A stretch of DNA of 36,844 nt from an uncultured Prevotellaceae bacterium (GTDB lineage Bacteria > Bacteroidota > Bacteroidia > Bacteroidales > Muribaculaceae): positions 1-36,844 of the forward strand of contig ONYP01000032.1 in the NCBI GenBank assembly GCA_900322135.1, in the 5' to 3' direction. The notes beneath the pieces were generated by a model. It did no database searches. It saw only the letters and a list, made by a program, of their open reading frames with translations, and had not been told where the DNA came from. Below, in pieces: positions 1 to 36,844 of the stretch. How positions within the stretch are numbered: the first letter of the stretch is position 1; each line of letters starts with the position of its first letter. A program made the position numbers and the translations under genes.

Positions 1-421
1 TAAAGACAATCGCGATCACCAGCAGGGCGGCAATCAGGATGCCGGCCACATTCTTGGTGATGGAGAAGTCCCAGGGACGCACCTCGGTGCCGTCGTCCAA
101 GACCTGGACCACCTTGTTGTTGTAGTCCCCGCCCTGGGCAATCTTGAAGCCCTCATAGGTCTGTCCGTCGGTGATGCGGTTGCTCATGAAACAGTGCAGT
201 CCATCCTGTCCCCACACGATGACGGGCAAGGGGATGCGCTTGCTATGGTTGAACGGCACTTCCCAGCCATAAGCATCGCCCAAGTGCTCAAAAATGATCT
301 CCTGGGGGTCCACCTCGGCCTCGCCTTCACCGCCGTGGCTATGCTTTGCCATGTCGGCATAGCCTAGCGCCATGAGGGCGATGATGACTACCGCGATGAT
401 TGCTGTGATTGCTTTCTTCAT
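1..421 (-). CDS. atpB: ATP synthase F0 subunit a, N-terminal part (runs off the window)
   Basis: Subunit a of the membrane F0 sector forms the proton half-channels next to the c-ring. The ATG at 419-421 opens a frame that stays open to base 1 (140 codons). It starts MKKAITAIIAVVIIALMALG, a signal/first hydrophobic segment, followed by a His/Glu-rich stretch and the motif GWEVPFNHSKRIPLPVIVW, which I recognise from Bacteroidota AtpB N-terminal extensions. A second hydrophobic segment (NVAGILIAALLVIAIVF) begins at the window edge. The catalytic channel helices lie outside the window. It sits 9 nt downstream of atpC in the same operon; in many Bacteroides a small extra gene lies between the two and is absent here. 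The family call rests on this N-terminal region plus the neighbours, so it is good but not certain. Confidence 0.85.
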   Translation of the reverse strand, partial: MKKAITAIIAVVIIALMALGYADMAKHSHGGEGEAEVDPQEIIFEHLGDAYGWEVPFNHSKRIPLPVIVWGQDGLHCFMSNRITDGQTYEGFKIAQGGDYNNKVVQVLDDGTEVRPWDFSITKNVAGILIAALLVIAIVF

Positions 422-430
422 AGTCTATTG

Positions 431-664
431 TTAATACAAGCACACCGACACCACATTATCCTTGACATCGGCCACACCGCCGTGGATTTCACGCTCCACG
501 GTGTTGCCATCAACCACATAACTCATGCGACCCGCCTTGAGGGCGGCGATGAGGGCGGCGTGGTTATTCAGCACCTGGAACAAGCCCATGACGCCAGGCA
601 GCGTCACCGACTCGATAGTGCCTTCAAACTCGATTTGGTCGGCCGATATGATTTTGAGTGTCAT
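431..664 (-). CDS. atpC: ATP synthase F1 epsilon subunit (short form)
   Basis: Epsilon is the central-stalk subunit that couples F1 to the c-ring. The 77-residue product matches the N-terminal beta-sandwich domain (start MTLKIISADQIEFEGTIESV, then LPGVMGLFQVLNNHAALIAALKAG). The C-terminal two-helix inhibitory domain found in Escherichia coli epsilon (about 138 residues) is absent, which is usual for Bacteroidota. It lies 37 nt after atpD and 9 nt before atpB, consistent with one transcript. The lack of the helical arm implies that epsilon-type inhibition of ATP hydrolysis is absent; that is inference from family knowledge. Confidence 0.93.
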   Translation of the reverse strand: MTLKIISADQIEFEGTIESVTLPGVMGLFQVLNNHAALIAALKAGRMSYVVDGNTVEREIHGGVADVKDNVVSVCLY

Positions 665-701
665 GTTATATATTAATATAATGTATAATTAATAAGCGAC
701 A

Positions 702-2207
<1,506 letters not shown>

Positions 2208-2249
2208 TTATAGACTTTATATGATGATTTATTACTGATATTCTTTACA

Positions 2250-3365
2250 TCAGGCACCAAAGTACCATTTCTGAGTCACCACGATGGCCATCACCACCAG
2301 GTTTACCAAGCCCATGGGCATGAGGTAGCGCCACTCCAGGGCAAGCATCTGGTCGATGCGCACACGGGGGAACGACCAGCGGATCCACATGAAGATGAAG
2401 GTCATGAAGAAGGCCTTGCCCAGGAACCATACCACGCTGGGGATGAAATCCATGATATGATTAAAGCCATCCCAACCCGGCACTTGCAAGGGCATCCAGC
2501 CACCCAGGAAGAGCAGCGTAGCAATGCCAGAGACGATGAACAGGTTCAGATACTCGGCAAGGTAGAAGAAGCCGAAGTGGATACCCGAGTACTCGGTGTG
2601 GTAACCGGCGGTCAACTCGTGCTCGGCCTCGGGAAGGTCAAACGGGCCACGGTTATTCTCGGCATTGGCAGCGATGATATAAATAATGAACGCGAGTATC
2701 GCGGGCAGGTGGCCCTTGAACAGGAACCAGCAGTCGGCCTGAGCCTCGACAATGCCCGAGATGGACATCGTGCCGGCAAGGCATACTATCGTCAGGATTG
2801 AAATACCACACGACAACTCGTAGCTGATCATCTGGGCACCGCTTCGCATAGCACCGATGAGGGTATACTTGCTGTTACTCGACCAGCCGGCGAGCAGGAT
2901 ACCCAGCACGCCGATTGACGACACGGCCACGATGAAGAACACGCCGATGTTCATGTCAATAATCTGCAAGCCCTTGCCCCAAGGCAGACAGGCAAATGTC
3001 AGCATCGAGGCAATCAGCACCAGATAAGGTGCGAGCTTGAACAGGAACTTGTCGGTATTCCACAGGGTGATCAACTCCTTTTGCAGAATCTTGATCACAT
3101 CGGCAAACACCTGGAGCAAGCCCCACTTGCCCACACGCATCGGGCCCAGACGGCACTGGATCCAACCGCACACCTTGCGCTCGTAGAAGATGTAGAACAT
3201 GGCGATGAGCGAATATGCAGCAAGCAGACCCACTGCTACCAGCACACACTCGATGACTGTCGTGAGCCATTCCATTCCGGGCCACAAACTGTTCATCCAG
3301 TTATGAAGCCATGAAGTCAGCGCCGAAAAGTCGATGATATCATTATAATTATATTTCTCCTCCAT
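2250..3365 (-). CDS. nuoH: NADH-quinone oxidoreductase subunit H
   Basis: NuoH is the membrane subunit of complex I that forms the floor of the quinone-binding chamber. The 371-residue product has about eight to nine hydrophobic helices. Family motifs visible include ERKVCGWIQCRLGPMRVGKWG (in two parts: the ERK box, then the GP-R-VG loop) and NRGPFDLPEAEHELTAGYHTEYSG with the conserved acidic loop. Its length and motifs are normal, so it shows no damage. It follows nuoCD by 45 nt. The genes normally expected next (nuoI, J, K, L, M, N) are missing; the next gene is atpD, 48 nt on. Confidence 0.97.
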   Translation of the reverse strand: MEEKYNYNDIIDFSALTSWLHNWMNSLWPGMEWLTTVIECVLVAVGLLAAYSLIAMFYIFYERKVCGWIQCRLGPMRVGKWGLLQVFADVIKILQKELITLWNTDKFLFKLAPYLVLIASMLTFACLPWGKGLQIIDMNIGVFFIVAVSSIGVLGILLAGWSSNSKYTLIGAMRSGAQMISYELSCGISILTIVCLAGTMSISGIVEAQADCWFLFKGHLPAILAFIIYIIAANAENNRGPFDLPEAEHELTAGYHTEYSGIHFGFFYLAEYLNLFIVSGIATLLFLGGWMPLQVPGWDGFNHIMDFIPSVVWFLGKAFFMTFIFMWIRWSFPRVRIDQMLALEWRYLMPMGLVNLVVMAIVVTQKWYFGA

Positions 3366-3410
3366 TGTTATGCTATTTGATATTTGTTCTAATGGATTTT
3401 CTCTCGTTGA

Positions 3411-5045
3411 TTAGCGGTCGATGTCGGGGATAACGAAGTCGAGCGATGCCGTGATGGTAATCAGGTCGGCAATCATATTGTCCCGGCAGGTCAAGTCAAC
3501 CACACCGATGAGGTTGAAGCACGGTGACTGGAAATGTACACGCACGGGCTTGGTATTGCCGTCGCTCTCGATATACACGCCGAAGGCTCCACGGCTGGCC
3601 TCGACCTGCTGGTACCAGTGACCAGCGGGCAGTTTCATCACCTTGGGCACCTTGGGGGCGCAATACTCGCCCTGCGCGCCCTCGGCTTCGAGCTTGTCGC
3701 ATGCCTGGCGCAGGATCTTGATGCACTGCTCCATCTCGAGCATGCGCACCATGTAACGGTCCATCGAATCGCCGTTCTCACGGAGCACCTCGTCAAAGTC
3801 GAACTCGTTGTACAGCGAGTAGGGCTGGGTCTTGCGCACATCGCAATGCCAACCGCAGGCGCGGCCCGAGGGGCCGGTGATGTCATAAGCGATGGCATCA
3901 TCCTTGCTCAGGGCACCCACACCAGTCATGCGGTTCACGGCGATGACATTGCCGGTGAACAGCTTATGGTACTCCTTGAGGTTCTTCTCGATGACATCAC
4001 AGGCGTTGCGCACATCCTTAATGAAGTCCTCATGCACATCGGCCACCACACCGCCAATGCAGCTATAGGCCATCGACATGCGGGCTCCGCAGGTGCGGTC
4101 AAAGATGTCATAAATCAACTCACGGTCACGGAAGCCGTAGAAGAAGGCTGTCGTGGCACCCTGGTCCATCGTCAAGCAGCCATAGCTCAACAGGTGGGAG
4201 GACAGACGCATCAGCTCGTCCATCATCAGACGGATGAGCTCGGCACGGCGAGGCACCTCGATGCCGAGGGCTTTCTCGACGCACAAGCACATGCAGTGGC
4301 GGTTGATGTGAGCGGCCATGTAGTCCATTCGCTCGGTATAGAGGAGCATCTGGGGATAGGTCAGGTCCTCACACATCTTCTCAATGCCGCGGTGGATGTA
4401 TCCGCTGACGACATCAATCTTCTTGACAATCTCACCGTCGAGACTCACGCGGTAACGCATCACGCCGTGGGTCGACGGGTGCTGCGGGCCGACATTGATG
4501 ACATACTCGTCGTCCTCAAACACCTTGCCCTCTACCTTCTTGACCTGACCCTTGTCGTCCTCGACCCAGCGGCAGGTGTAATCCTCATTCTCCTCATCAT
4601 CGAGGCGCAGGGGGTTGGTGGCAGGGTCATAATCCTTGCGCAACGGGTAACCCACCCAGTCATTGCGCAGGAACATGCGGCGCATGTCGGGATGGCCGAT
4701 AAACACGATGCCAAAGAAGTCATACGCCTCGCGCTCCTGGAAATTGGCAACGGGCCACAAGTCCACTACCGAGTGCAGACGGGGCTGCTCGCGATCGGGG
4801 GCGGTGACCTTGACATGGATGACATCCAGGCTTTCGGTATTGGTCAGGTAATAAACACAACCGCGGGCATCGGGCCACTCCATACCCACCACAGCGGTGA
4901 GGCAGTCAAAGTGCAACTGCGTCTTGAGGGCCTTGGCCAGGTCATGCCATTGCGCGTCGGCCACGGTCACCAGCAGGAATTCGCCGGTGGTGTCAACCTG
5001 GGCCTGAGGGCACAATTGAGTGATCTTATCTTGTATTTCTGCCAT
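3411..5045 (-). CDS. nuoCD: NADH-quinone oxidoreductase fused subunits C and D
   Basis: This fused peripheral-arm subunit carries the quinone-site half contributed by NuoD. It has 544 residues. Residues about 1-150 are NuoC-like (WPVANFQEREAYDFFGIVFIGHPDMRR region). Residues about 165-544 are NuoD-like, beginning VGPQHPSTHGVMRY with the quinone-chamber HPSTHG motif, and ending FVIPDIDR, the usual NuoD end. The fusion is standard in many Bacteroidota and Enterobacteria, so it is not itself unusual. It lies 27 nt after nuoB and 45 nt before nuoH. Catalytic and structural regions look intact. Confidence 0.97.
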   Translation of the reverse strand: MAEIQDKITQLCPQAQVDTTGEFLLVTVADAQWHDLAKALKTQLHFDCLTAVVGMEWPDARGCVYYLTNTESLDVIHVKVTAPDREQPRLHSVVDLWPVANFQEREAYDFFGIVFIGHPDMRRMFLRNDWVGYPLRKDYDPATNPLRLDDEENEDYTCRWVEDDKGQVKKVEGKVFEDDEYVINVGPQHPSTHGVMRYRVSLDGEIVKKIDVVSGYIHRGIEKMCEDLTYPQMLLYTERMDYMAAHINRHCMCLCVEKALGIEVPRRAELIRLMMDELMRLSSHLLSYGCLTMDQGATTAFFYGFRDRELIYDIFDRTCGARMSMAYSCIGGVVADVHEDFIKDVRNACDVIEKNLKEYHKLFTGNVIAVNRMTGVGALSKDDAIAYDITGPSGRACGWHCDVRKTQPYSLYNEFDFDEVLRENGDSMDRYMVRMLEMEQCIKILRQACDKLEAEGAQGEYCAPKVPKVMKLPAGHWYQQVEASRGAFGVYIESDGNTKPVRVHFQSPCFNLIGVVDLTCRDNMIADLITITASLDFVIPDIDR

Positions 5046-5072
5046 AACTTTATGGTTTTTTGTCGGGTTAAT

Positions 5073-5681
5073 TTACTTGGTTTCCTTCAGGGCGGTGCCG
5101 TCATAGGTCAGACCCTCGAGTTTTTCCTTGCGGTTCACGCCGCCGAAGTACTTCTGCACCTTAATCTTGCGCTGCAGCTGCATGAGGGCATAGAAGAATG
5201 CCTCGGGACGGGGCGGACATCCAGGCAGATAGACATCAACAGGGATAATCTCGTCAACGCCCTTGACCACACAGTAGCTGTTCTTGAACGGACCGCCGCT
5301 GACGGTGCAGGAGCCACAGGCAATGACATACTTGGGCTCGGCCATCTGCTCATACAATCGCTTCAATGCGGGAGCCATACGGTAGTTGATGGTGCCCTGG
5401 CACATGATGTAGTCGGCCTGGCGGGGGCTGTTGCGAGCCACCTCAAAGCCGTAACGCGCCATGTCATAGCGGGCAGCGCCCAGGCACATGAACTCGATAG
5501 CACAGCAACTGGTACCGAAGCACAATGGCCAGAGCGAGTTGCTCACGCCCCAGTTCATCAACTGGTCCAGCTTGCCCACCACGATATTGGTGCCGCTGGC
5601 CTGCAGTTGCTCAACCAGGCTATCGATATACTCGTTGTCCTTGAAGTCCTCATGCTTCATCGACTTGATTTTCACTTCCAT
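5073..5681 (-). CDS. nuoB: NADH-quinone oxidoreductase subunit B
   Basis: NuoB holds iron-sulphur cluster N2, which reduces quinone. I place the start at the ATG 5679-5681 because a good Shine-Dalgarno-like AAAGGAG lies about 7 nt upstream and because the native nuoA stop (TGA at 5672-5674 in another frame) overlaps this start. The 202-residue product contains LCFGTSCCAIEFMCLGAARYD (two parts: the vicinal CC and the AARYD loop), then ACGSCTVSGG and YLPGCPPRPE, which together supply the N2 cysteines. The frame is open further upstream to 6023 only because nuoA is frameshifted into it; a 316-residue NuoA-NuoB fusion is possible on paper but would probably place NuoB on the wrong side of the membrane. 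Confidence 0.93.
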   Translation of the reverse strand: MEVKIKSMKHEDFKDNEYIDSLVEQLQASGTNIVVGKLDQLMNWGVSNSLWPLCFGTSCCAIEFMCLGAARYDMARYGFEVARNSPRQADYIMCQGTINYRMAPALKRLYEQMAEPKYVIACGSCTVSGGPFKNSYCVVKGVDEIIPVDVYLPGCPPRPEAFFYALMQLQRKIKVQKYFGGVNRKEKLEGLTYDGTALKETK

Positions 5682-6023
5682 CTCAACGCTCCTTTCTTCC
5701 AGGCATAAGCCAGACCTAACTACAGCAAACATTGCCTTACCGCCAATGCTCTTGCAGATGGTTGCCCATGGGAACAAGAAAACCGTCTCCACATCAAACA
5801 TCAGGAACAGGATGGCAAACAGGTAATAACCCACATGATACTGGGCCATCGAATCGCCACGGGTGGGGATACCGCACTCAAAGGCCTCACCTTTCTTCTT
5901 AGTGTAGCTGCGCGGGCCAACAAGCCACGCAATAATCAGGGCACTGGCTACAAGCAACACGCCGGTCAAGGCCGCCGTGACTGGGAAAGCCGTGCTCTGA
6001 AGTCCGAAAATTGCTAATTCCAT
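5672..6023 (-). pseudogene. nuoA: NADH-quinone oxidoreductase subunit A, internally deleted and frameshifted
   Basis: NuoA is a three-helix membrane subunit. Codons 1-102 (from ATG at 6023) give normal NuoA: helix 1, the loop PRSYTKKKGEAFECGIPTRG, helix 2 and YYLFAILFLMFDVETVFLFP. At about 5717 the frame changes. The standard C-terminus, GLAYAWKKGALRWK followed by TGA, is present at 5672-5716 but in a different frame, with one stray base between. Compared with remembered homologues only about 15 residues, not about 22, lie between FPWA and GLAYAW, so roughly 20-23 nt of helix 3 appear to be missing. As read, the upstream frame continues into nuoB. It is either a real lesion or an assembly error. 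Its promoter is at 6157-6188. Confidence 0.85.
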
Positions 6024-6156
6024 AAAAGAAGTTTACTTATTTTGTTTGTTTAATTTTTGGTAGGTTAGTTAAAATAATGCATTAAATCCGCTATCGCACA
6101 ACACCTTACACCTGACGGTGCCAGCGCGAGCAACAGCAACAACTCTAAATGCGTTG

Positions 6157-6188
6157 CAAATATACACAATATTAATTTAACAGCCAAA
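6157..6188 (-). promoter_or_regulatory. Promoter of the nuo-atp operon
   Basis: On the minus strand, TTTG (6185-6188) is followed after 20 nt by TATATTTG (6157-6164), an excellent match to the Bacteroidota -33/-7 consensus. It predicts a start near 6151 and a leader of about 128 nt before nuoA. No comparable promoter was seen before atpD. Confidence 0.75.
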
Positions 6189-6390
6189 CCAAAAAGACAC
6201 CATTTTTTGCGCTTGTCAACAAGTCGCCCCCACTCTAACGCCAAGGCGCCACATCCCCCAAAAATCAGAAGACAAGAAAGACGCGAGCATCAGTTGCCCA
6301 GCCAGCTGGAGGGCAAATGCCAATCAGTTAAATCCGTACGATTCGTGATTTTCAAGCGACCCATGGTCTTGGGAAGGTGGCCCGTGGGTG

Positions 6391-6426
6391 AAAAAAAAGG
6401 AGCCGGGGGTGTTCCCTCAGGCTCCT
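6391..6426 (-). terminator. Intrinsic terminator of the dockerin/FGE-like gene
   Basis: Read on the minus strand, AGGAGCC pairs with GGCTCCT (6420-6426 and 6398-6404), with an inner GGG/CCC pairing, and is followed by a run of eight T (6391-6398). It lies about 40 nt after the stop at 6466. Confidence 0.85.
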
Positions 6427-6465
6427 GGATTCTAACTAAAATTTTACTTCTTTTCGACTTGTGAC

Positions 6466-7473
6466 TTATTGCGGGGTCATGGCAATGCGCAGACCACGGC
6501 GGGCATGGGCGTAGGTCGGGATGCCACCATCATGACGAGAAGAGGGGCGGCAAGTATACCAAGCCTGATCCCAACTTGCACCACGAACGACACGAGTGGT
6601 TCCGGTCGTCGGTCCCGTGGGGTTGGTTGCGGGGCGTGCGCTGTATTCGCCATACCAGTCGGAACACCATTCCTCGACATTACCACCCATGTCATAGAGG
6701 CCCAACTCGTTAGGCAGTTTTTGGCCAACAGGGTAAGTCAAGTCTTGGGAATTGCCACTGTGCCAAGCGACCTCGTCAACATTGTCGCTACCGGGGAACA
6801 TGTAACCCTTGCTGAGTCTGCCGCCACGAGCAGCATACTCCCACTCGGCCTCGGTGATCAGACGGAAGGTCTTGCCGGTCTTCTGATTCAACTTGGTAAT
6901 GAAATTCTGAGCGTTAGCAAAGGTGATGTTCTCAACAGGACGCTTCAGGTTGTTGGTGTAACCATTTGTCGAAGTGAACCAACTCGGGTTGCTGCCCACC
7001 ACTGCCTTGTACAGTTCCTGGGTCACCTCGGTAACACCAATGTAGTAGTCCGAGAGAGTCACTTCATGGGCAGGGAGTTCCCAAGGCCTTAAATGTGGAT
7101 AACCTTCTTGGCCACCCATGGTGAATGTACCACCCTCGACGAGTTGCATCTGGAAGGTTATGCCGCTGACGGTGAACTCAATGGGTTCGGGAAGGGTATA
7201 GGGCATCTCGCCCGTCAAGATGTAGTTGATGAGGGCTGTCACATCGTTGATGTCTACAGCACCGTCAATAGCGATATCGGCTGCAGCCATGTCGACCCCG
7301 GTTTCATCACCAGTCAGCACATAGTTGATAAGAACGGTAACATCGTTGATATCCACTTCGGTGCTGCCGTCAACATCACCGATCATCGTTCGATTCTGGG
7401 CATTGATAGACAGGCTGAACAGCGCCATCAAGCACAAGACACAAGCGGTCTTCAAGAAGTTAATTTTGGTCAT
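6466..7473 (-). CDS. Secreted dockerin-like and formylglycine-generating-enzyme-like protein
   Basis: This is a 335-residue exported protein. Residues 1-25 are a Sec signal peptide ending SLSINAQ. Residues about 32-56 and 64-89 form two dockerin-type calcium-binding repeats (GDVDGSTEVDINDVTVLINY; then DGAVDINDVTALINYILTG). From about residue 95 the rest is an FGE/SUMF1 fold: GTFTMGG, ITEAEWEYAARGG, GLYDMGGNVEEWCSDWYG, RVVRGASW and RRGLRIA. In true sulfatase-activating enzymes two cysteines bind copper near the end (pattern G-G-S-F-L-C-H-R-S-Y-C). Here the first aligns with Gln and only the second (WYTC) remains, so it is probably a non-catalytic or lectin-like FGE-fold protein. Both repeat arms keep their Asp/Asn positions. 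It is a single-gene unit with its own terminator. Confidence 0.85.
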   Translation of the reverse strand: MTKINFLKTACVLCLMALFSLSINAQNRTMIGDVDGSTEVDINDVTVLINYVLTGDETGVDMAAADIAIDGAVDINDVTALINYILTGEMPYTLPEPIEFTVSGITFQMQLVEGGTFTMGGQEGYPHLRPWELPAHEVTLSDYYIGVTEVTQELYKAVVGSNPSWFTSTNGYTNNLKRPVENITFANAQNFITKLNQKTGKTFRLITEAEWEYAARGGRLSKGYMFPGSDNVDEVAWHSGNSQDLTYPVGQKLPNELGLYDMGGNVEEWCSDWYGEYSARPATNPTGPTTGTTRVVRGASWDQAWYTCRPSSRHDGGIPTYAHARRGLRIAMTPQ

Positions 7474-7716
7474 CTTGATGAAAATAATTGTTTAATTAGT
7501 TAATATTCAATGCATTAAATGACATAACGCATCGCTACGCCATGTCGTAGGCATTTATTACGGGTGCAAATTTCGTTATTTTTCTTAATATAACATAGAA
7601 AAACGGCAAAATAATAATCATTTTTTTATCAACATGTTGACAACGGGGCCCACGATTTTTTATCGATGCAAGTTTTGCGAATGTTGCGAATGTTGCGAAA
7701 ATATTTTTAAAATCAC

Positions 7717-7724
7717 TATCTTTG
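7717..7724 (+). promoter_or_regulatory. -7 box of the TonB receptor gene
   Basis: TATCTTTG at 7717-7724 matches the Bacteroidota -7 consensus. A weaker TTGCG at 7693-7697 sits at about the right distance for -33, inside a run of three TGTTGCGAA-like repeats. The predicted transcription start (about 7729-7731) coincides with the GTG start codon at 7730, suggesting a leaderless message. Confidence 0.6.
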
Positions 7725-7729
7725 CAGCC

Positions 7730-9964
7730 GTGAAAAAATGGATAACCGTCATAGGGCTGATGTGGCTGTGGGCGACGGGCTATGCCGCCGCTACCGGCGA
7801 TGTGCCTGTCACTAAGGGGGATACGGTGTCGCTGAGCGAGGTGACCGTGACCGCCATCAAGCAGAGCGCCGACCTGCGCACCCAGGCGACCGCACTGACA
7901 GCCATCGGCAACGAGGAAGCGCAGCGCAACCAGGTGGTATCGGTCAAAACCGCTGCCGACCTGGTGCCCAACCTGTTCATCCCCGACTACGGCAGCCGCA
8001 TGACATCGACAGTGTATGTGCGCGGCATCGGCACGCGCATCGACCAACCCGCAGTGGGGCTGACCATTGACAATGTGCCGGTGGTGACCAAGGAGAACTA
8101 TGACTTTGACCTGCAGGACATTGCACGCATGGAGATGTTGCGCGGACCGCAGAACACCCTGTACGGACGCAACACCTTGGGCGGCCTGATGAACATCTAC
8201 ACCCTGTCGCCGCTCAACTACCAGGGCACCCGCGCCGTGGTCGAGGGGGCCAGTCACGGCACCTGGCGCGCGGGAGCCAGCCACTACCGCCTGCTGAAGC
8301 CCAATCTGGGCTTCTCGTTATCGGTACAGTACAATTCCACGCGGGGCGAGTTCACCAACCTCCACAACGGTCGCCGCTGCGACTGGGAACGGCAGCTGGG
8401 TGCGCGGACCAAGGTCGAGTGGCGAGACGACAACGGCCTGTACATCAGCAATGTGGCCTCACTCTCGGTCGGCCGCCAGGGCGGCTACCCCTATGAGTGG
8501 GTCGAGACGGGCGAGATTGCCTATAACGACACTTGTTTCTACCGCCGCACATCAGTCATGGACGGTCTGACCCTGCGCAAGACACTAGACAACATTGTCT
8601 TGTCGAGCATTACCAGTTACCAGTATCTCGATGACAACATGACGCTGGACCAGGACTTCACCGAGCATGACTACTTCACGCTGACCCAGGCGCGCCGCGA
8701 GCACGCCTTGACCCAGGATTTCATTGTGCGCGGCATCGACAAGGTCGAGGGCTACAACTGGCTCGCCGGTGCCAGCGGTTTCTACCGCCGCTACCGCATG
8801 GACGCCCCGGTGACATTCTACAACTACGGCATCGAGCAGTTCATCGAGCGCCATGTCAACGATGCCATCCCCGAGTACCCCATTGCCTGGGACACCCGCT
8901 CGTTTGTGCTGGGCAGCCATTTCACCAGCCCCAGCTGGGGAGCGGCGCTTTACCACGAGAGCAGTTACCAGTGGGGACAATGGACGCTGCAGGCAGGCCT
9001 GCGGCTCGACTACGAGCACGCGCGGCTCAACTACCGCAGCGTGACCCACACGGGCTACACGACCTATGTGCTGGCGACAGGCGCGATTTTCTCACATGAG
9101 GACATCGATATCGACGAGAGCGGCAAGCTTGACAAGGATTTCTTCACCATCCTGCCCAATGTGAGCCTCACATGGCACCCGTGGCCGGGCAAGAACCACA
9201 CCGTCTATCTCGCCGCATCGCGCGGCAGCAAGGCAGGCGGCTTCAATACCCAGATGTTCAGCGATGTGCTGCAGCAGCGGCTGATGGGCCTGATGGGCAT
9301 CGGCCTGCAGTATGATGTGGACAAGATGGTGGGCTACAAACCCGAGAAGGCCTGGAACTACGAGTTGGGCGGGCACTTCGAGTGCTGGGACGGACGGGTA
9401 CAGAGCGACCTCGATGTCTTCTTCATGGACTGCCGCGACCGCCAACTCACCGTCTTCCCTCCCGGCACCACCACGGGCCGCATGATGACCAACGCGGGCA
9501 AGACACACAGCTGGGGAGCAGAGTTTGCCATGTCGGTCTCCCCCACCGAGTTAACCCGCCTGAATTTAAGTTATGGTTTCACCCATGCGACCTTCAAGGA
9601 CTACAATGACGGCAAGGTGGACCACAGCGGCAAGCGGGTGCCCTATGCCCCGATGCACACCCTGTTTGCCGAGGCTAGCCACGCTTTCAGAATCGGTAGT
9701 GATGCCAACAGGCTCACCCTGGCCGCCAATGTGCGCGCTACTGGCGACATCTACTGGGACGAGGCCAACACGCTGCGCCAGCCGATGTATGCCCTGCTGG
9801 GCGCCTCAATCACTTGGCAACAAAAGCATTACAGCCTGCAGTTGTGGGGACGCAACCTGACCGGCACCCAATACAAGACCTTCTACTTCGTGTCAATCCA
9901 GCACCACTTCCTGCAACGCGGCCATGGCCGCTCGCTCGGCGCCACCCTGCGCCTCAACCTGTGA
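7730..9964 (+). CDS. TonB-dependent outer-membrane receptor
   Basis: This 744-residue protein is counted from GTG at 7730. The frame is open 96 nt further upstream, but that stretch contains the promoter and encodes a Cys-rich oddity, so I reject the longer start. GTG gives a proper signal peptide (VKKWITVIGLMWLWATGYAA). A TonB-box-like VSLSEVTVTA follows. The plug contains VYVRGIGTRIDQPAVGLTID and MEMLRGPQNTLYGRNTLGG, typical of siderophore/vitamin-type receptors (FyuA/FecA-like, not SusC). The remainder is a 22-strand-type barrel. No N-terminal CarboxypepD_reg domain is seen. The C-terminal residue is Leu, not Phe. Three lipoprotein genes follow; the substrate is unknown. No terminator was seen after it, but the next gene has its own promoter. 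Confidence 0.92.
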   Translation: MKKWITVIGLMWLWATGYAAATGDVPVTKGDTVSLSEVTVTAIKQSADLRTQATALTAIGNEEAQRNQVVSVKTAADLVPNLFIPDYGSRMTSTVYVRGIGTRIDQPAVGLTIDNVPVVTKENYDFDLQDIARMEMLRGPQNTLYGRNTLGGLMNIYTLSPLNYQGTRAVVEGASHGTWRAGASHYRLLKPNLGFSLSVQYNSTRGEFTNLHNGRRCDWERQLGARTKVEWRDDNGLYISNVASLSVGRQGGYPYEWVETGEIAYNDTCFYRRTSVMDGLTLRKTLDNIVLSSITSYQYLDDNMTLDQDFTEHDYFTLTQARREHALTQDFIVRGIDKVEGYNWLAGASGFYRRYRMDAPVTFYNYGIEQFIERHVNDAIPEYPIAWDTRSFVLGSHFTSPSWGAALYHESSYQWGQWTLQAGLRLDYEHARLNYRSVTHTGYTTYVLATGAIFSHEDIDIDESGKLDKDFFTILPNVSLTWHPWPGKNHTVYLAASRGSKAGGFNTQMFSDVLQQRLMGLMGIGLQYDVDKMVGYKPEKAWNYELGGHFECWDGRVQSDLDVFFMDCRDRQLTVFPPGTTTGRMMTNAGKTHSWGAEFAMSVSPTELTRLNLSYGFTHATFKDYNDGKVDHSGKRVPYAPMHTLFAEASHAFRIGSDANRLTLAANVRATGDIYWDEANTLRQPMYALLGASITWQQKHYSLQLWGRNLTGTQYKTFYFVSIQHHFLQRGHGRSLGATLRLNL

Positions 9965-10033
9965 TTGACCCATTCCCGGCCCCTGCATTTTGCTCCAGAA
10001 AATACCTCCCTCAATAAAAAAGCCCATGAAAAA

Positions 10034-10066
10034 TTTGGTCACTACGAACAAATCATTATACCTTTG
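10034..10066 (+). promoter_or_regulatory. Promoter of the first small lipoprotein gene
   Basis: TTTG (10034-10037) is followed after 21 nt by TACCTTTG (10059-10066). The predicted start near 10072 gives a leader of about 60 nt before the ATG at 10132. Confidence 0.7.
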
Positions 10067-10131
10067 CACTCGCTAATCAGCACAAAACTACCTGACAAAT
10101 AGAATATTACATAATTTTTCACAACAAAACA

Positions 10132-10593
10132 ATGAAGAAATTATTCAGCATCTTGTTTATGGCCACCATGTTAGGCATGGTGTTCACCGCATGCGGCGAC
10201 GACGATGAAGATCCCGCCATTCCCACCCAAAAATTGGAGAGTGTCTATCTTGAACCGACCGACACCCACTTCATGTTTGACATTGACTTGAACAAGGACT
10301 CGAGCAGCATCTATCTGTATAACATCGTGTTCCACATCGGTGAGGCCGTCTCGCCCGCGATGAATATCCGCATCGACGCTCCCGTGACCGTTGACAAGAG
10401 CGGCAAGGTGTACACCTACAGCGGCACCACCATTATGCCTTACTTGCTGCGTGGCAACACACCCGTGCCCATGCCCGGCGATGCCTACCTCGTGACCGAC
10501 CTGAACTGCAAGGTTGACACCAAGGACAAGAAATACAGCATCACCTTCGATTGCCACGGCGGACACTATGACGACAACGGCAAACTCAAGTGA
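10132..10593 (+). CDS. Small outer-membrane/surface lipoprotein, member 1 of a paralogous trio
   Basis: This 153-residue lipoprotein has unknown function. Its signal ends MVFTAC, with the lipidated Cys at 21, followed by GDDDEDP; an acidic run just after the Cys resembles the Bacteroidota lipoprotein surface-export signal. The mature part is beta-rich. Its C-terminal pattern (YLVTDLNCKVDTKDKKYSITFDCHGGHYD in two parts) resembles the C-terminal half of the other two lipoproteins (10716 and 11621), so it looks like a one-domain version of that family. It has its own promoter (10034-10066) and terminator (10633-10667). It might be an accessory to the TonB receptor just upstream; that is inference from position only. 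I do not recognise a named domain. Confidence 0.85.
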   Translation: MKKLFSILFMATMLGMVFTACGDDDEDPAIPTQKLESVYLEPTDTHFMFDIDLNKDSSSIYLYNIVFHIGEAVSPAMNIRIDAPVTVDKSGKVYTYSGTTIMPYLLRGNTPVPMPGDAYLVTDLNCKVDTKDKKYSITFDCHGGHYDDNGKLK

Positions 10594-10632
10594 GAACAGG
10601 TTTTTAACGAGATTTAATATAAAAAACATTAC

Positions 10633-10667
10633 AAATGGCGCACTAACCTATGCGCCATTTGTTTTTT
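10633..10667 (+). terminator. Intrinsic terminator after lipoprotein 1
   Basis: AAATGGCGCA (10633-10642) pairs perfectly with TGCGCCATTT (10651-10660) across an 8-nt loop, followed by GTTTTTT. An upstream in-frame ATG of the next gene (10650) lies inside this hairpin, which argues against that start. Confidence 0.85.
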
Positions 10668-10715
10668 AGGTGTAAATTTGCGGCCTGTATCACCAATACA
10701 TTTGTTTTTATCGAC

Positions 10716-11558
10716 ATGAAAAAGATCCTTTTACTGATAGCGATGACCGGCGTGCTCATGGGCGCCATCTCGTGCAGCGACGATGACGAGCCCCAGCGCG
10801 GCGACGGCGTGTTCACCGTTAACACCGCAATGGTCAACCACATGGTCCAGACGGGCAGCGATGCCGTCATCGGCATCTCCTCGACCCATAACAAACTTGT
10901 GATCGACACCATCAAGCACAAGGCGTCGCTCGAACTCAACTACAACGACGGACAGGGCGACAAGCAACTCAAACTTGATGACCTCACCGCCACACCCAAG
11001 CGCTTGGGATTCTATGTGTTGACTTCGGCAAGCCACAGCTCGTTCAGCGGTTATGTAGACTTCAACGAGGGCTCGATGCGCTACCGTTACACCACGACCG
11101 ACGGCATCCGCGTGATATCGTCCACCCCCGAGGTATTCTTCCTGAAGACTGAGAACACCATCACCTATGACGACACCACCAAGTCCAACACGATGGAGAA
11201 TGTCATGTACCAGTTTGACATCGCCCCGGCCAGCAACAGCGCCATCATCAAGGTCATGGGCATCGTCCATGCCAAAGATGTGAAGTACTTCAACAGCATC
11301 ACCGCGACCAATGTGCCCATCACCGTGACGCCCAACGGCTACACCATCAACGGCGAGAACCTGAAGACAAGCGCCTACTACCGCACCTATGTCGACAGCA
11401 CCGGCAGCGTTGTATCCCAGACCGACAAGTATCCGTTCAAGACATTCAACGCCACCATCGACCTGGCCGGCGCCCACCTCGACGCCAACTACATGATTGG
11501 CGCCAGCGCCACCGTAACAGCAAGCGGCACGACCTACCCTGACTATACATCTTATTAA
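10716..11558 (+). CDS. Lipoprotein, member 2 of the paralogous trio
   Basis: This 280-residue lipoprotein starts at ATG 10716 (MKKILLLIAMTGVLMGAISC). The open frame extends to 10650 but that start is within the upstream terminator. Lipidation is predicted at Cys20, followed by SDDDEP, again acidic. The mature part is beta-rich with no recognised enzyme motif. Its order of features parallels lipoprotein 3: a G-x-(M/L)-x-Y-x-(Y/F)-xxx-DG-xx-V-x-S-(T/S) stretch, then a (Y/L)-x-F-x-(I/L) strand, then a VTP-x-(G/S)-GYTI segment and a C-terminal strand pair. A -7-like TAAATTTG lies at 10673-10680. Lipoprotein 3 follows after 62 nt without an obvious terminator, so the two may be co-transcribed. Function unknown. 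Confidence 0.85.
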   Translation: MKKILLLIAMTGVLMGAISCSDDDEPQRGDGVFTVNTAMVNHMVQTGSDAVIGISSTHNKLVIDTIKHKASLELNYNDGQGDKQLKLDDLTATPKRLGFYVLTSASHSSFSGYVDFNEGSMRYRYTTTDGIRVISSTPEVFFLKTENTITYDDTTKSNTMENVMYQFDIAPASNSAIIKVMGIVHAKDVKYFNSITATNVPITVTPNGYTINGENLKTSAYYRTYVDSTGSVVSQTDKYPFKTFNATIDLAGAHLDANYMIGASATVTASGTTYPDYTSY

Positions 11559-11620
11559 TTTTAATTCGTACTTTAAGTTTATTTATCTGAAAATCAAACA
11601 TTTAATTCAACATAACGACA

Positions 11621-12412
11621 ATGAAGAAATTATCCATCCTTTTCTTTTCGCTGCTGGCAGTGACCCTGTTCACCGCCTGCAACGACAATGACGACCCTGT
11701 CAACAAGCAGACATTCACATCAACCATTAACAACCGCATGTTCGACGATGGCGAGGTTATCTTCTCACAGGGCTCAGCCAAGGTCGAGGTCAACTTCACC
11801 AACATGACCATTCAGTTCACCAGTGACTACAGGGATATCAACGGGCAGTCGCACTCCATCACTACACCCGAGATGAAAATGATAAACCTGAACGGCTCGA
11901 TCTACCAGTTCGACTTCACAGGCAACGGTGACGATGCTATGACTGGCCGCTTCGACATGGCGACAGGCATGTTGTGGTACACATTCAGCAAAGACGGCCA
12001 TTTCGTAGTCAGCACCTCACAACTGCTGTATGCCTACTCGACCACCACGGTCACCAACCCCGACAACGGCAACCACTACAGCCACAAGCAGTCGGCCTAC
12101 CTGTTTGCCCTTGACGCCAGGGGTGAGAAATGCGTGATGAAGATCAGCAACTTTGCTCCCAACATCGCGGGTGCCATCGAGGCCGAGGAACTCCAGTACG
12201 ACGGTCTGAATGTGACGCCCACTGCCTCCGGCTACACCATCACTGCCAGTGAGGTAGAGTCATCGATGAGGGGATTCTACACCATCACCGACTTGAACAT
12301 CGTCCTTGACGCCCATTGCCGCGTCATCAACGGCTCGTTCAAGTGCAGCGATCTTGACTTCACCATCTCGGGAGGCCTCTTTAACGAGCAAGTGATCGAC
12401 ATCACCGATTGA
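11621..12412 (+). CDS. Lipoprotein, member 3 of the paralogous trio
   Basis: This 263-residue lipoprotein has signal MKKLSILFFSLLAVTLFTAC (Cys20) followed by NDNDDP, an acidic surface-export-like tail. The mature protein is beta-rich. The segment LNVTPTASGYTITASEVESS matches VPITVTPNGYTINGENLKTS of lipoprotein 2, and its last about 35 residues (ITDLNIVLDAHCRVINGSFK, then CSDLDFTISGG) resemble the end of lipoprotein 1. No catalytic or metal-binding motif is evident. A strong hairpin (12454-12495) follows. The similarity among the three suggests local duplication and divergence; whether they cooperate with the receptor at 7730 is not shown by the sequence. Confidence 0.85.
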   Translation: MKKLSILFFSLLAVTLFTACNDNDDPVNKQTFTSTINNRMFDDGEVIFSQGSAKVEVNFTNMTIQFTSDYRDINGQSHSITTPEMKMINLNGSIYQFDFTGNGDDAMTGRFDMATGMLWYTFSKDGHFVVSTSQLLYAYSTTTVTNPDNGNHYSHKQSAYLFALDARGEKCVMKISNFAPNIAGAIEAEELQYDGLNVTPTASGYTITASEVESSMRGFYTITDLNIVLDAHCRVINGSFKCSDLDFTISGGLFNEQVIDITD

Positions 12413-12453
12413 CCCGTCACCCCAACGCGAATCACCCAGATTCCGTAACCCAT

Positions 12454-12495
12454 AGCAGTCCCCGCAGCCGCACTGTCGCGACCGCGGGGACTGCT
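12454..12495 (+). terminator. Hairpin after the lipoprotein cluster
   Basis: AGCAGTCCCCGC (12454-12465) pairs perfectly with GCGGGGACTGCT (12484-12495), a 12-bp GC-rich stem with an 18-nt loop. No T-run follows, so termination is likely rather than certain. Confidence 0.6.
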
Positions 12496-12609
12496 TCACT
12501 ACAATCACACTTTGAGGCGGGAAATGCTAAAAAAAGCATAAAAAAATGTGGGTTAGGGGTGATGTTGGCATTTTTTTTGCTATCTTTACACGCTCAAAGC
12601 AAAACCTGC

Positions 12610-13170
12610 ATGGCAGCACGAGAAAAATATGACGAGGCACTGGTGGTTGCGCAGCTGCACGACCCCAATCTGAGCAAAGCGGCTTTTGGTAAAGTCATCG
12701 AGCACTACAGCTCACAACTTTACTGGCAAATCCGTCGCATGGTCATCGATCATGACGATGCCAACGATGTGCTGCAGAACACTTTCCTGAAGGCGTGGAC
12801 CAATATCGACAACTTCCGCGGCGACGCCAAACTGTCGACCTGGCTTTACAAAATCGCCATCAACGAGAGCATCACCTTTGTCAACAAGAAGAAGGTGATG
12901 AACCAACTGTCGATTGACGACGACGAGAGTTTCCTGGTGAACCAGCTGGAAAGTGACGAGTGGTTTGATGGCGACCAAGCCCAACTCAACCTTCAGAAGG
13001 CCATCGCCTCACTGCCCGAGAAACAGCGTCTGGTATTCAACCTGCGCTACTATGACGAGATGAAGTATGACGAGATGAGCGAGATTCTGGGCACCAGCGA
13101 GGGGGCCCTGAAAGCCTCATATCACCATGCAGTGAAAAAAATCGAACAATTTTTAGGTGAAACAGAATGA
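12610..13170 (+). CDS. ECF-type RNA polymerase sigma factor
   Basis: This 186-residue sigma-70-family protein of the extracytoplasmic-function group starts at ATG 12610 (MAAREKYDEALVV). The frame is open to 12409 but that part overlaps the upstream hairpin and a -7-like TATCTTTA at 12581-12588. Region 2 is seen at about residues 28-90 (DHDDANDVLQNTFLKAWTNI; FRGDAKLSTWLYKIAINESI). Region 4 is near the C-terminus (LPEKQRLVFNLRYYDEMKYD; MSEILGTSEGALKASYHHAV), an intact helix-turn-helix. It is followed after 54 nt by a single-pass membrane protein and a Spy-like periplasmic protein, the usual sigma/anti-sigma/sensor arrangement in Bacteroidota, so it probably answers an envelope or metal signal. 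Confidence 0.95.
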   Translation: MAAREKYDEALVVAQLHDPNLSKAAFGKVIEHYSSQLYWQIRRMVIDHDDANDVLQNTFLKAWTNIDNFRGDAKLSTWLYKIAINESITFVNKKKVMNQLSIDDDESFLVNQLESDEWFDGDQAQLNLQKAIASLPEKQRLVFNLRYYDEMKYDEMSEILGTSEGALKASYHHAVKKIEQFLGETE

Positions 13171-13224
13171 TTTTTTTGTTTTCACGATTAAACTTTTTTG
13201 ACATTACCGAGTCAAACTAGCGTT

Positions 13225-13626
13225 ATGAAACAAGAAGACTCCACCATATTGACCAAATACGGTAAGAATCCGGGCTTCAAGGTGCCGGAGAATTACTTTG
13301 AAGACTTCAACAAGCGCATGACCGAGATGCTGCCTGAAGTTGAAATCACGCCCGTTGATGTCAAGCCCACGATGTGGCAACGCGTCAGGCCGTTGGTTTA
13401 CCTGGCTGCCATGTTTGCCGGTGTGTGGTGCATGATGTCGGTTTTCAGCCACTTTAGTGGCGCTACCAACAACGGCGTGGGTGCCGTAGCCGAGAAACTC
13501 ACCGACGACAAGGAGAATGTCGACGAGTTCATCATGAGTGGATCAGTCAGCGACTACGACATCATCAGCTACGAGGATTCGGTCATTATGAGTAATGAGG
13601 ATGAAGTCACTGACGCAAACGATTAA
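13225..13626 (+). CDS. Candidate membrane anti-sigma factor
   Basis: This 133-residue protein starts at ATG 13225 (MKQEDSTILTKYGKNPGFKV); the nine extra upstream codons lack context. The cytoplasmic N-terminus has PGFKVPENYFEDFNKRMTEM, a motif I know from proteins encoded after ECF sigma genes in Bacteroidota. One transmembrane helix lies at about residues 58-77 (LVYLAAMFAGVWCMMSVFSH), followed by an acidic periplasmic tail ending in a run of Asp/Glu. No zinc-anti-sigma (ZAS) HxxxCxxC motif is visible. It lies 54 nt after the sigma gene and 12 nt before the Spy-like gene. The anti-sigma role is inferred from topology and neighbours. Confidence 0.75.
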   Translation: MKQEDSTILTKYGKNPGFKVPENYFEDFNKRMTEMLPEVEITPVDVKPTMWQRVRPLVYLAAMFAGVWCMMSVFSHFSGATNNGVGAVAEKLTDDKENVDEFIMSGSVSDYDIISYEDSVIMSNEDEVTDAND

Positions 13627-13638
13627 AACTAAGCAACG

Positions 13639-14082
13639 ATGAAGAGATTTGTTTCCATATTGATTGTCCTGCTGGCCTTTACAGCCACCATTACGGCACA
13701 GGGCAACAACCGGTCCAAATTCTCGACCGATATGTACCAGGCCAAGCATGAAATGATCATCAGGGAAGTGGGCCTGACCCAAACGCAACAGAAACAGTTC
13801 ATGCCGCTCTATGAGCAGATGGAACGCGAGATATATCAAGTGAACCGCAACGCACGGGCCCTGGCCGCCGAGGTCGAGAAAAAGAAGAACCCGACCGACA
13901 AGGACTATGAAGCAGCAGCCTCGGCATTGTCCAACACCCGCGTCCAGGAAGGTGAAATCGAGGCCAAGTACTTCGAGAAATTCTCCAAGATTCTGAGCAA
14001 GAGGCAGTTGTTCCTGCTCAAGCAGGCCGAGGCCAAGTTCACTCGCGAGATGTTGTCTAAGAAAAAAGGAAAGAAAAAATAA
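13639..14082 (+). CDS. Spy/CpxP-like periplasmic LTxxQ protein
   Basis: This 147-residue exported protein has a signal peptide (MKRFVSILIVLLAFTATITA) and a helical body. Residues about 46-60 read REVGLTQTQQKQFMPLYEQM, an LTxxQ-type element, and a second copy-like stretch is KILSKRQLFLLKQAEAKFTR, the two-element layout of CpxP/Spy and heavy-metal sensor (CnrX-like) proteins. It ends in a Lys-rich tail (SKKKGKKK). It is the third gene of the sigma/anti-sigma unit, so it probably acts as a periplasmic chaperone or signal sensor for the sigma factor; this is inferred from the family and the context. The operon ends in a strong hairpin at 14101-14138. Confidence 0.85.
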   Translation: MKRFVSILIVLLAFTATITAQGNNRSKFSTDMYQAKHEMIIREVGLTQTQQKQFMPLYEQMEREIYQVNRNARALAAEVEKKKNPTDKDYEAAASALSNTRVQEGEIEAKYFEKFSKILSKRQLFLLKQAEAKFTREMLSKKKGKKK

Positions 14083-14100
14083 TAAAGCAATTATAACGAC

Positions 14101-14138
14101 GGCAGTCCCACGGCACATCACGATGCCGTGGGACTGTC
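14101..14138. terminator. Bidirectional hairpin between convergent genes
   Basis: GGCAGTCCCACGGCA (14101-14115) pairs with TGCCGTGGGACTGTC (14124-14138) with one G-T wobble and an 8-nt loop. It separates the sigma operon (plus) from the winged-helix gene (minus). The downstream T-tract is weak (ATTTATTG). Confidence 0.75.
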
Positions 14139-14169
14139 ATTTATTGTTCTGCCTGTGACAGGGACTCAA

Positions 14170-14460
14170 TCACTGGCCGGGGTTGAGGTACTCGCGCAGA
14201 GTCTCGACATAATCCTCAAAGGCTTTGAGACCCTGGGGGGTGATGCGGCACAGGGTGCACGGGCGCTTGCCCTTGAAAGTCTTCTCGACCGTGATATAAC
14301 CGGCCGTGGCAAGCTTGTCGAGCTGCACGCTCAGGTTGCCCGCCGTGGCTCCTGTCTGTTCCTTGATATAAGGGAACTCGGCCGACTCGGCACTGATGAG
14401 CAGCGACATCACCGCCAATCGCAACTCGCTGTGCAACAATGGATCTAATGGTTTGAACAT
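14170..14460 (-). CDS. Winged-helix transcriptional regulator (HTH_27 type)
   Basis: This 96-residue single-domain DNA-binding protein has no effector domain. It reads LDPLLHSELRLAVMSLLISA, then FPYIKEQTGATAGNLSVQLDKLATAGYITV in two parts, the recognition helix being TAGNLSVQLDKLATAG, and the wing EKTFKGKRPCTLCRITPQG. This matches the PF13601-type winged helix found next to membrane proteins in many bacteria. It lies 6 nt after the membrane-protein gene at 14467, so both are in one operon and probably regulated by the product of this gene. The trigger and targets are unknown. Confidence 0.88.
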   Translation of the reverse strand: MFKPLDPLLHSELRLAVMSLLISAESAEFPYIKEQTGATAGNLSVQLDKLATAGYITVEKTFKGKRPCTLCRITPQGLKAFEDYVETLREYLNPGQ

Positions 14461-14466
14461 GGCAAC

Positions 14467-15102
14467 TTACTTTTTGCTTTGGAGATGAACAATCAGGCCA
14501 GGAATCACAAGGCCTATCAAGGCAACGGCAGCCATTACATACATCTGATGCATCGGGAAACGAAGAGCAGCAAAGAAACCGCCGAAGCCGGCAACCAGGC
14601 CACAAATCTGGATCGGGCGGTTCTGGAGGACAAAGCCGGTGATGGTTGAAGCGATACCAAAGCACAACGAAATGATGCTCGTGAGGTTCATATAGACCAG
14701 ACAATTAACATAGGCGTCAGGAACAATACACTTCACCGGAATCACACCGCAGCCCATGAGACCGAGTATCAGGCCGATGCCACCGCAGAAGATGCCAAAG
14801 GCAGCCCATACATGACCAACGGTCTTCCCGACAAAGGTCGTGGGAACCGTCTCATTTTTCTTGTCGATGACACGGTTGCCGATATACCCGACAACCCACA
14901 TCACAAACCACAACATATTCCATGCGGGTCCGCCATGATTCTTCCACAGGTATTCTATCAACAAAGCGAATACCACTACACAAATGCCCCACCACATCAG
15001 CGGCAGGCCAGAATTCTTGGCAATTGCGCGCTGGCTGCGCTCAATCGACTCGCGGATGATTTCCAGACTGCGCTCAGCAGTCAAATTCTTATTCTCTTCC
15101 AT
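14467..15102 (-). CDS. Six-helix integral membrane protein, partner of the HTH_27 regulator
   Basis: This 211-residue protein has an N-terminal cytoplasmic helix (LTAERSLEIIRESIERSQRA) and about six hydrophobic segments: near LMWWGICVVVFALLIEYLW, MLWFVMWVVGYIGNRV, AAFGIFCGGIGLILGLMG, MNLTSIISLCFGIASTITGF, CGLVAGFGGFFAALRF and MYVMAAVALIGLVIPGLIV. No transport or enzyme motif is visible. It is a common but uncharacterised partner of small winged-helix regulators in Bacteroidota. It is expressed from the promoter at 15217-15248 with a leader of about 110 nt. Confidence 0.85.
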   Translation of the reverse strand: MEENKNLTAERSLEIIRESIERSQRAIAKNSGLPLMWWGICVVVFALLIEYLWKNHGGPAWNMLWFVMWVVGYIGNRVIDKKNETVPTTFVGKTVGHVWAAFGIFCGGIGLILGLMGCGVIPVKCIVPDAYVNCLVYMNLTSIISLCFGIASTITGFVLQNRPIQICGLVAGFGGFFAALRFPMHQMYVMAAVALIGLVIPGLIVHLQSKK

Positions 15103-15216
15103 AACAGTTTTTTACTTGAATTAAATCGTTAATAAGATGGCTAACAATACTTTGCGGCTCTCCCCTCGCCCCTGCAGAAGACTCAGTTCAAACCATTTGT
15201 GTTTCGAATCACGATG

Positions 15217-15248
15217 CAAAGATAAAGTAGTTTATTTTATAAACCAAA
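15217..15248 (-). promoter_or_regulatory. Promoter of the membrane protein/HTH_27 operon
   Basis: On the minus strand TTTGG (15244-15248) is followed after 20 nt by TATCTTTG (15217-15224). This is an excellent consensus pair, in a very AT-rich flank. Confidence 0.8.
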
Positions 15249-15538
15249 TAATTTTATAAATAAATTGACTATCAAATAAAATTTTAACATTTAGTAACAA
15301 CTCGCGATTCACACCCTACCGCTTGATATGCCTCAAAAAAATGTGTTTTCAGCGCCCCCTCAATGGGAGCAGGACAACGGATTACCACAGAATGACCTTT
15401 TTCTTTTACAATCTCCTGAATATCAAACAATTTCGCCTCGAAGAATGACCATCAAATGCCAGCTGTTTTTCAAAAATCCGTTGTAAATTTGCAGGTGAGA
15501 ATTTAACCGTTTTTATCAACCCATAAAACTGGACAGAC

Positions 15539-15616
15539 ATGAAGCACTTTGATATCCCAGCAACGCTCAAAGCATGGCCCTCAAGCCCATGTGTGCTTGG
15601 CACATCATGCCAGTGA
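15539..15616 (+). CDS. Candidate micro-ORF (25 residues)
   Basis: The ATG at 15539 opens a 25-codon frame starting MKHFDIPATLKAWPSS and ending GTSCQ. It lies about 48 nt after a -7-like TAAATTTG box (15484-15491) and just before a hairpin (15627-15669), so it could be a small peptide gene or the visible part of a small RNA. No homologue is known to me and there is no clear ribosome-binding site. Low confidence that it is translated. Confidence 0.25.
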   Translation: MKHFDIPATLKAWPSSPCVLGTSCQ

Positions 15617-15626
15617 CATTCCGTTG

Positions 15627-15669
15627 AGCACCTGTTCACTAACAGACATGGTTGCCGTGAACGGGTGCT
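15627..15669 (+). terminator. Hairpin after the micro-ORF
   Basis: AGCACCTGTTCAC (15627-15639) pairs with GTGAACGGGTGCT (15657-15669) with one T-G wobble and a 17-nt loop. There is no T-run immediately after, so it may be a structured RNA element rather than a terminator. Confidence 0.5.
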
Positions 15670-15777
15670 TGAGATTATTCAAATGATGCCTTTTACCGAA
15701 TAGCTGCCGAGGCTATGATTTTGAGTTAATTATTGCAAAATAGAAACGATTCGGTGGGCATTTACACATTATTTTAT

Positions 15778-15785
15778 TAATTTTG
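15778..15785 (+). promoter_or_regulatory. -7 box before the alpha-2-macroglobulin gene
   Basis: TAATTTTG fits the TAnnTTTG consensus, 33 nt before the ATG at 15819. No good -33 element was found at the expected distance. Confidence 0.45.
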
Positions 15786-15818
15786 GAGTTATAATAATAA
15801 ACCTAAACCTGTGTGATT

Positions 15819-18800
15819 ATGAAAAATCGTATCATTCACCTGATTTATATTGCATTATTAGTTATGGCATTTCCATTCCATACATCAGGCAGTGAGAAGG
15901 AGATTGACTTCAATTTCCCGCAAGATGTGAGCAAGACCGCGCTCGCCGACCTGGACAAGGCGCTGAAGTCGGGCGACGGCCAGATGACCGTGGACGCGCT
16001 GGTGCGCTACAGCATCGCGCAGAGCGGCATCTCGCAGGACAACATGCCCGACATCGTCGAGCGCATCGAGAAAGTCATCGCCAAGGAGAAACAGCCGCAC
16101 ATCAAGTCGCTGCTCTACTACTTCGAAGCACTGGTCTACAAGGGCTACCGTGACCGCTTTGCGCGCTGGCGTGACCGCAACAACCCCGTGGGCGAGGAGC
16201 CCACCGATGTGAGCGAGTGGGACCGTAAGCAGTTTGACCAGAAGATCCTGTCTCTAGTACAGCAGTCGATGACCGACCGCGAGGCGCTCAAGCAGGTTGC
16301 CGTAACCTCGTTGCCCGGCATCATCAGGTGCAACCAACTGGGCGCGACCTATGTGCCCACGCTCAACGAGTTCATGTTGATAAAGAACATGGAACTGGTG
16401 GGGGGTATCGATGATGTCTGGCCCATATTCAGCACAATGAGGGAGCAATGGCTGGAAGATACCCGCGACAACACGCCGGCCCACATCTATGCCATGAGCG
16501 TCACTGGCAACTACCTCTCGAAAGAGGAATTCGAGAAATACCTGGGCAGCGAGTACTGCGCCCTGCTGCTGGACCGCACCTCCTTCGACAACGATAAGGA
16601 CAAATACAAGGTCCTGCAGGATTATGTCAAGCGATTCCCCAACTCGATGTTCACGCCTCAGGTAAAAAACAAGATTACCGAACTCGAACGCAAGGAGGCC
16701 CAAATCCGCTTTCCCGAAGTATGCCAGTCAAGCGACAGCATCCCGGTCGAAGTCAAATCCAGGAACACCAACTCGTTCACCATCAACATATACCGCCTAC
16801 CCGACGGCATATCCTATGAGGAAGCCTACGGCACCAAGGTCAGCACGCTGAAACTTGAGCGGCAGCACACCGTTAAGGTGCAAGGTATCGTCCCGTTCAA
16901 CGAGGAAACCAAAGTGACGCTGCCTCCCCTGCCCTACGGCATGTATGTCTTGGATGCAGCCAATCTTGACGGCCAGACCGCAACCGCAACCAGTTCGCAA
17001 GCGGTAAACCATTATAACCTGCTGCGCGTGACCGACATCAGCCTGATGACCGTGAGCCACCTCGATGGCAACGACCGCGTGTGCGCCGTGAATTCCAAAA
17101 CCGGCAAGCCGTTACCCGGTGTGAATATCACCTATTATATAGGACCCGCACGCAATTCTGTCAAAGGGCCCGTGGGCACCACCGACTCCAACGGTATGGT
17201 TTACCTCCCTGAGACCTTCGTCTATAAAGGCGAAAACCGTCCCTTTAACGGCATCTTGCTTTTTGCCTCCAAGGGCGACGACAAGAGTGCACTTCCGATT
17301 AATTACGGCCAGATGAGAGACAACCACTGGGAGGGCACATACGGCGAAATCTACACCGACCTGGGTGTGTACCGTCCCGGTGAAACCGTGCAGTGGGCCG
17401 CCACCGTTATGGCCATCGCGGACTACAACCGTGTGCCGGCTGCCAACGCTGAGACGGAAGTCATCTTCAGCGACCAGAACAGGGAACCGATAGATACCGT
17501 TACCGCCAGAACTGACGAATTCGGCCGCATCGAGGGCTCGTTCGTCGTACCCAAGGACCGCATGAACGGCCGGTTCCTCATCACGATGAAGAGCACATTC
17601 GGCAGACGCGAGCATACCGCCTATAAGACGGTGAATGTGAGCGAGTACAAGACCCCGACATTTGAGGTCACCTTCCCCGATGCACGGCACAGTTATGTCG
17701 CCGGGCAACCCGTCAAGGTCACCGGCAAGGCCGAGACCTACAGCGGCATGCCCGTTGCCAATGCCACCGTACGCCTCTCGCTTGTCCAGAAACGATGGAG
17801 TTGGTGGTGGCGCAACGCTGACACCAGCGGTGAACACCTGCTGGACACCACCGTCGTTACCGACGGCCAAGGCATGTTTACATTCTCCTACGACCCCGAG
17901 TTGTTCAGCGAGAACCGCGCCGGCAACAGCCGTCACTGGGCATGCTACAATTATGTGGTCGCCGCCACCATCACCACCGATGCCGGTGAGACCCAGGAAG
18001 CTTCCACCTCGTTCATCGTGGGCACCCGTCGCGGTATCGAAATGGGCAGTGTGAACAAAGACACCTACCTCAACGACAAGCCCATCAAACTGCCCCTGAA
18101 GTACAACACCACCGATGAGACGAACACCTCGGCCTGGTGCACTTGGGAGGTCATCCCCGAGGGTGGCCAGGAAGCCGCCAAGACCGGCAACCTGAACACC
18201 GACGACCCGACCATCGACCTGACCGACCTGCCCTCGGGCAAATACAGGCTCAAGATACACATCATCGATGCCGAGCCGGGCGAAGAGGAGGTGGATGTTG
18301 AGCGCGACATCACCATCTACCGCAAGAAAGACAAGGTGCCTCCCGTCAAGGACAACCCGCTGTGGATCTCGCCACTGGAACAGAATGTAGACAAGAACAA
18401 TGTGGGCCACATCACCATCGGCGTGTCCACGCCCAAGGCCTACATCTATTATATCGCATCCACCGCCGACAGGGTCATCGGTGAGGGATGGCTTAACTAT
18501 GACAAGGGTCTGCACGACTTCAGCGTTCGCCTGCCCAAGGAAGCCGGCGCTGATGTGGTGGTCCAGTTCATCACCTTCTACAACAATAAGTGCAGGAGCG
18601 AGGCCGTAAAACTCATCAATCCCTACGAGCCCGAGGCGCTGAAGATTACAGCCACCTCGTTCCGCGACAAACTCACTCCCGGAGACACCGAGCACTGGAC
18701 CTTCACGCTCACCGACCAGAACGGCAAGCCCCTGCGCGGCGCGATGCTGCTTGACATGTATGACAAAGCCATTGAAAGCATCACCGGCAACAAATGGACA

Positions 18801-21434
18801 TTCACTAATTCCAGGAACACAGGCACCGCCGCCAATGTGAATACCAAACAGGGCGGGATGACCAGTACTGCGGCATACTGGATAGGCAAACAACTCGCCA
18901 TCCCCGAGAGCACCATCGCCGAACTGCCCTACCTGTACCTCTACAACCAGCAGTTGTTCAGCATGGCAATGCGTTACGACAGAGGCGAGCGCGTGCTCTA
19001 CAAGTCGGCAGCTGCCGGCGCACCCATGCAAGAAGATGATGAGTTTGCGACCAGTGATGCGATGTTGTCGGAGGTTGTCGTTACGGGTTATCAAAATGCC
19101 ACCAAGGGGCTCGCCATTGCTGATGTTTCACGAGGCGGTGCCGCGGTCAACGAGAAGAACCTGGACAAGGTCCCCCTGCGCGAGAACGATGTCAAGACCG
19201 CCCTGTGGCTGCCGATGCTCACCAGCGACGACAACGGAGTGATCAACCTGGAGTTTGAGGTGCCCAACTTCAACACCACATGGATTACCCAGGCCATGGC
19301 TTGGGACAAGAAGATGCACGGCAACACCTGGATGGCCGATGTGCTGACCCAAAAGCCGCTGATGGTGAAGTCCAACATGCCGCGCTTCCTGCGCCAGGGC
19401 GACAAGGCTCGACTCGCCGCCATGGTGCAGAACGCCACCGACGAGGCCGCCGCCTGTGACGCCGTCATCGAACTGTTCGACCCGCGCACGGGCAGCATCT
19501 ACACCACCAGCAAGTTCAACCTGCAACTCGACCCGAAGGGCAGCCAGGCCGTCAACATCGACTGGATTGTGCCCGACACCATCGCCTTTGTGGGCTTCCG
19601 CATCAAGGCCGCCAACGGGCGCTACGGCGACGGCGAGCAGGTGATGATACCCGTGCTGACGACCATCTCGCCCGTCATTGAGACCGAGCCCTTCTACATC
19701 GAAGCGGCACAGGGACACTACGAGCAACCGCTGCCCGACTTCCCTGCCGACGCCCGCGTGACCCTCGAATACTGCGACAACCCCATCTGGTACTGCGTGC
19801 TGGCGTTGCCCACCATCTTCAACGACGAGTACCACATTGCCACCCAGGCGGCCCACAGCCTGTTTGCCCTGCAGGTGGCACAAGGCGTTGCCAAGGACCA
19901 GCCCCAGATCAAGGAGGCCGTCACCTATTGGAAGGAACATGAGGAAGACAGCACCCTCGTGTCGATGCTCCAGAAAAACCAAGACCTGAAGATCGGCACC
20001 CTGCTGGCTTCGCCCTGGATGCGCGATGCCGACCGCCAGACGCTGCGGATGTCGAAGTTGAACGAACTGTTCGACGAGGCCATTGCCCAGAAAGAATACG
20101 AGAAAATCATCTCCAGCCTGCAGTCGCTGCAGATGAGCGACGGCGGCTTCACCTGGTTCCTGTATCCGCAGTGCGAGTCCAGTTACTGGACTACCGGCAC
20201 CGTGCTCGAACTGCTCGGCGACATCAAGCACCTGGGCTATCTGCCCGACGATAGCCGCTTGACCGAGATGATCGACCGCGCCCTCAAGTACTATGACAAT
20301 GAGAGCGTGCGCCTGCTCAACGAGTACAAGAAGTATGACAAGAACCCGTACGACAACTTCACCGGTTATGCTTATATCCGTTCCCTCTACCCCGAGGTGA
20401 AGCAGTCCAAGGCCAGCGCCGACCTGAAGGCCAAGACACTCAAGTTCATGGACAAGAACTGGAAAAAGGGCATTACCCTGAATGAGAAGGGCTTCTATGC
20501 CATGACGCTCTACCGCAACGGTTACAAGAAGACCGCCGCCAGCATCGTCGAGAGCATCCGCCAGTTCGCCATGGTCAAGCCCAACCTGGGCATGTATTGG
20601 GACAACCTGCAGGCCGGCTACGGCTGGTGGGAACTGGACAAGGTGGCCTACACCTGCACCATCCTGCGCGCCATGAGCGAGGTGGATCCCCGCCAGCAGG
20701 AGATTGACCAGGTGCGCAAGTGGATGCTGCTGATGAAGCAGAGCAACGACTGGGGCAGTTACAGCCTCGCCGCCGATGCCGTCCACAGCATCCTAAGCAC
20801 CGGCAGCCAGTGGCTCGACCGCGGCACCACGCCGACGATCACCGTTGCCGGCCAGCCCGTCAACCTCGACAAGATGGCACAGTGGCTGGGCTACTTCCGC
20901 ACCACGCTCGATGCCACCACCACGGGCAGCGTCGTCATCGACCGCACCGGCAAGGGTCCCGCCTGGGGCGCCATCTACAGCCAGTTCAAGGCCCCGATGA
21001 CGCAAATCAAGGAGAAGGCCATCGACGAGGTATCCATCAGCAAGGAGTATTATGTGTACGCCCAGGACGGCACGCTGCACCAGGCCACCTCGTTCAATGT
21101 GGGCGACAAGGTCAAGGTGCGCGTCATCATCAAGTTGAACAAGGACATGGACTATGTGACCTTGACCGACGAGCGCGCTGCCTGCTTCGAGCCGGTTGAC
21201 CAACTGTCGGGCTACCGCAGCGAGGACCGCACCTGGTTCTACCTCGAGACCAAGGACAGCCAGACCAACGCCTTCTTCAACCGTCTTGACAAGGGCACCC
21301 ACATCATCGGATACGATGTCTGGGTCACCAATCCCGGTGAATTCACCTCGGGCATAGCCACCATCCAGTGCCAGTATGCCCCGCAGTTGAGTGCCCACAG
21401 CGCCGGCAAGGCCATCACGGTCCAGGAAAAATAA
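15819..21434 (+). CDS. Large alpha-2-macroglobulin-family envelope protein without thioester
   Basis: This 1871-residue exported protein starts at ATG 15819 (MKNRIIHLIYIALLVMAFPF, Sec signal, no lipobox); an in-frame GTG two codons upstream is less likely. Residues about 25-290 are helical and Bacteroidota-specific. Macroglobulin (MG) domains follow: near 410-490 (VCAVNSKTGKPLPGVNITYY) and 505-600 (VYRPGETVQWAATVMAIADY). The A2M core is at about 1125-1170 (LPMLTSDDNGVINLEF; WITQAMAWD). An alpha-solenoid domain lies at about 1320-1650 and a C-terminal beta domain closes the protein. Where thioester A2Ms have CxEQ, this one reads EYHIATQ, so the reactive Cys is missing. At residues about 1083-1092 it carries LSEVVVTGYQ, a TonB-box-like motif. 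Such proteins are thought to act as envelope protease traps or scaffolds; here covalent trapping should be impossible. Confidence 0.9.
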   Translation: MKNRIIHLIYIALLVMAFPFHTSGSEKEIDFNFPQDVSKTALADLDKALKSGDGQMTVDALVRYSIAQSGISQDNMPDIVERIEKVIAKEKQPHIKSLLYYFEALVYKGYRDRFARWRDRNNPVGEEPTDVSEWDRKQFDQKILSLVQQSMTDREALKQVAVTSLPGIIRCNQLGATYVPTLNEFMLIKNMELVGGIDDVWPIFSTMREQWLEDTRDNTPAHIYAMSVTGNYLSKEEFEKYLGSEYCALLLDRTSFDNDKDKYKVLQDYVKRFPNSMFTPQVKNKITELERKEAQIRFPEVCQSSDSIPVEVKSRNTNSFTINIYRLPDGISYEEAYGTKVSTLKLERQHTVKVQGIVPFNEETKVTLPPLPYGMYVLDAANLDGQTATATSSQAVNHYNLLRVTDISLMTVSHLDGNDRVCAVNSKTGKPLPGVNITYYIGPARNSVKGPVGTTDSNGMVYLPETFVYKGENRPFNGILLFASKGDDKSALPINYGQMRDNHWEGTYGEIYTDLGVYRPGETVQWAATVMAIADYNRVPAANAETEVIFSDQNREPIDTVTARTDEFGRIEGSFVVPKDRMNGRFLITMKSTFGRREHTAYKTVNVSEYKTPTFEVTFPDARHSYVAGQPVKVTGKAETYSGMPVANATVRLSLVQKRWSWWWRNADTSGEHLLDTTVVTDGQGMFTFSYDPELFSENRAGNSRHWACYNYVVAATITTDAGETQEASTSFIVGTRRGIEMGSVNKDTYLNDKPIKLPLKYNTTDETNTSAWCTWEVIPEGGQEAAKTGNLNTDDPTIDLTDLPSGKYRLKIHIIDAEPGEEEVDVERDITIYRKKDKVPPVKDNPLWISPLEQNVDKNNVGHITIGVSTPKAYIYYIASTADRVIGEGWLNYDKGLHDFSVRLPKEAGADVVVQFITFYNNKCRSEAVKLINPYEPEALKITATSFRDKLTPGDTEHWTFTLTDQNGKPLRGAMLLDMYDKAIESITGNKWTFTNSRNTGTAANVNTKQGGMTSTAAYWIGKQLAIPESTIAELPYLYLYNQQLFSMAMRYDRGERVLYKSAAAGAPMQEDDEFATSDAMLSEVVVTGYQNATKGLAIADVSRGGAAVNEKNLDKVPLRENDVKTALWLPMLTSDDNGVINLEFEVPNFNTTWITQAMAWDKKMHGNTWMADVLTQKPLMVKSNMPRFLRQGDKARLAAMVQNATDEAAACDAVIELFDPRTGSIYTTSKFNLQLDPKGSQAVNIDWIVPDTIAFVGFRIKAANGRYGDGEQVMIPVLTTISPVIETEPFYIEAAQGHYEQPLPDFPADARVTLEYCDNPIWYCVLALPTIFNDEYHIATQAAHSLFALQVAQGVAKDQPQIKEAVTYWKEHEEDSTLVSMLQKNQDLKIGTLLASPWMRDADRQTLRMSKLNELFDEAIAQKEYEKIISSLQSLQMSDGGFTWFLYPQCESSYWTTGTVLELLGDIKHLGYLPDDSRLTEMIDRALKYYDNESVRLLNEYKKYDKNPYDNFTGYAYIRSLYPEVKQSKASADLKAKTLKFMDKNWKKGITLNEKGFYAMTLYRNGYKKTAASIVESIRQFAMVKPNLGMYWDNLQAGYGWWELDKVAYTCTILRAMSEVDPRQQEIDQVRKWMLLMKQSNDWGSYSLAADAVHSILSTGSQWLDRGTTPTITVAGQPVNLDKMAQWLGYFRTTLDATTTGSVVIDRTGKGPAWGAIYSQFKAPMTQIKEKAIDEVSISKEYYVYAQDGTLHQATSFNVGDKVKVRVIIKLNKDMDYVTLTDERAACFEPVDQLSGYRSEDRTWFYLETKDSQTNAFFNRLDKGTHIIGYDVWVTNPGEFTSGIATIQCQYAPQLSAHSAGKAITVQEK

Positions 21435-21496
21435 TCCGGCAGCTTAATACACCCAAGCAAAAAATTGCTGGATTTTTCCAAATTATCAGAAATTGT

Positions 21497-21548
21497 GACT
21501 TGTAAAAATATTATGCTGATTTTCAGTTCATTAATATTTTTACAGGTC
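21497..21548. repeat. 17-bp inverted repeat (hairpin) after the macroglobulin gene
   Basis: GACTTGTAAAAATATTA (21497-21513) pairs with TAATATTTTTACAGGTC (21532-21548) with one wobble, around an 18-nt loop that itself contains CTGA...TCAG. ATTTTTTG follows. It may terminate the upstream transcript or be part of a structured RNA. Confidence 0.7.
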
Positions 21549-21559
21549 ATTTTTTGAAA

Positions 21560-21618
21560 AGTATTAGGTTAAAAAAACAACAATTCATGCAAATGAAAAC
21601 TTGAATTTTCCTAATACT
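21560..21618. repeat. Nested inverted repeat
   Basis: AGTATTAGG (21560-21568) pairs perfectly with CCTAATACT (21610-21618), and inside it AATTCA (21582-21587) pairs with TGAATT (21602-21607). It begins only 11 nt after the previous hairpin. Confidence 0.6.
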
Positions 21619-21849
21619 AATATGGACATCGGTAGTAATTTTGTGTCGCAAATAGCAGTTCTCCAAATTTTTTTATTACTTCATACTTGAGATATACGAT
21701 ATATATAATATTCGAAATTATTAAAGTGTTTGAAACGAAATATAGAAAAATCTTTTGATGGTAGTTAATGTTGATTAAATGATTATTAAAGCCCTACCTT
21801 GAATTCTAATCCTGAAAACTTAACGCAAGCAATAAAAACATGAGAATTA

Positions 21850-21882
21850 ACGGTGCCCGCGCGAGCTGGCGCCGTTTTTTTT
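21850..21882 (+). terminator. Intrinsic terminator just upstream of pfkA
   Basis: ACGGTGCC (21850-21857) pairs with GGCGCCGT (21868-21875) with one wobble, followed by eight T. The end of the T-run (TTTG at 21880-21883) also forms the likely -33 element of the pfkA promoter. Confidence 0.8.
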
Positions 21883-21913
21883 GTTGCGTAATCAAGAAAA
21901 AGCACTATCTTTG
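21880..21913 (+). promoter_or_regulatory. pfkA promoter
   Basis: TTTG (21880-21883) is followed after 22 nt by TATCTTTG (21906-21913). The predicted start near 21919 gives a leader of about 25 nt. Confidence 0.75.
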
Positions 21914-21943
21914 CAACAAAAAGTAACCAAAACGGTATCCATT

Positions 21944-22924
21944 ATGGCAACAATCAAGACAATCGGCCTGCTGACCTCGGGCGGCGACGCCCCCGGCATG
22001 AACGCCGCGATACGCGCGGTGACCCGTGCGGCCATTTACAACGGATTTAAGGTAAAAGGCATCTACCGTGGCTATAAAGGCCTGGTAGAAAACGAAATCG
22101 TGGATTTCAAGACCCAGAATGTATCCAATATCATCCATCACGGCGGCACCATCCTCAAGACGGCGCGCTGCAAGGAGTTCAAGACTGTCGAGGGCCGCAA
22201 ACAGGCGTGGGAGAACATCCAGAAACACGGTATCGATGCCCTGGTGGTCATCGGCGGTGACGGCTCCCTGAGCGGAGCACGCCAGTTTGCCAGCGAGTAT
22301 GACTTCCCTATCGTGGGTCTGCCGGGCACCATCGACAACGACCTGAGCGGCACCGACCATACCATCGGCTATGACACGGCCCTGAACACCATCATGTGGT
22401 GCGTGGACCGCATCCGCGACACCGCCAGCAGCCACGAGCGCCTGTTCTTTATCGAGGTCATGGGCCGCGAATCAGGCTTTCTTGCCCTGAACGGAGCCAT
22501 CGCCACGGGTGCCGAGGCCGCCATTATCCCCGAGATCTCGACCGAGGTGGACCAGTTGGCCGAACTGATTGAGAACGGTTTCCGCAAGAGCAAAAACTCA
22601 TCGATCGTGCTGGTGGCCGAGAGTCCTGTCACCGGCGGCGCCATGGGCCTGGCCGAACGCGTGCGCAAGGAATACCCGCAGTATGATGTGCGTGTGACCA
22701 TCCTGGGCCATCTGCAACGCGGCGGCTCCCCCACGGCCATGGACCGCATCCTGGCCTCACGCATGGGCGCTGCGGCCATCGACGCGCTTCTCGAAGGTCA
22801 ACGCAACATCATGATTGGCGACGACGACGAGAAAATCGTATATGTGCCTTTCTCTAAGGCCATCCGCCGCGATAAACCCATCGACCGCGACCTGCTCGAC
22901 ACGCTACACAAATTGTCGCTCTGA
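21944..22924 (+). CDS. pfkA: ATP-dependent 6-phosphofructokinase
   Basis: This enzyme phosphorylates fructose 6-phosphate to the 1,6-bisphosphate in glycolysis. It has 326 residues from ATG 21944 ([20 protein letters not shown]); the frame is open 63 nt upstream but that stretch contains the promoter. GGDGS near residue 103, with Gly rather than Asp at the discriminating position, indicates ATP rather than pyrophosphate as donor. The catalytic PGTIDND lies at about 126-132. MGRESG and [16 protein letters not shown] (substrate and effector regions) are present. In many Bacteroidales pfkA follows rnc in the acpP-fabF-rnc cluster; here it lies about 8 kb away from that cluster as an independent unit. 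Confidence 0.97.
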
Positions 22925-22954
22925 CAACATCGCCACGACACTGCAACAACAACA

Positions 22955-22990
22955 CAACCCGTTGACAATAATTGGATTGTCAACGGGTTG
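22955..22990. terminator. Bidirectional hairpin between pfkA and the DUF805 gene
   Basis: CAACCCGTTGACAAT (22955-22969) pairs perfectly with ATTGTCAACGGGTTG (22976-22990): a 15-bp stem with a 6-nt loop between convergent genes. There is no long T-run on either side. Confidence 0.75.
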
Positions 22991-23012
22991 CTGTATGAAT
23001 ACTTTATCTGAA

Positions 23013-23660
23013 TTACTGGTACTTGGGCGAGGGCCCGTACTTGTTCTCCTCGGGCTTGCTGTCAAGCAGCGTGAACACAAAGATGACAATACTCAACACT
23101 ACACCTACCAGATAGAACAATGTCAGGCCAAGGAAAAATCCCCAATTCATGTTCTCAAACGAGTCTTCAATATCAAACATATTGAAAAGCAGATAGAAAG
23201 AACCAGCCAAATAAACCAAGGAACACAACAGATAAACGACTATCCACCAGCCGCTGCGTCCCGTGTCATGCAGGCGCCGCGTTTGGGCGGCATAAACAGG
23301 CACCATCAACAGCATCACTGGGCTGAAAGCCAGCAAATACTTCGGTAAAAACCAACGGAATATCTCATTATCATCGCTCAGATCGATGCTGGCATCTTTC
23401 AGCATATAGACCACGATGGCACAAGCGGCAATAGACCAGATTAACGAAATGATGAACACCGACAGATAACCCCACCAGTACTCGCTGCGACGGGCACGGC
23501 CGGTGAAATCCAGGCTCTTTTTCCAGAAGATTTTGTTGGCCTCGCCAAATCCGAGGGTCGGGCGTGCCTGTGGACGAGGCTGATACTGCGGCTGATACTG
23601 TGGTTGCGGCCCCTGTGGCTGTCCATAAACAGGGGGTTGCGGTTGTTGATTCTGTTCCAT
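23013..23660 (-). CDS. DUF805 integral membrane protein
   Basis: This 215-residue protein starts at ATG 23660 (MEQNQQPQPPVYGQPQGPQP); the 23 codons upstream in frame overlap the promoter region and are rejected. Residues 1-45 are a Pro/Gln/Tyr-rich cytoplasmic tail. The DUF805 body follows with FTGRARRSEYWWG, about four transmembrane helices, the conserved loop RRLHDTGRSGWW and the closing KYGPSP. The function of DUF805 is unknown. A -7-like TATTTTTG lies on the minus strand at 23697-23704, without a good -33. Confidence 0.92.
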   Translation of the reverse strand: MEQNQQPQPPVYGQPQGPQPQYQPQYQPRPQARPTLGFGEANKIFWKKSLDFTGRARRSEYWWGYLSVFIISLIWSIAACAIVVYMLKDASIDLSDDNEIFRWFLPKYLLAFSPVMLLMVPVYAAQTRRLHDTGRSGWWIVVYLLCSLVYLAGSFYLLFNMFDIEDSFENMNWGFFLGLTLFYLVGVVLSIVIFVFTLLDSKPEENKYGPSPKYQ

Positions 23661-23737
23661 AACTATAAGAATTAAACGGTTACTATTCTCTGGCCACAAA
23701 AATAAGTTTTTTTTTCCAAATGAAGGCATTCTTTTTG

Positions 23738-23745
23738 TAATTTTG
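23738..23745 (+). promoter_or_regulatory. -7 box of menA
   Basis: TAATTTTG lies at 23738-23745, 22 nt before the menA ATG. No convincing -33 TTTG was found upstream. Confidence 0.5.
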
Positions 23746-23767
23746 CAGCCGAATTTTCAGCACCGAC

Positions 23768-24679
23768 ATGAAAAAGAAAATAAAGATATGGTTGGAGTGC
23801 ATCAGGCTGCGCACATTACCCGTGTCGTTGAGCGGAGTGGTCATTGCCATGGGCTTAGCTATATGGCAACACGAGTTCAGATGGAAGCCAGCGCTGCTGT
23901 GCGTGGTGTTTGCCTTGCTGGCACAGATAGTGTCGAACATGGCCAACGAGTACTTCGATTACCTTAAAGGCACCGACAAGCCTGGACGGGTGGGACCTCG
24001 ACGCGGGGTCACCGAGGGAGACATCAGCCCCAAGACATTGAGGAATGTCACCGCCATCCTGCTGGCACTTGCCGGAGTCGTGGGCTGTTGCCTCATTCCT
24101 TATGGCGGCTGGTGGCTGCTTCCTGCCGGCATCGTCATCGCCCTGGCGGCTCTCGCCTACAGCACCGGGCCCTACCCCTTGTCCTATCACGGCATGGGCG
24201 AACTGATGGTTTTCATCTTCTTTGGCCTGGTGCCAGTCAACCTGACCTATTATGTGATGGCGCTGCAGTTTAACCCACTGGTGATTCTTTTCTCTATCAC
24301 CATAGGTCTGCTGGGCGTCAATGTGCTGCTGGTCAACAATTATCGTGATGTGGAAGACGACCGCGAAGCCGGCAAGCGCACCTCGGTAGTCATCTTTGGC
24401 CGACAGGCCGCCTCCCTGGCCTACCTCATCAACGGCTATGCCGGCATGGGCATGCTCAGCTCCTTGTGGCTAATGATAGCCATGCAATGGAACCTGGGGA
24501 GTTCACTACCCGTGTGGACACTCATCGTGCCAGTCCTGTATCTGGTGATGCACACCGTCACCTGGTACAAACTCACCCACCGCGACGGTGCCGCCCTCAA
24601 TTCCCTCTTGGGCGAGACCGCCCGCAATATGCTCATTTTCACCCTATTGTTAACCATCATCTTTATCATATATTCTTAA
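23768..24679 (+). CDS. menA: 1,4-dihydroxy-2-naphthoate polyprenyltransferase
   Basis: MenA joins a polyprenyl chain to 1,4-dihydroxy-2-naphthoate in menaquinone synthesis at the membrane. The 303-residue UbiA-family protein has about eight to nine helices and both Asp-rich motifs: NEYFDYLKGTD at about residues 60-70 and NNYRDVEDDREAGKRT at about 190-206. It starts MKKKIKIWLECIRLRTLPVS, typical of MenA. queA begins 5 nt after its stop, so they share a transcript. Menaquinone is the expected acceptor for complex I-like or fumarate-reducing chains, which is consistent with the nuo genes nearby, but they are not in one operon. Confidence 0.93.
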   Translation: MKKKIKIWLECIRLRTLPVSLSGVVIAMGLAIWQHEFRWKPALLCVVFALLAQIVSNMANEYFDYLKGTDKPGRVGPRRGVTEGDISPKTLRNVTAILLALAGVVGCCLIPYGGWWLLPAGIVIALAALAYSTGPYPLSYHGMGELMVFIFFGLVPVNLTYYVMALQFNPLVILFSITIGLLGVNVLLVNNYRDVEDDREAGKRTSVVIFGRQAASLAYLINGYAGMGMLSSLWLMIAMQWNLGSSLPVWTLIVPVLYLVMHTVTWYKLTHRDGAALNSLLGETARNMLIFTLLLTIIFIIYS

Positions 24680-24684
24680 AGACC

Positions 24685-25920
24685 ATGGCATTGATTGACA
24701 ACATACGCTCCCTGCGTATCGCCGACTATGACTACCCGTTGCCCGACGAGCGCATCGCCAAGCACCCGTTGGCCCAACGAGAGCAGTGCAAACTCCTATA
24801 TTATAAAGGAGGACATATCGAGGAACGCCGATTCTGGGAGGTTCCCTCGCTGCTGCCTGAGCGATCCACACTCATTTATAATAATACGCGCGTGATCAAT
24901 GCACGACTAAGGTTCCGCAAGGAGACCGGCTCAACGATAGAGATCTTCTGCCTGGAGCCCGTGCTGCCACGCGACTATGAGCAGATATTCCAGACCACAG
25001 GCCATTGCGTGTGGCAATGCCTAGTGGGCAACAGCAAGCGCTGGAAACAGGGTGCGCTCACCCAGACCGTCACCATAGACGGCCATGAGGTCACACTGGC
25101 CGCCACACGCGGCGCCCAACGCGGCAACGCTTGGGAAATCGCATTTGACTGGGACGGCGGTGAGAACCGCTGCACCTTTGCCGATGTGCTCGGCGCCATC
25201 GGGGAAATCCCCATCCCGCCCTACCTGAACCGAGGCACCGAGGCCAGCGACTCGACCGACTACCAGACCGTGTACAGCCACATCGACGGCAGCGTGGCCG
25301 CTCCGACCGCAGGCCTGCACTTTACCGACGAGGTGCTGGCCGATTGTGACCGCCGTGGCATCGCCCGGCGTGAAATCACCCTGCATGTGGGTGCAGGCAC
25401 CTTTCAGCCCGTGAAGAGTGAACACATCGGGGACCACCCGATGCACTACGAATTCATCAGCGTGCCACGACGAATCATTGTGGACATCCTCAATGCTCCC
25501 GGACCGATTATCGCCGTGGGAACGACCAGCGTGCGCACCCTCGAGAGCCTGTACTACATCGGCCAGATTCTGGAAGACAGCCCCGATGCCGATGAGGAGA
25601 CCCTCACCGTCACCCAATGGATGCCATACACCACCCCCTGCGAGATTACGACCGAAAAGGCCTTGCAGAACATCGTCGATTACCTGGACCGCCATCATGC
25701 CGGCACCTATATGGGCAGCACACAACTGATGATTGCGCCGGGCTTTAAATACCGCATCGTGGACGGCATGATCACCAACTTCCATCAGCCGCAATCCACC
25801 CTGCTGTTGCTCGTGGCTGCCTTTGTAGGCAACGACCAGTGGCGCGGCATGTATGACTACGCGATGCAGCACGGCTTCCGCTTCCTGAGTTACGGCGACG
25901 CCCAACTGCTGCTCAAGTAA
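24685..25920 (+). CDS. queA: S-adenosylmethionine:tRNA ribosyltransferase-isomerase
   Basis: QueA makes epoxyqueuosine from preQ1 in the tRNA wobble position using S-adenosylmethionine. The 411-residue product starts at ATG 24685 (MALIDNIRSLRIADYDYPLP). The open frame runs 219 nt upstream inside menA but that is overlap noise. Family motifs: YDYPLPDERIAKHP, YNNTRVINARL, GAIGEIPIPPYLNR, VAAPTAGLHFTDEVL, HVGAGTFQPVKSEHIGDHPM, GTTSVRTLES and NFHQPQSTLLLLVAAFVG. The Bacteroidota form is longer than E. coli QueA (356 residues). It is the second gene of menA-queA-acyltransferase. Confidence 0.97.
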   Translation: MALIDNIRSLRIADYDYPLPDERIAKHPLAQREQCKLLYYKGGHIEERRFWEVPSLLPERSTLIYNNTRVINARLRFRKETGSTIEIFCLEPVLPRDYEQIFQTTGHCVWQCLVGNSKRWKQGALTQTVTIDGHEVTLAATRGAQRGNAWEIAFDWDGGENRCTFADVLGAIGEIPIPPYLNRGTEASDSTDYQTVYSHIDGSVAAPTAGLHFTDEVLADCDRRGIARREITLHVGAGTFQPVKSEHIGDHPMHYEFISVPRRIIVDILNAPGPIIAVGTTSVRTLESLYYIGQILEDSPDADEETLTVTQWMPYTTPCEITTEKALQNIVDYLDRHHAGTYMGSTQLMIAPGFKYRIVDGMITNFHQPQSTLLLLVAAFVGNDQWRGMYDYAMQHGFRFLSYGDAQLLLK

Positions 25921-25959
25921 CACGCCCCCCAAAAAATCCACCAACAGCCCCCACCGAGT

Positions 25960-26949
25960 ATGCAACAACCAGCGACCACCATACACAAAGGCCGACAGCG
26001 CAACGCCTCTATACAATTTCTAAGGGGTTTTGCCATCCTCTTAGTTATCGGTGCACACACTTGTCCTGAAGGAATAGCCACTATTGTGTTCCGTCCGATG
26101 CTCAACGTGAGTGTGCCGTTGTTTATCTTTCTGTCGGGCCTGTTGACCAAGGTTGACAACGATGACTGGATGGCATTTTTCAAGAAACGCATCGTCAGGG
26201 TGCTGATTCCTTACATCATCTGGACAGTCATCTATACCATCCAGATGGGCAAACTCAAGAGCCTGCCCGTCAACCTGCGCAATGGAACTTATGCCGGGCA
26301 GATGTACTACATCTTTGTGTATGTCCAACTCGTTCTGCTCACGCCGGTATTGGGCAAACTCGCAAAATCAAAATTCAGGCACCTGGTGTGGCTCATCAGT
26401 CCCATTTATCAGGTGTGCCGTCACTATATTCCCTTGCTGACAGGATGTGCCATCAGCGGTCATCTTGTCGCTATCACCACCAACATCTGCCTGGAGTTTA
26501 TCATCTATTACTATATGGGCTTGATGCTGGGCAACCACATTATGGGCAAGAACTTTTCAGTCACAAAACTGGCTATGCTATTTGCCTTGGCGCTGTTGAT
26601 GCAGATGGGCGAGGCCTATGGTTTGCTTCTCCTGGGCAACGATAACCCCGGGAACCCCGGCATTACCAACATGCTTACCAGTGTCATCTTCCTGCTGCTG
26701 GTGTATGCGTTGCTCGAGCGCGGCTCGTTTAAAAACTGCAACAGGTTCCTGGTCATGGTGGGCGACTACTCGTTTGGACTGTTCCTGTGCCACGTGCTCT
26801 TCAAGCGCCTGCTGCAGTTGACCTCGTTCTATGACTCGCTGCCGTTTGTCGTGAACTCGGCGCTGGTCTTTGCCATCAGCCTGGCCTTCTGCCTCGTGGT
26901 GGACAAGGTGTTTGGGGCCAGGGTGAGCCGCTGGCTGGGCATCAGGTAA
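25960..26949 (+). CDS. Acyltransferase-3-family integral membrane protein
   Basis: This 329-residue protein has about ten transmembrane helices. It starts MQQPATTIHKGRQRNASIQF, with the family motif NASIQFLRGFAILLVIGAH (the R-G-xAxxxV-x-x-H pattern of OafA/NodX-type O-acyltransferases, with His as the likely catalytic residue). FMSVPLFIFLSGLL-type text is seen as NVSVPLFIFLSGLLTKV. Such proteins acetylate or succinylate surface sugars, but the substrate cannot be told from sequence. It begins 39 nt after queA and is probably in the same operon. The following 227 bp contain no terminator that I can identify. Confidence 0.88.
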   Translation: MQQPATTIHKGRQRNASIQFLRGFAILLVIGAHTCPEGIATIVFRPMLNVSVPLFIFLSGLLTKVDNDDWMAFFKKRIVRVLIPYIIWTVIYTIQMGKLKSLPVNLRNGTYAGQMYYIFVYVQLVLLTPVLGKLAKSKFRHLVWLISPIYQVCRHYIPLLTGCAISGHLVAITTNICLEFIIYYYMGLMLGNHIMGKNFSVTKLAMLFALALLMQMGEAYGLLLLGNDNPGNPGITNMLTSVIFLLLVYALLERGSFKNCNRFLVMVGDYSFGLFLCHVLFKRLLQLTSFYDSLPFVVNSALVFAISLAFCLVVDKVFGARVSRWLGIR

Positions 26950-27104
26950 CCAAGGCATCGGCGATTCTCGGGGTAATCTCACACGTAAAAAAGCCCGACA
27001 AAAAGGGGTGGATTCATCTATGAAAAATGGCGATTGGTCGCAGTTTTGGCCCCAAACGGGCAGAATTGCGGCCTCTTACCGTTTATGGTGGTTAAACTCG
27101 GTCC

Positions 27105-27112
27105 TAAAGTTG
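27105..27112 (+). promoter_or_regulatory. -7-like box before the repeat-rich protein
   Basis: TAAAGTTG (27105-27112) is one base off the TAnnTTTG consensus. TTTATGG at 27082 lies 19 nt upstream and could serve as -33. The leader would be about 60 nt. Confidence 0.4.
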
Positions 27113-27340
27113 CAGTCTAAAAGACAAACGAGAGAAAATTGAAATCACTTTGTTGAACTATTAATACAACACGATTATGAAAACTTCTGTTACAAAAATC
27201 ATGATGAGCTTCGCTCTCATGGGATGCCTGATCTTCAGTGCATCGGACGCAATGGCCCAGGGCCGCAGTCGTTCTCAAGGGGGCAGCACCAGCAGCAGAA
27301 GCCAGTCGGCAGCTGTCTCACGCTCTAACACTTCAACGGC

Positions 27341-27510
27341 ACCGCAGGTGAGCCGCAGTTCAAGTAGCTCCAGCAGCCGCTCGACGGCAACCCCGCAGGT
27401 GAGCCGCAGTTCAAGCAGCAGCTCCAGCAGCCGCTCGACGGCAACCCCGCAGGTAAGCCGCAGCTCGAGCAGCACCAGCAGCCGCTCGACGGTAACCCCT
27501 CAGGTGAACC
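27341..27510 (+). repeat. Imperfect tandem repeats, about 51-54 bp
   Basis: Four starts of CCGCAGGT-GAGCCGCAG-like units occur near 27342, 27393, 27447 and 27498, encoding PQVSRSSSS...RSTAT in frame. The Ser tract length varies between copies, consistent with slippage in multiples of three. Confidence 0.75.
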
Positions 27511-27836
27511 GTACAACCAGCGATCGCACCAACACGGTGAGCACTCCCAGCAGTGTGAGCCGTCCCTCGAACAACTCCAATTCCAACGGAGGCTCTCAGG
27601 TGAGCCGTCCCAACTCGGGCTCGAGCCGCCCTGGCGGCGCTACGACCCGCGGCGGCGATAACGGCAACAAGCCCAATGGTGGCAAGCCCAACAGCGGCAG
27701 CAACACTGGCAGCACGGTGACCCGCCACAGCGACAGCGGTTCGCATGTGGGCACCAGCAGCACCAACATGGACCGCACAAACAACAGGACTGCAGCCGAC
27801 ATCAGTGGCCACAATCCTAGCGGAAAGCCTGGTAAC

Positions 27837-27983
27837 GGCGGAAAGCCTGGCGGCAAGCCCGACAATGGCGGAAAGCCTGGTGGCAAGCCCGACAACGGCG
27901 GAAAGCCTGGTGGCAAGCCCGACAACGGCGGAAAGCCTGGTGGCAAGCCCGACAACGGCGGAAAGCCTGGTGGCAAGCCCGAC
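27837..27983 (+). repeat. Exact 30-bp tandem repeats
   Basis: Units begin at 27841, 27871, 27901, 27931 and 27961 (the last incomplete) and encode the ten-residue unit GGKPGGKPDN. The later copies look identical or nearly so, indicating recent expansion. The frameshift lies at the end of the last copy. Confidence 0.9.
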
Positions 27984-28561
27984 ACCACTACCGCGATCAG
28001 TTCAGCTGGAACCACTCACATCACAACTGGAGTCGTCCGCTGCCTCCTCCCGTCCGTCACTATCGCCCTGCTCCTATCGTATGGTATCGCCCTGTAATCC
28101 CTGTAGGCTGGCACTACTACTACAATGCTCCCTATATCGACAGGATTCTGGGTCTGACCTTCGGATCGCTCTTTGACACTTCGCTCGACTATCTGTACTA
28201 CAATGGCTATGAGATAGACGGCTATGCCGACAACATCATCTACCTGAGAAATGTGCGTCTGCTGAACCTCCTCTGGGACGATGTCATGCTCTGCTACGAT
28301 AGTCACAACCAATTGGTCAACGCACAGTTTGTCTTCCAGACCAGCTACTACGACCGTCACCGTTACGAGAGGGTTTACAATAGCCTCTGCAGAGTATATG
28401 GTACACCCTTCACCAACGACCACGGTACCCTGAGCTGGTACGGCGGCAACAACACCGGCTGGGTCACCCTCTCGATGAATGAGAATCTGGGACACTGCTA
28501 CACGACGCTGTCGATTGGGTACTAAAAAAGAAACTTTCATACGCACGATAATTCCTAATGT

Positions 28562-28596
28562 AAGTGGCGGACGCCAACCGGTGTCCGCCACTTTTC
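28562..28596 (+). terminator. Intrinsic terminator after the repeat-rich protein gene
   Basis: AAGTGGCGGACGCC (28562-28575) pairs with GGTGTCCGCCACTT (28580-28593) with one wobble and a 4-nt loop, followed by TTCTATT. Confidence 0.85.
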
Positions 28597-28703
28597 TATT
28601 GCGTTCTGACACAAATTTTTAGTCATAATTACGACTACCAAAATTCATAGGAACAAGTTTTAACAATTTTTCATCAGATTTTTAGAAATATTAGAGCAAT
28701 TTA

Positions 28704-28736
28704 TTTGTTCCGTTAACCGATATCAAGCTATCTTTG
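28704..28736 (+). promoter_or_regulatory. Promoter of a short non-coding unit upstream of rnz
   Basis: TTTG (28704-28707) is followed after 21 nt by TATCTTTG (28729-28736): a textbook pair. The predicted start is near 28742. Confidence 0.75.
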
Positions 28737-28741
28737 CACCA

Positions 28742-28814
28742 AGTTTTTTCATAGGATTAGATTTTTAAGGTTTAAAGTGTGCGATTTGTTGGGAAACAAG
28801 CGCACATTTTTTTT
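28742..28814 (+). ncRNA. Candidate small RNA or attenuated leader
   Basis: The predicted transcript starts near 28742 and ends in a hairpin with eight T (TGTGCG at 28778-28783 pairs with CGCACA at 28801-28806; inner TTGTT/AACAA around a GGGA loop). It would be about 70 nt and contains no useful reading frame. Because rnz has its own -7 box downstream, this looks like a free-standing small RNA; a read-through leader of rnz is the alternative. No known RNA family was recognised. Confidence 0.45.
28778..28814 (+). terminator. Intrinsic terminator of the short unit
   Basis: Stem TGTGCG/CGCACA is extended by TTGTT/AACAA with a one-base bulge and a GGGA loop; T-run at 28807-28814. Confidence 0.75.
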
Positions 28815-28830
28815 ATCCGGCAAAAACAAG

Positions 28831-28838
28831 TACCTTTG
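28831..28838 (+). promoter_or_regulatory. -7 box of rnz
   Basis: TACCTTTG lies 11 nt before the rnz ATG at 28850. The T-run of the preceding terminator sits at -33 distance, as upstream of pfkA. The leader would be very short. Confidence 0.5.
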
Positions 28839-28849
28839 CAACAGAAATC

Positions 28850-29770
28850 ATGACACGATTGGAATTGAACATATTGGGCTGCGGTAGCGCGACAATGACG
28901 CCACGCCACCAGCCGTCGTGCCAGGTGCTGAATGTCCGCGACAACCTGATGATGATTGATTGCGGTGAGGGGGCACAGCTGTCTGCACGAATCATGCGTA
29001 TCAAACTGATGCGGATGAACCATATATTTATCAGCCATCTGCACGGCGACCACTGCTTTGGTCTGCCAGGCATGATATCCACCATGGCACTGCTGAACCG
29101 CACCGCCTCGCTCACGATCCACACCTTCAAGGACGGTGCAGCATTGTTCTCACAGATACTGGACTACTTTTGCCGCGAACGCCCGTTCGAGGTGCGTTTC
29201 AACATCATCGACACCCACAAGCGTGTCATCCATGAGGACAGCGCCGTTACCGTTACCACATTCCCCCTGGTGCACCGCGTTCCCGCCGTGGGATTTCTGA
29301 TTCAGGAAAAGCCCAAATTGCGCCACATCATCGGCGAGGAGGTCAATCGCCTGGGTATACCCCACTATGCCATCAGCGCGTTGCAGCATGGCGAAGACTG
29401 GGTAACCCCTGAGGGTATCGTCATCCCCAACCGACAGCTCACCACCGATGCCGACCCGGCAATCAGCTATGCCTACTGCAGCGATACCAAATTCTCCAAA
29501 CGCGTTATCCGCAATGTTGAGGGAGTAGACTGGCTATACCACGAGGCCACCTATGACGACAGCCTGCGCATCAAGGCCCGCAAGCGTTACCACAGCACCG
29601 CACTGGAAGCAGCCACCGTTGCCCGCGAGGCCGGCGTGAAGCAACTCATCCTGGGCCACTATTCCAAACGCTACCTCGACGAGACGCCATTGCTCGATGA
29701 GGCCCGCACCATCTTCCCCAACACCCGTCTGGCCAACGAGGGGCTGGTCATCGACCTGAATCAACCCTGA
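28850..29770 (+). CDS. rnz: Ribonuclease Z (tRNA 3'-processing endonuclease)
   Basis: RNase Z cuts the 3' trailer from tRNA precursors. The 306-residue metallo-beta-lactamase-fold protein starts MTRLELNILGCGSATMTPRH, with the zinc motif HLHGDH at residues 63-68, the later FPLVHRVPAVGF histidine, YCSDTKF (metal-bridging Asp) and HSTALEAA and GHYSKRY, characteristic of the short bacterial RNase Z. Length and motifs are normal. It is a single gene; no terminator was recognised after it. The small unit upstream (28742-28814) may or may not be related. Confidence 0.96.
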   Translation: MTRLELNILGCGSATMTPRHQPSCQVLNVRDNLMMIDCGEGAQLSARIMRIKLMRMNHIFISHLHGDHCFGLPGMISTMALLNRTASLTIHTFKDGAALFSQILDYFCRERPFEVRFNIIDTHKRVIHEDSAVTVTTFPLVHRVPAVGFLIQEKPKLRHIIGEEVNRLGIPHYAISALQHGEDWVTPEGIVIPNRQLTTDADPAISYAYCSDTKFSKRVIRNVEGVDWLYHEATYDDSLRIKARKRYHSTALEAATVAREAGVKQLILGHYSKRYLDETPLLDEARTIFPNTRLANEGLVIDLNQP

Positions 29771-29785
29771 GGCCGACGAGACCTG

Positions 29786-29832
29786 CGAAGCTCCGGAGAG
29801 CCCTGGAAATCACGAAGCCTCGGAGAGCCCTG
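29786..29832. repeat. Pair of 20-bp direct repeats
   Basis: CGAAGCTCCGGAGAGCCCTG (29786-29805) and CGAAGCCTCGGAGAGCCCTG (29813-29832) repeat at a 27-bp period just after the rnz stop. No function is evident. Confidence 0.7.
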
Positions 29833-30062
29833 AGAAAAAATCACCCCCCGATTAAACCCTGGAGCCACCCCATAGTCCAATGGGTGAATTTTTGCACCGG
29901 GAAGGTTTTAAGGAAAAACACAAAGGTGTAAAAGTGAGAATTTATGACATTTTTTAACGGTCTAATGAAGTAAAAACTTTAAAAATTTGTTTAAAAACAC
30001 TGTGTCTCACCGACATTAAGTCTAAAAATTCAACAACGAGGCTCAAATTGAGTAAATTTTTC

Positions 30063-30093
30063 TTTATTATTTGAAGAATTTGTATTTCCTTTG
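30063..30093 (+). promoter_or_regulatory. Possible acpP promoter
   Basis: TTTA (30063-30066) is followed after 19 nt by TTCCTTTG (30086-30093), near-consensus. The predicted leader is about 50 nt. Confidence 0.5.
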
Positions 30094-30150
30094 CAGTCTC
30101 AAAATTGTGAACATACATTTTTAACAATAACTATTTTAAAATTTACGACT

Positions 30151-30295
30151 ATGTCAGAAATTGAAGAAAGAGTAAAACAAATTATCGTTGACAAGTTAGG
30201 TGTTAGCGAGTCTGAGGTAACTCCCGAGGCTAGAGACCATCCAAAATGTAGGCGACGCCATCAAGTTCATTGAGGAGGCAAAGGCCGCTGAATAA
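30151..30295 (+). pseudogene. acpP: Acyl carrier protein gene with internal deletion
   Basis: AcpP carries growing fatty acids on a phosphopantetheine arm. The first 27 codons (MSEIEERVKQIIVDKLGVSE through EVTPEA) are typical. The last 19 (TIQNVGDAIKFIEEAKAAE, then TAA at 30293-30295) are also typical but in another frame. Only four bases (30232-30235) separate them, where about 34 codons are expected, including the DSL motif whose Ser takes the prosthetic group and helix II. About 98 nt appear deleted, shifting the frame so the product as read ends RDHPKCRRRHQVH. The gene cannot encode a working ACP. As acpP is normally essential and single-copy, suspect an assembly deletion or another acpP elsewhere. 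fabF follows. Confidence 0.9.
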
Positions 30296-30305
30296 AAAAT
30301 CTTTC

Positions 30306-30363
30306 AGGTGGATACCATGATCGTGCCTCAAGCATGAGGACATCTCATGGCATCCACCTTTTT
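30306..30363 (+). terminator. Compound hairpin with T-run between acpP and fabF
   Basis: AGGTGGATACCATGA (30306-30320) pairs with TCATGGCATCCACCT (30345-30359) with one mismatch; an inner CCTCA/TGAGG hairpin (30326-30339) fills the loop; TTTTT follows. It begins 10 nt after the acpP stop and ends 22 nt before the fabF ATG. A partial terminator could set a higher ratio of acpP to fabF message. Confidence 0.75.
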
Positions 30364-30381
30364 ATAATTTCCTACTACCAC

Positions 30382-31665
30382 ATGGAATTAAAGCGAGTAG
30401 TGGTAACAGGTCTGGGTGCCATCACTCCCTTAGGTTTGGACGTTGAGACCACATGGGACAACGCCCTTAAAGGGATGAGCGGCGCAGGACCTATTACTCA
30501 TTTTGACACAACACTTTTCAAGACAAAGTTTGCTTGCGAGCTCAAGGGCTTTGATCCGCTGAACTATGTGACCGACCCCAACGACCGCCGTGAGGTAAAG
30601 GACTTCAAGCGCAACGACCTGTACACCCAGTATGCGCTGGCCTGTGCCAAACAAGCCGTTGAGGACGCCAACCTGCTTGCCGACGGTATCGACCGCGACG
30701 AGATAGGTGTCATTTTCGCGTCAGGTATCGGTGGACTTCACACCTTTGAAGACCAGGCTGGCGACTATGCCAAGCATGAGGATCGCGGCCCGATGTACAG
30801 CCCGTTCTTTATCCCGACGATGATCGCCGATATCGCCGCAGGCCAGATTTCCATCAAGTACGGTTTCCGCGGTCCTAATTTCGGTGTCGTTTCGGCATGC
30901 GCTACCTCGACCAATGCGCTTATCGATGCTTTCAACTATGTCCGTCTGGGCAAGGCCAAAGCCATTGTCACCGGCGGCAGTGAGGCTCCGTTGTTCCCTG
31001 CAGGCGTTGGCGGATTCAATGCCATGAAGGCCATCTCGCTTCGCAACGACGACCCCGAGGGCGCATCACGCCCCTTCAGCGGTTCTCGTGACGGCTTCGT
31101 GATGGGCGAGGGCGGTGTGTGCCTCGTGTTTGAAGAGCTCGAGCACGCCCTGGCACGCGGTGCCAAGATCTATGGCGAGGTCATTGGCGGCGGCATGAGT
31201 GCCGATGCCTATCACATCACCGCCAGCCACCCCGAGGGCTTGGGTGCCAAGCTCGTGATGCAACGCGCCATCGAGGATGCCGGCATCAAGGCCGAGGATA
31301 TTGACTATGTCAATGCCCATGGCACCTCCACTCCTGTCGGTGACTTGAGCGAGGCCCAGGCCATCAAGGATGTTTTTGGCGAGCACGCATTCGAGCTCAA
31401 TGTGAGCAGCACCAAGTCGATGACAGGCCACATGCTGGGAGCCACTGGCGCCATGGAAGCAGTATTCTGCCTGCTTGCCTGCCGTGACGACATCATTCCT
31501 CCCACCATCAACCACGCCGATGGTGATGAGGACGAGCACATCGACTATAAGATGAACTTCACATTCAACAAGCCCCAAAAGCGTACAGTGAACATTGCAC
31601 TGTCCAACACTTTTGGTTTCGGCGGACATAATGCCAGCATCATTGTCAAGAAGTACCAGAAATAA
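30382..31665 (+). CDS. fabF: 3-oxoacyl-[acyl-carrier-protein] synthase II
   Basis: FabF condenses malonyl-ACP with acyl-ACP to lengthen fatty acids. The 427-residue product starts at ATG 30382 (MELKRVVVTGLGAITPLGLD); the 16 upstream in-frame codons fall inside the hairpin at 30306-30363. The catalytic triad is complete: Cys173 in SACATST, His313 in NAHGTSTP and His350 in SMTGHMLGATG. It ends FGFGGHNASIIVKKYQK, the usual FabF C-terminus. acpP lies upstream and rnc downstream (29 nt), the conserved order of this cluster. The gene itself shows no damage, in contrast with acpP. Confidence 0.98.
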   Translation: MELKRVVVTGLGAITPLGLDVETTWDNALKGMSGAGPITHFDTTLFKTKFACELKGFDPLNYVTDPNDRREVKDFKRNDLYTQYALACAKQAVEDANLLADGIDRDEIGVIFASGIGGLHTFEDQAGDYAKHEDRGPMYSPFFIPTMIADIAAGQISIKYGFRGPNFGVVSACATSTNALIDAFNYVRLGKAKAIVTGGSEAPLFPAGVGGFNAMKAISLRNDDPEGASRPFSGSRDGFVMGEGGVCLVFEELEHALARGAKIYGEVIGGGMSADAYHITASHPEGLGAKLVMQRAIEDAGIKAEDIDYVNAHGTSTPVGDLSEAQAIKDVFGEHAFELNVSSTKSMTGHMLGATGAMEAVFCLLACRDDIIPPTINHADGDEDEHIDYKMNFTFNKPQKRTVNIALSNTFGFGGHNASIIVKKYQK

Positions 31666-31694
31666 TGGAATAATTCCCTGGGATAGACATCAGG

Positions 31695-32471
31695 ATGCTG
31701 TTTAGCAACGCCATATCACTGATAAAGCTCCTTTTCGTCAAGGATAAGGAGCTTTATCTTTTTATACACCGCGTCACCGGCTACTATCCACATGATATCA
31801 AGTTGTATCAGTTGGCCATGATTCACCGTTCCAAGCCATTGAAAATGAGCAATGGCCAGTGGGCCAACAACGAGAGGCTGGAATTCCTTGGTGACGCCGT
31901 TCTAGACAATGTGGTGGCCGACTTCCTATATGCCACCTTTCCTGAAAAACACGAGGGATTTCTCACATCAACGCGCGCCAAGATTGTCCAACGCGAGAGC
32001 CTGAACCGCATCGGCAACATACTGCATCTTGACAGCCATGTGCACGCGCTCACCCACACATCATCCCACAACAGCTACATCTGCGGCAACGCCCTTGAGG
32101 CACTTGTCGGCGCCATATACCTCGACCAGGGGTACAAGCGCTGCCGCAAGTTCATCATTGACCGGCTCATCAAGAAGCACTTTGACCTGAATGACCTGGT
32201 CAAGACCGAACAGAACTTCAAGTCCCGCCTTATCGAGTGGACACAGAAGTATAGGGTATCGATTGAGTTTGAACTGATTGATTCCTATTGCGATGCCGAC
32301 AAAAACCCGGTATTCCGCACCGCCATCATCCTGGGCGGCATCTATGCCAGCGACGGCGAGGGTTACAGCAAGAAGGAATCCCACCAGAACGCGTCCAGGA
32401 AGGCCTATGACCGGCTGCAGCAGGACGCACAGTTCTGTGAGCAAGTGCTCTCCACAGCCACCACCGAATAG
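31695..32471 (+). CDS. rnc: Ribonuclease III
   Basis: RNase III cuts double-stranded RNA, including rRNA precursors. The 258-residue product has the signature NERLEFLGDAVLDNVVADFL at about residues 58-77, with catalytic Glu/Asp residues, then GNALEALVGAIYLDQGY with the second Glu/Asp pair, and a C-terminal double-stranded-RNA-binding domain (NFKSRLIEWTQKYRVSIEFE; KKESHQNASRKAYDRL). The start at 31695 gives a slightly long hydrophobic N-terminus (MLFSNAISLIKLLFVKDKEL), common in Bacteroidota. It follows fabF by 29 nt. Confidence 0.96.
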   Translation: MLFSNAISLIKLLFVKDKELYLFIHRVTGYYPHDIKLYQLAMIHRSKPLKMSNGQWANNERLEFLGDAVLDNVVADFLYATFPEKHEGFLTSTRAKIVQRESLNRIGNILHLDSHVHALTHTSSHNSYICGNALEALVGAIYLDQGYKRCRKFIIDRLIKKHFDLNDLVKTEQNFKSRLIEWTQKYRVSIEFELIDSYCDADKNPVFRTAIILGGIYASDGEGYSKKESHQNASRKAYDRLQQDAQFCEQVLSTATTE

Positions 32472-32634
32472 CCCACCATATTCAGTACTCAATGCACGGG
32501 GAATCAACGCCCTATCACTCACTAACAAAACTAAATTAGTGTAAAAATTGGTTGCATTGCGGGGCCATTTCATCAATCTTTTGTAAATTCGCACCTTGTT
32601 GCGGCCATTTTGGGCCCTTAGAAAACTGATTTGC

Positions 32635-33285
32635 ATGAAACCGATCACTAATATATTGCTTGTGCTGGCACTCATCTGCTATGTGTTCCTGCCCTTTCAA
32701 GACATCTCGCTGATGGGCACGGTCACCGGCTTGGGCTTCACCGCCGGCACTATCTCCCAGTTCCAGTCCATCGGCATGGTGGCACTGTCGCTGATACCGT
32801 TTCTTGCATGCTTCGGCGCCATTGGTCTCAACTGCTTGAAAAACCGCTGGTGGGTCCTCGGCTCCATTGCCTGCATCCTGTTGTGGCTCTGGTTCTACTC
32901 TATCGCCGGCAGTGCCCATGACATCAGCCTGCAACATGCTCCTGAGGTCGCACCCGACAACGACTTGGGCGAAGGCTACCCCATCAATGGCACCGGTATC
33001 GGTTACAAGATATCCTACATCTTGACCATCCTGTCACTTATCTCGGCACTCATCTCATTGCTGCCCTTCAAGTTCAACAAAACCATCGAGAAGGCTGTTG
33101 ACGATACCTTTGAGGGCGGTCGCCGACATGTGCGCAATGAGTTCAACCGCTTGGAAGGCAATCTGCACAAATCTCATAAATCCAAGCAATCCCCCACCCC
33201 TGCTCCTCCCGCTCCTCCACAGGAACAACCAACCGAACCCATTGAGGACAAAGAAGACCCCTCACGCTTTATGCCTAAGGAATAA
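32635..33285 (+). CDS. Four-helix membrane protein of unknown function
   Basis: This 216-residue protein starts at ATG 32635 (MKPITNILLVLALICYVFLP); the 13 codons upstream in frame contain the -7-like region (TAAATTCG, 32583-32590) and are rejected. Four hydrophobic segments are seen (ILLVLALICYVFLPF; IGMVALSLIPFLACFGAIG; WWVLGSIACILLWLWFYSIA; ISYILTILSLISALISLLPF). A charged helix (EKAVDDTFEGGRRHVRNEFN) and a Pro-rich tail (SPTPAPPAPPQEQPTEP) follow on the cytoplasmic side. I recognise no family. It is a single-gene unit ending at the hairpin 33394-33429. Confidence 0.8.
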   Translation: MKPITNILLVLALICYVFLPFQDISLMGTVTGLGFTAGTISQFQSIGMVALSLIPFLACFGAIGLNCLKNRWWVLGSIACILLWLWFYSIAGSAHDISLQHAPEVAPDNDLGEGYPINGTGIGYKISYILTILSLISALISLLPFKFNKTIEKAVDDTFEGGRRHVRNEFNRLEGNLHKSHKSKQSPTPAPPAPPQEQPTEPIEDKEDPSRFMPKE

Positions 33286-33393
33286 GTGGCAACCGAGTCA
33301 GTCACCAACGAAGCGCACAACCGGCCTCGTCATCATTCATCAGCCAAAATTGCCGGGTCGATTGTGCTCAACAAAAGGGAACGGCACAATAAA

Positions 33394-33429
33394 ATGAACC
33401 CCAAGAGTTTTCCAACTTTTGGGGTTCAT
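33394..33429. terminator. Bidirectional hairpin between convergent genes
   Basis: ATGAACCCCAAGAGT (33394-33408) pairs with ACTTTTGGGGTTCAT (33415-33429) with one wobble and a 6-nt loop. A-rich and T-containing flanks (AATAAA before) make it usable in both directions, serving the plus-strand membrane gene and the minus-strand receptor gene. Confidence 0.8.
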
Positions 33430-33471
33430 GATGTCACAATCTCTAACTATTGACATTAGGGCCCTTGGGCA

Positions 33472-36027
33472 TCAATTGCCGCCGCCCATGCCACCGACGG
33501 GGGTGTTGCCGCCAGTGCCACCGGACTGCTTACCGCTACCGATGAGGTCGTCGTTGTCGATGGTCTTTTCGGCCTTCTTGACGCGCGTAGAGAGCGAGCC
33601 GAAGCGGTAACTGATGTTGACACCGAAGCGGCGGGCTTGCTGCTCGTAGCGAGTCCATCCCGTCACATCGCCCTGGGTGATATAGTTCTTCATGCTCGTG
33701 TACTTGCCACCGAAGGGCATGATGGCTTGTAACTGGACTGTCAAACGGTCCTCCTTGAGGAAAGAGCGCTGCAGGCTGAAGCCGTGGAAGAAGATGGTGC
33801 CCATGCGTCCGTACAGGTCGTTGATGCCGCCGCCCCACATGCCGGCGAATCCCGACAACTGCAGTTTCCAGGGAAGGAACTGGGTGACGTTGGCGAAGAA
33901 GTTGCCGCTGATGCGGTCGTTCTTCAGGTTCAGTTCGTTGCTCTTGTAGTAGTTGTAGCCGATGGAGCCGTTGAACATGATGTTGGTCTTAGGCAATGCC
34001 ATCCACTGCACGAAGGCCGAGAGGGTCGTCGAGTAGGTCTTGAGGGTGTTGGCATAGGTCGATACCTGTACCAGACCGTCGGCCCACTTGACGGCGCCGA
34101 TGCCATTGTTACTGAACTGGAACTGCGGTGTGACGTTGAAAGTGAACTTGGGTCCCACATGCATATAGGTCATGCTCACCGAGTGGTAGTGCACGCTGCC
34201 CAGGTCGGTGTTACCATAGGAACGGCTCGTCGGGCTCTCAATCACGGCGGGGTTCAGGAAACTGATACCCGGACGGTTGATGCTGGCGGCATAGGAGAGT
34301 TTGAGGCTGTTAGCCCAGTTGAACTGATAGCGCAGGCTGGCACTGGGCACCCAGTCGTTGAGGTGTGCCTCATAGGGGTCCTGCTGTCCGTCCGGATAGG
34401 TGGCGCGCAGGAAACTGTGCTCATAGCGCAGGCCGGCACGGGCATCCCAAGGGCCGCTGTGGAAGGTATAGCTCACATAGGCGGCACCCACCTGGGTCAC
34501 ATGCTTGTAACGCATGTCGGTATCATCGTCGATGCCCAGGTAGTCAATCATGTTGTGGCTGCGGTTCAAGCGGTAGATGTACTTGGCACCTGTCTCGAGG
34601 GTGTGCTTCTCGGCGAGGGGACGCGTCCAGTCGAGTTGCAAGGTGTGCTCGTTGAAGTTCTCCTTACCATCCTGGTCGATGCCGTAGTAGGTCACGGGCA
34701 TGTTCACGAGATCGCTGTAGCGGGAGTTGTCCTTGTTCTTGTTGCGGAAGGCCGAGAGCATGTAACTCAAAGTGATGGTCTCGCCCTTGAGGCGCGTGCG
34801 GTGCTGATAGTCCAAGCGGGTATCGAAGTTGTAACTGTCGGCCTTGGAGTGGTTGCCCATGCCGTAACTGTAGATGGGCGATCCTGTGGCATCACGCATC
34901 AAGTTGTTGTTCACACCGTTGCCGGCATAGTTGTAGGCAAAGCCGCTCAACGACCACGAGAAGAGGTTCAGCGTGTCGGGCTCCCAACTGGCGCTCACGT
35001 CACCGAAGTGTACCGTCACCTTATCCACATCAAACACCGAGTTGCCCAGCAATTCTGCACCGCTCTGGGTGTAACGGTTCTGGGATGATGTCTTATATCC
35101 CTGGCCGTTGTTGCCGTCGTGATGGATACCGTAGTCCACCGAGAGGACCACCTTGTCGAGTTGCGTCGTCAAGTTCAGCGAGCCACCCAAGGCGCCCTTG
35201 TTGTCAACCCTGGCCGATGCCATGCCCGAGACGCCCTTCAAGGTCGAATTGTCGGCCATGACGATGTTGAGAATCATTGTCGTGCCCTCGGCGTCATACT
35301 TGGCGCCCGGCTCGGTGATGACCTCAATGCGCTTCACGCTACTTGCGGGCATCGCCTTGAGAATGTCCTTGGCATTGCGCGAGAGCGAGGGGTCGGGATG
35401 GCCGTTGCGGAAGATCTTGAAGTTGGTCTGGCCGTTGACGCGGATTTCGTCCTGGGCATCCACGCTGACCATAGGCACCTTGCGCAGCATGGTCAACACA
35501 TTGTTGGTCTTGCTGTCGGCATCATCAGCGACATTGTAACCGATGCGGTCCACCTCCTGCTTGATGAGCTGCCGTTGGGCCGTGACCTCCACCTCCTTTA
35601 ACTGGATGTTGTCAAACACACTCAGCAGCGAGTCGTTGATGAACACCCCGTCGTCATCAGGAGCAACCACAGCATCTCGCGTCATGTTTAACTGCATCGG
35701 GTAGCCCATAATGGTAAAGGTGCCCTCGAGCGTGTTGCCCTTGAGTTCGGCCTTATAGACACCGCCGCCCTGGGGCTCGGTCACGGTGAGCTTGTTGCCA
35801 TCGAACGAGGCCTTGGTGGGCACATCATAGAGTTGCTGCATCGGTGAGTCCATCGTGACGGTGATGTTATCTCCGTCCTGCTGGACATGGATGACAAGGG
35901 GAACAGACTGCGGACCAGCAACCATATTACCCCTCCAGGTACCGTTGAAGTCCTGTCCAAATGAGGTCAAACAACCCCACACCGTCATGACTATTGTCAC
36001 AAAATGGATTAAATAATCGCGTAACAT
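33472..36027 (-). CDS. Outer-membrane beta-barrel receptor (TonB-dependent, OMP_b-brl_3 type)
   Basis: This 851-residue protein starts MLRDYLIHFVTIVMTVWGCL (signal peptide ending SFGQ). Residues about 27-120 are a small beta domain (FNGTWRGNMVAGPQSVPLVI; KLTVTEPQGGGVYKAELKGN), in the place where CarboxypepD_reg usually sits. The plug begins LKEVEVTAQRQLIKQEVDRI and includes VLTMLRKVPMVSVDAQDEIR and SSVKRIEVITEPGAKYDAEG, the hallmark of the outer_membrane_beta-barrel_3 family. The barrel follows to about 825, and the C-terminus is a Gly-rich tail (GGTGGNTPVGGMGGGN) rather than an aromatic residue. The substrate is unknown. Expression is probably controlled by the palindrome at 36065-36088. Confidence 0.92.
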   Translation of the reverse strand: MLRDYLIHFVTIVMTVWGCLTSFGQDFNGTWRGNMVAGPQSVPLVIHVQQDGDNITVTMDSPMQQLYDVPTKASFDGNKLTVTEPQGGGVYKAELKGNTLEGTFTIMGYPMQLNMTRDAVVAPDDDGVFINDSLLSVFDNIQLKEVEVTAQRQLIKQEVDRIGYNVADDADSKTNNVLTMLRKVPMVSVDAQDEIRVNGQTNFKIFRNGHPDPSLSRNAKDILKAMPASSVKRIEVITEPGAKYDAEGTTMILNIVMADNSTLKGVSGMASARVDNKGALGGSLNLTTQLDKVVLSVDYGIHHDGNNGQGYKTSSQNRYTQSGAELLGNSVFDVDKVTVHFGDVSASWEPDTLNLFSWSLSGFAYNYAGNGVNNNLMRDATGSPIYSYGMGNHSKADSYNFDTRLDYQHRTRLKGETITLSYMLSAFRNKNKDNSRYSDLVNMPVTYYGIDQDGKENFNEHTLQLDWTRPLAEKHTLETGAKYIYRLNRSHNMIDYLGIDDDTDMRYKHVTQVGAAYVSYTFHSGPWDARAGLRYEHSFLRATYPDGQQDPYEAHLNDWVPSASLRYQFNWANSLKLSYAASINRPGISFLNPAVIESPTSRSYGNTDLGSVHYHSVSMTYMHVGPKFTFNVTPQFQFSNNGIGAVKWADGLVQVSTYANTLKTYSTTLSAFVQWMALPKTNIMFNGSIGYNYYKSNELNLKNDRISGNFFANVTQFLPWKLQLSGFAGMWGGGINDLYGRMGTIFFHGFSLQRSFLKEDRLTVQLQAIMPFGGKYTSMKNYITQGDVTGWTRYEQQARRFGVNISYRFGSLSTRVKKAEKTIDNDDLIGSGKQSGGTGGNTPVGGMGGGN

Positions 36028-36064
36028 AATAGATAGTATTTTAGAGTTATTATTTTACTTTTCT

Positions 36065-36088
36065 AGTGTACTACTTAACTAGTACACT
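36065..36088. promoter_or_regulatory. Operator-like palindrome at the receptor promoter
   Basis: AGTGTACTA (36065-36073) and TAGTACACT (36080-36088) form perfect 9-bp inverted arms with a 6-nt spacer, directly overlapping the predicted transcription start (about 36084). The shape resembles operators of YtrA-type GntR regulators (AGTGTA...TACACT), from memory; the regulator is not in this window. Confidence 0.7.
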
Positions 36089-36089
36089 G

Positions 36090-36122
36090 CAAAGGTATAA
36101 CAATACTTTTGTATGTTCCAAA
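36090..36122 (-). promoter_or_regulatory. Promoter of the outer-membrane receptor gene
   Basis: On the minus strand TTTGG (36118-36122) is followed after 21 nt by TACCTTTG (36090-36097). The leader of about 57 nt starts inside the palindrome. Confidence 0.8.
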
Positions 36123-36222
36123 TTAATTAACATTATTTAAGGATTTTATTCAGCATCTCAAGCGATCGTCGATTGCTATACACTATAGACGCAGCAAGTC
36201 GCCAAAATGTTGCAGGTGCGCA

Positions 36223-36720
36223 TCACTTTATTTCATTTTCACGCTTAACGATCTTGCTCAACCGCTCAACATCACGGTCCCGGGTCACGCCACAGAACCA
36301 CAAGACAACTAGAATCAGCACCACAACCGCGACGCTGACAAGCATGGTAGTGTAGCCCATGCAATAATAAATCACGCCGGCGAGTATCACAAAAAATACC
36401 ACCAAAAGTCCCCACTCGATGCGCCTTTGGCTGTCGAAGTGACTCAGCAACTCACGGGGGTCGGTGATGCGCTCTACCTTCTCGGCATTTCTCCACCGTA
36501 CAAAATACAACACTGCCCACATCGGGAAGGCTGCCGCAAACAGGCTAGTGACTTCACTATTGGGTAATCCTCTTCTAATGAACACCAGCAGCACTAATAA
36601 AACGCTGACGAAAAAACAGAAGATGAACGACCACTTATTGGTCCTCTTGTAAGAGGTACTCTTGATTTTGATGCGCTCGATGAGGTCCTGCATCTCATTA
36701 TTTATAAGTTCCTGTTCCAT
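36223..36720 (-). CDS. Small integral membrane protein of unknown function
   Basis: This 165-residue protein has a short cytoplasmic helix (MEQELINNEMQDLIERIKIK) and about four hydrophobic segments (WSFIFCFFVSVLLVLLVFI; LFAAAFPMWAVLYFVRW; WGLLVVFFVILAGVIYYCMG; LVSVAVVVLILVVLWFCG), the first pair separated from the second by a charged region (RNAEKVERITDPRELLSHFD). It ends in a basic, charged tail (RDRDVERLSKIVKRENEIK). The layout, paired helices with Arg/Glu-rich linkers, is common in proteins encoded next to ECF sigma factors in Bacteroidota, but the upstream gene is outside the window, so I do not assign a role. Confidence 0.8.
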   Translation of the reverse strand: MEQELINNEMQDLIERIKIKSTSYKRTNKWSFIFCFFVSVLLVLLVFIRRGLPNSEVTSLFAAAFPMWAVLYFVRWRNAEKVERITDPRELLSHFDSQRRIEWGLLVVFFVILAGVIYYCMGYTTMLVSVAVVVLILVVLWFCGVTRDRDVERLSKIVKRENEIK

Positions 36721-36844
36721 AATATCCGGGTTTTAATTGATTGTTTTTGCCCGTTAGACGCAACACATCGCCCAAAAACTACCGATTCTCGCTGATTTTT
36801 TGTTTGGCACCGTTTTTGCAGATTGATGCATAGTGTTTCATTTT

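Follow-up and report, generated by a model that had tools for sequence, protein, structure and literature searches.

Local assembly errors, as described by Chen et al. 2020 (PMC7111523), are stretches of wrong consensus inside scaffolds that yield incorrect protein-coding genes in databases; they occur several to a genome, and IDBA-UD is suspected of being especially prone to them. The defect described below would be of the same kind, but the criterion of Chen et al. is read support, whereas here the case is judged from assembled sequences alone. The two RUG papers (PMC5830445, PMC6785717) describe single-sample IDBA-UD assembly and MEGAHIT co-assembly, which may not be the assembler that produced the present contig; two of the genomes discussed below, G052 (RUG379) and G066 (RUG11934), appear from their names to belong to these papers. 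Our literature search returned no report on misassembly or frameshift of the acyl carrier protein (ACP) in metagenome-assembled genomes (MAGs), and PMC8172020 offers general remarks on misassembly only. We infer that local errors may have a preference for a gene that is conserved between species.

The acpP locus of the window

The DNA analysed (the window) is a contig of 36,844 nucleotides, designated C118, from a MAG of an uncultured Prevotellaceae bacterium that comprises 3.09 Mb in 145 contigs and is 82.55% complete. Upstream of acpP the window carries an intact gene on the forward strand that we take to be rnz (28850-29770), which matches its relatives at full length. The intact downstream gene (30382-31665, forward strand) is presumably fabF, a name that agrees with the initial annotation; it matches its relatives at full length and its product is 95-96% identical to those of G059 and G095. 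The order rnz-acpP-fabF is the same in the relatives compared, so that the position before fabF previously assigned to acpP is confirmed. The locus thus resembles the gene for AcpP, the ACP of type II fatty acid synthesis (PF00550), in its two ends and in its place before fabF, but it lacks the middle with the serine that carries phosphopantetheine, and its reading frame is shifted.

BLASTN comparison with the intact 243-nt acpP of G059, whose contig is the same as that of record RUG575, resolves the locus into two forward-strand fragments with no intervening base. The 5' fragment (30151-30232) corresponds to nt 1-82, that is codons 1-27 plus one base, and is 100% identical to the reference over 82 nt. 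The 3' fragment (30233-30295) corresponds to nt 181-243, comprising codons 61-80 and the stop, is 90.5% identical over 63 nt and lies in a different frame. At the junction between them (30232/30233, no strand assigned), where zero bases overlap relative to the reference, 98 nt of the intact relatives (nt 83-180) are gone, including the codon for the serine of the DSL motif that carries phosphopantetheine. As 98 is not a multiple of three the frame is shifted, and in translation the ACP frame that starts at 30151 is kept through codon 27 and then reaches a stop, leaving no single frame of about 78-80 codons. The DNA as it stands cannot encode a carrier protein. These results agree with the initial annotation, which had described at 30151-30295 an acpP with both ends present, a central deletion of 98 nt including the DSL motif, and a frameshift; its coordinates were correct.

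There is no Pfam match to the acpP fragment, and the window contains no N characters. When the position of the gap was checked in relatives in which both acpP end motifs were found (plus-strand loci only), all 15 contained 98 nt more than the window; in this comparison the G052 locus (L015) is itself broken, and the 3' motif of L034 is too diverged for detection, yet its gene reads whole. Slippage between direct repeats has left no sign, since the window fragments abut without a shared base relative to the reference. Decay of a pseudogene is likewise unsupported, given the perfect identity of the 5' fragment to that of a relative.

The surroundings of the gene show further features. The leader of acpP (30040-30150) is strongly conserved between species, the leader together with the 5' part of the gene being 90-99% identical in many of them, and by eye 8 of 29 relatives carry an extra insert of several dozen nucleotides in the leader. 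A hairpin followed by a run of T lies between acpP and fabF (30306-30359, forward strand; -30.4 kcal/mol, z -6.0). Judged by eye among the relatives in the alignment listed, it is present with a variable loop in 15 of 29 and absent in 14. No Rfam family scored above its own threshold in the window.

acpP in the genus and in the MAG of the window

An ACP match at E 1e-10 was obtained in 94 of 101 genomes of the genus. The match is full-length (from residue 1 or 2 to residue 76-80) in 91, including the one-contig genome G004, and partial in three, namely G052, G071 and G066. The seven genomes lacking a match at this threshold are the MAG of the window, G002 and five others; G002 gave no match at E 0.001 either. 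The acpP of G358 itself was not found, the best match there being 35% identical. A family-wide search returned ACP matches in at least 374 of 397 genomes. Three of the 58 more distant whole copies contrasted below contain one TAA within the matched range, which ends at residue 79.

The three partial matches represent broken genes. Comparison with intact acpP by a BLASTN-type procedure showed that 107 nt are missing in G052 and 89 nt in G071, and reading of the G066 sequence showed the loss of 31 nt at the 3' end, stop included. None of the four gaps (98, 107, 89 and 31 nt) is divisible by three and their sites differ in all four MAGs. Broken acpP genes are confined to a group with near-identical ACP, in which they account for 4 of 37 genomes (the four broken ones plus 33 whole copies with 93% identity or more to the query), as against 0 of 58 others, which have more distant whole copies (Fisher p = 0.021; the groups were defined after the data had been seen, and four broken genomes make up the enrichment).

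A search pattern matching the acpP start retrieved 29 stretches from named species genomes, all of them MAG or uncultured-bacterium records: 20 carry RUG names, four are RGIG records with ruminants in their titles and five are metaWRAP bins whose titles give no source. The gene aligns over all 243 nt in 26 of these, is broken in L077 (G066) and L078 (G052), and is truncated in L079, where the stretch ends. Contig ends also fall at this gene, although we do not count them in support of assembly error: in G030, contigs C55 and C37 (L042 and L041) share an overlap of exactly 112 nt where acpP begins and are unjoined, and in both G331 and G343 a contig begins within acpP.

The initial annotation had reasoned that a true deletion would require a second ACP gene and had proposed searching the genome for one. 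This search was run on the MAG of the window both by protein family and by protein, and no second ACP of the fatty-acid type was found in its 82.55% complete sequence. With an intact ACP of the genus as query, only the two fragments of the acpP locus matched at E 0.001, residues 59-80 being recovered at the 3' fragment. PF00550 identified five other carrier domains, three of which are parts of very large open reading frames (1453 and 2418 aa). The remaining two are discrete carriers of 81 and 98 aa on contig C73, neither of which is matched by the ACP query at E 0.001. The MAG has two matches to PF01648, so that carrier-protein modifying enzymes are present. Nor was a second close copy of ACP found in the genomes of the genus at E values up to 1e-10, second matches, where there are any, being 33-55% identical.

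Conservation, junctions and other interrupted genes

Among the four neighbouring genes acpP is the most conserved in DNA. Mean pairwise identity across 31 loci is 0.947 for acpP, 0.877 for fabF and 0.813 for rnz, and it is 0.822 for rnc in 16 loci. The fraction of 31-mers shared with one or more other species is 0.76 for acpP, 0.32 for fabF, 0.11 for rnz and 0.17 for rnc. The 33 whole copies of acpP all differ from one another in DNA, and 187 of 243 columns are invariant. Across 32 genomes (33 loci) neither fabF nor rnz shows an internal break (fabF of G066 being seen in part); these genes are four to five times the length of acpP, and their shortened matches stop at the ends of loci. The breaks in acpP therefore do not reflect a general rate per base.

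The junctions themselves fit less well with an error of assembly. The joins of the window and of G071 have zero bases of overlap, that of G052 has a single base, and that of G066 lies at a run of A. Such blunt or near-blunt joins are unlike the k-mer overlaps expected when an assembly graph is joined, and we count them against assembly error. Sharing between species is high for acpP as a whole. The left arm of the window junction (31 nt) matches 12 of 33 other loci, but the first 15 nt to the right of the junction match none of the 33, which also counts against assembly error. Similarly, the 31-nt arms of G066 have matches in 21 and 0 of the 33 loci, and both arms are shared only in G071 (24 and 23 of 33) and G052 (6 and 9 of 33).

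Further genes are interrupted in the same assemblies. In the window a gap of 23 nt in nuoA at 5719/5720 merges nuoA and nuoB into one frame of 316 aa (5073-6023, reverse strand), in which Oxidored_q4 and Oxidored_q6, the Pfam families on which these two names rest, are both detected; the gap is seen in alignment, and the six relatives shown have a frame of its own for each of the two genes. The gap ends at the start of a stretch that is nearly identical among 11 aligned genomes, the window included. This 316-aa frame could be mistaken for a gene fusion. A repeat-rich gene (27177-28525, forward strand) is split into two frames near 27974-27983; six relatives have it as a single frame of about 450-512 aa. 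The split sits near GGKPDN-like repeats, and may be either an error of repeat collapse or a real break. In G052 about 120 nt are missing from a gene that from its sequence we take to be nuoH, and in G071 four nt are missing from a gene that is presumably atpD.

In all, 21 genes were compared, with G059 as the reference, which cannot itself show breaks, and with acpP and G066 outside the comparison; a twenty-second gene (440 aa) was dropped, as it is short in the five other genomes with a match and antisense to two window genes. Among the MAGs with a broken acpP, interrupted genes number 2 of 18 in the window (nuoA and the repeat-rich gene), 1 of 21 in G052 (nuoH) and 1 of 21 in G071 (atpD). 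None was found in the three genomes compared that have an intact acpP (0 of 21 in G095, 0 of 17 in G029 and 0 of 21 in G100).

Origin of the gap

We consider that the gap in the acpP of the window is very probably a local assembly error and not the loss of an essential gene, a view based on comparison of assembled sequences. The gene is whole in relatives (91 of 101 genomes) and the defect differs between assemblies, with four different deletions, which together favour this reading. It is also supported by the undecayed state of the 5' fragment (100% over 82 nt), by the lack of any other ACP of the fatty-acid type in a MAG that encodes the enzymes for modifying carrier proteins, and by the other broken genes in the MAGs with a broken acpP. 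The high DNA identity of acpP between species, the restriction of its breaks to genomes with near-identical ACP, the unbroken state of the longer fabF and rnz, and the nuoA gap that ends at a nearly identical stretch point the same way. Genuine loss of every one of these broken genes is far less likely than assembly errors. Of the two alternatives previously offered, assembly collapse is thus favoured, short of proof, by the relatives, and a true deletion backed by a second ACP gene found no support in the MAG. Such an error could arise if several species with near-identical acpP were present in one sample, so that reads from the conserved stretch could not be assigned and the assembler would halt on both sides of it. 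Later joining, by paired reads, scaffolding or local assembly, might then fuse the two ends and leave out the middle.

It is very unlikely that the deletion is real and tolerated through a second acpP in a part of the genome outside the MAG. About a sixth of the genome may be missing at 82.55% completeness, and both the clean 98-nt gap and the undecayed 5' fragment would suit a real deletion, but no second close copy was found in genomes of the genus at E values up to 1e-10, the deletions differ from MAG to MAG, and more breaks in conserved genes are found on the same contig and in two other MAGs with a broken acpP. We regard it as highly improbable that the lineage recently lost its canonical acpP and conducts fatty acid synthesis on another carrier, for example a discrete carrier on C73 or one outside the bin.

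Two further explanations were considered. The assembler could have taken up a real variant from a subpopulation of dying or mutant cells while most cells had a whole acpP. Cells without ACP should not grow, as type II fatty acid synthesis depends on it, so that one would expect the variant to be uncommon and not to become the consensus; as it would also leave the breaks in nuoA, nuoH and atpD unexplained, we judge this extremely improbable. A chimera formed during library preparation or amplification, and not by the assembler, is consistent with the absence of overlap at two of the four junctions, but a random chimera would be confined to single reads and would show no preference for acpP over its longer neighbours, and this origin is extremely unlikely as well.

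With a local assembly error as the preferred reading, these results serve as a modest warning, in that 4 of 37 MAGs in a single group have a break in a short, essential and very conserved gene. Where a MAG lacks such a gene or has it frameshifted, gene loss should not be concluded without reads. If the gap were real, a free-living bacterium would be doing without its canonical acyl carrier protein, which would be very surprising. As biology the gap most likely does not matter, and living cells most likely carry an ordinary ACP of 80 residues.
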